Of a stretch of 64,000 nt of DNA, positions 1 to 64,000 are shown in pieces. The first letter of the stretch is position 1. Every line of letters begins with the position of its first letter. Source of the DNA: Marinomonas rhizomae (GTDB lineage Bacteria; Pseudomonadota; Gammaproteobacteria; Pseudomonadales; Marinomonadaceae); contig NZ_CP073343.1 of the NCBI RefSeq assembly GCF_024397855.1, forward strand, positions 4,278,001-4,342,000, read 5' to 3'. Under the pieces are notes generated by a model. It saw nothing but the letters and a program-made list of their open reading frames with translations, did not search any database and was not told the DNA's origin. A program made the translations under genes and the position numbers.

Positions 1-1785
1 GCCGCGCAAAAAAAACAGCTAGAATCCGGCAAGCGAGTTCGTTGTTTTGGAGAAATCCGTCGAGGCAGTACTGGCTTTGAAATCTATCACCCAGAATACA
101 AGGTGATTGGTGACGACGAAACACAAGAAGAAACGGCGCAGCTTACGCCAATCTATCCGCTAACCGATGGCTTAACACAAACCAAGATTCGCCAACTGTG
201 CGAACAAGCCTTAGAGTGTTTAACCCCATACAATCTACAAGAATGGCTGCCAGACGAAATTCGCACTCAGTTCAATTTACCACCGCTGAGCGATGCCATT
301 CACTTTCTGCATCATCCGTCGCGAGAAGCCAACTTAGAATTACTCAGATCGGGAAGCCATCCTGCGCAATATCGCCTATCTTTTGAAGAACTTATGGCCC
401 ATCAGCTTTCCCTAATTGGCAAGCGCATGAAAGCCAAGCAAGATGCCGCGATAAAAGTTCAGGCCGCAGGCGAGCTCAGTCAACGACTCTTACAGCAACT
501 CCCCTTTTCACCAACCAATGCACAAAGTCGTGTTTTCCAGGAAATCCTTAACGATCTCGGCACAGGCCATCCTATGCTGCGTTTGGTACAAGGCGATGTG
601 GGATCAGGGAAAACCTTAGTTGCTGCGTTAGCCGCAGCGTCTGTCGTACAGGCGGGCTACCAAGTTGCGATCATGGCACCGACGGAAATTCTCGCTGAGC
701 AGCATTATATTAATTTCAGTCAATGGTTTGAGCCACTCGGTTTAAAAGTAGCTTGGATGATTGGCAAACTCAAAGGCAAAACCCGCGAGAAAGAACTCGC
801 CGATATCGCATCTGGCGCTGCGCAGATTGTCGTCGGGACACACGCGTTATTCCAAGACACCGTTGAGTTTGATCGTTTAGCCCTCGCCATTATCGATGAG
901 CAACATCGCTTTGGTGTGCATCAGCGTATGGCACTACGTGAAAAAGGCATGAAGCACGGTTTTCAGCCTCATCAGCTTATTATGACGGCGACTCCAATTC
1001 CCCGAACCTTAGCCATGTCAGCCTATGCCGATTTGGATTGCTCTATTATCGACGAATTGCCACCAGGTCGAACGCCTGTAAACACGATTGTGGTATCGGA
1101 TCAGCGCCGACAAGAAGTCATTGACCGAGTGAAAAGTGCCTGCGAAGAAGGCAAACAAGCTTACTGGGTCTGTACCCTGATTGAAGAATCAGAAGCCCTG
1201 CAATGCCAAGCCGCAGAAGACACGGCGATTTTGTTACAAGAGCAACTTGGGGGATTATCCATTGGCTTGGTACATGGTCGACTCAAGGCGCAGGAAAAAG
1301 CCGATATTATGGCCAAATTTAAAGCGGGAGAGATTCAGCTATTAGTCGCTACAACCGTTATCGAAGTCGGTGTGGATGTGCCAAACTCTAGCCTGATGGT
1401 AATAGAGAACCCTGAACGACTTGGCCTTGCACAGCTTCATCAGTTGCGAGGACGTGTTGGTCGAGGACAAACCGCCAGTCATTGTGTGCTACTTTATAAA
1501 GCACCACTAGGACAACAAGGCAAAGAGCGACTTTCTACCATGCGAGAAACCAGCGATGGCTTTAAAATCGCAGAGAAAGACCTAGAGTTGCGTGGTCCAG
1601 GTGAATTACTCGGCACCAGACAAACCGGACTTTGGGAATTCAAAGTCGCGGATTTGCAGCGCGACAAAAACTTGCTTGATGATGTTCAAAAAGCGGCCAC
1701 GCTACTTCACCGTCAATACCCTGAACGTGTCTCGCCACTTTTATCCCGATGGTTACCGAACCACGATCAGTATTTGAACGTCTAA
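1..1785 (+). CDS. recG: ATP-dependent DNA helicase RecG (5' truncated by window edge)
   Basis: RecG is the superfamily 2 helicase that remodels stalled replication forks and Holliday junctions. The reading frame is open from base 1, so the N-terminal wedge domain lies mostly outside the window; 594 residues remain of a protein usually near 690. Helicase motif I (GDVGSGKT) is at 592-615, the DEQH box at 895-906, followed by the MTATPIPRTLAM stretch typical of RecG. The C-terminal helicase lobe has the RGRVGRG motif VI and the RecG-specific TGLWEFKVADL region near the end. From memory it aligns with E. coli RecG nearly end to end without visible gaps. No terminator is evident before the next gene, 111 bp downstream. 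The identification is firm. Confidence 0.96.
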   Translation, partial: AAQKKQLESGKRVRCFGEIRRGSTGFEIYHPEYKVIGDDETQEETAQLTPIYPLTDGLTQTKIRQLCEQALECLTPYNLQEWLPDEIRTQFNLPPLSDAIHFLHHPSREANLELLRSGSHPAQYRLSFEELMAHQLSLIGKRMKAKQDAAIKVQAAGELSQRLLQQLPFSPTNAQSRVFQEILNDLGTGHPMLRLVQGDVGSGKTLVAALAAASVVQAGYQVAIMAPTEILAEQHYINFSQWFEPLGLKVAWMIGKLKGKTREKELADIASGAAQIVVGTHALFQDTVEFDRLALAIIDEQHRFGVHQRMALREKGMKHGFQPHQLIMTATPIPRTLAMSAYADLDCSIIDELPPGRTPVNTIVVSDQRRQEVIDRVKSACEEGKQAYWVCTLIEESEALQCQAAEDTAILLQEQLGGLSIGLVHGRLKAQEKADIMAKFKAGEIQLLVATTVIEVGVDVPNSSLMVIENPERLGLAQLHQLRGRVGRGQTASHCVLLYKAPLGQQGKERLSTMRETSDGFKIAEKDLELRGPGELLGTRQTGLWEFKVADLQRDKNLLDDVQKAATLLHRQYPERVSPLLSRWLPNHDQYLNV

Positions 1786-1896
1786 ATACCTTTCTCGCTG
1801 AAATAAAGGCGGTATTAGCTTGCACATGTGCAAAATTTGATCAAAAATTCCGTAAGCTAAAAAGCCGACTTAATCGATTCGCAAGAAGGAACTCAC

Positions 1897-2586
1897 ATGA
1901 ATGCTTTAAACCAAGCACATCTAACGATCCAAGGCTGCGGCTATCGAATCGAAAATGACAGAGTCATTATTACCACTCAGCGTATTAACAGTGATAGGCC
2001 AGCGGGAAACCTCAGTGGTACATTACGCATACAATTACGAGCGCTGCGTCAAGATACAGGAAACTCAGAAAGTGTCGTGCTCGCTTCAACTACACTAGGT
2101 GAAATGAAAGGCCAGCATTTTCTTTCAGACTGCTCCTATGATTTAGCATTCCAACAACCTCACCCAGGGACTTGGCAGCTCGTATTGCAACTTAGCGAAT
2201 GGAATGGAGCCGATTACACCTTGTGTGATTCAGCCTATTTCGATGTGCCTTACCACGTTGAAGCGCCTTCAGATTACTCTATTCCGACGATGCAAATTAA
2301 CGAACCAGAGATAGAAAAGGCAGTATCGACACCAAAAGTAGCAACAGAAAACCCTGCCGTAAAAAAGTCGAAAAACGTAAAAAAAAACGTCACTGGTTAC
2401 GCCGATGGCTATCTCGTCATCAATAAATCAAAAGTGGACAAGCTTCTAAAAGTGAAAGGCGTGCCGAAGAAAATACTTGAAAAACTCGTTGCAGAGCGCC
2501 CTTTTCACTCAGAAAAATCCGTACTTAATGTAAAAGGGATGGGGCCTGTAATGCTGGGAAAAATACTCGCTGAATTGACAAAATGA
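1897..2586 (+). CDS. Conserved hypothetical protein with C-terminal helix-hairpin-helix-like region
   Basis: A 229-residue protein starting at an ATG preceded by AAGGAA at good spacing. No signal peptide or membrane segment is visible. The first 125 residues look like a mostly beta fold of unrecognised family. Residues about 126-165 are a low-complexity Lys/Pro/Val linker. The last 65 residues contain two short repeats of the type VKGVPKKILEKLV and VKGMGPVMLGKIL, which resemble tandem helix-hairpin-helix motifs as in ComEA-like or Holliday-junction-binding proteins. That suggests DNA or protein binding, but the HhH call is by eye. The gene follows recG on the same strand, so a nucleic-acid role would be consistent but is not shown. 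Confidence 0.6.
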   Translation: MNALNQAHLTIQGCGYRIENDRVIITTQRINSDRPAGNLSGTLRIQLRALRQDTGNSESVVLASTTLGEMKGQHFLSDCSYDLAFQQPHPGTWQLVLQLSEWNGADYTLCDSAYFDVPYHVEAPSDYSIPTMQINEPEIEKAVSTPKVATENPAVKKSKNVKKNVTGYADGYLVINKSKVDKLLKVKGVPKKILEKLVAERPFHSEKSVLNVKGMGPVMLGKILAELTK

Positions 2587-2596
2587 TCCGTATTAA

Positions 2597-2612
2597 GCCT
2601 GCGTAGGCAGGC
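2597..2612. terminator. Possible short hairpin between convergent genes
   Basis: GCCTGC-GTAG-GCAGGC forms a 6-bp GC-rich stem with a 4-base loop between the convergent HhH protein gene and lrp. There is no strong U-tract on either strand, so it is only a weak terminator candidate. Confidence 0.3.
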
Positions 2613-2631
2613 CACTTTACTAGATTATTTT

Positions 2632-3108
2632 CTAAGGAATGTTGACTACTGTGGTGTTTTTTACCTCTTCCATTGCGACATAAGTGCGAGATTCTCGAAC
2701 ATGAGGCAGTGTTAGTAAGGTTTCACCAAGCAAAAGACGATAAGAGTCCATGTTGGATACTCGTGCTTTCAAAAGGTATTCGAAGTCACCGGCAATCAGG
2801 TGACATTCCAAAATCTCAGGAATTTCAGTCACTGCCGCTTTAAACTCATTAAAACCTTCAGGTGAGGTGGTTTTAAGGCGAATCTCGACAAAAACCAGCA
2901 ATCCTGCATCCACTTTCTTTGGGTTAACCAAAGCGCAATAGCCCGTAATGTAACCGTTACGTTCCAAACGACGTACGCGCTCCAAACAAGGAGTCGCACT
3001 TAACCCGACACGGCTAGCTAACTCTACATTCGATAAACGGCCATTAATTTGCAGTTCACGAAGAATTTTTTTGTCTAAGCGATCAAGCGGTTTTGCTGAG
3101 TTATCCAT
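2632..3108 (-). CDS. lrp: Leucine-responsive regulatory protein Lrp
   Basis: Lrp is a feast/famine DNA-binding regulator of amino-acid metabolism and transport. The 158-residue product has an N-terminal winged HTH (residues about 10-60, including NVELASRVGLS and the CLERVRRLERNGYI segment) and a C-terminal RAM ligand-binding domain with the GDFEYLLKARV and LPHVRESRTYVAMEEVK stretches. It matches E. coli Lrp (164 aa) closely along its length, better than a generic AsnC paralogue. The start ATG has a GGAGAT-type Shine-Dalgarno sequence upstream. The gene is divergent from aapJQMP across a 552-bp regulatory region, so local control of that operon by Lrp is plausible but inferred. Confidence 0.9.
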   Translation of the reverse strand: MDNSAKPLDRLDKKILRELQINGRLSNVELASRVGLSATPCLERVRRLERNGYITGYCALVNPKKVDAGLLVFVEIRLKTTSPEGFNEFKAAVTEIPEILECHLIAGDFEYLLKARVSNMDSYRLLLGETLLTLPHVRESRTYVAMEEVKNTTVVNIP

Positions 3109-3236
3109 CTGATGTGGATCTCCTTACATGACTTCAATTAATGGTTAAGTCTACCATGCAGATCGCAAATTATGGAAAGCGCTTTATTCAATAAATTGCG
3201 TGTGGGTATTCAAATTAAGCACAACAAATTTCATAA

Positions 3237-3253
3237 AGCACCAAAATGATGCA
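3237..3253 (+). promoter_or_regulatory. NtrC-like binding site 1
   Basis: AGCACCAAAATGATGCA matches 12 of the 14 fixed positions of the NtrC consensus TGCACCA-N3-TGGTGCA. It lies 60 bp upstream of a second, better site, so both would fall on the same face of the helix, upstream of a sigma-54 promoter. Confidence 0.55.
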
Positions 3254-3296
3254 AAAAATTCATTTAGCACAAAATAGAGCCATCTGTTTCAAATTA

Positions 3297-3313
3297 TGCC
3301 CCATATTTGTGCA
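3297..3313 (+). promoter_or_regulatory. NtrC-like binding site 2
   Basis: TGCCCCATATTTGTGCA differs from the strong NtrC site TGCACCATATTGGTGCA at only two of 17 positions. It is about 250 bp upstream of the sigma-54 promoter of aapJ, within enhancer range. Binding is inferred from the sequence match. Confidence 0.65.
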
Positions 3314-3557
3314 TCAAAATACATGCTATTTCCTCAGAAAGCCTTGTTTTCTCTCGCTTTAATAAAAAGATATATTCAGCTAAGCTGATTAATTAATAGC
3401 GCTTTATATGCTCAAAAAGTGTAAAAACTAAGCATACAACACAGCTTTCCTGACATTTTATCCTTGACTACTCCTCAAAAGAGTAATTCTATAGGGGTAT
3501 GGGATGATCTTTTAGAGGAATCGTCTGCATATACCTTACAACAAGAATAATTAAATG

Positions 3558-3574
3558 TTGGCACTAACTTTGCT
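3558..3574 (+). promoter_or_regulatory. Sigma-54 (RpoN) promoter of aapJQMP
   Basis: TTGGCAC-TAACT-TTGCT matches the sigma-54 -24/-12 consensus. The invariant GG (3560-3561) and GC (3572-3573) are separated by the required 10 bp. It lies about 85 bp before the aapJ start and is the only match of this quality I noticed in the window. Confidence 0.8.
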
Positions 3575-3660
3575 GTGTTTAAAACACAGGTTTGAAAATC
3601 TGCAATGTAGAATCAAGCAAGTTACAACATATATAAAAAACGCCTGGGAGGCTCAATATA

Positions 3661-4686
3661 ATGAAATCGAATGTTGGTAAATTACTTTCGACTGCTGCAA
3701 TCGCAGCAACCATAAGTACCGGTGCTGCTGCGGCAACACTTGATGACGTCAAAGCAAAAGGCTTTATTCAATGTGGCGTCAGTACAGGTGTTCCAGGGTT
3801 CTCTAATGCTGATGACAAAGGTAATTGGAGCGGTATCGATGTAGATGCTTGTCGTGCGGTTTCCTCTGCAATTTTTGGTGACCCTCAAAAAGTTAAATTC
3901 ACTCCCCTTTCTGCTAAAGAACGTTTCACCGCTCTACAATCTGGTGAAATCGATATTCTTGCTCGTAACACAACTTGGACTTACACACGTGACGCGTCTT
4001 TGGGTCTAGATTTCACAGCGGTTAACTTCTACGACGGCCAAGGTTTTATGGTTCGTAAAGACCTAGGCGTTAAATCTGCAATGGACCTTGATGGTGCAAC
4101 GGTTTGTACAGAGCAAGGTACAACAACAGAATTGAACATGGCGGATTTCTTCCGTAAACACAAAATGTCTTATGTACCAGTTGTGGTACAAAAAGCAGAT
4201 GAAGCGTTGTCAGCATATGACTCTGGTCGTTGTGACGTTTACACAACTGACAAATCAGGTCTTGCGGCTCACCGTACCAAGCTAGCAGATCCATCGGCTC
4301 ACCTAATTCTTCCAGAAACCATTTCTAAAGAGCCATTAGGCCCAGTTGTTCGTCACGGCGACAACCAGTGGAAAGACATCGTTACTTGGGCAATGTTTGT
4401 TCAGGTTAACGCTGAAGAAATGGGTATTTCGTCCAAAAACGTCGCTAAGATCAAAAAAGAGTCCAATGATCCAGGTATCAAACGCTTACTAGGTGTTGAT
4501 GGTGATATGGGTGCTCAACTAAATCTTCCTGCTGACTGGGCGTATAACATCATCGCTAACGTAGGTAACTACGGTGAAGTGTTTGAGCGTAACGTTGGAC
4601 CTTCTACTCCTGTAGATCTTCCACGTGGTCTTAATGCACTTTGGACTGAAGCTGGCGGCATCATGTATGCGCCACCAGTTCGTTAA
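3661..4686 (+). CDS. aapJ: General L-amino acid ABC transporter, periplasmic binding protein AapJ
   Basis: AapJ captures L-amino acids in the periplasm and delivers them to the AapQM permease. The 341-residue product belongs to the family 3 (polar amino acid) binding proteins. A signal peptide with a hydrophobic Ala-rich core ends near residue 24. Family features include the GVSTGVPGFS ligand loop, the IDVDACRAV segment and the WTYTRDASLGLDF stretch characteristic of AapJ/BztA. The length fits AapJ (about 341) rather than shorter His/Gln binding proteins. It is the first gene of aapJQMP, behind the sigma-54 promoter and followed by a hairpin, which would favour excess binding protein over permease. 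Confidence 0.93.
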   Translation: MKSNVGKLLSTAAIAATISTGAAAATLDDVKAKGFIQCGVSTGVPGFSNADDKGNWSGIDVDACRAVSSAIFGDPQKVKFTPLSAKERFTALQSGEIDILARNTTWTYTRDASLGLDFTAVNFYDGQGFMVRKDLGVKSAMDLDGATVCTEQGTTTELNMADFFRKHKMSYVPVVVQKADEALSAYDSGRCDVYTTDKSGLAAHRTKLADPSAHLILPETISKEPLGPVVRHGDNQWKDIVTWAMFVQVNAEEMGISSKNVAKIKKESNDPGIKRLLGVDGDMGAQLNLPADWAYNIIANVGNYGEVFERNVGPSTPVDLPRGLNALWTEAGGIMYAPPVR

Positions 4687-4721
4687 TACCTAAAGCAAAT
4701 AATTCTCTGCTTGGGTATTTA

Positions 4722-4755
4722 CCCAGCGACTAGATCGTCGCTGGGTTTCTTCCCC
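4722..4755 (+). terminator. Intercistronic hairpin between aapJ and aapQ
   Basis: CCCAGCGAC and GTCGCTGGG pair in a 9-bp perfect stem with a 6-base loop, followed by a pyrimidine-rich tail. Inside an operon, directly after the binding-protein gene, it probably acts as a partial terminator or a 3' end stabiliser. Confidence 0.6.
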
Positions 4756-4797
4756 CTTTCTTACACATCTGACGAGCATTTCATTGCCTGAACCAAG

Positions 4798-5973
4798 ATG
4801 AGCGAAAATACAACTCCGAGCAATAACAGCTTTTTGAACGACGCGGGAAATCGTGCGCTTATATTTCAAATTTTGCTGCTAGCGATGGTGGTTTTTGCAG
4901 GTTATTACTTATTTAGTAACCTTCAGGCCAACCTCGATAACCGAGGGATTTCCACTGGTTTCTCATTTTTTAATGAACCTGCTGGCTTCCCGATTCTTAT
5001 TCACCTTATTGAATACACAGAGGCTAATACCTACGGACGAGCGTTCGTTGTTGCCTTAATCAACACCTTTGTTATCTCCCTATTGGGGATTGTCTTAGCC
5101 ACCATTATTGGTGTGATAATGGGTCTAGCCCGTTTATCGAAAAACTGGTTAGTAGCTCGCCTAGCTACTGTCTATATTGAGACTCTGCGAAACATTCCAT
5201 TGTTGCTGCAGATGTTCTTTTGGTATTTTGCGGTACTTGCCGCGTTACCTGCACCACGTGAGAGTTATGAGTTTGCCGACTTTTTACTTAATAAACGCGG
5301 TATCTACTCACCAAACCCAATCACTCAAGATGGCTTTGGACTGGTAATCTTCGGTTTCATTCTATCGATTGTCGCTTCTATCGCTCTTATCATTTGGGCC
5401 AAAAAACGCCAGACAAAAACGGGACTGTGGTTTCCTGCCTACTGGTCTTCATTGGGTGTTATTGTCGGTATTACCTTTATTTTCCTTGCCATGGCAGGGT
5501 TTCCAATAGAGTTTGATTTACCGCAAAAAAGTCGCTTCAACGTGACCGGTGGTATGGTGCTTCCGCCAGAGTTTGTTGCGGTGCTCGTCGCTTTGTCTAC
5601 TTACACGGGTGCTTTTATCGCCGAGATAGTGCGTGCAGGCATATTGTCTGTTAACTGGGGGCAAACTGAAGCCGCTCGCTCTTTAGGCTTACGTGACAAT
5701 ATGACACAACGACTGATTGTCTTACCTCAAGCATTACGCGTCATTATCCCGCCACTCACTAGTCAATATTTGAATTTGGCGAAGAACTCTTCGTTAGGTG
5801 CCGCTATTGCTTACCCAGAGCTGGTTGCTGTAGTCATGGGTACGACGCTAAACCAAACAGGTCAGGCGATTGAAACCATTGGTCTTTGTATGTTGGTGTA
5901 CGGTTCATTAAGTCTATCGATCTCGGTATTCATGAACTGGTACAACAGTAAAATGTCATTAATTGAGCGCTAG
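4798..5973 (+). CDS. aapQ: General L-amino acid ABC transporter permease AapQ
   Basis: This is an inner-membrane permease half of the Aap amino-acid importer. The 391-residue product has a first membrane helix at about 20-40, a periplasmic stretch, and then the HisM/GlnP-type permease core (about 85-390). It carries the family signature YIETLRNIPLLLQMFFWY and the cytoplasmic EAA loop EAARSLGLRDNMTQRLIVLP that contacts the ATPase. The long insertion between helices (about 155-250) is typical of AapQ/BztB and absent from shorter polar amino acid permeases. The ATG at 4798 lacks a strong Shine-Dalgarno sequence. It pairs with AapM. Confidence 0.92.
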   Translation: MSENTTPSNNSFLNDAGNRALIFQILLLAMVVFAGYYLFSNLQANLDNRGISTGFSFFNEPAGFPILIHLIEYTEANTYGRAFVVALINTFVISLLGIVLATIIGVIMGLARLSKNWLVARLATVYIETLRNIPLLLQMFFWYFAVLAALPAPRESYEFADFLLNKRGIYSPNPITQDGFGLVIFGFILSIVASIALIIWAKKRQTKTGLWFPAYWSSLGVIVGITFIFLAMAGFPIEFDLPQKSRFNVTGGMVLPPEFVAVLVALSTYTGAFIAEIVRAGILSVNWGQTEAARSLGLRDNMTQRLIVLPQALRVIIPPLTSQYLNLAKNSSLGAAIAYPELVAVVMGTTLNQTGQAIETIGLCMLVYGSLSLSISVFMNWYNSKMSLIER

Positions 5974-5983
5974 GAGGCAGATC

Positions 5984-7084
5984 ATGGCTATTATCTTTAA
6001 ACCATCACCAAGCCTCCCACCACCAGTAACATCGGTTGGTGCTGTGGCATGGGTGCGTCAGAACTTATTTTCGTCCCCACTTAATATATTTCTAACCTTC
6101 TTTAGCATTTATATATTGTATTTGCTTGTTCCCCCTGTCATTGAATGGGCTTTTATCAATGCAACATGGGAAGGTTCATCTAAAGCGGCTTGTACTGCTG
6201 GCGGTGCCTGCTGGGCTTTCGTCGGTGTGTACTTTGATCAATTCATGTACGGTTTGTATCCAGAAGCGGAAACATGGCGTATTAATTTAGCCGTGATTCT
6301 ACTAGTGGTTATGGTAGGGGCTTTTGCCGTTAAGACGATTAATAAGCTGTACCTTTCTATCGCTATTATCGTGGTTTATCCCATTGTGGCTTACTTCTTG
6401 TTTGCTGGTGGTGTATTTGGTCTAGAAGTTGTAGAGACCTCTTTGTGGGGTGGCCTTTTCCTTACAGTACTACTGGGTGTTATCGGTATCGTAGCGTCTT
6501 TCCCACTAGGGGTTATATTAGCGCTTGGTAGACGTTCGGAGATGCCGATTGCGAAATCTGTTTGTGTGGTATTTATCGAAACCATTCGTGCAGTACCATT
6601 GATCACAATTTTGTTCATGGCGTCCGTAATGATTCCGTTGTTTTTGCCAGAAGGGCTGAACTTCAACAAGTTATTACGTGTTCTGATTGGTATTACTTTG
6701 TTCTCTGCAGCCTATATGGCCGAAGTGGTTCGTGGTGGTCTACAGGCGATACCTAAAGGCCAGTATGAAGCCGCTGATGCTATGGGTTTAACCTACTGGC
6801 AATCAATGGTTCTCGTTATTTTGCCACAGGCATTAAAGCTGGTTATTCCAGGCATAGTAAACTCCTTTATTGCTTTGTTTAAAGATACAACATTGGTGTA
6901 CATAGTAGGTATGTTTGACTTCTTGGGTCGAATTCAAGCCGCTAACCACGATTCAAACTGGTTGGGTACCACCGTCGAAGGTTATGCTTTCGCCGCTTTG
7001 ATATACTGGGCAATTTGTTTTGGCATGTCCCGCTACAGTATGTCGATTGAGCGTAAATTAGAAACTGGGCACAAGCGTAATTAG
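5984..7084 (+). CDS. aapM: General L-amino acid ABC transporter permease AapM
   Basis: This is the second permease subunit of the Aap importer. The start is taken at the ATG at 5984 because a perfect AGGAGG lies 7 bases before it; an upstream in-frame TTG at 5963 overlaps aapQ and is unlikely. The 366-residue product has helices at about 25-50, 95-115 and 120-145, then the conserved permease core with FIETIRAVPLITILFM and the EAA loop EAADAMGLTYWQSMVLVILP. The gap after the aapQ stop is only 10 bp, so the two are translationally linked. The length agrees with AapM/BztC. Confidence 0.92.
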   Translation: MAIIFKPSPSLPPPVTSVGAVAWVRQNLFSSPLNIFLTFFSIYILYLLVPPVIEWAFINATWEGSSKAACTAGGACWAFVGVYFDQFMYGLYPEAETWRINLAVILLVVMVGAFAVKTINKLYLSIAIIVVYPIVAYFLFAGGVFGLEVVETSLWGGLFLTVLLGVIGIVASFPLGVILALGRRSEMPIAKSVCVVFIETIRAVPLITILFMASVMIPLFLPEGLNFNKLLRVLIGITLFSAAYMAEVVRGGLQAIPKGQYEAADAMGLTYWQSMVLVILPQALKLVIPGIVNSFIALFKDTTLVYIVGMFDFLGRIQAANHDSNWLGTTVEGYAFAALIYWAICFGMSRYSMSIERKLETGHKRN

Positions 7085-7106
7085 TTAAGAATTTGAGGTC
7101 TTTGCA

Positions 7107-7886
7107 ATGACAAATACAGATATGGCTCGTGCCCAACTAGCGGCAGGCGAACAGAACATCATCGAATTTAACGATGTAAATAAATGGTATGGTGATTTTC
7201 ACGTACTAAAAAATATCAACTTCAGCATCAAGAAAGGCGAGCGCATCGTTGTGTGTGGTCCTTCTGGTTCTGGTAAGTCGACTATGATCCGCTGTATCAA
7301 CCGTCTAGAAGAGCACCAAAAAGGCTCAATTCTGGTTGATGGCGTTGAGATGAACAACAACTTGAAAAACATCGAAGCGATCCGTAAAGACGTGGGTATG
7401 GTGTTTCAACACTTTAACTTGTTCCCTCACTTGACCATTCTAGAAAACCTAACTTTGGCACCGATTTGGGTTCGTAAAACACCCAAGAAAGAAGCTGAAG
7501 AAATGGCGATGCATTACCTAGAACGTGTAAAAATAGCTAACCAAGCATTGAAATACCCAGGTCAGTTATCTGGTGGTCAGCAACAGCGTGTGGCGATTGC
7601 TCGTGGTTTGTGTATGCAGCCTCGTATCATGCTGTTTGATGAGCCAACTTCGGCACTAGACCCTGAAATGATCAAAGAAGTATTGGACGTAATGGTTCAG
7701 TTAGCCGAAGAAGGCATGACCATGGTGTGTGTAACGCATGAAATGGGCTTTGCTAAAACGGTTGCTGACCGTGTTGTCTTCATGGATGCCGGTGAAATTG
7801 TTGAAGCCAATGAGCCTCACGAATTCTTCGACAACCCTCAACACGACCGTACGCAAATGTTCTTAAGCCAAATTTTGAATCACTAA
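7107..7886 (+). CDS. aapP: General L-amino acid ABC transporter ATP-binding protein AapP
   Basis: AapP is the cytoplasmic ATPase that powers AapQM. The 259-residue product is a single ABC domain with Walker [11 protein letters not shown]-loop in [12 protein letters not shown], signature [15 protein letters not shown], Walker [14 protein letters not shown] and the switch histidine in VTHEMGFA. The D-loop SALDPEM and the C-terminal TQMFLSQIL ending are typical of the GlnQ/HisP/AapP group. The first 20 residues are an extra tail often present in AapP. It is last in the operon; a MITE-like element and a strong terminator follow it. Confidence 0.93.
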
Positions 7887-7904
7887 TCAGAACGAAAACT
7901 TAAA

Positions 7905-8046
7905 AGAGACCTTTGTACGATGTGACGAGCAAAGTCAAGACTAGGCAAAAACAGACGAAAAAGCGGAGTCTATGGGTTATAAATGAGCATTTTGAGTCTG
8001 TTTTTAACAAAGTATTGATGAGCACAGTAGTCGTACAACGATCTCT
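7905..8046. repeat. MITE-like element with imperfect terminal inverted repeats
   Basis: The 142-bp segment after aapP begins with AGAGACCTTTGTACGA and ends with the near inverse complement of AGAGATCGTTGTACGA (14 of 16 positions agree). An internal 10-bp perfect inverted repeat AAAAACAGAC/GTCTGTTTTT suggests a folded transcript. A related left end recurs at 12995-13027, also beside a gene 3' end. It contains no reading frame of note. A non-autonomous mobile or intergenic repeat is the best explanation; a lone regulatory hairpin is the alternative. Confidence 0.6.
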
Positions 8047-8065
8047 ATAAATCTGTTATATTCAC

Positions 8066-8090
8066 AAAGCCCCGCATCGGGGCTTTTTTT
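8066..8090 (+). terminator. Rho-independent terminator of the aap operon
   Basis: AAAGCCCCG-CAT-CGGGGCTTT with a run of seven T. It lies directly before the HDOD gene, and its T-tract ends where a spurious upstream GTG of that gene would begin. Confidence 0.9.
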
Positions 8091-8117
8091 GTGTCAGCCA
8101 TTTTAACAGGAAAATGT

Positions 8118-9386
8118 ATGGAATCTTCCGTAGACCTTCAGCCAAACCAAAGATTACGGGTGGTACATTTAGCCGATCACACAGGTCGTTTGCAGGTTAT
8201 TTTTCCTGAAAGCAACATGCTAGACATCTCCGCAGTCTCTCGTATTACTAAACGTCGTTTTGAGCCTGTCAGCAATTTTCAAAGCTCAGGCGATCCACTG
8301 ATCAAGCCAAATAGTGTCGCGACCATACTCGAAGCCAGCATGCTACAAGATTCAACCTATTCGATACGCACTAAAGTCGATGGGCCTTATCACGACATTA
8401 ACTCTATGGCACTAAAAGAGCTGTTCTCTGGTCCATTAAATCGCTTTGAAAATATTTCCATTAACACGCAGGCGATATCTCGTCCTGTCGATAATCACGA
8501 AAACGACGAAGAACAAATTCTTAAAGCACTTGGACGCTTTCAATCTATTCGTCTCAAGCAGCGCATCGAAGAAACATTAGAAATCCCCCCATTACCAGCG
8601 TCTTCACATCGTATAATACGCCTTTCAGCCGACAAGACCGCCGGCACAGATGAGTTATGCGAAGTCATTGCACTCGACCCTAGCTTAGCCGCTCAAGTCA
8701 TCAGCTGGGCGTCATCCCCCTACTATGGCGCCCCTGGCTCTATAGAATCAGTAGAAGATGCGATCATCCGAGTTCTAGGCTTTGATATGGTGATGAATTT
8801 AGCGCTTGGCTTATCAATGGGTAATGCCTTTCAAACTCCAGAAGACGGCCCACGTCATTATGAAGACTTTTGGCTCGATTCCGTTTCTAACGCCGTTTTG
8901 ATGGAATCCTTAGTCAAAACGATGCCGGTACAAAATCGCCCTAAACTAGGTCATGCTTATCTTGCAGGCTTATTACATAACTTTGGCTACTTGGCAATTA
9001 GCACTATTTTACCGCCGCACTTTTCGATTCTGTCTCGATACCAAGAAGCTAATGCTCATCTATCGTCTGAATTGATCGAGATGCAAATATTGCACTTTAC
9101 CAAGGAACAATTAGGCTCTTGGTTGTTACGCTACTGGAGTTTGCCTGACAACATTTGGACAGCTATTCGCTACAGCAAAAAGCCTCATTATTATGGCGAA
9201 CATGCCATTTTGGCGAAGTTGCTTAACGTTTCGTATCAATTACGCCATAACGACGTCATTGAACCATCCGTATTGTTAGAAGTTGGATTGACGTTAGAAG
9301 AAGCGGAAGCTTGCAGAGATGCCATCTATCAAAAATCAACAGAGCTCCACAAGATGGTCGCCTTAATTAATAAAATGAACGCCTAA
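8118..9386 (+). CDS. HDOD-domain signalling protein with YbaK-like N-terminal region
   Basis: A 422-residue cytoplasmic protein. The ATG at 8118 is preferred because CAGGA precedes it by 6 bases and the next upstream in-frame start, a GTG at 8091, adjoins the terminator. Residues about 1-130 resemble the YbaK/prolyl-tRNA deacylase fold (pattern LQVIFPESNMLDISAVSRIT) that is fused to HDOD domains in some pseudomonads; catalytic residues cannot be confirmed. Residues about 150-360 form an HDOD domain, beginning with IPPLPASSHRIIRLSADK and containing LDPSLAAQVISWASSPYYG. HDOD proteins are HD-like but usually non-catalytic and act in signalling. It sits 6 bp before ubiC without an obvious functional link. 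Confidence 0.75.
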   Translation: MESSVDLQPNQRLRVVHLADHTGRLQVIFPESNMLDISAVSRITKRRFEPVSNFQSSGDPLIKPNSVATILEASMLQDSTYSIRTKVDGPYHDINSMALKELFSGPLNRFENISINTQAISRPVDNHENDEEQILKALGRFQSIRLKQRIEETLEIPPLPASSHRIIRLSADKTAGTDELCEVIALDPSLAAQVISWASSPYYGAPGSIESVEDAIIRVLGFDMVMNLALGLSMGNAFQTPEDGPRHYEDFWLDSVSNAVLMESLVKTMPVQNRPKLGHAYLAGLLHNFGYLAISTILPPHFSILSRYQEANAHLSSELIEMQILHFTKEQLGSWLLRYWSLPDNIWTAIRYSKKPHYYGEHAILAKLLNVSYQLRHNDVIEPSVLLEVGLTLEEAEACRDAIYQKSTELHKMVALINKMNA

Positions 9387-9392
9387 TTAATT

Positions 9393-9953
9393 ATGACGTT
9401 AATGAACGCTTCTGCCGCGCAGCAATTTGACTACCGATGGTCGCCCATACACCAAATTAGTAAGGTAAAAGTACCGAAAAATTTATGGCCTTGGCTCGTC
9501 ACTCAAGACTCTTTAACAGCAAAGCTTAGACGCCTAGGAACATTGACGGTTGATGTGCTTGAAGACTCTTGGGGGATCCCAACAGCAAGAGAACGAAAAC
9601 GCTTAGCGTTGCGACCAAGAGAAGCGGCACGCATTCGTACTGTCTTGCTTAACGTCGATGGAAGAGCCGTTATTTATGCTCGCTCAATCATTCCGGCGAG
9701 GTCATTGAAAGGCCATTGGCGACATGTAAAGCATTTAAAAGACAAGCCATTAGGTGGCTATCTGTTTCAACATAAGGCCCTGTCTCGAAGTTGCATTGAG
9801 GTCACTCAGTTACCAAAACGCATGTTTCCAAACCAACCTAATGCTTTGTGGGCGAGACGCTCTGTGTTTCATCAGTTTGGCCCTGGAATATTGGTCAATG
9901 AAGCTTTCTTTGATGAGATCAACCAACTAAAACCGCCGTTTGGATTGTTATGA
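9393..9953 (+). CDS. ubiC: Chorismate pyruvate-lyase UbiC
   Basis: UbiC converts chorismate to 4-hydroxybenzoate and pyruvate, the first committed step of ubiquinone synthesis. The 186-residue product has the family pattern: an N-terminal W..L..QDSLT.KLRRLG segment, a central Arg in RTVLLNVDG, the AriiP-type ARSIIPARSL and LGGYLFQHKALSRSCIEVTQL stretches, and the C-terminal LWARRSVFHQFGPGILVNEAFF. E. coli UbiC has 165 residues. The stop overlaps the ubiA start by 4 bp, so the two genes are translationally coupled, the usual ubiCA arrangement. An alternative ATG lies three codons downstream. Confidence 0.9.
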   Translation: MTLMNASAAQQFDYRWSPIHQISKVKVPKNLWPWLVTQDSLTAKLRRLGTLTVDVLEDSWGIPTARERKRLALRPREAARIRTVLLNVDGRAVIYARSIIPARSLKGHWRHVKHLKDKPLGGYLFQHKALSRSCIEVTQLPKRMFPNQPNALWARRSVFHQFGPGILVNEAFFDEINQLKPPFGLL

Positions 9954-10804
9954 ACAAACTTAAAGACTACGCAGAACTCACTCGATTCAACCGCCCTATC
10001 GGTTCATTCTTACTGATGTGGCCAACATTATGGGCGCTATGGCTGGCAGCCGATGGTATGCCTCAATGGCATTTGATCGTTATCTTTATCTTAGGCGTTT
10101 TTAGCATGCGATCTGCGGGTTGCGTGATTAATGACTACGCGGATCGAAAGGTCGATGGTCATGTTGATCGTACTAAAAACCGCCCGCTACCGTCGGGCCG
10201 AGTATCTGAAAAAGAAGCACTTGTTCTGTTTTGTGCTTTGTCGATTTTAAGCTTTGTTTTAGTACTTTTTACCGATCTGCAAACGATTTTACTGTCGTTC
10301 GTAGGCTTAGGCTTGGCTGCTCTGTATCCGTTTATGAAACGCTATACCCATCTACCCCAGTTGTTTCTTGGCTTGGCTTTTTCGTGGGCAATTCCCATGG
10401 CCTACAGTGCACAGGGAGGAGATTTAACCGATCCTGAGCTATGGATGCTGTTTGTCGCCAATTGCTTTTGGACCATTGCCTATGATACCTATTATGCAAT
10501 GACAGACCGTCCAGATGACCTCAAAATAGGCATCAAATCCACCGCCATCTTATTTGGCAGATATGATTTATTCGTCATTGTTTGCCTACAAGGTCTAACC
10601 TTGTCTTTATTGACCTGGATTGGTCTACTAGCCGGATTACATTGGCTATACTTTGTATCACTCGTGGTGTGTATTGGACTCTTTTATCAGCAATTTAATC
10701 AAGCTAAAGAGCGTGATCGACAAGCTTGCTTTCGCTCATTTTTAGACAATAACCGCGTTGGTTACTGTGTTTTCATCGGTCTGGTCGCAAGCTATTTTAT
10801 GTAA
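9950..10804 (+). CDS. ubiA: 4-hydroxybenzoate octaprenyltransferase UbiA
   Basis: UbiA attaches the polyprenyl tail to 4-hydroxybenzoate at the inner membrane. The 284-residue product is a polytopic prenyltransferase with about eight or nine helices. The first Asp-rich motif is visible as NDYADRKVDGHVDRTKNRPL, and the second as DTYYAMTDRPDDLKIGIKS. The N-terminus DYAELTRFNRPIGSFLLMWP is typical of UbiA. It overlaps ubiC by 4 bp (ATGA), and about 70 bp separate it from phoB, including a Pho-box-like site. Confidence 0.94.
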   Translation: MNKLKDYAELTRFNRPIGSFLLMWPTLWALWLAADGMPQWHLIVIFILGVFSMRSAGCVINDYADRKVDGHVDRTKNRPLPSGRVSEKEALVLFCALSILSFVLVLFTDLQTILLSFVGLGLAALYPFMKRYTHLPQLFLGLAFSWAIPMAYSAQGGDLTDPELWMLFVANCFWTIAYDTYYAMTDRPDDLKIGIKSTAILFGRYDLFVIVCLQGLTLSLLTWIGLLAGLHWLYFVSLVVCIGLFYQQFNQAKERDRQACFRSFLDNNRVGYCVFIGLVASYFM

Positions 10805-10825
10805 TATGTGGCAAAGTTGTGACAA

Positions 10826-10843
10826 TGTAACCGAATTGTCACA
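10826..10843 (+). promoter_or_regulatory. Pho-box-like site upstream of phoB
   Basis: TGTAACC-N4-TGTCACA is a direct repeat with the 11-bp period of the Pho box, the second half being close to TGTCATA. An overlapping palindrome TGTGACAA/TTGTCACA is also present. Autoregulation of phoBR is inferred from the match and from known PhoB biology. Confidence 0.5.
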
Positions 10844-10873
10844 TTAGATCGCTTTAATGAAACCGTTCCTGAG

Positions 10874-11584
10874 ATGAGGATGAATCCTGTGACCGGTAAA
10901 AAAGTATTAATTATTGACGACGAATCTTCCATACGCGAAATGATCGCCATTGCACTTGAAATGGCGGGCTACGAGTATTTGGAAGCAGAAAACATTCAGC
11001 AAGCCCATGAAATCATTGTGGACCATCGTCCGGATTTGATTCTTGCCGATTGGATGATGCCTGGCGGTAGCGGCATTGAGCTGACTCGCAGATTGAAAAA
11101 AGACCCCACAACGGCAGAAATTCCAGTCATTATGCTGACTGCGAAAAGTGAAGAAGACAACAAAATCCAAGGTCTAGAAGTCGGCGCGGACGATTACATC
11201 ACCAAGCCTTTCTCACCTCGCGAGCTCGTTGCTCGACTCAAAGCAGTATTACGCCGTGCAACGCCTCAAGGGGTTGATGAGCCAATTGAAATTGAAGGTC
11301 TTACCCTTGATCCAATTAGCCAACGCGTTACCATAGGCAGTCGTCCTTTAGACATGGGGCCGACAGAATACCGTCTACTCAAATTCCTCATGACCCACCA
11401 AGAGCGTGCCTATTCAAGAGCGCAATTGTTGGATCAAGTATGGGGAGGAAATGTCTACGTTGAAGAACGTACCGTTGATGTTCATATACGTCGTTTACGC
11501 AAAGCCATTGGTAGTACTCATGATTTCTTGATACAAACAGTACGAGGAACAGGCTACCGCTTCTCAGCAAAAAGGTCCGTATGA
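10874..11584 (+). CDS. phoB: Phosphate response regulator PhoB
   Basis: PhoB activates phosphate-starvation genes when phosphorylated by PhoR. The 236-residue product has a receiver domain with acidic pair D15-D16, phospho-acceptor D59 in LADWMMPGGSG, T89 and K111, then a winged-helix output domain (about 135-232) ending in RTVDVHIRRLRKAIG and TVRGTGYRFS. GGSG after the phospho-site and FSPRELVARLKAVLRR are PhoB hallmarks. The start is uncertain: ATGs at 10874 and 10880, or the GTG at 10889, which has AGGA 8 bases before it and gives an N-terminus closer to other PhoBs. It overlaps phoR by 4 bp. Confidence 0.93.
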   Translation: MRMNPVTGKKVLIIDDESSIREMIAIALEMAGYEYLEAENIQQAHEIIVDHRPDLILADWMMPGGSGIELTRRLKKDPTTAEIPVIMLTAKSEEDNKIQGLEVGADDYITKPFSPRELVARLKAVLRRATPQGVDEPIEIEGLTLDPISQRVTIGSRPLDMGPTEYRLLKFLMTHQERAYSRAQLLDQVWGGNVYVEERTVDVHIRRLRKAIGSTHDFLIQTVRGTGYRFSAKRSV

Positions 11585-12924
11585 AAACAGTTTGGCGAAA
11601 CACTATTATTACTTGGCTCGCAGGATTCGCGGCCTGTATTGTAATAGGCCTAGTAATAGGTCAGTTGTTGGGTGTTTTGCTGCTGTACGTTTTAGGTTCC
11701 CTGTACTGGCAGCTTTATCAGCTCTACCAATTCCATAATTGGCTTCGTCATTCTGGTCGTGCTGCACCACCAGAGGCCAGCGGAATTTGGGGCGAAGTAT
11801 TCGATGCGGTTTATCGATTACATAAAAAACAGCGCAAATCCAAGCGTCGCATGCGCCAAGCGCTAACCCGAATAGAAAGCTCCACCACCGCCTTAAAAGA
11901 AGGCGTTATCATGGCGGATAACCAAGGCAATTTGGAATGGTGGAATAACTCGGCGGCCCACTTTCTCGGTTTAATGCGCCCCGTCGATCGCGGCCAAATC
12001 ATCACCAACATTGTCCGTAGCCCAGAATTTTTCCGTTATTTTAGCCAAAAACGTTTTGGTGAGCCTTTGGTCATCAAGTCGCCTGCCAAAGATGGCGTCT
12101 ATTTAGAAATCCAAACCACGCTGTACGATAAAAATGATCACCTGATTTTTGTTCGTGATGTGACGCGCTTACACTTGCTAGAACAGATGCGCAAAGACTT
12201 TGTTGCCAACGCTTCCCATGAATTAAAAACGCCGCTTACCGTTATTAAGGGCTACTTAGAAACCCTCGACATGTTCAAGGACAGTCTGCCAAAAAGCATG
12301 CAAAAAGGCATTGTTAATATGTCTGAGCAATCTGAGCGGATGGAACAACTCATCGAAGATCTGTTACTGCTTTCTCGCTTGGAGAGTAATGACAAACGCG
12401 AAGAGAACCAATGGCATAAAGTTTCAGACTTAGTACAAACCATTACCAATGCAACTACGCCAGTGTTGACGGACAAACACTCTATTAATTTGCAAATTCC
12501 CGAAGAAGCTCGCTTGTACGGCTCTTACAAAGAGCTCTATAGTGCTTTTTCCAATCTGATTTTTAACGCCATCAAATACTCACCAGATGGCGGCGAGATT
12601 GAGATCAAATGGGAGTCCAGTGAGTTTAATGGTGTGTTCTCTATAAAAGACTCTGGCATTGGCATAGAGCCAAGATACATTCCTCGACTCACAGAACGTT
12701 TCTTCCGAGTCGACAAAGGGCGAGGCTCTAAAACCGGCGGTACAGGTCTTGGCCTAGCCATCGTAAAGCATGTGCTATTACATCACGATGCCAAGCTACA
12801 AATTCGCAGTCAGCCTGGTTTTGGAAGTACGTTTTCGTGCCATTTCCCAGCGAATCGAACCAGAAATGATACGATTCCAGCGATCGCATTCAATACCGAT
12901 GAAACACCGTCAACAGATCAATAA
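11581..12924 (+). CDS. phoR: Phosphate regulon sensor kinase PhoR
   Basis: PhoR phosphorylates and dephosphorylates PhoB according to phosphate supply sensed through Pst and PhoU. The 447-residue product has two adjacent N-terminal membrane helices (about 8-48) with almost no periplasmic loop, a charged linker, a PAS domain (about 95-195), HisKA with H213 in NASHELKTPLTVIKGYLETL, and an HATPase domain with N-box NLIFNAIKYSP, G1 DSGIGI and G2 GGTGLGLAIV. This is the standard PhoR architecture. ATGA overlap with phoB indicates one operon. A strong terminator follows the stop within 6 bp. Confidence 0.93.
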   Translation: MKTVWRNTIITWLAGFAACIVIGLVIGQLLGVLLLYVLGSLYWQLYQLYQFHNWLRHSGRAAPPEASGIWGEVFDAVYRLHKKQRKSKRRMRQALTRIESSTTALKEGVIMADNQGNLEWWNNSAAHFLGLMRPVDRGQIITNIVRSPEFFRYFSQKRFGEPLVIKSPAKDGVYLEIQTTLYDKNDHLIFVRDVTRLHLLEQMRKDFVANASHELKTPLTVIKGYLETLDMFKDSLPKSMQKGIVNMSEQSERMEQLIEDLLLLSRLESNDKREENQWHKVSDLVQTITNATTPVLTDKHSINLQIPEEARLYGSYKELYSAFSNLIFNAIKYSPDGGEIEIKWESSEFNGVFSIKDSGIGIEPRYIPRLTERFFRVDKGRGSKTGGTGLGLAIVKHVLLHHDAKLQIRSQPGFGSTFSCHFPANRTRNDTIPAIAFNTDETPSTDQ

Positions 12925-12929
12925 TAAAA

Positions 12930-12958
12930 AAGGGAAGCATGACACTCATGCTTCCCTT
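12930..12958. terminator. Bidirectional terminator after phoR
   Basis: A 13-bp perfect stem (AAGGGAAGCATGA with its complement) and a 3-base CAC loop, A-rich upstream and T-rich downstream. It can serve phoR and the convergent gene at 13030. Confidence 0.85.
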
Positions 12959-12994
12959 TATAGATCATTCAAATCCAACCCAAAAAATACTTAT

Positions 12995-13027
12995 AGAGAT
13001 CTTTGCACGACGTCACGAGCGAAGGTC
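12995..13027. repeat. Truncated copy of the 7905 repeat (left end)
   Basis: About 27 of 32 aligned bases match the left end of the 142-bp element at 7905, including the AGAGA(T/C)CTTTG(C/T)ACGA core and ACGAGC. It stops 2 bp before the stop codon of the convergent response regulator. No matching right end was seen nearby, so this is a solo end or remnant. Confidence 0.6.
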
Positions 13028-13029
13028 TT

Positions 13030-13872
13030 TTATAAGCTCTCAAACAATTGGCTAATAAAAGCCTCTTTCTCGCTGTCTTGATCGATCAGACTCAAGGTAA
13101 CGGTTAAAAATGTCGAGTTATGTTTTTTCTCTGTCGTCGCAACGGACTGCACATAATAATTTAAGCGATTCGTCACGCCTTTATGCTCCAAATCCAATAC
13201 CGATTGCCCCAATACTTGCGGCACGACGTCGTCACTCTTAATCAGCATGGTCGCTTCGGTCTTGCTAAACTGGATAACCATGCAACGGAACTGTTTGCTT
13301 TCGAAACGCACCATGGTCGGGATTTTGACATCCTTTACTGATACAACGGGCGCGTCGGGGTTGGTAAACTTAGTGGCTTTTACCGGAGCGGATTTGCCCG
13401 CTCCCATCAATACGTCTAGCGATGCTGAGCTGACGCCACCAGGAGAGACAGATTCACGAGATTTCTGTGACGTTAGTTTTTTATCAAGACCATGCTTTTT
13501 CGCAGCGGATATGACTTTATTGGCTAACTGCTCACTAGAAAACGGCTTGCCCAAATAATCCGTCACGCCAGACTGCACAGCTTCCACCACATGGCTTTTG
13601 TCACCACGGCTAGTAATCATCACAAATGGCACATCTTCTTTTTTGTATTTAGGCTGCTCTCGACACCATTTAAGCAGCTCAACACCAGTCATTTCAGGCA
13701 TTTCCCAGTCACACAACACCATGTCAAACTGAGACTTTGTCAGCATTTGCTGTGCTTTTCGGCCATTTACCGCTTCTTCTATTTCCACTGCTGGAAATTG
13801 CTTTTTCAATGAGCGGCGAATCAAATCACGAGTGAAAGAAGCATCATCTACTACCAAAATTTTTAATGACAT
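13030..13872 (-). CDS. Response regulator with receiver and PilZ-like C-terminal domain
   Basis: A 280-residue protein with a complete N-terminal receiver: acidic pair D9-D10, phospho-acceptor D55 in VLCDWEMPEMTG, a Thr in VMITSRG and the conserved Lys in LGKPFSS. A linker of about 50 residues follows. The C-terminal 100 residues are beta-rich and resemble a degenerate PilZ domain (a VRFESKQFR start and an IQFSKTEATML segment in place of the D/NxSxxG motif); c-di-GMP binding cannot be claimed. No DNA-binding domain is seen, so output through protein interaction is likely. Its start overlaps the cysZ stop by 1 bp. No cognate kinase is adjacent. Confidence 0.75.
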   Translation of the reverse strand: MSLKILVVDDASFTRDLIRRSLKKQFPAVEIEEAVNGRKAQQMLTKSQFDMVLCDWEMPEMTGVELLKWCREQPKYKKEDVPFVMITSRGDKSHVVEAVQSGVTDYLGKPFSSEQLANKVISAAKKHGLDKKLTSQKSRESVSPGGVSSASLDVLMGAGKSAPVKATKFTNPDAPVVSVKDVKIPTMVRFESKQFRCMVIQFSKTEATMLIKSDDVVPQVLGQSVLDLEHKGVTNRLNYYVQSVATTEKKHNSTFLTVTLSLIDQDSEKEAFISQLFESL

Positions 13873-14651
13873 TACAAAGTTCCATTAGTGCGATCTAACA
13901 AGGCAGAAAAATCCCCATGCTCTGATCTAAAAATCGAAATCCACAAAAGTGTGGCTGCCACTACAGCAATTGGCATAACGAATAAGTTAAAGAAAGGAAT
14001 CGTCAATCCGACCATTACTATCCCGCCAAATGTCCAACATAACAAAGGTTTAGAGCGTAACGCCATTCTCATATCATGGAATTTAACCTTGTTATTATCG
14101 AAGGCATAATCCATATATTGAAGGGATAACATCCAAGCTGAAAATAATAATAACAAAACTGGCGCAATCACATTAACCAGAGGAATAAAAGACAATAACA
14201 ACAGCAAAACAAAACGCGGTAAAAAATACAATATTTTCTGGCACTCTCTCTGTAAACTACGACCGACAATCGCCATAAGAACGCCAGCAGTCAACGTTTC
14301 ATCAAAGACTTTCCCCGTTTCTTTCTCTTCTACTTTTTCCGCCAAAAACGCCATAAAAGGCGCCGCTAAGATATTCACCCCAACAGAAAAACTATAGAAC
14401 AAAAGCACGCTAATAATGGCCGCAAAAATCAAATAAAACAGCCAATTTAAAAAGGAGACCCATTCGGGTAAATACCCCATGGCAGAATCCATTAATGTCT
14501 GAAAATAGCTAAAAGCGACCATGTACAATAAGCCGACCAATACAAAATTCGCTAACAAAGGCGCTAATATAAACAGCCTTAAATCTTTTGAAAAAACTAA
14601 AGGGAACGCTTTAAAAAAAGCCCCCGCGGCTTTAAATGGGTGTGTAATCAC
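13872..14651 (-). CDS. cysZ: Sulfate transporter CysZ family protein
   Basis: CysZ mediates sulfate uptake in enterobacteria and belongs to the EI24-like membrane family. The 259-residue product matches CysZ (253 aa in E. coli) in length and layout: an N-terminal amphipathic KAAGAFFKAFPLVFSKDLR segment, four hydrophobic helices (about 28-52, 65-92, 145-170, 205-235), and the LAAPFMAFLAEKVEEKETG motif before the middle helices. The LQYMDYAFDNNKVKFHDMR stretch is also family-typical. It is the upstream gene of a two-gene unit with the response regulator; no cysteine-synthesis genes are nearby. Substrate is inferred from family. Confidence 0.8.
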   Translation of the reverse strand: MITHPFKAAGAFFKAFPLVFSKDLRLFILAPLLANFVLVGLLYMVAFSYFQTLMDSAMGYLPEWVSFLNWLFYLIFAAIISVLLFYSFSVGVNILAAPFMAFLAEKVEEKETGKVFDETLTAGVLMAIVGRSLQRECQKILYFLPRFVLLLLLSFIPLVNVIAPVLLLLFSAWMLSLQYMDYAFDNNKVKFHDMRMALRSKPLLCWTFGGIVMVGLTIPFFNLFVMPIAVVAATLLWISIFRSEHGDFSALLDRTNGTL

Positions 14652-15023
14652 GATGCCAAATCACTCCTAAAGTTGAGGCTTAGTAGACTTATTCGCATCT
14701 TCCTAAGCCCCTTCGATCAAATATTATCTAATAACCACAGAATATCATGACGACTTTCTCGGCTCCACAAAGCCTTTCAAATGAAAGGCTATAAACTGAA
14801 GCCGCTTCTCGTTCAAGCGCTTTAGATGCCAAACCAGCCATTTCCATCACTCTTTTATAAAACTTACATTTATCAGACGCATGACCTGATACGCAATTTC
14901 GATTGTGACCTTTTGTAAATTGGTGAACTATGAAAGCGTAAGACGAATACACGCCAGTGCAGGTACGCGTCTAAATATAAAAAAATTGCACACAAAAGCT
15001 AACTAACAAGGGACATACTCAAC
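14652..15023. other. Intergenic region between cysZ and oppA
   Basis: 372 bp between divergent genes, with no convincing gene. It contains a perfect 9-bp palindrome AGCCTTTCA-AA-TGAAAGGCT at 14771-14790, possibly an operator or hairpin, and an A-rich stretch near 14970-14990 before the oppA ribosome binding site. A 74-residue minus-strand frame here shows no family features. Confidence 0.5.
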
Positions 15024-16634
15024 ATGAAAAAGACATTACTCGCCAGTGCCATAATGGCTACTACTCTTTTTGCCATGCAAGCCCAAGCGGCAGACGTACC
15101 AGCAGGCGTAGAACTCGCCGCTAAACAAGAACTTGTTCGTGGTGGTGGTGCAGAACCAGCAACACTTGATCCACAAAAAATGGAAGGCACGCCAGGCTCT
15201 ATTCGTTCAAAAGACCTGTTTGAAGGTTTGTATAACCAAGATGGCGACGGTAACCAAGTCCCAGGTGTGGCAACAAGCTTCGATGTAAACGCTGACAACA
15301 CGCAATACACCTTTCACCTCCGCAAAGATGCCAAATGGTCTAATGGCGACCCAGTCACCGCTGAAGACTTTGTTTACGCTTTCACACGTGCGGTTGACCC
15401 AGCGCTTGCTTCACCATATGCATGGTTCATGGAAATCCCATCGATTGTCAACGCAACTAAAATTATTGCCGGCGAAGCCGATCCTTCTACACTTGGCGTC
15501 AAAGCACTAGACCCTTACACATTCCAAGTAACACTTGAGCGCCCTGTACCTTACTTTGTAAAAATGACCGCTCACCAAACCATGTTCCCAGTACCTAAAA
15601 AAGTGGTCGAGAAATGGGGCGACGATTGGACAAAACCAGAGCACATGGTATCTAACGGTGCTTACAAAATGGACGAATGGATCGTCAACGAAAAAATGGT
15701 CTTCACTCGTAACAAAAACTATTGGAATGATGCTAAAACCATCATTAACAAGGTTACTTATCTACCAATTGAATCCCCTAACGCTGAGCTGAAGCGCTTC
15801 CAAGCGGGCCAAATGGATCTAAGCTATGAGATTCCAAATGACCACTTTAAACAACTAATGCGTGATATCCCGGATGAAGTTGTTGTTACACCAAAATTAG
15901 GTACTTATTACTATCAGTACAACATAACAAGAGCACCGTACAACGACGTACGCGTACGTAAAGCCTTGTCTTACGCTATCGACCGCGATGTGATCACAAA
16001 ATTCGTCACAGGCACGGGGGAACTACCTGCATATTCTTTTACGCCAGAAGTGGTAAATGACTTCTCTCCAGCGACACCTGAGTATGCAACTTGGACACAA
16101 AAAGAGCGTAACGAGAAAGCCTTAGAATTGTTAGAAGAAGCGGGCTACAGCAAAAGTAACCCTCTGTCTTTCAGCTTGCTTTACAACACCAACGAAAACC
16201 ATAAGAAAATCGCCATTGCGATTGCGTCAATGTGGAAAAAAACCTTGGGGGTAAACGTCACACTGGAAAATCAAGAGTGGAAAACTTACCTAGAAACGAA
16301 AAAACATCAGCAATTTGATGTGGCACGTGCAGGTTGGATTGGAGACTACAATGAAGCCTCTACCATGCTAGATCTTCTAACCACCACTCACGGTAACAAC
16401 GACGGCAAATACAGCAACGCAGAATACGACAAGCTGTTACACGATGCTCGTACCATGCAGCACCCTGCGGCGAACTACAACAAAGCAGAGGAAATCGCCA
16501 TTGAACAGGATATGGCCGTTGCGCCTATTTACCAATATACCGAAAAACGTTTGGTAAAAAGCTACCTAGGCGGTTACATGCCTAACCCAGAAGACAACGT
16601 TTATGTGCGTGATATGTACATCATCAAACACTAA
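15024..16634 (+). CDS. oppA: Oligopeptide ABC transporter, periplasmic binding protein OppA
   Basis: OppA binds peptides of two to five residues in the periplasm for import by OppBCDF. The 536-residue product (543 in E. coli) has a signal peptide ending at about residue 22 (AQA-ADVP). It shows SBP family 5 features: GGGAEPATLDPQKMEGTPGS near the mature N-terminus, AKWSNGDPVTAEDFVYAFTR, and YQYNITRAPYNDVRVRKAL. The ATG at 15024 follows AAGGGA at good spacing. It is the first gene of oppABCDF; a 19-bp tandem repeat and a hairpin separate it from oppB. Confidence 0.93.
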   Translation: MKKTLLASAIMATTLFAMQAQAADVPAGVELAAKQELVRGGGAEPATLDPQKMEGTPGSIRSKDLFEGLYNQDGDGNQVPGVATSFDVNADNTQYTFHLRKDAKWSNGDPVTAEDFVYAFTRAVDPALASPYAWFMEIPSIVNATKIIAGEADPSTLGVKALDPYTFQVTLERPVPYFVKMTAHQTMFPVPKKVVEKWGDDWTKPEHMVSNGAYKMDEWIVNEKMVFTRNKNYWNDAKTIINKVTYLPIESPNAELKRFQAGQMDLSYEIPNDHFKQLMRDIPDEVVVTPKLGTYYYQYNITRAPYNDVRVRKALSYAIDRDVITKFVTGTGELPAYSFTPEVVNDFSPATPEYATWTQKERNEKALELLEEAGYSKSNPLSFSLLYNTNENHKKIAIAIASMWKKTLGVNVTLENQEWKTYLETKKHQQFDVARAGWIGDYNEASTMLDLLTTTHGNNDGKYSNAEYDKLLHDARTMQHPAANYNKAEEIAIEQDMAVAPIYQYTEKRLVKSYLGGYMPNPEDNVYVRDMYIIKH

Positions 16635-16650
16635 GATTTTGTCTTCTCGA

Positions 16651-16701
16651 TTAAAAAGTACTTAGAAATTTAAAAAGTACTTAGAAATTAAAAGTACTTT
16701 T
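16651..16701 (+). repeat. 19-bp tandem repeat downstream of oppA
   Basis: The unit TTAAAAAGTACTTAGAAAT occurs exactly twice (16651-16669 and 16670-16688), followed by a degenerate third copy running to about 16701. Each unit contains the palindrome AAGTACTT. Probably a replication-slippage repeat; a binding function is possible but not shown. Confidence 0.8.
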
Positions 16702-16711
16702 TGTTAACACC

Positions 16712-16737
16712 ATGCCCAGCGTTTTTGCGCTGGGCAT
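16712..16737 (+). terminator. Intercistronic hairpin between oppA and oppB
   Basis: ATGCCCAGCG-TTTTTG-CGCTGGGCAT, a 10-bp perfect stem without a downstream U-tract. As after aapJ, it probably protects or partly terminates the transcript of the binding-protein gene. Confidence 0.6.
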
Positions 16738-16802
16738 CTCTTAAATTCCCTACAGGTTCCTAGTATTGGCCGTTATTTATAGCGTCTAATCCGGTAATTT
16801 TT

Positions 16803-17723
16803 ATGCTGACATTTATTTCAAAACGCATTTTAGAAGCCATTCCAACGTTGTTGATTTTGATTACGGTTTCTTTTTTCCTAATGCACTCTGCTCCTGGCAG
16901 CCCATTTTCAAGCGAGCGAGCTTTGCCACCAGAAGTATTGGCGAACATTAACGCCAAATACCATTTAGATGAGCCGGTCATTAACCAATATTTTTATTAC
17001 CTTGGCGGCTTACTCCAAGGCGATCTTGGACCCTCTTTTCGCTACAAAGATTTCACTATTAATGAGCTCATAGGTCAGAGTTTTCCTGTCTCTGCAGAAA
17101 TTGGCATTTGGTCTTTTCTGGTCGCCCTTCTCATTGGTGTCGGCTGTGGCGTTATCGCCGCATTACGCCAAAACTCTTGGTTAGACTACAGTGTCATGGG
17201 CTTTGCTAACCTCGGGATTGTGTTGCCAAATTTTGTGTTAGCTCCTTTGTGTATCCTATTTTTCTCTATTTATAACCATTGGCTGCCACCTGGTGGCTGG
17301 AACGGTGGGGCTTGGCCTTACTTAGTCATGCCGGTCATCGCTATGTCCACCAGCTACATCGCTCAAATCGCACGTATTACCCGTGGCAGCATGATTGAAA
17401 CTATGCATTCCAACTTTATTCGTACCGCGCGCGCCAAAGGTTTGCCGAAGTATCGCATTATTTTCCAACACGCTTTGCGTCCAGCTATGCTGCCCGTTAT
17501 TTCCTACCTTGGGCCAGCATTCGTCGGCATAGTGACAGGTTCTGTGATTGTCGATGTGTATTTTGGTACCGGCGGTATTGGTCAGCACTTTATCAATGGC
17601 GCACTGAATCGTGACTACTCCATGGTTATGGGTGTGACTATTTTAGTCGGCACATTAACGATTCTATTCAATGCCATTGTCGATATTTTATACGCTGTCA
17701 TTGATCCAAAAATTCGCTACTAA
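16803..17723 (+). CDS. oppB: Oligopeptide ABC transporter permease OppB
   Basis: OppB is an inner-membrane permease subunit of the oligopeptide importer. The 306-residue product (306 in E. coli) has the N-terminal FISKRILEAIPTLLILITVSFFL helix region, the characteristic SAPGSPFSSERALPPEV segment, and a BPD_transp_1 core with the EAA-type loop FIRTARAKGLPKYRIIFQHA and ending DILYAVIDPKIRY. Six membrane helices are visible. Twelve bases separate it from oppC. The ATG at 16803 has no strong Shine-Dalgarno sequence. Confidence 0.92.
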   Translation: MLTFISKRILEAIPTLLILITVSFFLMHSAPGSPFSSERALPPEVLANINAKYHLDEPVINQYFYYLGGLLQGDLGPSFRYKDFTINELIGQSFPVSAEIGIWSFLVALLIGVGCGVIAALRQNSWLDYSVMGFANLGIVLPNFVLAPLCILFFSIYNHWLPPGGWNGGAWPYLVMPVIAMSTSYIAQIARITRGSMIETMHSNFIRTARAKGLPKYRIIFQHALRPAMLPVISYLGPAFVGIVTGSVIVDVYFGTGGIGQHFINGALNRDYSMVMGVTILVGTLTILFNAIVDILYAVIDPKIRY

Positions 17724-17735
17724 GGCCACGCAATT

Positions 17736-18662
17736 ATGATTACTACAAAAGACAAAGTTCAGGCCGTCGAACAGTTCGCCGAAAAAGTGGTGGAAGTCGA
17801 AGGTCGCAGTTTATGGCAAGACGCTCGTCGTCGTTTTTTTTCTAACCATGCCGCGGTTACCAGCTTAGTTGTTCTAGCCATTATCACCGCCATTGCGTTG
17901 CTAGGTCCATTTTTCAGTCAATGGAATTACGACGATATTGACTGGGAAGCGCTATCTGATATTTCAGTATTGGGCCGCCCTAATATTGAAAACGGCCATT
18001 ATTTTGGTACCGACACCTTAGGTCGCGATATCTTTGTTCGCACTATGCAAGGCGGTCAAATTTCGTTATTGGTCGGTATCATGGGCAGCGTAGTGGCTAT
18101 CGTGATTGGGACACTTTACGGTGCAGCATCGGGTTACATTGGTGGACGTGTTGATAGCGTGATGATGCGCTTCTTAGAAATTCTTAACTCCTTTCCTTTC
18201 ATGTTTTTCGTGATCATTTTGATGACGTTATTTGGTCGTCATATCTTTTTGATCTTTGTCGCCATTGGCGCGATCTCTTGGCTCGATATGGCGCGGATAG
18301 TTCGCGGCCAAACCTTGAGCCTAAAAAACAAAGAGTACATCGAAGCGGCTTACGCTTGCGGTGTGTCGACTCCGAAAATCATCTTGCGCCACATAGTGCC
18401 AAACGTACTGGGTATTGTGGTCGTTTATGCGACCTTGTTGGTACCAAATATGATCTTGTTAGAGTCTTTCATTAGCTTCTTGGGACTGGGTGTTCAAGAG
18501 CCAATGACGAGCTGGGGCGCATTGATCTCCGAAGGCGCGCAGAACATGGAAATTGCCATCTGGCAATTGGCTTGGCCACTGAGCTTCTTAGTAGTAACGC
18601 TATTTTGTTTTAACTTCCTCGGCGATGGCTTACGCGATGCGCTTGATCCAAAAGACCGCTAA
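17736..18662 (+). CDS. oppC: Oligopeptide ABC transporter permease OppC
   Basis: OppC is the second permease subunit. The 308-residue product has a soluble N-terminal tail with SLWQDARRRFFSNHAAVTSL, a first helix at about 40-62, the periplasmic motif HYFGTDTLGRDIFVRTMQGG that is diagnostic for OppC/DppC, and a permease core with the EAA loop YIEAAYACGVSTPKIILRH. It ends in NFLGDGLRDALDPKDR. The start follows the oppB stop by 12 bp and the stop precedes an AAGGAGG site for oppD. Confidence 0.92.
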   Translation: MITTKDKVQAVEQFAEKVVEVEGRSLWQDARRRFFSNHAAVTSLVVLAIITAIALLGPFFSQWNYDDIDWEALSDISVLGRPNIENGHYFGTDTLGRDIFVRTMQGGQISLLVGIMGSVVAIVIGTLYGAASGYIGGRVDSVMMRFLEILNSFPFMFFVIILMTLFGRHIFLIFVAIGAISWLDMARIVRGQTLSLKNKEYIEAAYACGVSTPKIILRHIVPNVLGIVVVYATLLVPNMILLESFISFLGLGVQEPMTSWGALISEGAQNMEIAIWQLAWPLSFLVVTLFCFNFLGDGLRDALDPKDR

Positions 18663-18671
18663 GGAGGTTTT

Positions 18672-19661
18672 ATGAGCTTATCAATGAAAAAGAACTTATT
18701 AGAAGTCAATAACTTAAAAGTAAATTTCAGAACACCCGATGGTTTTGTTACTGCTGTGAATGATCTGAATTTCACTTTGGCACAAGGCGAAACCCTCGGC
18801 ATCGTGGGCGAATCTGGCTCTGGTAAAAGCCAAACGGCGTTTGCCCTAATGGGATTATTGGCTGGCAATGGCGTTATTGAAGGGGAAGCTCGCTTTAACG
18901 AGCAAAATATTCTCACTCTGAGTGAAAAAGCCATGAATCGCATTCGCTCTAAAGAGATTGCGATGATTTTCCAAGACCCAATGACGTCATTGAACCCTTA
19001 TATGAAAGTCGGTAAGCAGCTGATGGAAGTCTTAATGCTGCACAAGGGTATGAACAAAGCCGAAGCCTTTGAAGCCTCAGTAAAAATGCTCGACGCGGTG
19101 AAAATGCCCGAAGCGCGCAAACGCATGAACATGTACCCGCACGAATTTTCTGGCGGCATGAGACAGCGTGTGATGATTGCTATGGCCTTGTTGTGCCAAC
19201 CTAAGTTGTTGATCGCTGATGAGCCAACAACAGCCCTAGACGTCACCGTGCAGGCTCAGATATTAACCTTGCTGAACGAGTTAAAAGACGACTTCAACAC
19301 TTCCATCATTATGATCACTCATGATTTGGGCGTGGTTGCAGGCTTATGCGACAAGGTACTGGTAATGTACGCGGGACAAACCATGGAATACGGCACTGCA
19401 GAAGACGTGTTTTATCGTCCTACGCATCCATATACCCAAGGTTTACTAAAAGCGATTCCACGTCTCGATGCAGAGGATGAGCAACTTTCAACCATTCCAG
19501 GTAACCCACCCAACTTGTTACAAATGCCATCTGGCTGCCCATTCCAAGCGCGTTGTGAGTTTGCCAGAGAACGCTGTGGAGAAAGCATGCCGCCGCTAGA
19601 AGAGTATGCACCGGGTCAACTACGAGCTTGTCATAAATCCGTTGATGGATGGGTCGCCTAA
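18672..19661 (+). CDS. oppD: Oligopeptide ABC transporter ATP-binding protein OppD
   Basis: One of the two ATPases that drive Opp. The 329-residue product has Walker [13 protein letters not shown]-loop [16 protein letters not shown], signature [15 protein letters not shown], Walker [14 protein letters not shown] and the switch His in [10 protein letters not shown]. The C-terminal extension holds the oligopeptide-transporter motif with Cys residues ([15 protein letters not shown]), which in related ATPases coordinates an Fe-S cluster. A perfect AAGGAGG lies before the ATG. The stop TAA overlaps the oppF ATG by 1 base. Confidence 0.93.
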
Positions 19662-20662
19662 TGAACACTGCAAACAATATTTTAATGGAAGTGAATAATT
19701 TAAAAGTTCACTTCAACATCAAGTCAGACAATGCGTGGCCGTGGGAAAAAGGCCAAGCCCTCAAAGCCGTGGATGGCGTTGATTTAACCATCTACGCGGG
19801 CGAAACACTTGGTGTGGTCGGTGAATCAGGCTGTGGTAAATCCACCCTAGCGCGCGCTTTATTACGCCTTGTACCCATCACTGAAGGCAATGTGGTTTGG
19901 CTGGGACAAGACCTGACAGATTTAGACAAAAAACAAATGCGCGACAAACGCCAAGAGCTGCAAATGATCTTTCAAGATCCATTAGCGTCTCTCGATCCGC
20001 GCATGACAGTGGGCGACATCATTGCCGAGCCACTGAAGACCTTTCGACCTGAACTTTCGAAAGACGAAGTCAAAGCCGAAGTGCGCGCCATCATGGATCG
20101 TGTGGGTTTATTACCAAACGTGATTAACCGTTACCCTCATGAATTCTCTGGTGGCCAATGTCAGCGTATCGGTATTGCGCGCGCCTTGATTCTGAAACCT
20201 AAGTTGGTTGTCTGTGACGAACCCGTATCGGCATTGGACGTGTCCATCCAAGCGCAAGTAGTGAACTTGTTAAAAGAGTTACAGGCGGAAATGGGCTTGT
20301 CTTTGGTGTTTATCGCTCACGATCTAAGCGTGGTAAAACACATTTCAGACCGTGTTTTAGTGATGTACTTGGGCAATGCGGTAGAGTTAGCAAGCAAACG
20401 CGCACTATACGAAAATCCTCAGCACCCATACACCAAAGCCTTGTTGTCTGCGGTACCTGTGCCAGACCCAAGAGCAGAACGGGGTAAGAAAATTCAGTTA
20501 TTAACGGGTGACTTACCCTCTCCTATTAGCCCGCCGTCAGGTTGTGTTTTCCGTACTCGTTGCCCTCATGCTAACGAAGGTTGTGCGCAGCAAAAACCAA
20601 GCTTGCAGGTGTTATCAGATGAACACCAAGCCGCTTGCTCGCGTTTAGCGGAAATTGCATAA
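19661..20662 (+). CDS. oppF: Oligopeptide ABC transporter ATP-binding protein OppF
   Basis: Second ATPase of the Opp importer. The start is set at 19661, where TAATG couples it to oppD with GGATGGG upstream; an in-frame ATG at 19649 lies inside oppD and is less likely. The 333-residue product has Walker [13 protein letters not shown]-loop [16 protein letters not shown], signature FSGGQCQRIGIARAL, Walker B LVVCDEPVSALDV, switch His in IAHDLSVVKH, and the C-terminal cysteine cluster GCVFRTRCPHANEGC. A terminator-like hairpin follows, closing the operon. Confidence 0.92.
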   Translation: MNTANNILMEVNNLKVHFNIKSDNAWPWEKGQALKAVDGVDLTIYAGETLGVVGESGCGKSTLARALLRLVPITEGNVVWLGQDLTDLDKKQMRDKRQELQMIFQDPLASLDPRMTVGDIIAEPLKTFRPELSKDEVKAEVRAIMDRVGLLPNVINRYPHEFSGGQCQRIGIARALILKPKLVVCDEPVSALDVSIQAQVVNLLKELQAEMGLSLVFIAHDLSVVKHISDRVLVMYLGNAVELASKRALYENPQHPYTKALLSAVPVPDPRAERGKKIQLLTGDLPSPISPPSGCVFRTRCPHANEGCAQQKPSLQVLSDEHQAACSRLAEIA

Positions 20663-20692
20663 CGAACAACTAAAATACAATCACCACCAGCC

Positions 20693-20743
20693 TACGCCGC
20701 TTTAAGATTTTCAATTGAGGAAATCAAAGCGGCGTATTTGTAT
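20693..20743 (+). terminator. Terminator-like hairpin after oppF
   Basis: TACGCCGCTTT pairs with AAAGCGGCGTA (11 bp). The 22-base loop contains a further short pairing GATTT/AAATC, and a T-rich stretch follows. Confidence 0.7.
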
Positions 20744-20853
20744 CTAAAACCCCATGTTCTTTCACTTCAAAGCGAGTTTTCATCGCACAAGACCGTTATT
20801 TTTGTCTATCATAGTATCAAATCCCTTTAAGCAACTAAGTTAGGCTCTTATTC

Positions 20854-21381
20854 ATGCGCTTACGCTCTCCCTACACCACTCTAAACCTTTTTCTCTTAAT
20901 ATTTTTAAGTGTCACGTCTGTTTCGACCTATGCCGCAGAAAAACCAAAAGGAAGAGTGTTATTAACCGTGTCAGGCGCGATCAACAATACAGACTCAACA
21001 CAGAAATCTAAGTTTGATTTGGCCATGCTAAACCGTTTGCCGCAATACACGGTCACGACCCATAATCCATGGACAAAAGGCCGTCACACTTACCAAGGTT
21101 TTTCGGCTATCGATTTATTCCCAAATTTGGGTAACTCGAACATCATTTTGCAAGTTACCGCACTCAATGAATACATGACTGAAATTCCACTGAGCGACTT
21201 TGCTGACAATGGTGCAATTTTTGCGACTCACATTGATGGCAAACCAATGAGCGTCAGAAATCTTGGCCCTATTATGGTGATCTATCCATTCGACGAACAT
21301 GAAGAGCTAAAATCTGAAATGTTTTATGGTCGTTCTATCTGGCAAGTTGATCGCATTAAGACCACTATTATATCGGAGTAA
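20854..21381 (+). CDS. Exported SUOX-fold-like (molybdopterin-binding-domain-like) protein, no cysteine
   Basis: A 175-residue protein with a signal peptide (hydrophobic core LFLLIFLSVTSV, cleavage near residue 28). The mature part resembles the small oxidoreductase molybdopterin-binding (sulfite-oxidase-like) domain proteins found beside histidine kinases; the most telling segment is VRNLGPIMVIYPFDEHEEL, with RSIWQVDRIKT at the end. The chain contains no Cys, so the Mo-coordinating ligand of real SUOX enzymes is missing and catalysis is unlikely. It lies 2 bp before a sensor kinase, which suggests a periplasmic sensing partner. Family call by eye; function inferred. Confidence 0.6.
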   Translation: MRLRSPYTTLNLFLLIFLSVTSVSTYAAEKPKGRVLLTVSGAINNTDSTQKSKFDLAMLNRLPQYTVTTHNPWTKGRHTYQGFSAIDLFPNLGNSNIILQVTALNEYMTEIPLSDFADNGAIFATHIDGKPMSVRNLGPIMVIYPFDEHEELKSEMFYGRSIWQVDRIKTTIISE

Positions 21382-21383
21382 AC

Positions 21384-23207
21384 ATGGAGCGCTTGTTTAA
21401 AGGGAAGACATGGTTATCCAAATTCAAGCTATGGGTGCTGTATGGCTTCATTGCTTTTATTATTGTGATCACCATCGCGGTGTTCGGTATTATCACCTAT
21501 ACCAGTGACAGCTCTAAACACAACAGCCGTCGCGTTTTTGAGAGCTCTTTGTGGAACACCCTGCAACTGCAAATACAGTCCTATCGCTTCCTAAACTATT
21601 TAATCGCATTAGACGACAGCGATTACCCTTTGAACGGCAACGCTTTTTTTGAATACGATTTATTGATGAGTCGAGTCGACTTGCTTAGACAGGGTGATGT
21701 TGGCTCTCTCATCCGAACGTTTGAAAGCGGACGTACAACGAGACTATTGAATATTATTAATGGTGAATTGGAATTGCTTAGCTTCAATTTATCCAAGTTA
21801 GAAAATGGCGACACGTCTTATCTCCCCAACCTAATTGAACGCATTCAACGTATCGAAGATCAAATCAACGAATTTGTTACCTTGGTGAACAAAGGCAGCA
21901 ATGAGTTCATTAGTAACCAACACAAAACATTGCAGATGAATCTAAATCATATACAGCTGCTTTCCATGGCATTGCTGGTTTGTTTATTGTGCTTATGTTT
22001 TTTTACGGTAAAAGGGTTAACCGAGCTTAAGAATGTCATTAGACGAAATGAAGAGCTCCAGCTAGGTATTCAAGCAGTTAATGAAGACAAAGCCAATTTA
22101 CTCTCTTTCGTCAACCAGGAAATACGTTCTCCAATTAATGCCATTTTAGGAACCGCTAAGACCTTAAACGAATCGGTTTCAAAAAACGAAAAAGACGTTC
22201 TATCAAAGCATATTGAAGAGTCTGGGCTGCAACTACTGCAAACCATAGAAATGCTCTCTGACCTATCACTGATCGATGCGAAAAAGCTAACCCTGAATCC
22301 AACTATTGAGCACTTACAGCGCAGTATCGAAGATTATTTGGCTATTTTTGAGCCTCAAATGACACGCAAAAACTTGCAGAGTATCCTCTACATTGACCCG
22401 CTTTTGCCGAACTATATCAGCCTCGATTTTGTCAGAATCAAAGAAATTATCGTTGCACTGCTACAAAATGCGATTACTCACACCCCGTCAGGGAGTATCA
22501 GTTTACAAATTCGACCCTCGTCCCTAAACGCACCTCAAATGGCGCTTCCAACCGATACAACAGAAAGCAGAGTGCTACAAATAGCGCTTAGAGATACTGG
22601 GCTAGGCATGCCAAACGAGTTACAGCAAAATTTGAGAGTAAACCCATCCCTACCGATGCAAGAAGAAGGACCATTACCAAGCAAAGTCGGCTTAAGTTTG
22701 GCGTTATGTCACAAGTTGGTTTACCTAATGCAAGGCGAACTGCATTTTTCCTGTGCGCCACAAAAAGGCTGTGAATTTTGGGTAGATATTCCTTTTCACA
22801 TACCAACAAATAGCCCAAGTAACGACCCGGAATCAAAAGGCTCAAGCTTCCAATGCCCCGACAATACTCAAGCTTTAGTCATTGAAACAGACACACATTT
22901 GGCTAAAATTATTAGCTTGCAGTTAGCAGCGTTTAACATCGACACCATTCTATCGAAAGATGGCAGCCTGCAAGAATATAAGGACTATGATCTTGTCATT
23001 CTGGGCAACACGCCTCGCTTTGAGCGTGACGGCCATGATGCGCTCCAGCAATGGCATACTAAATCTTGCCCTGTCATCAGTTATCACTCTAGCGCCTTGG
23101 AAAACACAGCGCACCGAGTTATTCCGATCAGCTTCCCATTAACTCAAAGTAAACTAGAACCACTTATTGCTGGGCTATTTTCCTCAAAGGCACATAAATA
23201 TGATTGA
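21384..23207 (+). CDS. Degenerate hybrid sensor kinase lacking phospho-acceptor His and Asp
   Basis: A 607-residue membrane protein: helices at about 13-35 and 190-212 flank a helical periplasmic domain of about 150 residues. The HisKA region reads FVNQEIRSPINAILG, with Gln245 where the phosphorylated His is normally found (codon CAG at 22116). The ATPase domain keeps the N-box Asn (LLQNAITHTPSG) and G1 DTGLGM, but G2 is GLSLAL. The C-terminal 110 residues look like a receiver that lost its key residues: DLVILGNTP has Gly for the phospho-Asp, the acidic pair is E-T, and the Lys is absent. It is probably a pseudokinase or a trans-acting partner. It overlaps the Hpt gene by 8 bp. Confidence 0.8.
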   Translation: MERLFKGKTWLSKFKLWVLYGFIAFIIVITIAVFGIITYTSDSSKHNSRRVFESSLWNTLQLQIQSYRFLNYLIALDDSDYPLNGNAFFEYDLLMSRVDLLRQGDVGSLIRTFESGRTTRLLNIINGELELLSFNLSKLENGDTSYLPNLIERIQRIEDQINEFVTLVNKGSNEFISNQHKTLQMNLNHIQLLSMALLVCLLCLCFFTVKGLTELKNVIRRNEELQLGIQAVNEDKANLLSFVNQEIRSPINAILGTAKTLNESVSKNEKDVLSKHIEESGLQLLQTIEMLSDLSLIDAKKLTLNPTIEHLQRSIEDYLAIFEPQMTRKNLQSILYIDPLLPNYISLDFVRIKEIIVALLQNAITHTPSGSISLQIRPSSLNAPQMALPTDTTESRVLQIALRDTGLGMPNELQQNLRVNPSLPMQEEGPLPSKVGLSLALCHKLVYLMQGELHFSCAPQKGCEFWVDIPFHIPTNSPSNDPESKGSSFQCPDNTQALVIETDTHLAKIISLQLAAFNIDTILSKDGSLQEYKDYDLVILGNTPRFERDGHDALQQWHTKSCPVISYHSSALENTAHRVIPISFPLTQSKLEPLIAGLFSSKAHKYD

Positions 23208-23535
23208 TCACGCCCATCTGAACTCTCTAATCGAACTCATCGGCAAAGAAACCGTTAACAACATACGCTTGGAATTTGTTGAAGACAGCAATGAAAAAAT
23301 CGCTTTGTTGTTACAAGCTTGGGACAAAAGAGATTATCAAGAATTAAGACAGGTTAGCCATTCACTCAAGTCGGCCAGTTTAAACATGGCTATGCAGGTG
23401 TTTGCTAAACAATGTCAGTTGATTGAAGAAGCGGCGGCACAACAAAGTGATCAAGGAGTGCAGGCCATCATGGATAGCCTGCCCGCCACTCACCAGACTT
23501 CACTGAAAGAACTTGATGCATACTTTTCCAAGTGA
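23200..23535 (+). CDS. Histidine phosphotransfer (Hpt) domain protein
   Basis: A 111-residue single-domain protein. The ATG at 23200 overlaps the kinase 3' end by 8 bp and is preferred over an in-frame TTG at 23167 deeper in the kinase. The Hpt motif is intact: VSHSLKSASLNM, with His in place and the usual Lys two residues after the Leu. The rest is helical (AKQCQLIEEAAAQ), as expected for a four-helix bundle. Hpt proteins relay phosphate between receivers of hybrid kinases and final response regulators. Since the adjacent kinase lacks both His and Asp, the phosphate donor must be elsewhere. Confidence 0.8.
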   Translation: MIDHAHLNSLIELIGKETVNNIRLEFVEDSNEKIALLLQAWDKRDYQELRQVSHSLKSASLNMAMQVFAKQCQLIEEAAAQQSDQGVQAIMDSLPATHQTSLKELDAYFSK

Positions 23536-23556
23536 ATTAGACAACAACGCTTACTC

Positions 23557-24057
23557 TTAGATTGACCAAGTGAAGTCTGTGGCTTCAATAAAAGTGGCCA
23601 CAAAAGACTCCAATCCCGCTTGGTCAACATCAGAAAAACGCCCTACTTTCGGACTGTCCATATCAAACACTGCAAGCAATTTGCCACCAACAATTACAGG
23701 AATAACCACTTCACTTGCTGAAGCCGCATCACACGCGATATGACCATCAAAGGCATGCACATCTTCAATACGTTGGGTTTGTAGGGACGTCGCGGCTTTA
23801 CCGCACACACCACGACCAAATGGGATGCGAGTACACGCCACTTTGCCAACATACGGCCCAAGCACCAATTCCTCGCCACGGGCAAAGTAGAAACCGGACC
23901 AATTCAGATCCGCCACCGTTTGCATCACAAACGCGGAAAATTGAGCGGCATTACAGATGAAGTCGCGCTCTCCACTTAGCAATGCAGCTAATTGAGCATT
24001 TAACTCACGATAAGATTCTTCGACAGAAGCGGTAGGATTGGTTTCTATGGTAAACAT
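23557..24057 (-). CDS. msrC: Free methionine-R-sulfoxide reductase (GAF domain)
   Basis: This enzyme reduces free L-methionine-(R)-sulfoxide in the cytoplasm. The 166-residue product is a single GAF domain. Cysteines at 75, 85 and 109 have exactly the spacing (10 and 24 residues) of the E. coli enzyme's C84, C94 and C118, within ACTRIPFGRGVCGKA and HIACDAASASEVVIPV. The segment LLAVFDMDSPKVGRFSDVD is also characteristic. It is convergent with the Hpt gene, 21 bp away, and upstream of it lies the terminator of the phosphate operon. It appears monocistronic. Confidence 0.92.
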   Translation of the reverse strand: MFTIETNPTASVEESYRELNAQLAALLSGERDFICNAAQFSAFVMQTVADLNWSGFYFARGEELVLGPYVGKVACTRIPFGRGVCGKAATSLQTQRIEDVHAFDGHIACDAASASEVVIPVIVGGKLLAVFDMDSPKVGRFSDVDQAGLESFVATFIEATDFTWSI

Positions 24058-24179
24058 CGTATTTCACACCCGTTAAAACGAAAAGCAGATGATAACAAAG
24101 TCGGCCCGATAGCCCACCCATAAACCGTGAAAATTCAATGATTGCAGAGGAGAAATAACGAAGAGTGAATGGAAAATAT

Positions 24180-24214
24180 CGACCTCTTGGCTTTCGAATC
24201 AAACCAAGAGGTCG
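24180..24214 (-). terminator. Terminator of the pst-phoU operon
   Basis: CGACCTCTTGG pairs with CCAAGAGGTCG (11 bp, 13-base loop), 11 bp beyond the phoU stop. Read on the minus strand it is followed by ATATTTTCC. The position supports termination. Confidence 0.65.
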
Positions 24215-24224
24215 GCAACAAGAG

Positions 24225-24938
24225 TTATTTCTTATTCATTTCAACAGAAAGATCATTCACATTAACATGACGAACATCGACGCCTTTTACCATGAAGATC
24301 AAATGCTGACAGGTATGACGAGCATGATCGCCAATACGCTCTAAAGAACGTAATACCCAAATAACATTAATCACACGAGAAATACTGCGAGGATCTTCCA
24401 TCATGTAAGTCACCAAAGAACGCATCGCTGTGTTGTATTCTTGATCTACAGCACGATCTTGTTTCGCGACTTTAATGGCAGCATCAATATCTAAACGTGC
24501 ATAGGCGTCTAAAGAGTCATGAATCATACGCGATACCATTTGACCGATGCGGTTGATCTCTACGTAACCACGAGGAGACTCGCCTTCATTGATCAAATTT
24601 AAGGTCAGATTGGCAATTTTCTTCGCTTCGTCACCGATACGCTCAAGCTCACTGACCGCTTTGCTGATCGACAAAATCATGCGTAAGTCAGACGCCGCAG
24701 GTTGGCGTTTCGCCAAGATACGACGACATTCTTCGTCGATCAAACCGTCTAGCTGATTCACCGTCGCGTCTTGATTTTTTACGTCTTCTGCCAAAGAGCC
24801 ATTCGCGTCTAATAACGCTTGTACCGCGTCTTGAACTTGGTTCTCTACGACACCACCCATGGTCAAAAAGTGTTGGCGAAGCAGTTCCAGCTCGTTGTTA
24901 AACTGCTGAGAAATATGATCCGTTGTTAATTCTTTCAT
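24225..24938 (-). CDS. phoU: Phosphate signalling protein PhoU
   Basis: PhoU links the Pst transporter to PhoR and represses the Pho response when phosphate is plentiful. The 237-residue product (241 in E. coli) consists of two three-helix repeats. Each contains an E/DxxxD metal-binding pattern: LERIGDEAKKIANL in the first half and LERIGDHARHTCQHL in the second. The first helix LELLRQHFLTMGGVVENQV is typical. It lies 14 bp after pstB in the same operon and is the last gene before a terminator. Confidence 0.95.
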   Translation of the reverse strand: MKELTTDHISQQFNNELELLRQHFLTMGGVVENQVQDAVQALLDANGSLAEDVKNQDATVNQLDGLIDEECRRILAKRQPAASDLRMILSISKAVSELERIGDEAKKIANLTLNLINEGESPRGYVEINRIGQMVSRMIHDSLDAYARLDIDAAIKVAKQDRAVDQEYNTAMRSLVTYMMEDPRSISRVINVIWVLRSLERIGDHARHTCQHLIFMVKGVDVRHVNVNDLSVEMNKK

Positions 24939-24952
24939 AATGCGTCCTCCGC

Positions 24953-25783
24953 CTAGCCGTAGCGGCCCGTGATGTAGTCTTCTGTTTGTTGTTTACTTGG
25001 GTTCGTGAACAAGGTGTTCGTGTCGCCAAACTCAACCAAATCGCCCATGTACATAAACGCAGTATAGTCAGAAACACGCGCAGCTTGCTGCATGTTGTGT
25101 GTCACAATCGCGATAGTGAACTCGTTTTTCAACTCATGGATCAGTTCTTCAATTTTCAACGTTGAAATAGGATCCAATGCAGAAGCAGGCTCATCCAACA
25201 GCAGCACTTCAGGTTTTACCGCCACCGTACGAGCGATAACCAAACGCTGTTGCTGACCACCTGACATGCCCAAGGCACTTTCATGTAGACGGTCTTTTAC
25301 TTCGTCCCACAACGCCGCTGAGCGAAGTGCCCACTCAACGGTTTCATCAAGCAAGCGCTTTTTATTAATCCCTTGAATACGAAGGCCATAAGCCACGTTT
25401 TCGTAAATGCTTTTTGGGAACGGGTTTGGCTTCTGGAACACCATGCCAACGCGACGACGTAACTCAGCTACATCAGTGCCTTTCGCATAGATATTCTCAT
25501 CTCGTAAGTTGATTTCACCCGTAATACGGCAACCATCAACTAAATCATTCATGCGGTTAAAGCAACGCAATAACGTTGATTTACCACAACCAGAAGGCCC
25601 GATAAACGCAGTAACCTTTTTCTCTGGAATGATCATATTCACGCCTTTCAGCGCTTCTTTTTCACCGTAGTACAGGTGCAAATCGTTTACAGATAGGCAA
25701 ACGGTTTCATCTTCAATGCGCAACGCCTGTTGGCTACGCTGCATTGCTGAAATATCAATTGAGTGTGTTTTAACGTCGCTCAT
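24953..25783 (-). CDS. pstB: Phosphate ABC transporter ATP-binding protein PstB
   Basis: PstB energises high-affinity phosphate import. The 276-residue product has Walker [21 protein letters not shown] (the RCFNRMND extension is PstB-specific), Q-loop [19 protein letters not shown], signature [15 protein letters not shown], Walker [14 protein letters not shown], and switch His in [13 protein letters not shown]. It ends in [10 protein letters not shown], the usual PstB C-terminus. About 20 bp separate it from pstA upstream. The extra N-terminal 25 residues are common in PstB of marine gammaproteobacteria. Confidence 0.96.
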
Positions 25784-25803
25784 AATAATCTCTTCTCCGC
25801 CGC

Positions 25804-27516
25804 TTACATTTCCAGCGATTTGTATTTTTCACGTAAATGATTTCGGATCGTCACTGCCGACAAGTTTAATAGCGCAATAACAATCACAAGCAATAAGGCT
25901 GTTGCGTACACCAATGGTCGTGCGGCTTCTACGTTCGGACTTTGGAAACCCACATCATAAATATGGAAACCTAAGTGCATGAATTTTTGATCCAAATGGA
26001 TGTAAGGATAGTTACCATCCAATGGCAACGATGGCGCTAATTTCACCACACCCACCAACATCAACGGTGCTACTTCACCCGCCGCTCGCGCTACCGCCAA
26101 AATAACCCCAGTCATAATAGCTGGACTCGCCATTGGCAGAACAACACGCCATAAAGTTTCAAATTTTGTTGCACCCAATGCCAAGCTGCCTTCACGTACG
26201 TTGCGAGGAATACGTGACAAACCTTCTTCCGTTGCCACGATCACCACAGGCACGGTCAATAAGGCTAGCGTGATAGACGCCCACATCAAACCACCGGTAC
26301 CAAAAGTCGGTGATGGCAAAGCTTCTGGGAAGAAAGCTTGGTCAATACCTGACCCTAGGAAGTAAATAAAGAAACCTAAACCAAACACACCGTAAACGAT
26401 GGAAGGCACGCCCGCTAAGTTGTTTACTGCGATACGTATAATACGAGTCACCCAACCTTGCGATGCATATTCACGAAGATAAACCGCCGCAACCACACCA
26501 AATGGCGTCACTATCACTGTCATCAGCAGAACCATCATGACCGTACCGAAAATAGCTGGGAACACGCCGCCTTCGGTGTTGGCTTCACGAGGCTCATCAG
26601 ATAAGAATTCCCACACTTTAGTAAAGTAGAATCCCATCTTCTGACCGACATTCATCGCATTAGGGCGGAAGGCATGAACAATTTTTGCCACTGGCATTTC
26701 ATGCTCTGTGCCGTCCATCACTTGAACAATGAAGGTATCACGATTGATCTGAGCGTAAAGGTCAATCAGGCTTTGCTGTAAACCTTTATACTCTTCATCG
26801 TATTGGCTACGCTCTACTGCCAAATCAGCTTCAGCGGCTGGCGTTAGCTTACCTTCTAACTCTAAACGACGCTGCTCAAGACGAATACGCTCCAATGCGT
26901 AGTTGATCTTACCAATGTCTTTTTTCTCAATGACATGAATTTCATCGAAAATTCTCGCAGCACGTTCGATGCTATTCTCAAACGTATTCCAAGTTGCTAA
27001 CGCAGAATCTGTTGGTGTCAGATCCGAGGTTTGAGACACGATTTTGCCGTCTTCTTTGACCGCTTTTAGGTAACCATATAAGTTACCCCACTCACGACGC
27101 TCTGCCGTAAACATCATCTCAGGGCGTTTAGTTTCTGTAAGATACTCATCGATCACCCAACGAAAGTCCGAACCATACACGTCACGGTTGCCGGTTTTCA
27201 TCAAAGTACGCTGCATTAACTGATGATTGTCAGGTATATCAATCCCAGCTTCGCGCAACTGAGCCGCAGGCACTTCTACGCTTTCAACACGTTCTGCAAC
27301 TAGATTGTATTCGGACTCACCTGGCAACGCATAATGTGTTTCAACCACATCAGCAGGCCAAAAATGTCCTAGACCACGCACCGCAATCAGTAATAACAAA
27401 CCGACAACCATGATGACAGAAATCGCCACGGCACCTGCGTTTAACCACACCCATGGATCACCAGACTTCACCCATTCGGATACGGATTTTTTCTTCATTT
27501 TCATTTCAGTACTCAT
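25804..27516 (-). CDS. pstA: Phosphate ABC transporter permease PstA, long form
   Basis: PstA is a permease subunit of the phosphate importer. At 570 residues it is almost twice E. coli PstA (296). After a first helix at about 28-52, a periplasmic insert of about 250 residues follows, with a predicted coiled coil around 200-260 (runs of Glu, Arg, Leu such as [16 protein letters not shown]). The canonical permease core occupies the C-terminal 270 residues and includes [21 protein letters not shown] and the EAA loop [20 protein letters not shown]. The start overlaps the pstC stop by 1 base. Long PstA forms occur in other marine gammaproteobacteria; the role of the insert is unknown. Confidence 0.93.
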
Positions 27517-29783
27517 TATAGCGACCCGTATTTTTTGCGTAGGTGCTGACGCACGGTTTCAGCGATTGTGTTCACCACGAAGGTGAAGATAAAGAGCACA
27601 AACGCAGCTAAGAACAAGATACGATAGTGAGAGCTTCCCACTTCAGATTCCGGCACTTCTACCGCTAAGTTAGCAGCTAGTGTCCGCATACCTTCAAAGA
27701 TGTTGAAGTCCATAATTGGCGTGTTACCTGTCGCCATCAAGACGATCATGGTTTCACCAACGGCACGGCCCATACCAATCATGACGGCCGAGAAGATACC
27801 TGGGCTCGCAGTCGGTAATACAACACGCGTCATGGTCTGCCAATACGTTGCCCCCAATGCCAATGAACCTTGAGTTAAGGCTTTTGGCACACTAAAGATG
27901 GCGTCTTCGGTAATAGAGAAGATAGTCGGGATAACCGCAAAGCCCATGGCAAACCCCACCACCAGCGCGTTGCGTTGGTCAAATGTGATACCAAGATCAT
28001 TGGTAATCCAGCCACGAATATTGCCGTCAAAGAAGCTCAACTCGATGATTGGACTCATTGCCAAACAAAACCAAGCCAAGAAAACGATGACAGGAATCAG
28101 CAATAATGGCTGCCAACCTTCAGGCACCATCCAGCGAATTTGCTGAGGCAGACGCGACCAAAGATAAGCAAACAATAGAATACCCACCGGAAGTACGACG
28201 AAAATACTGAAGGTCGCCGCTAGGTTTTCTTCTAAGAAAGGCGCGAAGAACAAACCGGCTAAGAAACCCAATATTACTGTCGGTAAAGCTTCCATTAGCT
28301 CGATGACAGGCTTGATCTTACGACGCAAGGCTGGCGCCATGAAGTAAGCCGTATAGATTGCACCACAAATTGCCAATGGTACTGCCATCAACATCGCGTA
28401 AAAGGCCGCTTTTAAAGTACCAAATGCCAAAGGCATCAAACTGTATTTTGGCTCAAAATCATTATTCGCTGCAGAAGACTGCCAAGTGTAAGTCGGCTCT
28501 TGATACCCTTCGTACCAGACTTTGCCCCACAAGGAAGACCAAGACACTTCTGGGTGCTCGTTATCTACGTAGAAGAAATGTAATCCCTTGTCGTCTTCCA
28601 GAAGTAAGCCGTTTGCTCGCGGTGCAAAACTGATTAGACGAGCATTGTCATCACTCAATTTTTCGTTTAGCACTTGGCGAGTCGAAGTGGCATTATAAAT
28701 AGCAACCAAGCCACGCTCATCCAGTGTGGCAAAGCCTTTACGACGTTGTTCCATTGCCAAATCCACTAAAGCAACGGGTTGTTTTACGTCTCGGATGAAG
28801 GTGAGTTTTTCTTCATTCGTGTCATCGTTACGTACATTGAACCACTGGCTCACTCGGCCAGAAGTGTCCGCCACCATGATGGATGATTTGCCTAGCAGAT
28901 ACGTCATCGATACCAGCTTGGTATCGGCCTCTTTGATTAAAGCGATCTCGTCTTTTAATTCAATATTATCAAAGTCACGCAGGTCAAACTCGCTCATCGC
29001 GCCTGATCGCGTTGCAACATAAAGATAACGTTGATCACCACTCAGCAGCATACTAGCTACATCAGGAACGAATGGTAACGGCTCGCTTTGCTCACTCAAT
29101 TCCACTTCTTCGGTAATGAAATTGACGTCTTTCGTTACCTTAGTGATCGCGCTGCTTGCATCACCAATCGCAGCAATCGTTAAACTATCACTACCATCAC
29201 GTAGGGTGAGTTTATTAATCGCGAAATCGGCCACATCTATCGGCTCTTCACCGTATGGGTATTCCACAACTGGGGTGATTTTACGTGTGCCGCCAGGGTA
29301 AGAAATTTTGTAATCATGTTTTACGATTAACGCTTTACCATCTTCGTAACCAAATGCAATCAAACGACTGGTATCCGATTCAACCGCAAACGCCGTTACT
29401 TTTTCAGTACGAAGGTTTTTAATGGTGTTGATCACGCTGCCGTCAGCAACAGAGAAGAAGACGATACTACCATTGCTTGTCACTCGCATTCCGACTTCGG
29501 ATTGCTCCTCCGTCGTTAAATAAAGGCTTTTTCCTTGATCCTCTGCAGGCAAAGTGTAACTCGCCTCAAGATCAATACTGGCGCTGGAAAACAAGGGCGC
29601 CACTTCATAAAGTAAGTAGAAGCAAATAAGCAGAACAGCCAAAATAACACTGCTGCCCCCCACGGCAATGCCCATTCCAGCCATACGGTCTTTCAGGGCG
29701 CGAATTTTACGATGACGCTTTAAAGCTGGCGTATTGAAATCCAGTTCAGGCATCTGATGGTCAGTTGATTTAGTCATCCGCAT
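27516..29783 (-). CDS. pstC: Phosphate ABC transporter permease PstC, long form with propeller-like insert
   Basis: PstC is the partner permease of PstA. At 755 residues it is more than double E. coli PstC (319). A first helix at about 42-64 is followed by a periplasmic region of about 380 residues with repeated beta-strand blocks suggestive of a WD40-like propeller (for example LYVATRSGAMSEFDLRDF). The permease core covers about residues 455-750, with EALPTVILGFLAGLFF, the EAA loop [20 protein letters not shown] and AVGETMIVLMATG. Two near-adjacent start codons exist (29783 and 29777). A perfect Pho box precedes the gene, so it can be expressed independently of pstS. Confidence 0.93.
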   Translation of the reverse strand: MRMTKSTDHQMPELDFNTPALKRHRKIRALKDRMAGMGIAVGGSSVILAVLLICFYLLYEVAPLFSSASIDLEASYTLPAEDQGKSLYLTTEEQSEVGMRVTSNGSIVFFSVADGSVINTIKNLRTEKVTAFAVESDTSRLIAFGYEDGKALIVKHDYKISYPGGTRKITPVVEYPYGEEPIDVADFAINKLTLRDGSDSLTIAAIGDASSAITKVTKDVNFITEEVELSEQSEPLPFVPDVASMLLSGDQRYLYVATRSGAMSEFDLRDFDNIELKDEIALIKEADTKLVSMTYLLGKSSIMVADTSGRVSQWFNVRNDDTNEEKLTFIRDVKQPVALVDLAMEQRRKGFATLDERGLVAIYNATSTRQVLNEKLSDDNARLISFAPRANGLLLEDDKGLHFFYVDNEHPEVSWSSLWGKVWYEGYQEPTYTWQSSAANNDFEPKYSLMPLAFGTLKAAFYAMLMAVPLAICGAIYTAYFMAPALRRKIKPVIELMEALPTVILGFLAGLFFAPFLEENLAATFSIFVVLPVGILLFAYLWSRLPQQIRWMVPEGWQPLLLIPVIVFLAWFCLAMSPIIELSFFDGNIRGWITNDLGITFDQRNALVVGFAMGFAVIPTIFSITEDAIFSVPKALTQGSLALGATYWQTMTRVVLPTASPGIFSAVMIGMGRAVGETMIVLMATGNTPIMDFNIFEGMRTLAANLAVEVPESEVGSSHYRILFLAAFVLFIFTFVVNTIAETVRQHLRKKYGSL

Positions 29784-29808
29784 TCATCTTTGTTGTGTGA
29801 CGTTTTTA

Positions 29809-29826
29809 TATGACAGTAGTGTGACA
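29809..29826 (-). promoter_or_regulatory. Pho box upstream of pstC
   Basis: On the minus strand TGTCACA-CTAC-TGTCATA is an essentially perfect Pho box, two heptamers with an 11-bp period. It lies 26 bp before the pstC start, downstream of the pstS hairpin. Confidence 0.85.
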
Positions 29827-29841
29827 GCCTACGAACCAAGA

Positions 29842-29873
29842 AAAGTAGGAGAGCATTTTGGCCCTCCTACTTT
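29842..29873 (-). terminator. Hairpin between pstS and pstC
   Basis: AAAGTAGGAG pairs with CTCCTACTTT around a 12-base loop. On the minus strand a TTTTCTT tail follows. It probably terminates most pstS transcripts, leaving pstC to its own Pho-box promoter. Confidence 0.75.
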
Positions 29874-29906
29874 AAGCATATCGTCCGTAGCTCGCTACAG
29901 CGTTAC

Positions 29907-30875
29907 TTAGTTAATACCTAAATCTTTCAGGTACTTAGTAGCTACTTTCGCTGGAAGAGGAACATAGCCGTCTTTTACGACAACCTCTTGACCCATTTTA
30001 GAAAGTACCATTTTAACGAATTCACGCTGTAGTGGTTCAAGCGGCTTATTAGGCGCTTTGTTTACATAAACGTAAAGGAAACGAGACAATGGGTATGCGC
30101 CAGTTGCTGCGTTTTCAATCGTTGCATCGATGAACTTACCACCTTCTTTCTTCGTCAAAGGAACAGCGCGTACAGAAGACGTTTTGTAACCGATACCAGA
30201 GTAACCAATACCGTTAAGAGACGTAGAAACAGACTGAACAACAGAAGCAGAACCTGGTTGCTCGTTTACAGAGTTTTTGAAGTCACCTTTGAAAAGCGCG
30301 TGCTCTTTAAAGTAACCGTAAGTACCAGATACTGAGTTACGACCAAACAATTGAATATCACGGTTCGCCCAAGCACCAGTCAGACCAGCTTTGCCCCAGT
30401 TAGTAATGTCTTCGCTGTGACCACCCTTACGAGTAGAAGAGAAAATGGCATCCACTTCAGGAAGAGACAAACCTTTGATTGGGTTATCTTTGTGTACGAA
30501 TACTGCTAGAGCATCGATTGCTACTGGAACTGCAGTTGGCTTGTAGCCGTATTTTTTCTCGAACGCTGCGATCTCTTTGTCTTTCATCATACGAGACATA
30601 GGACCGAAGTTAGACGTACCTTCTGTCAACGCTGGTGGCGCAGTAGAAGAACCTGCCGCTTGAATTTGAATATTTACATTTGGGTATAGGCGTTTAAAGT
30701 CTTCCGCCCACAATGTCATTAGGTTCGCTAGGGTGTCAGAGCCAACACTTGAAATATTGCCAGAAACGCCACTTGCTTTGCTGTAAGACATCAAATTTGA
30801 ATCAACATCTGCAAAAGCGTTAACAGAAACGCCTACTGCCGCTGTCATCGCTAAACCTGCAACTAGTTTTTTCAT
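29907..30875 (-). CDS. pstS: Phosphate ABC transporter, periplasmic binding protein PstS
   Basis: PstS binds phosphate in the periplasm with high affinity. The start is placed at 30875 ([10 protein letters not shown]), preceded by TGAGG at 9 bases; an ATG nine codons upstream would disrupt the signal peptide. The 322-residue product has a signal peptide ending near residue 22 (NAFA-DVDS). Phosphate-binding segments visible are [19 protein letters not shown] and [14 protein letters not shown]. It belongs to the PstS group of marine gammaproteobacteria rather than the close E. coli type. A Pho box and a TATAGT -10 lie upstream. Confidence 0.94.
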
Positions 30876-30944
30876 CACATAAACCTCAGTGGTTGTAGTC
30901 AAATATTTATGAGCAACTGCCCATAGCTCGTTCGATGTTTTTCA

Positions 30945-30977
30945 CTATAAAAGGCTTATGTGACAAAAATGTTAAAC
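30945..30977 (-). promoter_or_regulatory. Pho box and -10 element upstream of pstS
   Basis: On the minus strand TTTAACA-TTTT-TGTCACA (30977-30960) is a Pho box with one weak half. Nine bases further is TATAGT (30950-30945), the expected -10 spacing for PhoB-activated promoters. Confidence 0.7.
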
Positions 30978-31246
30978 AATGAAATATTTCAAAAATAAAT
31001 GTTGGGGCTTTACACAATTAAGAGAAAACCAATGTAGCCTCAATAAACACTCCTATACTTCCTCTGCGTTGTTTTTATCACAAAGAACCGCTTAATTTCC
31101 GTTAAATACCTTCTAACAGGCCTTTCGCGCCGCCTGTAATATTCCCAAGCGTGGCGTTATCCAATAGACTAACGATCCGGATTTTATAGGCACTGTGGGC
31201 TCTTTAAACGTCCGATAAAAAATGATTAAAAACTGTGGGTATTTTA
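30978..31246. other. Divergent intergenic region pstS / TRAP permease
   Basis: No gene seen. It presumably contains the promoter of the TRAP permease genes. I could not pick a convincing -35/-10 pair or a regulator site. Confidence 0.4.
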
Positions 31247-31783
31247 ATGTTAAACAAACTGGTCAGTTCGGCTGAGGCGATTTCCCATTACATGGGAAGG
31301 TGCGTTGCTTGGCTTACATTAGCGATGATGCTGCTTACATGCCTCATCGTACTTTTGCGTTATGGCTTTGATATTGGTGCGATTGCTCTACAAGAGTCCG
31401 TGCTTTATATGCATGCTATGGTCTTTATGTTGGGCGCGGCGTATACCTTTAAAGATGATGAACACGTTCGCGTGGATGTTTTTTATCGTGATTTCTCTGT
31501 CACTAAAAAAGCGTGGGTGAATATCATTGGCGGCCTTTTCTTCCTTCTGCCATTCACACTTTATACTGCGTATTTGAGTTTTGATTACGTGAGTGCTTCT
31601 TGGCGCGTATTAGAGACCTCTCCTGAACCGGGCGGCTTACCTTTTGTGTATCTTCTAAAGACGTTAATTCCCATCATGATGGTGAGTATGATCATTCAAG
31701 GTTCGGCTGATATTTTAAAAAATATTGGCATTGTGACTGCGGCTCGCTCCCCCATTAATAGACAGGCTAAAGGACAAAACTAA
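31247..31783 (+). CDS. TRAP transporter small permease (DctQ family)
   Basis: The small membrane subunit of a tripartite ATP-independent periplasmic transporter. The ATG at 31247 is used; a GTG four codons upstream is also possible. The 178-residue product has four helices (about 20-42, 52-72, 95-115 and 135-160), with the pattern LRYGFDIGAIALQESVLYMH and YTFKDDEHVRVDVFY typical of the mannitol/chloroaromatic (FcbT2-like) DctQ group. It overlaps the large permease gene by 1 base (TAATG). No binding-protein gene adjoins, which is unusual for TRAP operons. Confidence 0.88.
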   Translation: MLNKLVSSAEAISHYMGRCVAWLTLAMMLLTCLIVLLRYGFDIGAIALQESVLYMHAMVFMLGAAYTFKDDEHVRVDVFYRDFSVTKKAWVNIIGGLFFLLPFTLYTAYLSFDYVSASWRVLETSPEPGGLPFVYLLKTLIPIMMVSMIIQGSADILKNIGIVTAARSPINRQAKGQN

Positions 31784-33171
31784 TGGCTGAATTTATTCCT
31801 TTATGGCTCTTTGCCGGCGTTTGTGTCTGCTTGCTGTTCGGTTACCCTGTCGCATTTTCTCTGGGTGGTACAGCGCTTATTTTTGCGGCTGTTGGCTCTT
31901 TGTTCGGTACCTTTGATAGCGTTTTCCTAGAAGCCTTGCCAAACCGTTTATTCGGTATTATCGGCAATGAAACCCTAATCGCTGTCCCGCTTTTTGTGCT
32001 GATGGGCGTTTTGCTCGAAAAATCCAAGTTGGCTGAGAAACTACTCGACTCCATGGCGATGCTATTTGGCACCTTGCGTGGCGGTTTAGGCATTTCCGTT
32101 ATTCTGGTGGGCATGTTGCTGGCGGCAAGCACAGGTATTGTGGGTGCGACCGTGGTAACTATGGGTATGATCTCGTTACCCACCATGTTGCGTCGTGGTT
32201 ACGATCCGGCTTTAGCGGCGGGGACTATTTGCGCCACAGGGACATTAGGTCAAATCATTCCACCATCCATCGCCTTGGTTTTATTAGGCGACGTCATGTC
32301 CAATGCGTATCAAAAAGCGCAATTAGAAATGGGGATTTTTTCACCTAAAACAATCTCTGTGGGTGACTTGTTTGTTGGTGCCTTAATTCCTGGATTGATA
32401 TTGGTCGGCCTTTATATTCTTTACGTTATCATGGTCGCTTGGTTGCAGCCGCACAAAGCGCCCGCAGTGCCTCGTGAAGAATTACGTAATGGCTCAAACG
32501 AATCCTTAGTCGTTCAACTGTTTAAAGGATTGGTACCGCCTTTAGTACTTATCTTCGCCGTATTGGGGTCTATTCTTAGTGGGATTGCGACACCGACTGA
32601 AGCCGCTGGCGTTGGCGCATTAGGCGCCGCTTTGTTGGCGATTGGAAGTGGCAAGCTAAGCCTTCCAACCTTGAAAGACGCTGTGTATTCGACGACTAAA
32701 GTCACCTGCATGGTGTTCATGATCCTGATCGGTGCCTCGTTATTTTCTTTGGTATTCCGAGGTTTTGGTGGCGAAGAACTGATTCAAGACTTCTTCTCGC
32801 AATTGCCTGGTGGCGTAGTTGGCGCAATGATCGTCGTAATGTTGCTGATGTTCTTCCTTGGCTTCATCTTAGACTTCATTGAAATCACTTTTGTGGTTGT
32901 ACCAATCGTTGCGCCAGTGCTGCTCGCTATGGGCTTAGACCCAGTGTGGTTGGGGATTATGATGGCTATCAACTTACAGACATCGTTCCTAACACCACCA
33001 TTTGGATTCGCACTGTTTTACTTGCGTGGTGTTGCGCCACCAGAACTGAAAACTCAGTCTATTTATAAAGGGGTTTTGCCTTTTATCCTTATTCAGGTGT
33101 TAGTACTAATCATGTTATCCATTTGGCCAGATCTAGCGACTTGGCTGCCTGAACAGGTCTATGCCGACTAA
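31783..33171 (+). CDS. TRAP transporter large permease (DctM family)
   Basis: The large permease performs Na+-coupled substrate translocation. The 462-residue product has about 12 helices, with family motifs GNETLIAVPLFVLMGVLLEK, LGQIIPPSIALVLLGD and LDFIEITFVVVPIVAPV, and the conserved NLQTSFLTPPFGFALFYL stretch. The extended loop after residue 170 (SNAYQKAQLEMGIFSPKTIS) places it in the FcbT3/TakM-like group that normally works with binding proteins of the kind encoded at 39.4-44.6 kb. It is translationally coupled to the small subunit; the quinone-oxidoreductase gene follows 57 bp later and may share the transcript. Confidence 0.9.
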   Translation: MAEFIPLWLFAGVCVCLLFGYPVAFSLGGTALIFAAVGSLFGTFDSVFLEALPNRLFGIIGNETLIAVPLFVLMGVLLEKSKLAEKLLDSMAMLFGTLRGGLGISVILVGMLLAASTGIVGATVVTMGMISLPTMLRRGYDPALAAGTICATGTLGQIIPPSIALVLLGDVMSNAYQKAQLEMGIFSPKTISVGDLFVGALIPGLILVGLYILYVIMVAWLQPHKAPAVPREELRNGSNESLVVQLFKGLVPPLVLIFAVLGSILSGIATPTEAAGVGALGAALLAIGSGKLSLPTLKDAVYSTTKVTCMVFMILIGASLFSLVFRGFGGEELIQDFFSQLPGGVVGAMIVVMLLMFFLGFILDFIEITFVVVPIVAPVLLAMGLDPVWLGIMMAINLQTSFLTPPFGFALFYLRGVAPPELKTQSIYKGVLPFILIQVLVLIMLSIWPDLATWLPEQVYAD

Positions 33172-33228
33172 TCTAAGACATAACGTTTGAAATAACAAAA
33201 ACAGAACGTATTAAGTTAGGACAAAAAC

Positions 33229-34188
33229 ATGAAAACAATGCAAATGACAGACTACGGCCCAGCCAGCGATTTATCGCTGGTTGATGCGCCAAAGCCAAGC
33301 ATCAACGAAGACCAAATTTTGGTTCAAGTCGGTGCGGCTGGTGTGAACCCAGTGGACACTTACATTCGCTCAGGAACCAATAATTACTCAGCCAATTTCC
33401 CGCACACACCAGGTTCTGATGGCGCAGGTACGATTGCGGAACTGGGCGCTAATGTTGTTGGTTTCGAGATAGGTCAGCGTGTTTATTTTAGTCGTAACCT
33501 AAGCGGTTCCTCGGCAGAGTTTGCCGCTTGCGCGGCAACTCATACGTATCCGCTGGCAGATGCTTTGTCTTTCGAAGAAGGGGCTTGTGTCGGTATTCCT
33601 TATACAACAGCGCATCGAGCTTTATTTGGTCGTGCCAACGGCAAAGCAGGTGACAAGGTATTAGTACATGGCGCAACCGGCGCTGTCGGTATTGCCACGG
33701 TGCAATTAGCATTGGCTGCAGGCATGGACGTGGTTGCCAGCTCAGGTACGGTAGAAGGTGCTGAATTGCTGCGTCAGCAAGGTGTTACTAACATCATTAT
33801 GCACAATGAAGCAGACCATCTTGCGCCTTATCAATCGTTAGAGGCGGGTTTTGATATTGTTATCGAGATGCTGGCCAACCACAACTTAGATCAAGACTTA
33901 AAAGCCTTGGCCTTTGGTGGTTGTGTGGCGGTTGTCGGCAACCGCGGTACGGTTGAAATCAACCCTCGTGACTTAATGGCGCGTGATGCCTCTGTCGTCG
34001 GTGTGGCATTGGCTAATGTGAAACCAGCCGAACTGGCCTTGATTGCAAAGTCCTTGCGTCCATTGTTTGAAAGAGGCGTGCTAAAGCCCGTTATTCGTCA
34101 TAGCTACCCGCTTACCGAATTAGCACAAGCACACGATGATGTCTTAAAGTCTGGTGCGCTAGGTAACCTTGTTATTCGTATAAGCTAG
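33229..34188 (+). CDS. Zinc-independent quinone oxidoreductase-like protein (MDR superfamily)
   Basis: A 319-residue NAD(P)H-dependent oxidoreductase of the medium-chain dehydrogenase/reductase superfamily, zeta-crystallin/quinone reductase type. The N-terminal GroES-like domain holds GVNPVDTYIRSGTN and PGSDGAGTI. The Rossmann domain has the nucleotide-binding motif HGATGAVGIATVQLALAAGM, and the structural and catalytic Zn ligands of alcohol dehydrogenases are absent. AGGAC precedes the ATG. Substrate unknown. It may be cotranscribed with the TRAP permease genes and is followed by a strong terminator. Confidence 0.85.
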   Translation: MKTMQMTDYGPASDLSLVDAPKPSINEDQILVQVGAAGVNPVDTYIRSGTNNYSANFPHTPGSDGAGTIAELGANVVGFEIGQRVYFSRNLSGSSAEFAACAATHTYPLADALSFEEGACVGIPYTTAHRALFGRANGKAGDKVLVHGATGAVGIATVQLALAAGMDVVASSGTVEGAELLRQQGVTNIIMHNEADHLAPYQSLEAGFDIVIEMLANHNLDQDLKALAFGGCVAVVGNRGTVEINPRDLMARDASVVGVALANVKPAELALIAKSLRPLFERGVLKPVIRHSYPLTELAQAHDDVLKSGALGNLVIRIS

Positions 34189-34206
34189 CACCCTAGTAGA
34201 ACAAAA

Positions 34207-34260
34207 AAAGACGGCGCCTTAATAAGCTCTTTATGACGTTGAGCGCCGTCTTTACTTTTC
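34207..34260 (+). terminator. Terminator after the quinone oxidoreductase gene
   Basis: AAAGACGGCGC pairs with GCGCCGTCTTT (11 bp) around a 25-base loop, followed by ACTTTTC. Good stem, moderate tail. Confidence 0.75.
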
Positions 34261-34395
34261 CCTTCCATATGCTTCTTTATTCACTATAAACACTCTATTC
34301 ATGCGGTAAAATCCGACATCTTCACAAAAATACGCTACTAAAGCAGCCTTAAGGCCGCTATACTTTCTGATTAATGTTTATTTAAAAGGCATATT

Positions 34396-35169
34396 TTGAC
34401 TGATTCTGATTCCGATGTTTTCAGCCTGCCTTCCGAAGCCGATGCCCATGATCATGATTATCATCAACTGGTAATCGTGCTGGATGGCAATACCGATTTC
34501 GACATAGAAGGCAAAGGCAAGCAACTGCATACTGGCGAAGGTTGTATTCTTCCGTCAGAGAACAGTCATGCGTTTGCGGGTCTGGGAGAAAATCGTATCA
34601 TGGTGGTTAACCTGCCTGTTCCACCGCAAAAAGGCATTACCGACGAAGAATACGAAATCGTATCGCGTTTGTTTGATCAGGCGGCGTATTTTCAGCTCAA
34701 TCCTCGCTTGCAAATACTGGCTTCCGCTCTGTCTGGTGAATTACAGCAATACCCAAACGATATGATTCTGGCTCGTGCTTGCGGCAATACCTTGTTAAGC
34801 GCCATTCGTCATCAGATCAATAACAAAGATGTACGCTCCCGAGGCAATCATCTCGATATCGATAAACTGGACCAGTTTATCGAGCTAAATTTGTCTCGTC
34901 GCGTTCATATTGATCAATTAGCAAACTTTTGCTTTTTGAGTGTCAGTCAGTTTCACGAACGTTTCAAAGATCGTACCGGCATGACACCGCATCAATACTT
35001 AATGCGCAAGCGCTTAGAACGTGCTCAAAGCTTACTCGCCGAAGGTTTTCCACCTATTCAAGTGGCCGAAATGTGTGGTTTCTCCAGCCAAAGCGCCATG
35101 ACTAATGTGTTCTCTCAGACTCTTGGAATTACGCCATTAAAATACCAAAAACAATTTGGTAATCGCTGA
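34396..35169 (+). CDS. AraC family transcriptional regulator, probable proline-utilisation regulator
   Basis: A 257-residue regulator. The start appears to be TTG at 34396: an in-frame stop lies 24 bp upstream, there is no nearby ATG, and AAAAGG precedes it. The N-terminal half is a cupin-like effector domain (HDHDYHQLVIVLDGNTDFDIEG, with His residues in a metal-like pattern). The C-terminal two HTH motifs begin at about 160, with QLANFCFLSVSQFHERFKDRTG and VAEMCGFSSQSAMTNVFSQT. It lies upstream of putA on the same strand, and putA here lacks its own DNA-binding domain, so a PruR-like activator role is a reasonable inference. Confidence 0.82.
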   Translation: MTDSDSDVFSLPSEADAHDHDYHQLVIVLDGNTDFDIEGKGKQLHTGEGCILPSENSHAFAGLGENRIMVVNLPVPPQKGITDEEYEIVSRLFDQAAYFQLNPRLQILASALSGELQQYPNDMILARACGNTLLSAIRHQINNKDVRSRGNHLDIDKLDQFIELNLSRRVHIDQLANFCFLSVSQFHERFKDRTGMTPHQYLMRKRLERAQSLLAEGFPPIQVAEMCGFSSQSAMTNVFSQTLGITPLKYQKQFGNR

Positions 35170-35486
35170 TTCTCGGTCCTAATTCATAAAACCCAACAAC
35201 CCTCTCCCACTTATAAGCATTGCCATCACCTCCCAAAACTTCTGCACAAGAATAAATGACTGCTATGCTTATTCTTGTCCAGTCGGACTTTCTTATAAAA
35301 AAAAACGACTTTTTCGAAAGACAATTTATCCCTTCTGTCACTAAAGTGTCAGCATTATCCAGACATGCATTTTTTTGATTCAGCAGAGTGAAAAGCAGTC
35401 AAAAAAACGCTTAATGCTCTATAACAATATGCGGCCTTACTAAAACACCATGCTGTTTTTTTATGTTAACGCGGGAGAATCCAACC
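35170..35486. other. Intergenic region between the araC-type gene and putA
   Basis: 317 bp. A perfect 10-bp inverted repeat ACAAGAATAA/TTATTCTTGT (35246-35255 and 35269-35278, 13-base spacer) could be a terminator stem for the regulator or an operator. The rest is AT-rich and presumably holds the putA promoter. No gene seen. Confidence 0.5.
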
Positions 35487-38400
35487 ATGTTTAAAGCGAT
35501 TGAGGTGTTACAGCCTAACTTCATTCAGCGTCCACTCAATGAATTGTGGCAGCTAATTTCCCCTCTTTATAATATGGATGAAGAGAAGTGGTTAAATGAA
35601 CTATTACCTTTAGCCAAACCCACGGAAGGTGAGCTAGAAAACCAAACCAATGCTGCTGCAAATTTAATTACTGACGTTCGCAAAGACGACGACAGTATGT
35701 CAATGATTGACGCTTTGTTATTGGAATACAGCCTAGACACTAAAGAAGGCATCTTGCTGATGTGTTTGGCAGAAGCGCTAATGCGCGTGCCGGACAAAGA
35801 AACCGCTGATGCTTTTATCAAAGACCGTTTGAGCGTTGCCGACTGGGCATCTCACGCTAAAAACTCTGATTCTTTCTTCGTAAATGCTTCTACTTGGGGT
35901 TTATTGTTGACGGGCAAAATCGTCACGATGGACGAGAACAAAGACGGCACGCCCGCTAACTTGGTGAATCGCATGGTGAACCGTGTTTCTGAGCCGGTAA
36001 TTCGTAAAGCGATGAACCAAGCGATGAAAATCATGGGGCATCAGTTTGTACTTGGTCGCAGCATTGAAGAGGCCTTGTCCCGTGGCAAAAGCTACCGCGA
36101 CAAAGGTTATACTTATTCTTTCGATATGCTGGGTGAAGCCGCACTAACCGCTGCTGACGCTGACAAATACCTAACGTCTTATATGAAAGCCGTAGAATCT
36201 GTCGGCAAAGACACTTACAGCCAAAAACACCGCCCGACTATTTCTATCAAGCTGTCCGCTCTTCACCCACGTTACGAAGTGGGTTGTGAAGAACGAGTTA
36301 TGACCGAACTGTTTGAAAATGTTAAGACCTTGATCACCAAAGCACGTTCGTTAAACGTCGGCATCACCATCGATGCGGAAGAAGCAGATCGTCTAGAGCT
36401 GTCTTTGCATTTATTCGAAAAACTTTATCGCGACGAATGCACCAAAGGCTGGGGCTTGTTTGGTCTTGTGGTTCAGGCTTACTCAAAACGCGCTTTACCG
36501 GTTTTGGTTTGGTTAGCTGCACTTTCAAAAGAGCAAGGTGATCGCATTCCTGTACGCCTTGTAAAAGGTGCTTACTGGGACTCTGAAATCAAGATGTGCC
36601 AACAACGCGGCATCAATGGCTACCCAGTTTACACTCGTAAAGAATCCACCGACGTGTCTTACCTAGCTTGTGCGCACTTCTTATTAAGCGAGCATACTCG
36701 TGCGAACATATTCCCGCAGTTTGCGAGCCACAACGCGCACACTATCGCGACAATTAGCTGCATCGCCAAGCAACTAGGTGCGACAACAGAAGAGTTCGAA
36801 TTCCAGCGACTACACGGAATGGGTGATGCGCTGTACAACCGCCTGATCAAAGACAGCGACATCTGTGTGCGTATTTATGCGCCTGTAGGTAGCCATAAAG
36901 ACTTGCTTCCTTACTTGGTTCGTCGTCTGCTAGAAAATGGTGCCAACAGCTCATTCGTTCACCGTTTAATCGACGCTAGTTACCCTGTTTCTGAGTTGAT
37001 CGATCACCCAGTAACAACACTTGAAAGCCGTAAAACGTTGGCGAATCCACATATCAGCTTGCCTTCAGGTTTGTTTGACGACCGTAAGAACTCTTTTGGT
37101 CCAAACATCGAGATTGACTCTGAATGGACGCCATTCAAAGCAAAAATTGATGTATTCATGGGACAAGACACCCAATGGCGTGCCTTCCCTATCGTTGGCG
37201 GCGAAAAAGTCACAACAGGTCAAACGCATTCTGTCGACAGCCCTTACGACCACAGCCAAACAGCAGGTCAAATTGACTGGGCAGACGCAGCGACGGTTAC
37301 CAAGGCAATTGATCTTGCCGAAGCCGCTTTCCCTGCATGGTCTGCGCGTCCAGCCACAGAACGTGCTGACTGCCTAGACAAAATGGCTGACTTGATGGAA
37401 GAAAACTACGCTGAATTGATGGCCCTTTGCCACCGTGAAGCGGGTAAAACGATTCAAGACAGCATTGATGAAGTACGTGAAGCCGTGGATTTCTGTCGCT
37501 ATTACGCGCAACAAGCCCGTAGCCACTTCGCTAACCCAACGCACTACAAAGATTTCTTAGGCCAAGACAAACAAACCAAGCTAAACGGCCGCGGCGTGTT
37601 CACTTGTATCAGCCCATGGAACTTCCCATTGGCCATCTTTACAGGCCAAGTAGTTGCCGCGCTTGTAGTGGGCAACACAGTGGTTGCAAAACCAGCTGAG
37701 CAGACAAGCTTAATCGCTTTCCGCGCTATCGAAATGCTACACCAAGCAGGTGTTCCAACAGACGTACTTCACTTGTTACCAGGTGACGGTGCCACCGTTG
37801 GTGCTCCACTGACTAGCGACAAACGCATTGCTGGCCTTGCCTTCACAGGTTCCACTGGAACAGCACAATTGATCAACCGTACTCTAGCGGCTCGTGGCGT
37901 AGCGCCAGTGCCAGTGATTGCAGAAACCGGTGGTCAAAACGCCATGTTGGTTGATTCTACGTCTTTACCTGAACAAGTAGTGCGTGATGCGGTTCGTTCA
38001 GCCTTTGCTTCTGCGGGTCAGCGTTGTTCAGCATTGCGCGTATTGTTCGTACAAGCAGACATCGCAGACCGTGTCATTCCGATGATCAAAGGCGCCATGC
38101 AAGAACAAACTGTTGGTTTGCCTTACCTACACAGCACAGATGTGGGTCCGGTTATCGACAAAAAAGCTCAAGACATGTTGCTTAAACACATCGAACGTAT
38201 GACCAAAGAAAGCAAGTTAATTGCCCAAGCAGAACTGCCAGACTTCGCTAAAAACGGCACCTACGTTGCGCCAACGGCATTTGAAATCAGCAGCATTGAC
38301 CAGCTAACGGATGAGAAGTTTGGCCCTATCCTTCACGTTGTACGCTACAAAGCACGCGACTTGGATAAGATCATCGACACCATCAATAACTCAGGCTTTG

Positions 38401-38609
38401 GTTTGACTATGGGCGTTCACAGCCGAAATGAAACCACTTGTGCTCGTATCGCAAGTCGCGCTCGTGTTGGTAACCTATATATCAACCGTGACCAAGTCGG
38501 TGCGGTGGTGGGTGTTCAGCCTTTCGGCGGACAAGGCTTGTCCGGCACAGGACCAAAAGCTGGCGGTCCTCATTACCTTCAACGCTTCGCTATTGAGCAA
38601 GACCTTTAA
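35487..38609 (+). CDS. putA: Bifunctional proline dehydrogenase / glutamate-semialdehyde dehydrogenase PutA
   Basis: PutA oxidises proline to P5C (FAD-dependent) and then to glutamate (NAD+-dependent), channelling the intermediate. The start is set at the ATG at 35487, preceded by CGGGAG; an in-frame ATG eight codons earlier lacks a ribosome binding site. The 1040-residue chain has no N-terminal ribbon-helix-helix region, so it is a non-autoregulatory PutA. The PRODH barrel (about 100-460) includes TISIKLSALHPRY and RLVKGAYWDSEIK. The ALDH part (about 530-1030) has ISPWNFPLAIFTGQV, catalytic E813 in AETGGQN and C847 in GQRCSALRV. It ends soon after the ALDH domain and is followed 14 bp later by a separate ALDH-like gene. 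Confidence 0.96.
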   Translation: MFKAIEVLQPNFIQRPLNELWQLISPLYNMDEEKWLNELLPLAKPTEGELENQTNAAANLITDVRKDDDSMSMIDALLLEYSLDTKEGILLMCLAEALMRVPDKETADAFIKDRLSVADWASHAKNSDSFFVNASTWGLLLTGKIVTMDENKDGTPANLVNRMVNRVSEPVIRKAMNQAMKIMGHQFVLGRSIEEALSRGKSYRDKGYTYSFDMLGEAALTAADADKYLTSYMKAVESVGKDTYSQKHRPTISIKLSALHPRYEVGCEERVMTELFENVKTLITKARSLNVGITIDAEEADRLELSLHLFEKLYRDECTKGWGLFGLVVQAYSKRALPVLVWLAALSKEQGDRIPVRLVKGAYWDSEIKMCQQRGINGYPVYTRKESTDVSYLACAHFLLSEHTRANIFPQFASHNAHTIATISCIAKQLGATTEEFEFQRLHGMGDALYNRLIKDSDICVRIYAPVGSHKDLLPYLVRRLLENGANSSFVHRLIDASYPVSELIDHPVTTLESRKTLANPHISLPSGLFDDRKNSFGPNIEIDSEWTPFKAKIDVFMGQDTQWRAFPIVGGEKVTTGQTHSVDSPYDHSQTAGQIDWADAATVTKAIDLAEAAFPAWSARPATERADCLDKMADLMEENYAELMALCHREAGKTIQDSIDEVREAVDFCRYYAQQARSHFANPTHYKDFLGQDKQTKLNGRGVFTCISPWNFPLAIFTGQVVAALVVGNTVVAKPAEQTSLIAFRAIEMLHQAGVPTDVLHLLPGDGATVGAPLTSDKRIAGLAFTGSTGTAQLINRTLAARGVAPVPVIAETGGQNAMLVDSTSLPEQVVRDAVRSAFASAGQRCSALRVLFVQADIADRVIPMIKGAMQEQTVGLPYLHSTDVGPVIDKKAQDMLLKHIERMTKESKLIAQAELPDFAKNGTYVAPTAFEISSIDQLTDEKFGPILHVVRYKARDLDKIIDTINNSGFGLTMGVHSRNETTCARIASRARVGNLYINRDQVGAVVGVQPFGGQGLSGTGPKAGGPHYLQRFAIEQDL

Positions 38610-38623
38610 GGGGAGACATTACT

Positions 38624-39307
38624 ATGACAATCGTACAACCTATCCAAATTCAGGTCGCTCAAAAAGTCTTCGAAGCATGGGATAAGCTAGGCGTAAATGG
38701 TCGTGCAGAAAAACTGCAAAAAGCCCTTAACGTTTTCCCTAGCGAACAAGGAAAAATGGCTGCTTGGCAGATCGACAATGCGAAACAATCTATTTCCGAA
38801 ACACGCGTTATGCCTGGACCAACTGGCGAACGCAATGAGCTGTCAAACCAAGGTCGTGGCGTGTTTCTTTGCTCATCTTTTTTTGAAGGCGATAACGCAA
38901 AAATCGGCTTAGTTGGTCAAGTGTTTGCCGCGCTAATAGCAGGAAATCCAGTGATTACAGTTGGCCCAATGGGACAAGAAATCATGGATATAATTTCCCC
39001 ATTCGTTGCGGAAGGTGTGGTTCAAAATATTGCAGACTCTGCACAAGACTCGTTGATCGAAGCCGATCACCTTGCTGGTATTGCAACACTTTGCGACCCT
39101 GCACAAGCTCAACAACTAAGCCAACGTTTAGCCGCGAAAAGCGGCCTAATCTGCCAATTGGTAGAAGAAACGGATGCAGATAATCTAAGTGTAATTGCCA
39201 AACCGCATTACATTCTACGTTTTGTCACAGAGCGTACCGTGTCTAACAACACCACCGCAATCGGCGGTAACGCGACACTGCTTGAATTGGGCAGCATGAA
39301 CGACTAA
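38624..39307 (+). CDS. Stand-alone ALDH-superfamily fragment, PutA C-terminal-domain-like
   Basis: A 227-residue protein encoded 14 bp after putA, with GGGGAG before its ATG. It aligns to the Rossmann part of aldehyde dehydrogenases: GRGVFLCSSFF and GLVGQVFAALIAGNPVI correspond to GRGVFTCISPW and FTGQVVAALVVGNTVV in the adjacent PutA. No catalytic Cys/Glu pair is present. Long PutA proteins carry a C-terminal ALDH-fold domain of similar size that seals the substrate channel; here that function seems to be on a separate chain. A gene duplicated and decayed from putA is the alternative, but intact length and ribosome binding site favour function. Confidence 0.7.
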   Translation: MTIVQPIQIQVAQKVFEAWDKLGVNGRAEKLQKALNVFPSEQGKMAAWQIDNAKQSISETRVMPGPTGERNELSNQGRGVFLCSSFFEGDNAKIGLVGQVFAALIAGNPVITVGPMGQEIMDIISPFVAEGVVQNIADSAQDSLIEADHLAGIATLCDPAQAQQLSQRLAAKSGLICQLVEETDADNLSVIAKPHYILRFVTERTVSNNTTAIGGNATLLELGSMND

Positions 39308-39335
39308 ACCTGCTCATCATAGATACGCTGTAAAA

Positions 39336-39367
39336 AAGGGCCCTTCTTGGTAGCAAGAAGGGCCCTT
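39336..39367. terminator. Bidirectional terminator after the putA operon
   Basis: A 14-bp perfect stem AAGGGCCCTTCTTG with its complement around GTAG, A-rich before and T-rich after. It serves both the putA operon and the convergent binding-protein gene. Confidence 0.9.
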
Positions 39368-39396
39368 AATTTTATTTATTGCTCAAAAACGTTCTG

Positions 39397-40506
39397 TTAC
39401 TCAAGCTCACGAGCATTGATATAAGCCCGCTCAGACACTTCGTGCCACGCTCTTACTTTGCCATTAAACTCTTTAAATGAGTTGTAGACTTTTTGACTCA
39501 TTGGGTCTGCTTCAGCCACTTCTTCCAAAGTTTCAGCGGAGGCTTTTTTCAATGCTACCAAGACTTCCCTTGGGAAGGCTTTGAAAATAACATGATGTTC
39601 GTTCACCAAGGTTTCTAATGCCGCATTATTACGTGCTGTAAACTCATCCAACATATCGGCATTCACTTGGCGAGTCGCCGCTCGAACGATCAGCTGAAGA
39701 TCTTTTGGCAAAGCCTCAAACGCGTCTTTGTTGTAAATGGCTTCCATCGTAGAACCTGGCTCGTGCCAACCTGGGTAGTAGTAAAACTTCGCCGCTTTAT
39801 ACAAGCCAAAAGCGAGGTCGTTGTAAGGGCCAACCCATTCTGTTGCATCAATAGTACCCGTTTGTAACGCCGTAAAGATTTCACTGCCTGGCAAATTAAC
39901 CGGTGTGCCACCGACTTTTTTCAGCACTTCCCCACCCAAACCTGGAAGGCGCATTTTCAGGCCTTGGAAGTCTTCAAGTGAGTTGATCTCTTTATTGAAC
40001 CAACCTCCCATCTGTACCCCTGTATTGCCTGCCGCCATAGGAATAAGATTGAAAGGCGCGTAGGTTTCTTCCCACAATTTGAGGCCGCCACCATAATGAA
40101 GCCATGAGTTCATTTCTTGCGCGGTAAAACCAAAAGGAACGGCAGAGAAAAACTGTGCAGCAGGGGCTTTGCCTTTCCAGTAGAAAGCGCCACCGTGACC
40201 CATTTGAGCAGTGCCACGAGATACTGCATCAAACACTTCCAAAGCAGGTACAAGTTCGCCTGCAGCGTATACTTTGACCGTCAAACGACCATTAGACATG
40301 GCGGTAATGTTTTCCGCTAAATGCTCTGCCGCTGTACCTAAACCAGGGAAATTCTTTGGCCATGTTGTGACCATTTTCCAATGAATAACATCAGCCGTTT
40401 TTTCCGCCTTGGCTGTTGTTTTTTCTTCAGATCCACCACAAGCCACCAAGCTTGCCGCCGTCAAACCAACTAAAGCCAGCTTTCCCCACATTTTTATTGT
40501 TTTCAT
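39397..40506 (-). CDS. TRAP transporter substrate-binding lipoprotein, paralogue 1
   Basis: A 369-residue DctP-like binding protein of the TakP/FcbT1 type. A lipobox LVAC at C23 indicates a lipoprotein anchored in the periplasm rather than a free binding protein. The ligand pocket segments characteristic of 2-oxoacid or lactate binders are present: WKMVTTWPKNFPGLGT, NTGVQMGGWFNKEINS, an Arg in MRLPGLGGE, and DATEWVGPYNDLAFGLYKAA with GWHEPG. It is the last of four tandem paralogues and very similar to number 2 (differences scattered and mostly conservative). The substrate is inferred from family. It has its own promoter region and a shared terminator. Confidence 0.9.
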   Translation of the reverse strand: MKTIKMWGKLALVGLTAASLVACGGSEEKTTAKAEKTADVIHWKMVTTWPKNFPGLGTAAEHLAENITAMSNGRLTVKVYAAGELVPALEVFDAVSRGTAQMGHGGAFYWKGKAPAAQFFSAVPFGFTAQEMNSWLHYGGGLKLWEETYAPFNLIPMAAGNTGVQMGGWFNKEINSLEDFQGLKMRLPGLGGEVLKKVGGTPVNLPGSEIFTALQTGTIDATEWVGPYNDLAFGLYKAAKFYYYPGWHEPGSTMEAIYNKDAFEALPKDLQLIVRAATRQVNADMLDEFTARNNAALETLVNEHHVIFKAFPREVLVALKKASAETLEEVAEADPMSQKVYNSFKEFNGKVRAWHEVSERAYINARELE

Positions 40507-40608
40507 TAATTATCCCTAAAAGACTGAATTACTTTATTTTTATATAAGCTTTGCTTGATACCATGAACTAAGCAAAGACGAGTCGACAACCAACTCTATA
40601 GCTATAAC

Positions 40609-40642
40609 TTATTTACTAAGTGCTTCTAATAGTATAAAGAGC
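40609..40642 (-). promoter_or_regulatory. Conserved promoter-like element upstream of paralogue 1
   Basis: Contains a TATACT -10-like hexamer followed by CACTTAGT (minus strand). 25 of 34 bases match the equivalent region upstream of paralogue 2, far above the surrounding intergenic similarity. Probably the promoter plus a shared operator. Confidence 0.5.
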
Positions 40643-40710
40643 AATATCAAGCCTCAAGGCTTTTTTTACTTTTATTTATGCGCCACTTTTATAATGCATT
40701 AGAAATAAAA

Positions 40711-40741
40711 AAAGCTCTGTCATCAAGGATAACAGAGCTTT
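40711..40741 (-). terminator. Terminator of paralogue 2
   Basis: AAAGCTCTGT/ACAGAGCTTT stem with, on the minus strand, a run of T after it. It lies 43 bp beyond the paralogue 2 stop. Confidence 0.85.
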
Positions 40742-40783
40742 AAGATCAATAAGTTAGTTTACATCAAACGGGATAAAATACGC

Positions 40784-41893
40784 TTAGTTCAATTCACGCG
40801 CATTGATATAAGCACGTTCAGACACTTCATGCCACGCTCTTACTTTCGCACCAAATTCTTTGAATGAATCATAAACTTTTTGGCTCATTGGATCCGCCGC
40901 AGCGACTTCTTCTAGTGTTTCTGCTGAGGCCTTTTTCAGAGCTAACAATACGTCATTAGGAAAAGGCTTCAATGTCACGTTATGTTCGTTAACCAGCGTC
41001 TGCAGGGCAGAATTGTTCAACGCGGTGAACTCATCCAACATTTCCGCATTGGCTTGGCGCGTTGCCGCACGAACGATAAGCTGTAAATCTTTTGGCAAGG
41101 CTTCGAACGCTTCCTTGTTGTAGATCGCTTCCATCGTAGAACCTGGCTCATGCCAACCTGGGTAGTAGTAGAATTTAGCCGCTTTGTATAAGCCAAACGC
41201 TAAGTCGTTATATGGGCCAACCCATTCTGTTGCATCGATGGTTCCAGACTGCAAAGCAGTGAAAATTTCGCCACCAGGAAGGTTAATTGGCGTACCGCCC
41301 ACTTTCTTCAACACTTCACCACCTAAACCAGGAATACGCATTTTTAGGCCTTGGAAGTCCGCCAAAGAGTTAATCTCTTTATTGAACCAGCCGCCCATTT
41401 GTACACCCGTGTTACCTGCAGCCATTGGAATCAAGTTAAATGGCGCGTAGATTTCTTCCCACAGTTTTAAACCGCCACCGTGGTGAATCCATGAATTGAT
41501 TTCTTGAGCGGTGAAGCCAAATGGGACAGCCGTAAAGAACTGAGCCGCTGGCGCTTTGCCTTTCCAATAATAAGCCGCACCGTGGCCCATTTGAGCGGTA
41601 CCACGCGACACAGCATCAAACACTTCCAAAGCAGGAACCAATTCACCCGCCGCATAGACTTTTACGTTGATACGTCCGCTGGACATCTCATTAATGCTTT
41701 TTGCTAGGTTTTCAGCGCCCGTCCCCAAACCCGGAAAGTTTTTTGGCCAAGTGGTGACCATTTTCCAGTTAATGATCTCGGCTGCTTTTTCTACTTTTGC
41801 CGTTTCTTTTTCTTCTGATCCACCACACGCCACCAAAGTGGCTGCTGCCAAACCGACCAACGCCAGTTTGCCCCACGATTTTATTGCTATCAT
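40784..41893 (-). CDS. TRAP transporter substrate-binding lipoprotein, paralogue 2
   Basis: A 369-residue paralogue with lipobox LVAC at C23 and the same pocket segments (WKMVTTWPKNFPGLGT, NTGVQMGGWFNKEINS, MRIPGLGGE, DATEWVGPYNDL). It is closest to paralogue 1, and the two share an upstream promoter-like element, suggesting the most recent duplication of the set. It is monocistronic, with its own terminator. The linker after the lipidated Cys is rich in Glu, Lys and Ala, as in all four copies, and would hold the binding domain away from the membrane. Confidence 0.9.
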   Translation of the reverse strand: MIAIKSWGKLALVGLAAATLVACGGSEEKETAKVEKAAEIINWKMVTTWPKNFPGLGTGAENLAKSINEMSSGRINVKVYAAGELVPALEVFDAVSRGTAQMGHGAAYYWKGKAPAAQFFTAVPFGFTAQEINSWIHHGGGLKLWEEIYAPFNLIPMAAGNTGVQMGGWFNKEINSLADFQGLKMRIPGLGGEVLKKVGGTPINLPGGEIFTALQSGTIDATEWVGPYNDLAFGLYKAAKFYYYPGWHEPGSTMEAIYNKEAFEALPKDLQLIVRAATRQANAEMLDEFTALNNSALQTLVNEHNVTLKPFPNDVLLALKKASAETLEEVAAADPMSQKVYDSFKEFGAKVRAWHEVSERAYINARELN

Positions 41894-42018
41894 TGATTAT
41901 CCCTCAGGAGACTAGTTATTTTTATTGGACTTAGCGTGCATATAACGAACAACACAACCCTAATAGTGTACGAGCAAGAATCTTAAATAAGGATAAAATT
42001 CGAACTCTAGTTCATATT

Positions 42019-42052
42019 TTATGCACTAAGTGTATTGAATAGTATGAATTGC
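42019..42052 (-). promoter_or_regulatory. Conserved promoter-like element upstream of paralogue 2
   Basis: CATACT -10-like hexamer and CACTTAGT (minus strand), matching the element upstream of paralogue 1. Paralogues 3 and 4 lack a recognisable copy. Confidence 0.5.
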
Positions 42053-42123
42053 GCTGCCAGCGCTCAAGACCTTTTTGATATTTATTTTGTCTAGCCACTC
42101 TTAATCCTATTAATGCAAAACAA

Positions 42124-42156
42124 AAAAGCTCCGCTATCAAAGATAACGGAGCTTTT
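42124..42156 (-). terminator. Terminator of paralogue 3
   Basis: AAAAGCTCCG/CGGAGCTTTT stem. On the minus strand a T-run follows. The sequence resembles the paralogue 2 terminator, consistent with duplication of the whole unit. Confidence 0.85.
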
Positions 42157-42192
42157 AGTGGTACTAGATAGATGTTTTAAAAGACAGGGAGC

Positions 42193-43302
42193 TTAATCAT
42201 CTGCTCGCGCATTGATATAAGCACGCTCAGAAACATCATGCCATTCACTGACTGGGGCTAAAAATTTCTTGAACGACTCATAGACTTTTTTACTTTCAGG
42301 ATCACCCGCAGCCACTTCTTCTAGGGTCTCAGCAGATGCTTTTTTAAGCGCCTCTAACAAGTCACGAGGGAAAGGCTTAAGAATCACATTATGCTCATTT
42401 ACCAAGGTTTGCAGGGCGGCATTATTCCGCGCCGTAAACTCATTGATCATATCCAAGTTAGCTTGTTTTACCGCTGCTCGAGCAATCGCTTGTAGATCTT
42501 TAGGTAAAGCCTCAAAAGCCTCTTTGTTAAAGATAACTTCAACCGCAGAACCTGGCTCATGCCAACCTGGGTAATAATAATACTTCGCTGCTTTATACAA
42601 ACCAAAAGCAAGGTCGTTATATGGCCCAACCCATTCCGTCGCGTCAATCGTACCTGTTTGAAGAGCATTGAACACTTCGCTACCCGGCAAGTTAATGGGT
42701 GATGCACCCACTTTTTTCAGCACTTCGCCACCTAAACCTGGCATACGCATTTTCAAGCCTTGGAAATCCGCTAACGAATTGATCTCTTTGTTAAACCAAC
42801 CACCCATTTGCACACCTGCGTTGCCAGCAACCATGGGGATTAAGTTAAAAGGCGCGTAGATTTCTTCCCAAAGCTGTAAACCACCACCATAAGCAATCCA
42901 AGCATTAAATTCTTGTGCCGTAAAACCAAAAGGTACGGTTGAGAAAAACTGTGCCGCAGCAATTTTGCCTTTCCAATAGTACGCTGTTCCGTGCCCCATT
43001 TGCGCAGTACCGCGAGATACCGCATCAAACACCTCTAATGCAGGAACCAGTTCGCCAGCGGCATAGACTTTAATGTCCAAACGACCGTTAGACATTTCTT
43101 TAATATTCTTCGCCAGCGCTTCTGCACCCGTTCCCATTCCTGGGGCGTTTTTCGGCCAAGTGGTCACCATTTTCCAATGAATGACATCGGCTTTTTGCTC
43201 GACATTTGCCGCTTTCTTTTCTTCTGATCCACCACAAGCAGCCAAAACCGCAGCCATTAACCCGACGAAAACAACCTTCGCCCATGCGTTTATTTTATTC
43301 AT
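42193..43302 (-). CDS. TRAP transporter substrate-binding lipoprotein, paralogue 3
   Basis: A 369-residue paralogue with lipobox LAAC at C23. The pocket segments are kept but with more changes than between copies 1 and 2: WKMVTTWPKNAPGMGT, NAGVQMGGWFNKEINS, MRMPGLGGE, and GWHEPG. The variation near the pocket (for example VGASPINLPGSEVF) could alter ligand preference. It has its own terminator; upstream are only 90 bp before the terminator of paralogue 4, which must hold its promoter. Confidence 0.9.
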   Translation of the reverse strand: MNKINAWAKVVFVGLMAAVLAACGGSEEKKAANVEQKADVIHWKMVTTWPKNAPGMGTGAEALAKNIKEMSNGRLDIKVYAAGELVPALEVFDAVSRGTAQMGHGTAYYWKGKIAAAQFFSTVPFGFTAQEFNAWIAYGGGLQLWEEIYAPFNLIPMVAGNAGVQMGGWFNKEINSLADFQGLKMRMPGLGGEVLKKVGASPINLPGSEVFNALQTGTIDATEWVGPYNDLAFGLYKAAKYYYYPGWHEPGSAVEVIFNKEAFEALPKDLQAIARAAVKQANLDMINEFTARNNAALQTLVNEHNVILKPFPRDLLEALKKASAETLEEVAAGDPESKKVYESFKKFLAPVSEWHDVSERAYINARADD

Positions 43303-43392
43303 TAACTGTATCCATTAACCGATGAATTACACCAATAACCAGCGCTTTGCCTCCTACCGTTCATCTAATAAAAAATGAAGAAAGGCGAATAA

Positions 43393-43427
43393 AATAAGCC
43401 CTGTTATCAACGACAACAGGGCTTATT
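43393..43427 (-). terminator. Terminator of paralogue 4
   Basis: AATAAGCCCTGTT pairs with AACAGGGCTTATT (13 bp, 9-base loop), 25 bp beyond the stop of paralogue 4. Confidence 0.85.
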
Positions 43428-43451
43428 AGTATTGCTAGTTCTTAAAACGCA

Positions 43452-44564
43452 TTAGTCTGTTGCGCGAGCGTTGATAAACGCACGCTCAGAAATATCATGC
43501 CACTCGCTAACAGAGTTTAAAAATCCAGTGAAAGAGTCATAGACTTTTTGGCTCATAGGATCGTTAGCAGCGACTTCTTTTAGAGTTTCATCAGATGCCA
43601 CACGCAATGCTTCCAAAAGATCTTTCGGGAACTTTTTCAACACAACATTGTGTTCATCGACCAATGTTTTCAATGCCGCATTATTACGCGCTGTTAGCTC
43701 GCTCAACATATTCAGATTAGCTTGTTGTGCTGCAGAACGAACGATCTCTTGAAGGTCTTCTGGCAATGCATTAAACGCGTCTTTATTAATCAGCGCTTCA
43801 ACAGCAGAACCTGGCTCTTGCCACCCTGGGTAATAGTAGTATTTCGCAGCTTTGTACAAACCAAAAGCTAAGTCATTGTAAGGACCCACCCACTCCGTTG
43901 CATCAATCGTACCGGTTTGCAGAGCGGTAAACATTTCGCTACCCGGAAGGTTCACAGTCACAGCACCCACTTTCTTCAGCACTTCGCCACCTAAACCTGG
44001 CATGCGCATTTTCAAGCCTTGGAAGTCTGCGAGAGAGTTGATCTCTTTGTTGAACCAACCACCCATTTGTGCGCCAGTATTACCCGCCGCCATAGGAATG
44101 ATATTAAAGGGTGCGTAAACTTCTTCCCACAGTTGTAAACCACCGCCATAAGTAATCCAAGAGTTAAACTCTTGCGCCGTCATACCAAATGGTACAGACG
44201 AGAAAAACTGTACGGCAGGCGCTTTGCCTTTCCAGTAATACGCCGAGCTGTGGCCCATTTGTGCTGTACCACGAGAAACCGCGTCAAACACTTCCATAGC
44301 AGGGACCAACTCCCCTGCCGCGTAAACTTTAATCTCTAAACGACCGTTAGACATTTTTGTGATGTTTTTCGCTAATTCTTCAGCACTTGTGCCCAAACCT
44401 GGAAAGTTTTTTGGCCAAGTCGTGACCATTTTCCAGTGAATCGTTTCTACTTTTTTCTCAACTTTTGCCGTTTCTTCGGCTTTCTCTGATCCGCCGCAAG
44501 CGGCCAAAGACAAAGCAAACAAACCAGCAAACGCCAATTTGCCCAATACCATTAAATTACGCAT
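43452..44564 (-). CDS. TRAP transporter substrate-binding lipoprotein, paralogue 4
   Basis: A 370-residue paralogue with lipobox LAAC at C23, first of the tandem array in transcription direction. Pocket segments: WKMVTTWPKNFPGLGT, NTGAQMGGWFNKEINS, MRMPGLGGE, DATEWVGPYNDL. It has GWQEPG where copies 1-3 have GWHEPG, and VGAVTVNLPGSEMF where others have a Gly/Thr or Ser/Pro pattern, so its ligand pocket is probably distinct. No permease genes adjoin; the only TRAP permease pair in the window is 11 kb away at 31.2-33.2 kb. Confidence 0.9.
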   Translation of the reverse strand: MRNLMVLGKLAFAGLFALSLAACGGSEKAEETAKVEKKVETIHWKMVTTWPKNFPGLGTSAEELAKNITKMSNGRLEIKVYAAGELVPAMEVFDAVSRGTAQMGHSSAYYWKGKAPAVQFFSSVPFGMTAQEFNSWITYGGGLQLWEEVYAPFNIIPMAAGNTGAQMGGWFNKEINSLADFQGLKMRMPGLGGEVLKKVGAVTVNLPGSEMFTALQTGTIDATEWVGPYNDLAFGLYKAAKYYYYPGWQEPGSAVEALINKDAFNALPEDLQEIVRSAAQQANLNMLSELTARNNAALKTLVDEHNVVLKKFPKDLLEALRVASDETLKEVAANDPMSQKVYDSFTGFLNSVSEWHDISERAFINARATD

Positions 44565-44743
44565 TTTTTTCCCTCAGGGAGCCAGTTACTTTTTAACAAC
44601 GTAGATGTTCAATCTAGATGAAATGTGTCTGAGACATGGGAAAGCGATGAAAAAGCACCACCATCCATGGAGATTGGATCAATAAAGGCATTAGCGAGAT
44701 GCCGCCCTTTATTGCCTTTTTATTATAAGATCAGACAAAAAAT

Positions 44744-44776
44744 TGCCCTTTTGCCGCATAAAACAGCAAAAGGGCA
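44744..44776 (-). terminator. Terminator of the YdgJ-like oxidoreductase gene
   Basis: TGCCCTTTTGC/GCAAAAGGGCA stem (11 bp) with, on the minus strand, ATTTTTTGTC after it. Confidence 0.85.
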
Positions 44777-44838
44777 GAAGATGATAAGAATTGTAGGAAC
44801 CTTGCTCAACTCTTTTTTACAATTTCTTGAGACTTATT

Positions 44839-45906
44839 TTACTCAGCTCCAAAGTGTGGCGTATAACTCCAAGACATGCGTTGACCACTTTCCGCGGATT
44901 GCTCCGCCAAACAAATCAAATAAATCAACTGACAAGCCTGCTCCATGGCAACCGGAGCCTCACCTTTACCAAGAATCGAGTCACGTAATTGCGCATAGAA
45001 CGCGGCATAGTCGCCTTGTGTAGCCGCTTCTTGAATGCTTTCAATATCATCTTGAGAGTGCGCGACAAAGCGCGTAACTCTTTGCTGAGTGGCTTTCGAA
45101 GGAAATTCATCTTGCCATGGCATTTGTCCCGACCGTAACGCTTCTTCTTGTGGGTCTAGTCCCACACATTGCCAGCCGCCTTGAGAGAATCGAGCATTAA
45201 ATCTACGCATTTCTCCCGCTTCAAACGGTGTAGACGCCAAACGCACACGTTTATCGTCATAACCCAACTCTACTTCAAACCAATCGTGTGTTTGGCTACC
45301 ATCACGTAGTTTATCAATACTGGCATGCAACCACTTAGGTGTCCCAAATAAACTGAGAGCCTGATCCAGTAAATGCGGACCTAAATCCCAAAAGATTCCA
45401 GTGCCAACCCCCGGCTCTTCACGCCAACGGGTTTGTACTGTTGGACGAAAGCGATCAAAACGAGAGTCCAAATGCTTCAATTCGCCCAGCTCACCACTTT
45501 CAATCAGCGCTTTAAGACGCAAGAAATCGCCATCAAAACGACGATTCTGATACACGCAAAACACCAAGCCGTTTTGCTTCGCAAGCGTACAAAGGGCCTC
45601 TATTTGATCGAGGCTCGTCACCGAAGGCTTCTCCAATAGCACATGTTTGCCGTTTGATAGCGCTGCTTTAGCTTGCTCAAAATGCAAAGAATTTGGCGTC
45701 GTGATCACTACCAGATCCACATCCGGCGCGGCAAACACAGATTCCGCAGACGACACCACAGACACATCCGGCAGCACAGCCCTCACCTCATCCGCCTTTG
45801 AACTGCAAACATACGACATCGTCATGTCAGGATCATTCATCACAAACGGCGCGTGAAACACCCGCCCCGACAAACCAAAACCAATCAAACCAACACGAAT
45901 CGCCAT
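44839..45906 (-). CDS. Gfo/Idh/MocA family oxidoreductase, YdgJ-like
   Basis: A 355-residue NAD(P)-dependent oxidoreductase, close to E. coli YdgJ in length and pattern. The Rossmann motif GLIGFGLSGRVFHAP is at the N-terminus, followed by VITTPNSLHFEQAKAAL, the EKPSV cofactor/catalytic segment with its Lys, and the NRRFDGDF and GIFWDLGPHLLDQAL stretches that carry the active-site Asp and His of the family. The substrate is unknown; sugars or inositols are typical. It appears monocistronic, with GGAGTG before the ATG and a terminator after the stop. Confidence 0.88.
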   Translation of the reverse strand: MAIRVGLIGFGLSGRVFHAPFVMNDPDMTMSYVCSSKADEVRAVLPDVSVVSSAESVFAAPDVDLVVITTPNSLHFEQAKAALSNGKHVLLEKPSVTSLDQIEALCTLAKQNGLVFCVYQNRRFDGDFLRLKALIESGELGELKHLDSRFDRFRPTVQTRWREEPGVGTGIFWDLGPHLLDQALSLFGTPKWLHASIDKLRDGSQTHDWFEVELGYDDKRVRLASTPFEAGEMRRFNARFSQGGWQCVGLDPQEEALRSGQMPWQDEFPSKATQQRVTRFVAHSQDDIESIQEAATQGDYAAFYAQLRDSILGKGEAPVAMEQACQLIYLICLAEQSAESGQRMSWSYTPHFGAE

Positions 45907-46036
45907 GTCACACTCCTTATCAGCTAAATACTTACAACTCTAAACAGTCTACAACCAATTTTAAAAAATTGCCGCAATTAAAAACATTTACTAGGTTACA
46001 ATCGGACAAACGAGAGAAATTGGAAAAAGCAGAACA

Positions 46037-46216
46037 ATGGAATCTACTAAGAAAAACACTAAAGAATGGCAGCAAACACTCGATGCTTTAGAGTCAGTCG
46101 CCAAAGGCAAGGTTATCGCAGCAAAAGAAGTGCATGAATGGCTAAATAGCTGGGGAACAGATAATGAACTTGAAGTCCCGAAACTCAAAACCTCAACCGA
46201 TATGTTAAAGGATTAA
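46037..46216 (+). CDS. Small antitoxin-like protein (WLxSWGT motif), no toxin partner adjacent
   Basis: A 59-residue protein of charged, helical composition. Its C-terminal half, KVIAAKEVHEWLNSWGTDNE, resembles the short CopG-type or addiction-module antitoxins that end in a W-L-x-S-W-G motif and normally precede a RelE/ParE toxin gene. No such toxin follows; instead the next gene, 4 bp later, encodes a membrane protein, and its ribosome binding site (AAAGGA) lies inside this frame. The surrounding DNA is AT-richer than its neighbours, suggesting acquired DNA. Family call by pattern memory only. Confidence 0.5.
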   Translation: MESTKKNTKEWQQTLDALESVAKGKVIAAKEVHEWLNSWGTDNELEVPKLKTSTDMLKD

Positions 46217-46219
46217 TAA

Positions 46220-47054
46220 ATGGCTTACCCAGCATCTGAAATGATAGCCAACACTATCGCAGAAGCGATCAATACAGCATCCCAAATGAACGCTTGGGAT
46301 TATATTAGTGTTGGCGGAGTAGTTACAGCAGGTATTGGTGGTGTAGCAACTGCAGGGCTACTATTTTTGGGAAATTTCCAAGTCTAGAAAAGAAAGAGCT
46401 AGGATAAGAAGTCTAGCTATATTGCAAAAAATAGAAAAACAGCATCAAAAAATTATATCTTTTCTTTTTAAAGATAGCCTTCCAAATAACAATCTCCTCT
46501 TCTGGAATCAAGCTTACTTGGAAATTCTAAAACTTATTTCTATAAGCTTAATAGAAACCAATGAGATCAAAGAAGAAGCCAAAACAGCACGACAAGCATT
46601 TATTGAAACACTCAAGTCTATAGAGTCAAGTGATCCCCAGAAAGAGTCCTTGCGATGGCAATTCTTTACAGGAACGAATAATTGGCAAGAGAATGATCAA
46701 ACTTGGGAAGAGGTAAATAAAACTACATCCATAGGTATCGCTTTTTTACCAGCAGACAGGTTCGGAAATTTTAATAAGGCGGATAACTTAAAGAACCTTG
46801 ATCCTGATATAGTTATAGCAATATATAACTACATGTATACAGAACAATGTCCAGAATTAGGAAATATAAACCTTCCTAGTAGGATAAATAATGATCAAGT
46901 CAATAATAAGTCTGACATAAAAAGTATTCTGAAAGTAGAAAACAAAACACCTAGTTGGATCGGGCAATCAAACGTAGCTAATGGCCTTATGCATTACTTG
47001 TTTGAGTTTTATTGTACGAATCCAAGTAGAACTCCACCAGATAAACAAGATTAG
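46220..47054 (+). pseudogene. Membrane-anchored hypothetical protein, interrupted by +1 frameshift
   Basis: An ATG at 46220 with AAAGGA 7 bases before it opens a 55-codon frame: a soluble stretch, then a Gly/Ala-rich membrane helix (about residues 28-50), ending at TAG 46385. In the +1 frame, a coding-like stretch continues without any ATG (WEISKSRKERARIRSLAILQ) into a long frame that reaches 47054. Removing one T from the T5 run at 46364-46368 would join them into one protein of 277 residues with one N-terminal membrane helix and a soluble domain. Explanations: inactivating mutation, phase variation, programmed frameshift or sequencing error. The soluble domain is not recognised. AT-rich composition suggests transfer. 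Confidence 0.6.
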
Positions 47055-47092
47055 ATAGAATCTATATTTTGGGTATCATTACCAGAGGCCTA

Positions 47093-47114
47093 AGCGCTGG
47101 GCTTGAAAAGCAAA
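47093..47114 (+). repeat. Partial copy of the hairpin centre
   Basis: GCGCTGGGCTTGAAAAGCAAAC resembles GCGCTGAGCTTGCGAAGCAGGC at 47176-47197 (17 of 22 positions). It may be a diverged unit of the same repeat family. Confidence 0.4.
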
Positions 47115-47147
47115 CTCATATACACTTTTTCTAACTAAACTTAGCAA

Positions 47148-47223
47148 GTTATCTCGTTGTCTGATTTGCGCCGACGCGCTGAGCTTGCGAAGCAGGCGCA
47201 AGCAAATCAAACAACGAGATAAC
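47148..47223. repeat. Long imperfect inverted repeat downstream of uvrD
   Basis: GTTATCTCGTTGT-C-TGATTTGC at the left pairs with GCAAATCA-A-ACAACGAGATAAC at the right (21 of 22 bases), and inner GCGCC/GGCGC extends the stem. The centre is GC-rich while the flanks are AT-rich. It lies 14 bp beyond the uvrD stop and could terminate it, but the length suggests an intergenic repetitive element. Confidence 0.7.
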
Positions 47224-47236
47224 ACAACAGATAAAC

Positions 47237-49450
47237 CTAAAGCACTTCCAATTTAGCAAACGACAACACCAGCCACTTGGTGCCTTCATCGTCGAAGTTA
47301 ACCTGTACGCGTGCTTGTGGGCCTTGGCCTTCGTAGTTGATTACCAAACCTTCACCAAACACCGGGTGATTGACTCGATCCCCCATGTTGACGCTGATTT
47401 CTGGCGCCTTGTAACTGTTTAATACATTGCTGTTTTGCAGTTTATTTTTTTCAAAGTTGTAATCTGGACGCTGCATAGACACAGGACGACTTACTTGAGA
47501 GCGAAGACGTACTTCTTCTAAGCATTCCGGTGGCAACTCTTTGATAAAGCGCGAAGGGCTGTTAAACGATTCACTACCGAACAAACGACGAGATTCCGCA
47601 TAGGTGATGTACAGTTTTTCCATCGCGCGAGTAATGCCCACGTAGCAAAGACGACGCTCTTCTTCGAGTCGACCAGGTTCTTCGAAAGACATCTTGCTGG
47701 GGAAGATGTTTTCTTCTACGCCCGTTAAGAACACCAATGGGAACTCTAGACCTTTCGCCGAATGCAATGTCATCAACTGCACGGCATCTTGGTATTCGTC
47801 CGCTTGCGCATCGCCTGCATCCAATACCGCTTTGTCCAAGAACGCCATCAACGGAGAGCTAAATTCTTCGTCTTCGTCGCTCCAACTGAATCCGCCAGCC
47901 GCACCAACCAACTCTTTCAAGTTTTCGATCCGTGCTTCGCCCTTCTCGCCTTTCTCTTTTTCGTGGAAAGGGATCAAGCCGGCTTCCTCGATAATCTGCT
48001 CGAAAATATCATTCAGATTCAAATCAGGCTGCTGCACCGTGGTGCTCAAGCCTTCAATTAGATGCAAAAACGCCTTGATGGCATTGGTCGCGCGCCCTGC
48101 CATTAAGGACTGACGTACTATTTCTTGCGCTGCTTGCCACATAGAGCAACCATGGTCACGGGCAAACTCTCGTAGCGTACCAATACTGCGTTCACCAATA
48201 CCACGAGGCGGCACGTTGATAACTCGCTCCATCGCACCATCGTCATTCGGATCCAACGCCAAACGCGCATAAGCCAAGGCGTTTTTGATCTCAAGACGAT
48301 CATAGAATCTGTGCCCACCATAAATTCGATAAGCAATCTGTTCCCTAACTAAGCATTCCTCGATAACACGAGACTGAGCATTGGAGCGATACAAAATCGC
48401 CATGTCCGTCAGAGACGTTCCCTTGTCACGCCATTGTTTGATAATGCCAATGATAAAACGCGCTTCGTCTTGCTCGTTAAACCCTGCATAAAGAGAAATA
48501 GGGTCGCCTTCACCGCTATCTGTCCAAAGCTCCTTACCTAAGCGATCGTCGTTGTGTTTGATCAAACCATTTGCCGCATTCAGGATATGACCGGTTGAAC
48601 GGTAGTTTTGCTCCAATCGGATGGTGCCAACGTCTTTAAAATCTTTGGTGAAGTTTTGAATATTTTCAATTTTCGCGCCACGCCAGCCATAAATCGATTG
48701 GTCATCATCGCCTACCGCAGTAATCGTACCTTCACTGCCCACCATGATGCGCAACCACGCGTATTGAATCGTGTTGGTATCTTGAAACTCGTCCACCAGC
48801 ACATGACGAAAGCGATCTTGATAATGGCGTAGCAACGCCGGCGTACTGAGCATCAATTCATGAGCACGCAATAACAATTCGCCGAAATCCAATAATCCGC
48901 CACGTTCACAAGCTTCTTCGTAGTGGTAATACAACTCGCGCATGCCTTTGGAAAAAGGGTCATGGCTGTCTGGCACATGAGCCGCTCGGCGGCCTTCGTC
49001 TTTTTGTGCGTTGATAAACCAAGACACTTGCTTAGGCGGCCAGCGAGTATCGTCGATGTTCAGTTCTCGCATGATGCGTTTGATGAGTCGCAGCTGATCG
49101 TCGCTGTCCATAATCTGGAAGTTTTCTTTTAGTCCCGCATCACGCCAATGAGCACGCAATAAGCGATGTGCCAAGCCGTGAAAGGTTCCAACCCACATGC
49201 CTTGAGGAGGAACGCCCACCAACTGCTCAATACGGCCTTGCATTTCACGAGCCGCTTTGTTGGTAAAGGTTACTGCCATTAAGCTGTAAGGCGACAATTC
49301 GTAAGCGTGCATCAACCATGCGATACGGTGCACTAGGACTCGGGTTTTTCCTGACCCAGCGCCAGCCAAAACAAGGCTATTTTGCAGAGGCGCTGCAACG
49401 GCTTCACGCTGCTTGTCATTCAATGAGTCGAGGATAAAAGAAACGTCCAT
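47237..49450 (-). CDS. uvrD: DNA helicase II UvrD
   Basis: UvrD is a 3'-5' superfamily 1 helicase acting in nucleotide excision and mismatch repair. The 737-residue product (720 in E. coli) has Walker A AGAGSGKT (K35), motif Ia VTFTNKAAREM, GTFHGLAHRLLR, motif II VDEFQDTN, motif III VGDDDQSIYGWRGA, motif IV RLEQNYRST, motif V LMTLHSAKGLEF and motif VI YVGITRAMEKLYITYA. The C-terminal segment MGDRVNHPVFGEGLVINYEG is the UvrD/PcrA RNA-polymerase-binding Tudor-like domain. A divergent small gene lies 184 bp away; no canonical LexA box was found. Confidence 0.96.
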   Translation of the reverse strand: MDVSFILDSLNDKQREAVAAPLQNSLVLAGAGSGKTRVLVHRIAWLMHAYELSPYSLMAVTFTNKAAREMQGRIEQLVGVPPQGMWVGTFHGLAHRLLRAHWRDAGLKENFQIMDSDDQLRLIKRIMRELNIDDTRWPPKQVSWFINAQKDEGRRAAHVPDSHDPFSKGMRELYYHYEEACERGGLLDFGELLLRAHELMLSTPALLRHYQDRFRHVLVDEFQDTNTIQYAWLRIMVGSEGTITAVGDDDQSIYGWRGAKIENIQNFTKDFKDVGTIRLEQNYRSTGHILNAANGLIKHNDDRLGKELWTDSGEGDPISLYAGFNEQDEARFIIGIIKQWRDKGTSLTDMAILYRSNAQSRVIEECLVREQIAYRIYGGHRFYDRLEIKNALAYARLALDPNDDGAMERVINVPPRGIGERSIGTLREFARDHGCSMWQAAQEIVRQSLMAGRATNAIKAFLHLIEGLSTTVQQPDLNLNDIFEQIIEEAGLIPFHEKEKGEKGEARIENLKELVGAAGGFSWSDEDEEFSSPLMAFLDKAVLDAGDAQADEYQDAVQLMTLHSAKGLEFPLVFLTGVEENIFPSKMSFEEPGRLEEERRLCYVGITRAMEKLYITYAESRRLFGSESFNSPSRFIKELPPECLEEVRLRSQVSRPVSMQRPDYNFEKNKLQNSNVLNSYKAPEISVNMGDRVNHPVFGEGLVINYEGQGPQARVQVNFDDEGTKWLVLSFAKLEVL

Positions 49451-49497
49451 TACATTCCGCCATAATAATTAATAAATTTGTCACAAAAAACGCGTAA

Positions 49498-49522
49498 AAA
49501 TAGATTGATTTTTAATCTATTT
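49498..49522. promoter_or_regulatory. Inverted repeat in the uvrD upstream region
   Basis: AAATAGATT-GATTTTT-AATCTATTT, a perfect 9-bp inverted repeat about 50 bp upstream of the uvrD start, in the divergent intergenic region. Operator or hairpin; function unknown. Confidence 0.35.
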
Positions 49523-49634
49523 GGGTTTTTTATTAGCTTGAAAATACGTTGTCTGTCTATTTTGACTTTTTTTAACTGTCGATGACAGTGATCTATGCAC
49601 TTCAATGTCGTCGAACGTCCAAAAGGGTATAACG

Positions 49635-49829
49635 ATGAGCGATTTTGCTGAAACATTAACTGAAGTAAAAACCGACATAATGCATGCGTCCATTAGCTTG
49701 GAGAACGAAACAAAAGAACGGAATCAAAAGGAAGACGCAGCACGTATGTTAAAAGCCAGACGTGCAATTGAACAGCATTTAGAAGAAAAACGTCTGCACC
49801 ATGATATCTCAAACGGCTGGGACGATTAA
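49635..49829 (+). CDS. Small PA3496-like protein
   Basis: A 64-residue soluble, highly charged helical protein. The ATG at 49635 has AAAAGGG upstream; an in-frame start ten codons earlier has none. The C-terminal KARRAIEQHLEEKRLHHDI, ending in WDD, resembles the small PA3496-type proteins (arginine-rich helix then acidic end) found across pseudomonads and relatives, where a role in envelope integrity has been proposed. It is divergent from uvrD. The assignment rests on the C-terminal 25 residues only. Confidence 0.55.
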   Translation: MSDFAETLTEVKTDIMHASISLENETKERNQKEDAARMLKARRAIEQHLEEKRLHHDISNGWDD

Positions 49830-49870
49830 TTTTCCTCCTGATTGATTGAGACTTAAAGTGAACTAAATAC

Positions 49871-49892
49871 GACCTAGCTGTTTGGTTAGGTC
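49871..49892 (+). terminator. Weak hairpin after the small protein gene
   Basis: GACCTAGC/GTTAGGTC (one G-T pair) with a short T-run 10 bp later. A modest terminator candidate. The rest of 49893-50128 is AT-rich and presumably carries the aminotransferase promoter; nothing else seen. Confidence 0.4.
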
Positions 49893-50128
49893 TATGTACC
49901 TTTTTCACTAAAAAACACACCTCTCAGCAATCTAAGTGTTGTGACACTACTCTGTCAGCCTAAAAAAGCGGCTTTATTTATAATAAGCAGCTACATTTTA
50001 TACAGTTAATTCTTGCCCTTTTTCTCCAACTTATAGCGGTTACTCACGTGTTGGAGTACCATACAGTCTGATTTTAATATCTTCTAATCCATAATAAAAA
50101 AAGAAAATAACCCTCTTGGGGAGTTACC

Positions 50129-51325
50129 ATGTTTGAACAAATCCAAGCTGCTCCAGCAGACCCAATTCTTGGCCTGAATGACGCTTATAAAAATGACCAA
50201 AATCCCAATAAAATTAACTTGGGTGTTGGCGTTTACAAAGATGAACTAGGCAATACGCCTATTTTAAAATCAGTCAAACAAGCAGAAGAACGTTTGTTGG
50301 CTCAAGAAAAAACCAAAAGCTATTTAAGTATCGAAGGCGCACCCGCTTATCGATCTGCCGTGCAAACGCTTTTATTTGGTAAAGACCACAATATTATTAC
50401 CAAACAGCTTGCTCAAACAGCCCATACCCCTGGCGGCACAGGCGCATTACGCGTCGCAGCAGAATTCATTAAAAAACATTTACCAGAAGCAACCATTTGG
50501 GTCAGTAACCCAACTTGGGCTAACCATCAGGCTATTTTTCAATCAGTCGGTTTGGAAGTTGGAAGCTATGCGTACTACGATGCTGACAGTAAATCCTTAG
50601 ACTTTGAAGCCATGCTTGCCAGCTTGTCTCAAATTCCTGAAGGCGATGTAGTCTTGTTCCACGGCTGCTGTCACAACCCAACAGGCATAGATCCAACGCC
50701 AGAGCAGTGGTATCAACTTGCTAAGCTTTGCAGTAAACAAGGCTTCTTGCCATTGTTTGACTTCGCGTATCAAGGTTTTGGCCAAGGTTTGCAAGAAGAT
50801 GCTCAGGGCTTGCGTACTTTCTTAGAACACGTGCCAGAGATGCTAATCGCAAGTTCGTTCTCTAAAAACTTCGGTTTGTACAACGAACGTGTTGGCGCTT
50901 TGACGATCTTGTGTGAAACAGCAGAACAAGCTGAAGCGACATTTACACAGATCAAACGCTGCATTCGTACCAACTACTCAAATCCGCCATCTCATGGCTC
51001 TGCGGTTGTTGCCGAGATTCTGAATGACCCTGAACTGTTTGCTCTATGGGAAAGCGAAGTAAAAGCCATGCGTACTCGTATTCATGAAATGCGTAGCTTG
51101 TTTGTGAATACCCTACGAATCAAAGGCGTTAGCCAAGATTTCTCATTCATTTCCAAACAACAAGGCATGTTCTCTTTTTCTGGCCTAACGCCAGATCAAG
51201 TCGCTCAGCTACGTAAAGAGTTCGGCATCTACATTGTTGGCTCAGGACGTATCAGCGTAGCAGGCATGACCCATGACAACATGGAACCACTTTGTGATGC
51301 TATCGCCGCAATTTTAAAGGGCTAG
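50129..51325 (+). CDS. Aspartate / aromatic amino acid aminotransferase (AspC/TyrB type)
   Basis: A PLP enzyme that exchanges amino groups between aspartate or aromatic amino acids and 2-oxoglutarate. The 398-residue product matches AspC/TyrB (396-397 aa) from end to end: [63 protein letters not shown]-binding K246 in [15 protein letters not shown], and the substrate Arg in [10 protein letters not shown]. Sequence alone does not separate AspC from TyrB specificity, so no symbol is given. GGGGAG precedes the ATG and a strong terminator follows. Confidence 0.93.
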
Positions 51326-51358
51326 TCTAATATTTAGTCATCATTATGTGATTTAAAA

Positions 51359-51396
51359 AAAGCGGCTTCAACTTGAGTGTTGAAGCCGCTTTTTTA
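51359..51396 (+). terminator. Rho-independent terminator after the aminotransferase gene
   Basis: AAAGCGGCTTCAAC pairs with GTTGAAGCCGCTTT (14 bp, 6-base loop), followed by TTTTA. Confidence 0.93.
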
Positions 51397-51495
51397 TACC
51401 CATCGTTTTTGTTTATTGGTTGATCCTTGCTGTTTTCTAACTAAAAGGCTGCTACCTTATGGGCTCGCTTTTTTCTACCTTAATAGGAGCTATCC

Positions 51496-52122
51496 ATGAC
51501 GGCCACACTGATTTACTGCTACGACCCTATGTGCAGCTGGTGTTGGGGATTCCGCCCTACTTGGATCAAACTACAAAAAGCACTACAAGATCTGGTCGAT
51601 GCGGATCAATTAACCATTCAACCCATGCTGGGTGGCCTTGCCATTGATTCCGATGTGGCCATGTCAGATGAGATGAAAAGTAAACTGGAAGGCACTTGGC
51701 AGAATATTCAAAGCTCGCTGGGAACAGAATTCAATTTCGACTTTTGGAGAACGGCCGCGCCACGACGCTCTACTTATCCTGCATGTCGAGCCTGCTATGT
51801 CGCAAGAGACACAGGACTAGAGGAAGAAATGTATCACGCCATCCAAGAGGCGTATTACTTAAACGCTAAAAATCCATCAAATTTAGACACGCTCATCGAA
51901 TGCGCTGAGCATATAGGCATGAATGCCGACGGTTTCAAGAAAACCATGCAACACGTGAAAAATGAGCGTTTATTGGAAGAAGAAATAGAACAAGCTCGAC
52001 ACCTTGGCTTGAACTCTTTCCCATCGTTAGCCTTGCTAGTAGGCGATCAGCTCAAGCCAATCCCTCTCGATTACAAAGACCATTCAAGCATGCTAAATGC
52101 TATAAAAAAGGCGCTATCGTAG
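51496..52122 (+). CDS. Cytoplasmic DsbA family thioredoxin-fold protein (FrnE-like)
   Basis: A 208-residue protein with the active-site motif C13-S-W-C16 right after the first strand (YCYDPMCSWCWGFRP) and no signal peptide, so it probably acts in the cytoplasm. An additional Cys pair occurs in YPACRACYVARD. A cis-Pro is expected in LGLNSFPSLALLVG. The family includes FrnE-like and 2-hydroxychromene isomerase-like proteins; the CSWC motif and length favour a thiol-disulfide oxidoreductase. AGGAG precedes the ATG. It is monocistronic and convergent with the MocR-type gene. Confidence 0.85.
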   Translation: MTATLIYCYDPMCSWCWGFRPTWIKLQKALQDLVDADQLTIQPMLGGLAIDSDVAMSDEMKSKLEGTWQNIQSSLGTEFNFDFWRTAAPRRSTYPACRACYVARDTGLEEEMYHAIQEAYYLNAKNPSNLDTLIECAEHIGMNADGFKKTMQHVKNERLLEEEIEQARHLGLNSFPSLALLVGDQLKPIPLDYKDHSSMLNAIKKALS

Positions 52123-52162
52123 CGCCTGTTTTATAGTAATAGATTGACCTAATTACCTACTT

Positions 52163-53740
52163 TTAACCAAAGTCATGATTAATTAAATCTAGCATGGGAT
52201 TGTAGAGCGGCTCAGTTGTTGCGTTACGAGACTTATTGGTTTCCTTTTCAGAATCGGGTTGCGCTAAATCGCTTTCTATCGACTCAACAATGTCTTCTGT
52301 TTGCTCGTTTTCTTCGGTTTGCTCAGCTTGCTCATCGGTTTCTTCAATACTAGGCTCTTCGGACTCATCAACTATTTCAGACTCTGCAACTGGCTCAACT
52401 TCATCAACGACTAAATGCTCCGCCAAAGCTTTTGCCAAAGGCTCAACATCGTCCAAAGTGACATTCACTGCTAACCAGTAATTCGCATCCGCTTCATGGC
52501 TTACTAACGCGCCAGGCACAATGGCATGGCGAAAACTGGCTAATAAAGCTGTCATGCTGGCAACGTCTAATGGCTTAGACAATTGCATCCAGAGCGACAT
52601 TCCACCTTTACTGGCCGCAAAACTGACATGTTCACCAAGGCGTGTTTCCAAATGCGCTTTCACTCGTTCTGAATTCGCCCAAACGTCTCGAGCACGTTTG
52701 GTTAATGAACGTTTACTGTTTGGCTGTAATGCATCACTCAAAGCGGCCTGCTGCACATCGCTCAACGCCATATCTGCGCCTAAAAAAGCCCCTTCTAACA
52801 AGGCTTGATGCTTACCCGGTAAACACCAGCTTGCTGAACGATCTACACCTTTTGATTCTACGCCACCGATATAAACAATCTGATCCGACGAATCCAATGA
52901 CTTGTAAGTCATCATCGAACCCGCGCGATATGCTAGATGCGAACACAAATCCCACTCAATCACTGGTAACTTGGTTTCTTCGATAATCGCTAACCAACGA
53001 CGCAAGCTTAAATTACTCACCAATTGACCGGCTGGAAACGAAAACTGCCCCGGCAAGACAATTAGGCGTATGTCTTTGTCACGCAAGCAGCGAATCGCTA
53101 AATCAAGATCGACACCGCGCTCGCCAGCAGAAAGTGCAATGACCTTTCGCCCTAAACTCTGCAAAGTGGTCGTGATTCTGGGATCACAAGGCGTTAACAC
53201 CAAAACGCTATCGCCTCGTTGAGTCAGCGTTTGCACGGTTTGAGTGAACATAGCTAGAGGCGAATACCCTAGCCAAAGGTGAGAAGCATGCGCTTTGATA
53301 CCAAGCCCTTTCAGATGCTCACTAACGGCTTCACGGGCTGCCAAATGACCTTTGCCTAAGACAGGAAGGCTTACGTCTTCCTGACGTGCTGCAGGGCTTA
53401 AAAAGGTGTCACTTTGATCTACCAAAGCGGCACGATGGGCTAGGCACGACCAAGCAGGCTTGGTTCCGTCATTAGCCAACTCACGTAAGTTATCACCCGC
53501 CAGTAACAACGCAGGCTTTGTCTCGCTGCGATGACAAACAAAGTAGCCCGATTTAGGACGAGATTCGATCCAGCCATCTTCACTTAATAACTCATAGCCA
53601 TGAATGACCGTATTTAAGCTAAGACCCAACTGTTTCGATAAAGCTCGCAAGGATGGCATTTTGTCACCGGGCACAATGGCCTCTTGTGACATCTGATCCA
53701 AAAACCAATCCACCACACCTTTATATAAAAAATCCGCCAC
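52163..53740 (-). CDS. GntR/MocR-type regulator with aminotransferase-like domain and acidic tail
   Basis: A 525-residue protein. The N-terminal GntR winged helix (about 1-75) shows MPSLRALSKQLGLSLNTVIH and DGWIESRPKSGYFV. Residues about 105-445 resemble a class I PLP aminotransferase fold, as in MocR regulators. The usual SFSK-type PLP-Lys motif is replaced by GGVESKGVDRSASW, so cofactor binding is uncertain. The last 80 residues are an unusual extension very rich in Glu and Asp (for example EETDEQAEQTEENEQTED). The nearest relatives are generic PLP-dependent MocR regulators; target genes are unknown. It is divergent from csdA by 207 bp. Confidence 0.8.
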   Translation of the reverse strand: MADFLYKGVVDWFLDQMSQEAIVPGDKMPSLRALSKQLGLSLNTVIHGYELLSEDGWIESRPKSGYFVCHRSETKPALLLAGDNLRELANDGTKPAWSCLAHRAALVDQSDTFLSPAARQEDVSLPVLGKGHLAAREAVSEHLKGLGIKAHASHLWLGYSPLAMFTQTVQTLTQRGDSVLVLTPCDPRITTTLQSLGRKVIALSAGERGVDLDLAIRCLRDKDIRLIVLPGQFSFPAGQLVSNLSLRRWLAIIEETKLPVIEWDLCSHLAYRAGSMMTYKSLDSSDQIVYIGGVESKGVDRSASWCLPGKHQALLEGAFLGADMALSDVQQAALSDALQPNSKRSLTKRARDVWANSERVKAHLETRLGEHVSFAASKGGMSLWMQLSKPLDVASMTALLASFRHAIVPGALVSHEADANYWLAVNVTLDDVEPLAKALAEHLVVDEVEPVAESEIVDESEEPSIEETDEQAEQTEENEQTEDIVESIESDLAQPDSEKETNKSRNATTEPLYNPMLDLINHDFG

Positions 53741-53947
53741 CGTTTTGTACCTTTTCTAGTTTGTCATCTAGTATCTGTTCTCAATCATTATAGCTGTCTT
53801 TAAAAAACGCAAGTAAAAGCCCAATAATTCACGATTTTGATGGGGGTTAAGGTACAATTTCATCAATTTAAGGCTGATTACATCGCTTTTAATCAATCTA
53901 TCATCGGTTAAAATCAGCTCATTGTTCAAACATAAAGTAGAGTATCC

Positions 53948-55165
53948 ATGGCTTTTGACACTTCCTCGCTTCGTCACCTATTCCCAATTTTGGCGCAGCC
54001 TGCTTACGATCATCCGTTAATCTATTTGGATAACGCCGCGACGACACAAAAGCCCTTATCAGTATTGGATGCCATTCAAGATTATTACCGCAGCTATAAC
54101 GCCAATGTCCATCGCGGCGCACACTTCCTGAGCGACCGAGCAACTAACCGCTTTGAGCAGGCTCGTGACACTGTGGCAAGCTTTATCAATGCTCCCGAAA
54201 AAAGCCATGTGATTTGGACCAAAGGCGCGACCGAAGCCATCAATACGGTCGCGTTTGGCTTAGAACACCTGATCGAAAAAGGCGATGAAATCCTCATTAC
54301 CAGTTTGGAACATCATGCTAACCTTGTGCCTTGGCAGCAATTGGCCTTTCGCACTGGCGCTCGATTACGTATTCTGCCATTAACGTCCAATGGCGAATGG
54401 GAACCTGAATTCAGCCACTATTTCACCGATAGAACACGTATTTTTGCAGCAACGCAGATCTCCAATGCCATTGGCGCCAGCACACCTCTGCAAACCATGC
54501 TTGATCATGCTAAGCAACAAGACGCGTTTACTCTTGTCGATGGCGCTCAAGCCGTGGCGCACTACCCTGTTGATGTACAAACACTGGATTGCGACTTCTA
54601 TGTTTTCTCTGGCCACAAGATGTACGGACCAACTGGCATTGGTGTGTTATATGGCAAAAGTCATGCATTGGAAGTCTTGATGCCGAACCAAACTGGCGGC
54701 GAAATGGTGCGTCATGTTTCTTATCAAGCGACTGAATTCAATGTTTTGCCTTATCGCTTGGAAGCAGGGACGCCGCATATTGAAGGCGTTATTGGATTGG
54801 CGACGGCCTGTGATTTTCTGAACGCGCAGGATCGTATCGCCTTGCTAGCTTGGGAGCAATCCCTCGCCTCTCATGTCTATTCGCGTCTTCACAAAGAAGG
54901 TGGCATCGATATTTATTCACCAGAGAAAAACACGACTTTGGTTTCTCTAAGTGTACCCAATATTCATACTTTAGATTTAAATGCTTATCTAGATAGCCAA
55001 GGTGTCGCGGTTCGAGCTGGCAGCCACTGTGCCCATCCATTAATGGCGCAACTTGGCGTGGCTGGAACCTTGCGCGCTTCGTTTGCCTGCTACAACACCA
55101 TGGAAGAAGCCAACCGCTTTTGTGACGTACTGCTAGAAGCCATAGACTTATTGAATGATGAGTAA
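53948..55165 (+). CDS. csdA: Cysteine desulfurase, CsdA/SufS type
   Basis: A group II cysteine desulfurase that mobilises sulfur from cysteine for Fe-S clusters and other sulfur transfer. The 405-residue product has PLP-binding K224 in FSGHKMYGPTGIGVLYG, catalytic C361 in AVRAGSHCAHPLM, and the DNAATTQKP and NVHRGAHFLSDRAT segments typical of SufS/CsdA. A SufE-like gene follows after 6 bp while sufBCD are absent here, so the pair corresponds to the CSD system (CsdA-CsdE) rather than the SUF operon. The symbol is given on that basis. Confidence 0.88.
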   Translation: MAFDTSSLRHLFPILAQPAYDHPLIYLDNAATTQKPLSVLDAIQDYYRSYNANVHRGAHFLSDRATNRFEQARDTVASFINAPEKSHVIWTKGATEAINTVAFGLEHLIEKGDEILITSLEHHANLVPWQQLAFRTGARLRILPLTSNGEWEPEFSHYFTDRTRIFAATQISNAIGASTPLQTMLDHAKQQDAFTLVDGAQAVAHYPVDVQTLDCDFYVFSGHKMYGPTGIGVLYGKSHALEVLMPNQTGGEMVRHVSYQATEFNVLPYRLEAGTPHIEGVIGLATACDFLNAQDRIALLAWEQSLASHVYSRLHKEGGIDIYSPEKNTTLVSLSVPNIHTLDLNAYLDSQGVAVRAGSHCAHPLMAQLGVAGTLRASFACYNTMEEANRFCDVLLEAIDLLNDE

Positions 55166-55171
55166 CAAGTA

Positions 55172-55579
55172 ATGACAGATTCTTTAAATCAACAAAAGCC
55201 TGCAAACATCAAAGAACAACTACAAGCTTGCCGTAGTAAAGAAGAAACCTTCAAAGCCTTGGTAACACTAAGCAAAACCCTAACGCGTTTAACAGCTGAA
55301 GAAAAAACCGAAGACAACAAGGTAAAAGGCTGCGAAAGCGCGGTTTGGCTAATCATTGAAGAAAAAGATGGCCAGCGTCATTTCAAAGCCGACAGCGACG
55401 CCAAACTTATGCGCGGTGTGCTGGTCGCCATATTGAGCTTGGTAGAAGGAAAAACACTCGCGGCTATTCAGAAAATGGACCTAAAGTCAGAGCTGGGAAA
55501 ACTTAACTTATCAAGTTACCTCACCAGCTCCAGAACCAATGGTGTATTGGCGATTTTGGATAAAATCAGCGCTATGTGA
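55172..55579 (+). CDS. csdE: SufE-family sulfur acceptor protein CsdE
   Basis: This protein accepts persulfide sulfur from the adjacent desulfurase. The 135-residue product (CsdE 147, SufE 138 in E. coli) has the acceptor cysteine C54 in NKVKGCESAVWLIIEE, the conserved FKADSDAKLMRGVLVAIL helix region, and the C-terminal LSSYLTSSRTNGVLAILDKI segment. It lies 6 bp after csdA, which implies cotranscription. Convergent with the LysR gene with only 5 bp between the stops. Confidence 0.9.
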   Translation: MTDSLNQQKPANIKEQLQACRSKEETFKALVTLSKTLTRLTAEEKTEDNKVKGCESAVWLIIEEKDGQRHFKADSDAKLMRGVLVAILSLVEGKTLAAIQKMDLKSELGKLNLSSYLTSSRTNGVLAILDKISAM

Positions 55580-55584
55580 TTCTT

Positions 55585-56508
55585 CTATTTCAGCATCACA
55601 ACACAGTCATTATTAAACTCACGCATCGTTTTAGCGACCTTTTGAATACTCTGAGTAAAACTGTATAAAGACTTATGTTGTCGAGCATTAGTTGGGTACG
55701 CCAGTCCATAAGGATAATAGATAGCTGGTTCAAACGGACGAATCACCACACCATTCCCTTCCCACACTCGCGCAGCAAAAGGCTCTAAAACCGCCACAGC
55801 TAAACCAGCAGCAATCATGGCGTAACCAGTATGTGATGTGTCTATCATGATGCGCTGTTTGATCTGTGATTTTACGGAATTTAAAACCCCACCTAACTCG
55901 CTCCAATAGACAGGCGAACTGTCGACCACGGTGAGTACGGTTTCGCCGATTAAATCTTGTGCACAAATCACTTCTTTTTTTGCTAATGGATGATCAGATC
56001 GAGCCGCGAAAACAAAGCGAGCATTACCAATAAATTCCCGTTCAATTCCTATTAATTGGGGCAATTCCAATCCTATAGCTAAATCAACCGAGCTCGTTTG
56101 CAGTTTCATCACCAACTCAGCCATGCTGTCGGTATGAATGGTAACGCGTTCCTCTGGAAAGAATTTCTTGTGTTCCTGCAAAGCAAGTGGCAATAAAGAG
56201 GTAGCAATCGCCGATGTACTGGCAATTTTTAACTCACTTGGCGTTCTTGTTCGAATTTTTGACGCCACCGATTCCAGCTTCTCTAGCCCTAAAAAACTCT
56301 CTTCTACAGAACGAAAGAATTCCGTCGCTTCATGAGTTGGGTGTAGTCGCCCTTTACGACGGTCGAACAAAGAAAAACCTAACGAATGTTCAAGATCACT
56401 GAGCAAACGGCTCACTGCTGGCTGAGAAACATGCATTTCGGCCGCGGCCGCGGCTGTCGTTCCGCGCAACATGATGTAACGAAACGCCTCTACTTGCCTG
56501 AATTTCAT
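55585..56508 (-). CDS. LysR family transcriptional regulator
   Basis: A 307-residue LysR-type regulator. The N-terminal HTH is clear (about 5-65: RQVEAFRYIMLRGTTAAAAA, VSQPAVSRLLSDLEHSLG, FDRRKGRLHPT). The effector domain follows from about 90. The RQVEAFR-type start groups it with regulators of opine and amino-acid or peptide uptake operons. AAGAGG precedes the start. It is divergent from the peptide ABC transporter/M14 operon across 208 bp, the classic layout for a regulator of that operon. Confidence 0.9.
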   Translation of the reverse strand: MKFRQVEAFRYIMLRGTTAAAAAEMHVSQPAVSRLLSDLEHSLGFSLFDRRKGRLHPTHEATEFFRSVEESFLGLEKLESVASKIRTRTPSELKIASTSAIATSLLPLALQEHKKFFPEERVTIHTDSMAELVMKLQTSSVDLAIGLELPQLIGIEREFIGNARFVFAARSDHPLAKKEVICAQDLIGETVLTVVDSSPVYWSELGGVLNSVKSQIKQRIMIDTSHTGYAMIAAGLAVAVLEPFAARVWEGNGVVIRPFEPAIYYPYGLAYPTNARQHKSLYSFTQSIQKVAKTMREFNNDCVVMLK

Positions 56509-56526
56509 ACAGCGAGCCTCTTATTT

Positions 56527-56545
56527 AATAACATTTGTTTATCAA
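56527..56545. promoter_or_regulatory. Possible LysR-type operator
   Basis: An AT-rich imperfect palindrome ATAACA...TGTTTAT lies just upstream of the lysR start in the divergent region. A second AATAAACATTATG-like stretch occurs about 40 bp further. LysR sites are often AT-rich interrupted palindromes; this is suggestive only. Confidence 0.3.
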
Positions 56546-56716
56546 GCATACAATAATATAAGTGGAAGTCATCGAGTTAAATAAACATTATGAAAGTAGG
56601 CAAAGAATATGAATTTCGAAAACAACTTAGGTATTTTTATCACACACTCACTTAATCAGGTTGCGAGTTAACCCAAGAGCCTGTGCCAAACGCATTTTGA
56701 TAGTAAGGATTATTTC

Positions 56717-58549
56717 GTGACAGACATCCCATCCGCTCCAATACTGACCATCGAAAACTTATCGGTGGAATTCGGTCAATCTCGCGTTATTGATGATCTT
56801 AATTTTTCTGTCATGGCCGGCCGAACACTCGCCATAGTTGGGGAGTCTGGTTCAGGAAAATCTGTTACATCTCAATCCATTATGCGTCTAGCAGACACAA
56901 CAGGAGCATCTTATCCAACGGGGCGGATCCTCTTTTCCACAGAAAAGGGCGAAGTGGATCTACTCTCTCTTTCGCAACAACAAATGCGTTCTATCCGCGG
57001 CAAAGACATTGCAATGATCTTTCAAGAGCCAATGACTTCGCTGAACCCTGTTTTCACCATCGGCGATCAAATTTCAGAATCCCTGTCTTTGCATAAGAAG
57101 GTTTCAAAAGCTGAAGCCCTAGAAGAAAGCGTCCGACTATTAAAAATGGTACGACTTCCAGACGCTGAAGACATGCTTAAACGTTACCCCCACCAGCTAT
57201 CTGGTGGTATGCGCCAACGCGTGATGATTGCCATGGCGTTAGCTTGTCGACCTAAAATTCTTATTGCCGACGAGCCAACAACCGCTCTTGACGTCACTAT
57301 CCAAGCACAAATTCTAACCATCCTGCACGATCTCCAAAAAGAGCTCGATATGGCGGTAATTTTTATCACCCATGATATGGGAGTTGTTGCCGAAATAGCG
57401 GACGACGTTGTAGTGATGTGGAAAGGCAAAAAAGTCGAGCAAGGGCCCGTCAAAGAACTGTTCGCCAACCCTAAACATCCTTATACCAAAGCCTTATTAT
57501 CCGCCGTACCAAAGCTCGGAAGCATGACAGGAGAAGCCTTCCCTAAGCGTTTTCCTATGACGATTATGGACGAAGAAACGTCTCGTATTGTGGGCGAAGA
57601 AAAAACACAAGATACAGCCAAATATGATGAAGGTCCTTTATTGTCAGTACGAAATCTAGTGACTCGCTTTGACAGTAAAAAAGGCTTTTTTGGCGGCGTT
57701 ACGCACCGTGTGCATGCGGTAGAAAAAGTTAGCTTTGATATTTTTCGGGGAGAAACTCTCGCTCTTGTCGGTGAATCAGGCTCAGGCAAATCAACAATAG
57801 GGCGAACCATTCAACAACTGCAACATGCCACCAGCGGCGATATTAGCTTCGAAGGCAACCCGTTTGCCACTATGAACAAAGCCGACAAGCAGCGCTTACG
57901 CCAGGAAATACAATACATATTTCAAGATCCTTTAGCATCTCTTGATCCAAGAAAAACCATTGGCTTCTCCATTGCAGAACCCATTAAGACTCACAACTTA
58001 ATTCGCGGTGAAAAGAATATTCAGAAAAGAGTTCATGAGCTATTAGAGCGAGTTGGATTAACGGCTGAACATGCTAAACGTTATCCTCATCAGTTTTCAG
58101 GTGGTCAGCGTCAGCGTATTTGTATTGCCCGAGCACTCGCATCAAACCCTAAACTGATCATTGCCGACGAGGCGTTATCAGCGCTTGATGTGTCTATCCA
58201 AGCACAGATCATTAACCTCTTTATGGAGCTTCAGGAAGAGCACGGCATCGCCTATTTGTTTATCAGTCACGATATGGCTGTGGTCGAAAAAATGAGCCAT
58301 CGAGTGGCGGTACTGTATCTTGGGCAAGTGGCCGAACTTGGCTCTCGCCAACAAATTCTAGAAACACCATCTCACCCTTACACGCAACGTTTACTTAGCG
58401 CTGTGCCGATTGCTGATCCAACCATTAAACGTGATTTAGGTCGCTTGAGTGGCGAGATTCCAAGCCCTGTTAGACGAGTAGGAGACGAACCTCGCATCCT
58501 GCCTCACAAAGAAATCGCGCCGGGACATTTTGTTGCTGACGCATCATAA
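56717..58549 (+). CDS. Peptide ABC transporter, fused two-domain ATP-binding protein (DppD-DppF fusion, GsiA-like)
   Basis: A 610-residue protein with two complete ABC domains in one chain. The start is GTG at 56717 with AAGGA 7 bases upstream. Domain 1 (about 8-265) has [26 protein letters not shown] and [13 protein letters not shown]. Domain 2 (about 310-575) has [26 protein letters not shown] and [13 protein letters not shown]; its Walker B Glu is followed by Ala where Pro is usual. The architecture matches GsiA/DdpD-F-type fusions of the nickel/peptide family. It is first in an operon with binding protein, two permeases and an M14 peptidase. Confidence 0.92.
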
Positions 58550-58595
58550 CAATAACAATCTATCCAACTATCACAAAAGAACGGAGCATTGAAAA

Positions 58596-60125
58596 ATGAA
58601 CAGTAAAAAATCGTTAGGGATGGTATTAAAAACCCTCGCTATTACCGGCAGCTTAACGGCTGCAAGCTTAAGCTTTGCCAGTACATTAACCGTATCTTCA
58701 CCACAAGATCCAGGAAGTTGGGACCCAATCGATACCTTTTTGGTCAATTGGGCCTCCGTTGCAACCAATATTTATGATGGTTTGACCTATCGTGGCCCAG
58801 ACCTAAAATTACAGCCAGGCCTTGCTACCTCTTGGGAACAATTGGATAACGGCAAACGCATTCGTTTTACATTGCGCCAAGGCGTTAAATTTCACAATGG
58901 TGAAGACTTTAATGCCGCAGCCGTGAAATTTACCTTTGATCGTTTAATGGGTGACGAAGGCAAAAAAGGCCCACAACGTTCCAATTATTCGGCTATTGAT
59001 TCGGTCGAAGTCATTGATGACTATACCGTCGATTTTCATCTAAAAGCAGCCGATCCAGTGCTACTTACTAAGCTGGCCGGTTACGGCGCCATGATAGTGC
59101 CGCCAAAATACATTCAAGAAAAAGGCGAAGACTTTTTCAATACCCATCCAGTTGGCACAGGGCCATTTAAGTTTGCCTCTTACGAGCCAAAAGTAGGTAT
59201 CAAACTAGAAGCCTACGCAGATCATTGGGGTGGCGCTCCAAAGCTAACCAACCTGAATTATCGTTTTATCAGCGAGCCTTCTACCGCCGTGGCTGAACTA
59301 CAATCTGGACGCGTTGATTTGGTTATTCCGCCAACCATCCCGATTGGCATGATTACTACTATCGAAAAAGACCCAAACCTTAAAGTAGTCACTACCACCA
59401 GCCCAACCGTTTATGCCCTACGTTTTAACACCAAAAATGGCATTACAAAAGACGAAAAAGTCCGTAAGGCATTGATTTATGGGGTAGATCGTCAGGCAAT
59501 CATTGATTCCATTTTAGGTGGTCAGGCAACTCCAATTGCCAGTTTCCAAAGTGCCATTTCCTTTGGTGACGATCCATCCATGACGCCGCTTCCTTATGAT
59601 CCAAACAAAGCAATGCTACTTCTTAAAGAAGCAGGTATTAAACCTGGCACTAAGATTCAAATAGACATCCGTGGTAATGACGCCACGTTTAACGAAGTGT
59701 CACAAGCCGTTGCTAGCTATCTACAAATTGTCGGTCTAAACGCCACAATCAAGCCCTATGAAACCAATGTGCTGCTGAATGACATTATTCCGGCTGGTAA
59801 GACAGGTGAAATGTTCCAACAATCTTGGGGTGGTTGGACACTGGATTACGACAATACGGCGTATTTCATGTACCACTCAGGCGAAAAGTGGAATCCATAT
59901 GACAGCGACCCAGCATTAGACAAACAGTTGGAGTCTCAGCGCTCTATTACAGATCGCGCTAAGCGAGAAGAGATTCTGCAGTCCATTGCTAACTACACGG
60001 CAAACCGCGCTTTAGAAATGCCGCTGTACAGTCTGAATGCTATTTTTGGTGTATCTAAAAGAGTGAAGAACTTTACTCCTGTACCTGATAGTCGTTTGCG
60101 CTTAACCGATGTCACTGTCGAATAA
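58596..60125 (+). CDS. Peptide ABC transporter, periplasmic binding protein (SBP family 5)
   Basis: A 509-residue family 5 binding protein. A signal peptide with the core TLAITGSLTAASLSF ends near residue 28. Family features: QDPGSWDPIDTFLVNWASVA, GLATSWEQLDNGKRIRFTLR, VKFHNGEDFNAAAVKFTFDR, and the VRKALIYGVDRQAIID segment. It resembles GsiB/DppA-like proteins in length; the substrate cannot be told from sequence. The M14 carboxypeptidase at the operon end suggests peptides, possibly modified ones. Confidence 0.9.
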   Translation: MNSKKSLGMVLKTLAITGSLTAASLSFASTLTVSSPQDPGSWDPIDTFLVNWASVATNIYDGLTYRGPDLKLQPGLATSWEQLDNGKRIRFTLRQGVKFHNGEDFNAAAVKFTFDRLMGDEGKKGPQRSNYSAIDSVEVIDDYTVDFHLKAADPVLLTKLAGYGAMIVPPKYIQEKGEDFFNTHPVGTGPFKFASYEPKVGIKLEAYADHWGGAPKLTNLNYRFISEPSTAVAELQSGRVDLVIPPTIPIGMITTIEKDPNLKVVTTTSPTVYALRFNTKNGITKDEKVRKALIYGVDRQAIIDSILGGQATPIASFQSAISFGDDPSMTPLPYDPNKAMLLLKEAGIKPGTKIQIDIRGNDATFNEVSQAVASYLQIVGLNATIKPYETNVLLNDIIPAGKTGEMFQQSWGGWTLDYDNTAYFMYHSGEKWNPYDSDPALDKQLESQRSITDRAKREEILQSIANYTANRALEMPLYSLNAIFGVSKRVKNFTPVPDSRLRLTDVTVE

Positions 60126-60217
60126 GCACTTCTACCTTTCTTAACTCTCTAAGGTAAACAGCATTGCTCAGTCTATTACTAGCTGAGCAATGCCCATTGT
60201 TTTTAAAAGGAAAAGTC

Positions 60218-61141
60218 ATGGCAAACTTTTTAATGAAACGATTTCTGCAAGCAGTATTTGTGCTGTTAGCCGTTACCCTAATCGTTGCTTTTGCTATACG
60301 TCTAACCGGAGATCCAGCTCTGATGCTGACTCAAGGCGCAGGCAGTGTGACCGAAGCAGATCTGATGTTGATTCGAGAAGCACTAGGCATCAATAAGCCC
60401 TTTTTTGTTCAGTACTTTGAGTTTCTTAAAGGCTTATTTAGCTTCGATTTTGGTCGTAGTTTCATGGGCGGAACGCCGGTGGCGGATCTTATCAGTCAAT
60501 CTTTGCCTGCCACTCTCATGCTTGCGGCATCCGTTATGATTATCTCTATCTTGATTTCCATTCCTTTAGGCATTAAAGCCGCTGTTTCCAAAGGGAAATG
60601 GGTAGATCAAACGATTCGTATCCTATCTCTTATTGGTTTGTCTTTTCCAAATTTCTGGTTAGCACTCATGCTGGTTTTAGTCTTTTCTATCTGGCTGCAG
60701 TGGTTACCGCCAAGCGGTATGGATGGATTTGCTAGCTTCTTAATGCCCGCATTTACCATGGCCATTATTCTGACTGCTACCAACGTTCGCCTGGTCCGCT
60801 CATCAATGCTTGAAACCCTTCAAGCGCAATACATCATGGTCGCTAGAGCAAAAGGGCTTAGCGAAAATAAAGTGCTTTATAAACATGCGTTACGTAATTG
60901 TGCGATTCCATTGATTACCTACTTTGGCCTGCAATTCGGTGGCTTATTAGGCGGGATTGTCATCATTGAGCGCGTCTTCAATTGGCCGGGACTTGGCACA
61001 CTTGCCTTCGATGCGGTAAGTGGGCGCGACTACCCTGTGCTGCAAGCCGTTATCACCATCCTGTCCATGCTTATCGTTAGCGTTAACCTATTGGTTGATA
61101 TTGCCTATGGCTTGATCGATCCACGCATTCGTACGGAGTAA
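60218..61141 (+). CDS. Peptide ABC transporter permease, DppB-like
   Basis: Inner-membrane permease of the peptide importer. The ATG at 60218 is used, since AAAAGGAAAA precedes it; an in-frame TTG at 60164 would add a non-typical leader. The 307-residue product begins FLMKRFLQAVFVLLAVTLI and has RLTGDPALMLT, FPNFWLALMLVLVFS and the EAA loop YIMVARAKGLSENKVLYKHA. It ends in a LIDPRIRTE motif. Six helices are visible. It is 7 bp from the next permease gene. Confidence 0.9.
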   Translation: MANFLMKRFLQAVFVLLAVTLIVAFAIRLTGDPALMLTQGAGSVTEADLMLIREALGINKPFFVQYFEFLKGLFSFDFGRSFMGGTPVADLISQSLPATLMLAASVMIISILISIPLGIKAAVSKGKWVDQTIRILSLIGLSFPNFWLALMLVLVFSIWLQWLPPSGMDGFASFLMPAFTMAIILTATNVRLVRSSMLETLQAQYIMVARAKGLSENKVLYKHALRNCAIPLITYFGLQFGGLLGGIVIIERVFNWPGLGTLAFDAVSGRDYPVLQAVITILSMLIVSVNLLVDIAYGLIDPRIRTE

Positions 61142-61148
61142 TCACACT

Positions 61149-62000
61149 ATGTCAGCGAATCGTTTTAGTGCCTCTTTTTCTCGCTATAAAAGCTTAGAGT
61201 TTATTCTCGGTATTTTATTGACCGGAGGTATTTGTTTTTTAGTCGTGTTTTCAGACTTCCTCTTTCAAGGTGCGGATAAAATCAATTTATCAGCTCGCCT
61301 ATTAGAACCCTTTACTCATACAGGTCATTTTTTTGGTACCGATCCTCTAGGTCGAGATGTGATGGCCCGTGTTATTTCTGGAGGTAAAATCTCTCTTCAG
61401 GTCGGCTTTTTATCTGTCACTGGAGCCGTCATCTTTGGCGTTATTATGGGTTTAGTCTCAGGCTACTATCGTGGCTTCTGGGATGTGATCGTGATGCGCT
61501 TTGCGGATGTTCAACTGGCGATGCCCTTTATTCTGTTGGCCATTACTTTTATCGCCATTGTTGGTGGCGGTTTGGCTAATATGATTTTCTTACTGATTAT
61601 TTCCCAATGGGTTCAATACGCTAGATTGGTTCGTGGCTCGGTTTTGTCTCTTCGTGATCGTGAGTTTATCCAGTCCGCACAAGCCATTGGCGTAAGTCAC
61701 TTTAGTATTCTGTTCCGTCACTTGCTGCCCAATCTTATTGGTCCTGTCATCGTTTTAATGACACTCAATGTGGCAAACAACATCTTGCTAGAAAGTAGTT
61801 TGACCTTTCTAGGACTTGGCGTCGATCCATTAACGCCAAGCTGGGGCGGTATGCTTGCCGATGGTCGTACCTATATTCAAAGTGCTTGGTGGGTCAGTGT
61901 CTTTCCAGGCTTTGCTATTTTGTTAACCGTTCTAGGATTGAACCTTTTAGGTGATTGGTTGCGCGACAGCCTTGACCCTACTGGCAGGACTTCACGATGA
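61149..62000 (+). CDS. Peptide ABC transporter permease, DppC-like
   Basis: Second permease of the importer, 283 residues. After the first helix (about 20-40), it shows the DppC-diagnostic HFFGTDPLGRDVMARVISGG. The permease core includes ADVQLAMPFILLAITFIAIV and the EAA loop FIQSAQAIGVSHFSILFRH, ending in NLLGDWLRDSLDPTGR. Its stop overlaps the start of the M14 peptidase gene by 4 bp (ATGA), linking uptake with peptide processing. Confidence 0.9.
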   Translation: MSANRFSASFSRYKSLEFILGILLTGGICFLVVFSDFLFQGADKINLSARLLEPFTHTGHFFGTDPLGRDVMARVISGGKISLQVGFLSVTGAVIFGVIMGLVSGYYRGFWDVIVMRFADVQLAMPFILLAITFIAIVGGGLANMIFLLIISQWVQYARLVRGSVLSLRDREFIQSAQAIGVSHFSILFRHLLPNLIGPVIVLMTLNVANNILLESSLTFLGLGVDPLTPSWGGMLADGRTYIQSAWWVSVFPGFAILLTVLGLNLLGDWLRDSLDPTGRTSR

Positions 62001-63751
62001 CTCATATTTTCTCCACCACCATTACACCAACTACTCATAAGTTGATCGAAAAATTTGGCAAACCTAAATATCAAGGGCAGCTTATTGAGGCTTGGGTCTT
62101 TGCCGATAAAGAGCATCGTCAACAAGCTGAAGCTGCACTATTGGGTTTTGGGGTAAAAGCCAAACTTCGCAGCGCTTATAAGCCACTATTGCACTTCTTT
62201 TTAGAAGACATTGATGTGTTATCGAGCCAAATATCTCGTATTGAAGTGCATTACCCTTTGCACGAGGCAGCTTCGGAGAAGCGCTTTTTACTGGAGACTT
62301 ACCCGTTAACAAGCTTAGTGGGTAAAGCAAATATCCATTTTATTGCCAACCCAAATTCAAGCGATTGTTATGAGGTGATTTTACGTTCAGCAACGGGAGT
62401 ACAAACACAACATAAGGTTTTTGCTCCTAATCATCTGCACCTAGATCTTATTGATCAAACTCACCTGTCACCAACAGGTTGGCTAAAAATAACGGATTCG
62501 GAAGGCAAAATAGCGTTCAACGAACGTCTTATTACCGATTATGAATCTCTGTTCTTAGCTGGAATGAAGGCTACTTCACAATACCCTTGGTCTGATTCAG
62601 AACCGTATTTCGAAGAGCTAAATATCCAAGTGTCTTTGCCTTGGCAAGCGCAATACATAGATTACAAACAAGAAACCATCAGCCTAAGTGAAGCGCTACA
62701 CGAAGATTTTTATTTCTCATTACAAGAATGGTTCAAAATCAAGGCAGGCTATCAGCCAAATGACAGAGAAGGACAACCTGGTCAAATCGTCCCTGAGATA
62801 AATCATACTGATGAAAATGTTCTCAGCATCAAGGTCGAAACTCGACCTTATCAAAGACAACATTCAACAGGTCAGCAGATACTAGAAGTAGCCGATGCGC
62901 CGATCAGTATGGAACAAGTAGAAATAGAGCTGGCAAAAATAACAGGCGATACTTTCACTGCTAATACAGTGACTGGACGTAAAGTGAATGCTCGCTATCA
63001 TAAAGGAACAGACTTTCCGGTCATGATCAGTGGCGGACAGCACGCTAATGAAACAACCGGTGTGGTTGGAACGTTACGCGCCGCTCAAATTCTTAATCAA
63101 CAACAAGGCAGCCACTTTACCATCTCACCACTAGAAAACCCTGATGGCTATGCTCTGCATCAGAGGTTGATCAAAGACAACCCTCATCATATGCATCATG
63201 CAGCTCGCTATACCGCCTTAGGTGATGACTTAGAGTATCGTGTGAAAGGAGCACTTTATGAAAAAGAAATTCGCCATAAAGCACGAAAAATAAGCCAAGC
63301 ACAGTTACATATAAACCTGCATGGTTATCCATCACATGAATGGACTCGCCCGCTTTCTGGCTACGTGCCTCGTGGTTTTGATATGTGGACCATACCCAAG
63401 GGGTTTTTCTTGATTTTACGTCACAGTGCTGATGATAAATGGGCAGCTTATGCTGAGGAGTTCGTTCACCAAGTAACACTAAAACTGATTAATATTCCAG
63501 GTGTTTTGGCGTTCAACAATGAACAAGTTGAGTTGTACAGAAAGCATGCTGGCGAAACAAACTTTCGCATCATAAACAGCTTCCCTTGCCTGATTTCTCA
63601 CGGCAAACCCGAAGACATTCCAATGCAGCTTATTACTGAATACCCTGATGAAACCATCTATGGAGAACATTTCATTACCGGTCATGATGTACAAACGACC
63701 ACAGTCTTAGCGGCTTATGAAGTGCATCAGTTATTGTCTTCGAATCAATGA
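61997..63751 (+). CDS. M14 family zinc carboxypeptidase-like protein
   Basis: A 584-residue protein without signal peptide, so probably cytoplasmic. The C-terminal half is an M14 metallopeptidase: zinc ligands H349 and E352 in GGQHANETTG, third ligand H442 in NLHGYPSHEW, and a candidate catalytic Glu in LITEYPDETIYG. The first 300 residues are an uncharacterised, mostly beta region typical of large bacterial M14 proteins found with ABC importers. Translational coupling to the DppC-like permease suggests that it trims imported peptides or hydrolyses an amide-linked nutrient. Exact substrate unknown. Confidence 0.82.
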   Translation: MTHIFSTTITPTTHKLIEKFGKPKYQGQLIEAWVFADKEHRQQAEAALLGFGVKAKLRSAYKPLLHFFLEDIDVLSSQISRIEVHYPLHEAASEKRFLLETYPLTSLVGKANIHFIANPNSSDCYEVILRSATGVQTQHKVFAPNHLHLDLIDQTHLSPTGWLKITDSEGKIAFNERLITDYESLFLAGMKATSQYPWSDSEPYFEELNIQVSLPWQAQYIDYKQETISLSEALHEDFYFSLQEWFKIKAGYQPNDREGQPGQIVPEINHTDENVLSIKVETRPYQRQHSTGQQILEVADAPISMEQVEIELAKITGDTFTANTVTGRKVNARYHKGTDFPVMISGGQHANETTGVVGTLRAAQILNQQQGSHFTISPLENPDGYALHQRLIKDNPHHMHHAARYTALGDDLEYRVKGALYEKEIRHKARKISQAQLHINLHGYPSHEWTRPLSGYVPRGFDMWTIPKGFFLILRHSADDKWAAYAEEFVHQVTLKLINIPGVLAFNNEQVELYRKHAGETNFRIINSFPCLISHGKPEDIPMQLITEYPDETIYGEHFITGHDVQTTTVLAAYEVHQLLSSNQ

Positions 63752-63795
63752 GAAAAACATAGGGCCAGATAAACGGTATTTGTCAGGCCTTATGA

Positions 63796-64000
63796 CTAAA
63801 ATCGTTCGTTACCACCCTGTTTTAAGTTATTAATCTTGGTTTTACCTAAGAGTTTCAATAACACGTTACGACAAGATCGTAATATTGGGTACAAAATATC
63901 CGAGATTTTTTTGGAGCTAAACAACCAATAGTTCAAGCGGTTAAACAAGCCAGAGCGACTGCTAAGCAAAGCTAAAAGATGAATAGCATCCGCGCCGTAG
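63796..64000 (-). CDS. DUF393/DCC-like protein, C-terminal part (gene continues past window)
   Basis: A minus-strand frame open from the right edge to a TAG at 63796-63798 encodes at least 68 residues. The segment YGADAIHLLALLSSRSGLFN followed by a Trp-containing stretch and LYPILRSCRNVLLKLLG matches the conserved C-terminal region of DUF393 (DCC family thiol-disulfide oxidoreductase-like) proteins. The N-terminal DCC motif would lie outside the window. It is convergent with the M14 gene, 44 bp away. Confidence 0.65.
   Translation of the reverse strand, partial: YGADAIHLLALLSSRSGLFNRLNYWLFSSKKISDILYPILRSCRNVLLKLLGKTKINNLKQGGNERF

Follow-up and report, generated by a model that had tools for sequence, protein, structure and literature searches.

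In Proteobacteria, pterin-signalling systems of the PruR-DTB type combine the periplasmic protein PruR with a sensor kinase of the DcpA-TorS-BaeS type, and the vast majority of these receptors carry a WX7E motif, as outlined in PMC13259868. PruR-linked kinases are a recently described class of pterin-signalling proteins, and their outputs are, according to a review of the field, little known. Here we analyzed a cassette of three genes (A, B, and C) within a 64,000-nucleotide stretch of Marinomonas rhizomae DNA (hereafter "the window"; Table 1). As a preliminary description of this DNA had reported, the genes are closely packed: A ends at 21381 and B starts at 21384, leaving 2 bp between them, while the ATG of C (23200) lies inside the end of B (stop at 23207), an 8-bp overlap. 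Like PruR-DTB loci, the cassette places a pruR gene directly upstream of a kinase gene, with A adjoining B in 45/48 Marinomonas genomes (C in 38/48), and B combines a DcpA-type periplasmic domain with a hybrid kinase layout. Unlike PruR-DTB loci, it encodes a kinase without the acceptor His in 43/48 genomes, with WX7Q instead of WX7E, and followed by a separate Hpt gene. Because the WX7E usual in PruR-DTB is WX7Q in all 48 Marinomonas B proteins, B is, judged from its sequence, a variant rather than a standard member of this class; nor does it carry the full complement of HisKA His and HATPase motifs that marks an active PruR-DTB kinase. Our literature search returned no paper on this Marinomonas cassette, and the primary PruR survey (Greenwich 2024, PNAS) may list these proteins. 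Overall, we estimate a probability of about one half, as a joint figure for the whole explanation, that the three genes form a PruR-DTB pterin-signalling operon, that its kinase turned into a pseudokinase within Marinomonas and now acts by contact, and that an unlinked paralogue of B (hereafter P) feeds phosphate to C.

Table 1 Features of the cassette, by position in the window.
Feature	Position	Strand	Description
Gene A	20854..21381	+	Likely PruR-family periplasmic SUOX-like pterin-binding protein, 175 aa, predicted from sequence
Gene B	21384..23207	+	Putative pseudo-hybrid kinase, DcpA/DTB type, membrane, 607 aa
WX7Q (W57-Q65), periplasmic helix of B	21552..21578	+	Replaces WX7E of DcpA/DTB proteins
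HisKA (DHp) region of B, residues 236-299	22089..22280	+	Pfam PF00512
Gln245 codon CAG, phospho-acceptor position of B	22116..22118	+	Within NQEIRSP
HATPase_c region of B, residues 350-471	22431..22796	+	Pfam, column tallies
Degenerate receiver-like domain of B, about residues 497-600	22872..23182	+	hhalign, PDB profile matches
Gly541-Asn542, receiver acceptor position of B	23004..23009	+	Receiver alignments
Gene C	23200..23535	+	Stand-alone Hpt, 111 aa, Pfam Hpt 4.6e-10
His54 codon CAT of C	23359..23361	+	His in 38/38 C orthologues

The product of gene A is likely a PruR-family periplasmic pterin-binding protein, SUOX-like by sequence similarity to a PruR whose solved structure is of SUOX type (PDB 7KOS; phmmer 1.4e-30, profile search 2.7e-59); its match to Pfam PF00174 (5.6e-4) fell below the cut-off. 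When the pterin contacts Tyr104 and Trp160 of PruR were mapped through the 7KOS alignment, they corresponded to Y107 and W163 of A, each present in 45/45 orthologues at the locus. The SUOX-like fold proposed in the preliminary description is thus supported at the level of sequence, and the lack of any Cys in A is confirmed; 42/45 A orthologues are without Cys beyond residue 25, and the molybdenum-ligating Cys is absent, as expected of PruR. The accompanying term "cofactor-free" is misleading, because A is likely a PruR-type pterin-binding protein. At an E-value of 1e-35, PruR was found in 4/274 genomes of a class sample. The genome that carries the cassette also encodes a FolM-type dihydromonapterin reductase (330.9 bits against a cut-off of 249), and no match to an aromatic amino acid hydroxylase was found there. 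At PruR position 137, Leu occurs in 35/45 A proteins and Lys in 37/38 of the PruR proteins encoded beside P (A'); with one event only, we do not claim a charge swap between this position and WX7E/Q.

In B, the periplasmic domain aligned with both DTB domains (hhalign probability 97.7, E 2.6e-12) and DcpA-type domains (96.4, 1.1e-9). The Gln of WX7Q is invariant in the 48 Marinomonas orthologues and in 86/86 wider relatives, and P has Glu at this position in the 33 of 34 rows that cover the site. Pfam detected HisKA (1.4e-10) and HATPase_c (7.1e-12) in B, and gave no receiver match. As the preliminary description had noted, residue 245 is Gln rather than the phospho-acceptor His; across the 48 orthologues, this column holds Q34, H5, N4, A2, S2, and K1. 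The cross-genus H-box alignment proposed there gave a divided answer: within Marinomonas the His is mostly gone, whereas it was retained in all 26 PruR-locus kinases examined outside the genus (16 + 10). These came from 34 outgroup PruR loci, 26 with an adjoining kinase, 5 with a GGDEF/EAL-type protein, and 3 (L209, L210, L216) with no partner recognized.

The ATPase Asn and the DTGLGM motif had been described as kept, which holds for N362 and residues 404-409 (including D404, G406, and G408), along with the third glycine of the GGTG lid. Further residues have been lost from the window B, namely N358 and K365 (the first Asn and the Lys of the N-box) and, from the GGTG lid, the Thr and the first two glycines. 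Column tallies across the 48 orthologues show N362 kept in 41 (lost in 7), the G1 Asp in 45 (lost in 3), the N-box Lys in 2 (lost in 46), and lid Gly434 in none. Since ATP-site residues are partly lost, ATP sensing, previously put forward for B, is doubtful and is not supported as a conserved core function.

The C-terminal part of B is a degenerate receiver-like domain: residues 490-578 gave profile matches to PDB response regulators, and hhalign linked the domain to outgroup DTB receivers (probability 93.9, E 1.6e-7) and to the true receiver of P (87.6). Equivalence to the extra domain that P carries between its ATPase domain and its true receiver reached a probability of only 23.6 and was not supported. 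In the window B, the acceptor Asp is replaced by Gly541 (or Asn542, depending on register), as the preliminary description had it, and the Lys by Phe. This substitution does not extend family-wide. Column 541 had initially given Asp in 0/86, and from this we had concluded that the receiver Asp was lost in all B; we withdrew this conclusion when an alignment anchored on 28 reference receivers (47 of 48 B rows, G016 left out) placed Asp in the aligned column of 10/47 orthologues (G004, G008, G012, G014, G015, G021, G023, G024, G035, G046). The receiver Lys was found in 0/47. Because 5/48 B proteins keep the His and 10/47 the receiver-site Asp, loss of phosphotransfer residues is incomplete across the genus.

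B was an open gene in all 48 Marinomonas genomes searched, with frames of 589-636 aa, a presence that is well beyond chance. In four of them (G021, G024, G043, G044) the matched stretch contained one stop, which we took as the gene's own end because ORF calling gave frames of 590-610 aa. Of 14 pairs, 9 could be measured (the others were saturated), and these gave a whole-gene dN/dS of 0.04-0.11, with 0.02-0.06 for the periplasmic part (9 pairs), 0.04-0.15 for the ATPase part (9), and 0.12-0.36 for the receiver part (8); whole-gene estimates in C-less pairs were likewise saturated. These values agree with the earlier suggestion of selection for signalling without the usual autophosphorylation and rule out local decay of B. 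Close relatives with a normal His and Asp had been named as evidence that would point to such decay, and the early-branching G035 and G023 do have both residues. However, decay does not follow, because these kinases are not normal throughout (G023 is without the G1 Asp, as are 3 of the 5 His-bearing orthologues, and both are without Gly434 and the receiver Lys), the species are distant (B 29-30 percent identical), and B is under selection elsewhere. Since the active site is lost in most species and yet B is kept by natural selection genus-wide, B probably acts other than by phosphorylating. The possibility that B is a recent copy of P was not supported either: in a quick, midpoint-rooted tree of 64 rows (31 of 48 B, and 17 of the P proteins left after exclusion of those from G003, G023, and G027), B and P formed separate clades (SH-aLRT 99 and 100).

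Next, we considered gene C and its relation to P, a hybrid kinase linked to the second PruR (A') and carrying the acceptor His in 34/34 rows. The HSLKS motif of C is intact, consistent with the preliminary description, and C overlaps B or lies ≤46 bp from it in all 38 genomes with C. C is absent from 10/48 genomes, each of which belongs to the set of 16 that lack a working P, and is present in 32/32 genomes counted as having P (Fisher 1.2e-6, uncorrected), including G013 (P split over two contig ends) and G027 (frame break near the start); 6/16 P-less genomes keep C. This association reflects only 6 inferred changes of C, and independent-pairs tests offered 1-3 informative pairs, all in the same direction and not significant. 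All 22 species in which P carries a receiver and lacks an Hpt motif keep C, C is also present in the genomes of the nine P with their own Hpt motif, and in G017 both C and the receiver of P are lost. Relocation of C was not detected: an Hpt profile gave no match in 6/10 C-less genomes, and in the other four (G003, G007, G023, G046) it matched stretches only inside frames of at least 792 aa. In a check for P without PruR' (P as query, E 1e-60, at most 21 candidates scored per genome), a P-like match that included the sensor part was absent from the candidates scored in G007, G012, G019, G026, G030, G031, G033, G035, G041 (77 percent complete), G043, G044, and G046; in G042, the candidates scored included only a distant P relative (36 percent). 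That C and intact P are lost together suggests that P charges C, in line with the earlier proposal of an Hpt charged by another kinase. Meanwhile, B is kept in 10/10 genomes that lack C and in 16/16 that lack a working P. In a relative-rate test on terminal branches (47 genomes, G016 left out here and from the species tree as its flanking genes lay outside the fetched stretch), B did not evolve at a higher relative rate in genomes devoid of C or P (median 3.56 vs 4.51; p 0.29 and 0.20). Neither C nor P can thus be the sole partner of B, and gating C, the role previously assigned to B, is not its only job.

By analogy, B probably works as a non-catalytic kinase in the manner of RcsD or RetS, and each of these models leads to a distinct, tentative scheme. 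On the RcsD model, B (a dead kinase with a pseudo-receiver) would position C by the receiver of P and gate the flow from P through C to an HD-GYP protein, as an RcsD split into two genes. The parts do resemble the inactive kinase domain, ABL, and Hpt that PMC13317618 describes for RcsD, C co-occurs with P and stays close to B, and an RcsD family model matches B at 1.3e-18, although the BarA and TorS models score higher. Against this stand the Hpt being a separate gene and the persistence of B, at an unchanged relative rate, in the 10 genomes without C. That same persistence, regardless of C and P, would fit a RetS-like inhibitor or modulator that caps the DHp of a core hybrid kinase such as BarA/GacS, with C and P as a side branch; this scheme, too, we hold to be possible but short of probable. 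An AlphaFold2 model of B (mean pLDDT 81.4, pTM 0.58) had the RetS kinase region as top Foldseek match (8e-15, TM 0.72 of target), RetS chains ranked high in the PDB profile search, and BarA was the best NCBIfam match (2.5e-33). However, GacS and the ordinary kinase HK853 followed at similar Foldseek E-values in a listing that also includes DivL, so that general GacS-like ancestry could explain these matches, and RetS's own sensor domain is absent from B. The periplasmic sensor of RetS is of a different type from the DcpA/DTB-type domain of B.

It appears unlikely that B retains catalytic activity, whether by way of an unusual acceptor or as a phosphatase. Such activity would accord with E246, beside the lost His, being Glu in 42/48 orthologues, with the low dN/dS of the ATPase domain, and with individual species such as G035, in which the His, the motifs of the N-box and G1, and a receiver-site Asp are all present, or G033, which again has the His; the tallies at the N-box Lys, Gly434, N362, and G1 Asp run counter to it. 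That a redundant DTB kinase is slowly decaying across the whole genus, with pseudogenization under way, is disfavored and in our view highly improbable: clades do differ in the catalytic motifs lost, and A and C are gone from some species, but the frame is open in every genome, dN/dS is low for the gene as a whole and for its periplasmic part, and WX7Q is invariant.

Taken together, the pseudokinase operon reading would work as follows. Pterin-loaded A would bind the periplasmic helix bundle of B, which would transmit the change across the membrane by contact rather than phosphate, as in RcsD or RetS, possibly by engaging an active hybrid kinase in a DHp heterodimer or in a dimer-of-dimers. 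The phosphate on C would come mainly from P, encoded elsewhere in the genome, and where P is without its own Hpt, C may be the missing relay step to the HD-GYP (c-di-GMP phosphodiesterase-type) neighbor of P; an HD-GYP gene lies near A' in 30/37 loci (29 by motif; G000 by Pfam, with a receiver). Because B persists without P and C, it would also have a further partner. In a more speculative extension, which we consider rather doubtful, pterin might be read twice in one split phosphorelay, with PruR'-P giving phosphate, PruR-B providing a purely allosteric reading via a kinase-dead, WX7Q-retuned receptor, C relaying from the P receiver to the HD-GYP c-di-GMP enzyme, and the PruR paralogues comparing pterin species or redox states. 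The cassette points to a link from pterin to c-di-GMP through a phosphorelay, and a kinase-dead B under strong selection, found with and without the Hpt and the intact paralogue among species, makes a non-phosphorylating receptor kinase role testable.

Among the individual systems with which the cassette can be compared, PruR-DcpA of Agrobacterium tumefaciens (PDB 7KOS for PruR) shares a PruR bearing both pterin-contact residues, Tyr and Trp, and a periplasmic receptor domain homologous in type, and differs in its output, a diguanylate cyclase/phosphodiesterase in DcpA and a predicted pseudokinase in B. Like RcsD, as described in PMC13317618 and PMC7418988, B would be a membrane protein with periplasmic input, an inactive kinase, a pseudo-receiver, and an associated working Hpt; unlike in RcsD, the Hpt is a separate gene, absent from 10/48 genomes, and the input is PruR rather than IgaA/RcsF, and we claim no membership. 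RetS supplies the top-ranked structural match for the modeled kinase core of B, with GacS and HK853 close behind, and signals by DHp contact, as is proposed for B, which has a different sensor domain and a lost acceptor residue. C may be likened to HptB of Pseudomonas aeruginosa, a stand-alone Hpt on which several hybrid sensors are proposed to converge, and RetS and HptB of that species are argued not to be cognate, according to the accounts in PMC12148439 and PMC2904497. Finally, while B differs from it in sensor and partner, DivL of Caulobacter, as presented in PMC9491836, provides an analogy for what B may be, namely a pseudokinase form of histidine kinase that controls another kinase.

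The arrangement of genes A, B and C (a PruR-type protein, a pseudo-hybrid kinase and a stand-alone Hpt) given in the preliminary description was borne out, with all three on the + strand (see table for coordinates). The host genome is a single contig of 4.37 Mb, and the named relatives are Marinomonas. An opp transporter operon borders the cassette on one side. The other side carries, on the opposite strand, a GAF-type gene, probably for a free methionine-R-sulfoxide reductase, followed by phoU, pstB and pstA. Between two Marinomonas genomes (G000 and G018), the cassette (window 20854-23535) diverges faster than its neighbours: A, B and C are 74, 83 and 77% identical, whereas the GAF-type gene reaches 90% and the proteins encoded by opp, phoU and pst reach 96-99%.

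Coordinates of the cassette, the second PruR locus and additional P-like kinases
Feature	Position	Strand	Locus
Gene A	window 20854-21381	+	
Gene B	window 21384-23207	+	
Gene C	window 23200-23535	+	
A' (second PruR)	own genome 2318101-2318610	minus	L061
P (intact hybrid kinase paralogue of B)	own genome 2315672-2318092	minus	L061
HD-GYP protein with receiver	own genome 2314627-2315682	minus	L061
PruR'-hybrid kinase-receiver-HD-GYP neighbourhood	C1:2314627-2318610	minus	L061:2628-6611
Second P-like kinase	G003:C1:2835944		
Second P-like kinase	G009:C12:16945		
Second P-like kinase	G020:C1:790525		
Second P-like kinase	G042:C37:21647		
Second P-like kinase	G045:C3:139334		

For gene A, Pfam yielded a weak PF00174 match and nothing else, and comparison with the solved pterin-binding protein 7KOS gave a match at 1.4e-30. 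A profile of the A family retrieved from PDB three sequences named pterin-binding, one called an Oxidored_molyb domain protein and, with a weak match, a putative sulfite oxidase. 7KOS is the A. tumefaciens PruR, described as a SUOX-like periplasmic protein without the molybdenum-ligating Cys that contacts its pterin through Tyr104 and Trp160 (PMC13259868). These residues correspond to Y107 and W163 in gene A, both present in 45/45 orthologues at the locus, and on this sequence evidence gene A is a PruR. The PruR partners described are of two kinds, c-di-GMP enzymes (DcpA) and sensor kinases (DTB), whose periplasmic domains are homologous and in the great majority of cases contain WX7E (PMC13259868). 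Since the periplasmic domain of B matched the profiles of both kinds and A is assigned to PruR, the cassette is identified as a PruR-DTB derivative.

In most species, B is a predicted pseudokinase. The reported absence of its acceptor His held in 43 of 48 Marinomonas genomes (Gln in 34, Asn in 4, Ala and Ser in 2 each, Lys in 1, with His in the remaining 5), and His was found in only 2 of 86 wider relatives (the first 86 of 120 listed, from 308 found, at least one being partial). The same position is His in 34/34 P rows, 16/16 outgroup PruR-locus kinases and 10/10 further ones. N-box Asn and Lys are present in P and the outgroups, as is the lid GGTGLGL in P; in B, the first N-box Asn and the Lys are each kept in 2/48 genomes, and lid residues Gly433, Gly434 and Gly436 in 1, 0 and 43. 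Other ATP-site residues persist (N362 in 41/48, D404 in 45/48). The motif of the periplasmic helix in B is WX7Q in all 48 genomes, as in all 86 wider relatives, and WX7E in all 33 P rows covering it. Among the five His-bearing B (G035, G003, G023, G042 and G033), that of G035 is near-canonical except for the lid, and the G1 Asp is gone in those of G003, G023 and G042. In a midpoint-rooted species tree of 47 genomes, G035, G003, G023 and G042 cluster apart from the other 43; the simplest history, which depends on the root, would be a single loss of His in the common ancestor of these 43 and a regain in G033.

The receiver-like domain of B matched true receivers by profile. Its acceptor Asp is not missing throughout: Asp occupies the aligned column in 10/47 orthologues, among them the His-bearing G035 and G023. 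None of the 47 retains the first acidic residue or the Lys. The domain is thus degenerate, not just Asp-less. B is under selection: dN/dS (NG86) ran from 0.04 to 0.11 in nine of 14 species pairs, the other five being saturated; by part, constraint was tightest in the periplasmic domain (0.02-0.06), followed by the ATPase (0.04-0.15) and the degenerate receiver (0.12-0.36). With an AlphaFold2 model of B (mean pLDDT 81.4, pTM 0.58), Foldseek returned the RetS kinase region as best match, then GacS, and also HK853 and DivL.

A' occurs elsewhere in 38/48 genomes, in most of which P lies next to it; by Pfam, P of G000 contains HisKA, HATPase and a true receiver. An HD-GYP gene is located near A' in 30 of the 37 loci examined (29 by motif, G000 by Pfam), on the opposite strand in G003 and G023. 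This neighbourhood is likely a pterin to c-di-GMP phosphorelay. In G017, P (L115:2015-4132) has lost its receiver but retains the kinase core and the adjacent HD-GYP gene, and the Hpt gene C is gone from the same genome. A' survives with no kinase beside it in G043 and G044 (L133, L134), the only 2 of 38 A' rows with the pterin-contact Trp replaced by Ser, and for these reasons would be a decaying PruR. A second P-like hybrid kinase was also observed in five genomes (see table), with open frames of 873-918 aa that are 35-43% identical to P and match it in the periplasmic region as well.

The distribution of C suggests P as its phosphate donor. In 10/48 genomes the locus lacks C, and none of these has a working P: P was not found in six (G007, G012, G026, G030, G033, G046), G042 has only a distant relative, P of G003 is interrupted by a stretch resembling, by eye, a transposase insertion, P of G023 is frame-broken, and P of G017 has its receiver deleted. 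Each of the 32 genomes scored as P-bearing carries C (Fisher 1.2e-6, ignoring kinship). The tree requires six changes for C and eight for P. With 0.447 of the tree length lying on P-less branches, a rough count puts the chance of 6/6 at about 0.008; independent-pairs tests were not significant, with too few pairs. P has a receiver but no Hpt motif in 22 genomes, and C is present in 22/22; absence of Hpt from P was scored by motif, with a Pfam check in G000, G009, G017, G020, G045 and G047. However, C also accompanies nine P with their own Hpt motif and is kept in six P-less genomes, both of which count against the link.

B had been proposed to gate the Hpt. As a sole role this is disfavoured, since B persists in every one of the 10 genomes lacking C and the 16 lacking a working P, with no rise in its rate relative to flanking genes in either; a further role for B is therefore probable. 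Most likely, by analogy, B would control an active hybrid kinase by contact, and the candidates for this partner are P and a kinase of the BarA/GacS type. Several dead or non-canonical kinases are described as working through contact: RcsD, which combines an inactive kinase domain with an Hpt (PMC13317618, PMC7418988), RetS on GacS (PMC12148439), and ChrS and DivL (PMC9491836).

As for the ligand, the genome encodes a FolM-type reductase (above the NCBIfam cut-off) and two FolB-family genes, and gave no match to an aromatic amino acid hydroxylase; tetrahydromonapterin may therefore be made in this species without that usual consumer, a picture that fits a pterin signal but does not prove it. 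PruR-DTB pairs, RcsD-like hubs and Hpt proteins are already known kinds. A PruR partner that is kinase-dead across a genus and carries WX7Q did not turn up in the literature searched, which did not extend to the primary PruR survey, suggesting that the cassette is an apparently new variant on the known PruR-DTB theme.
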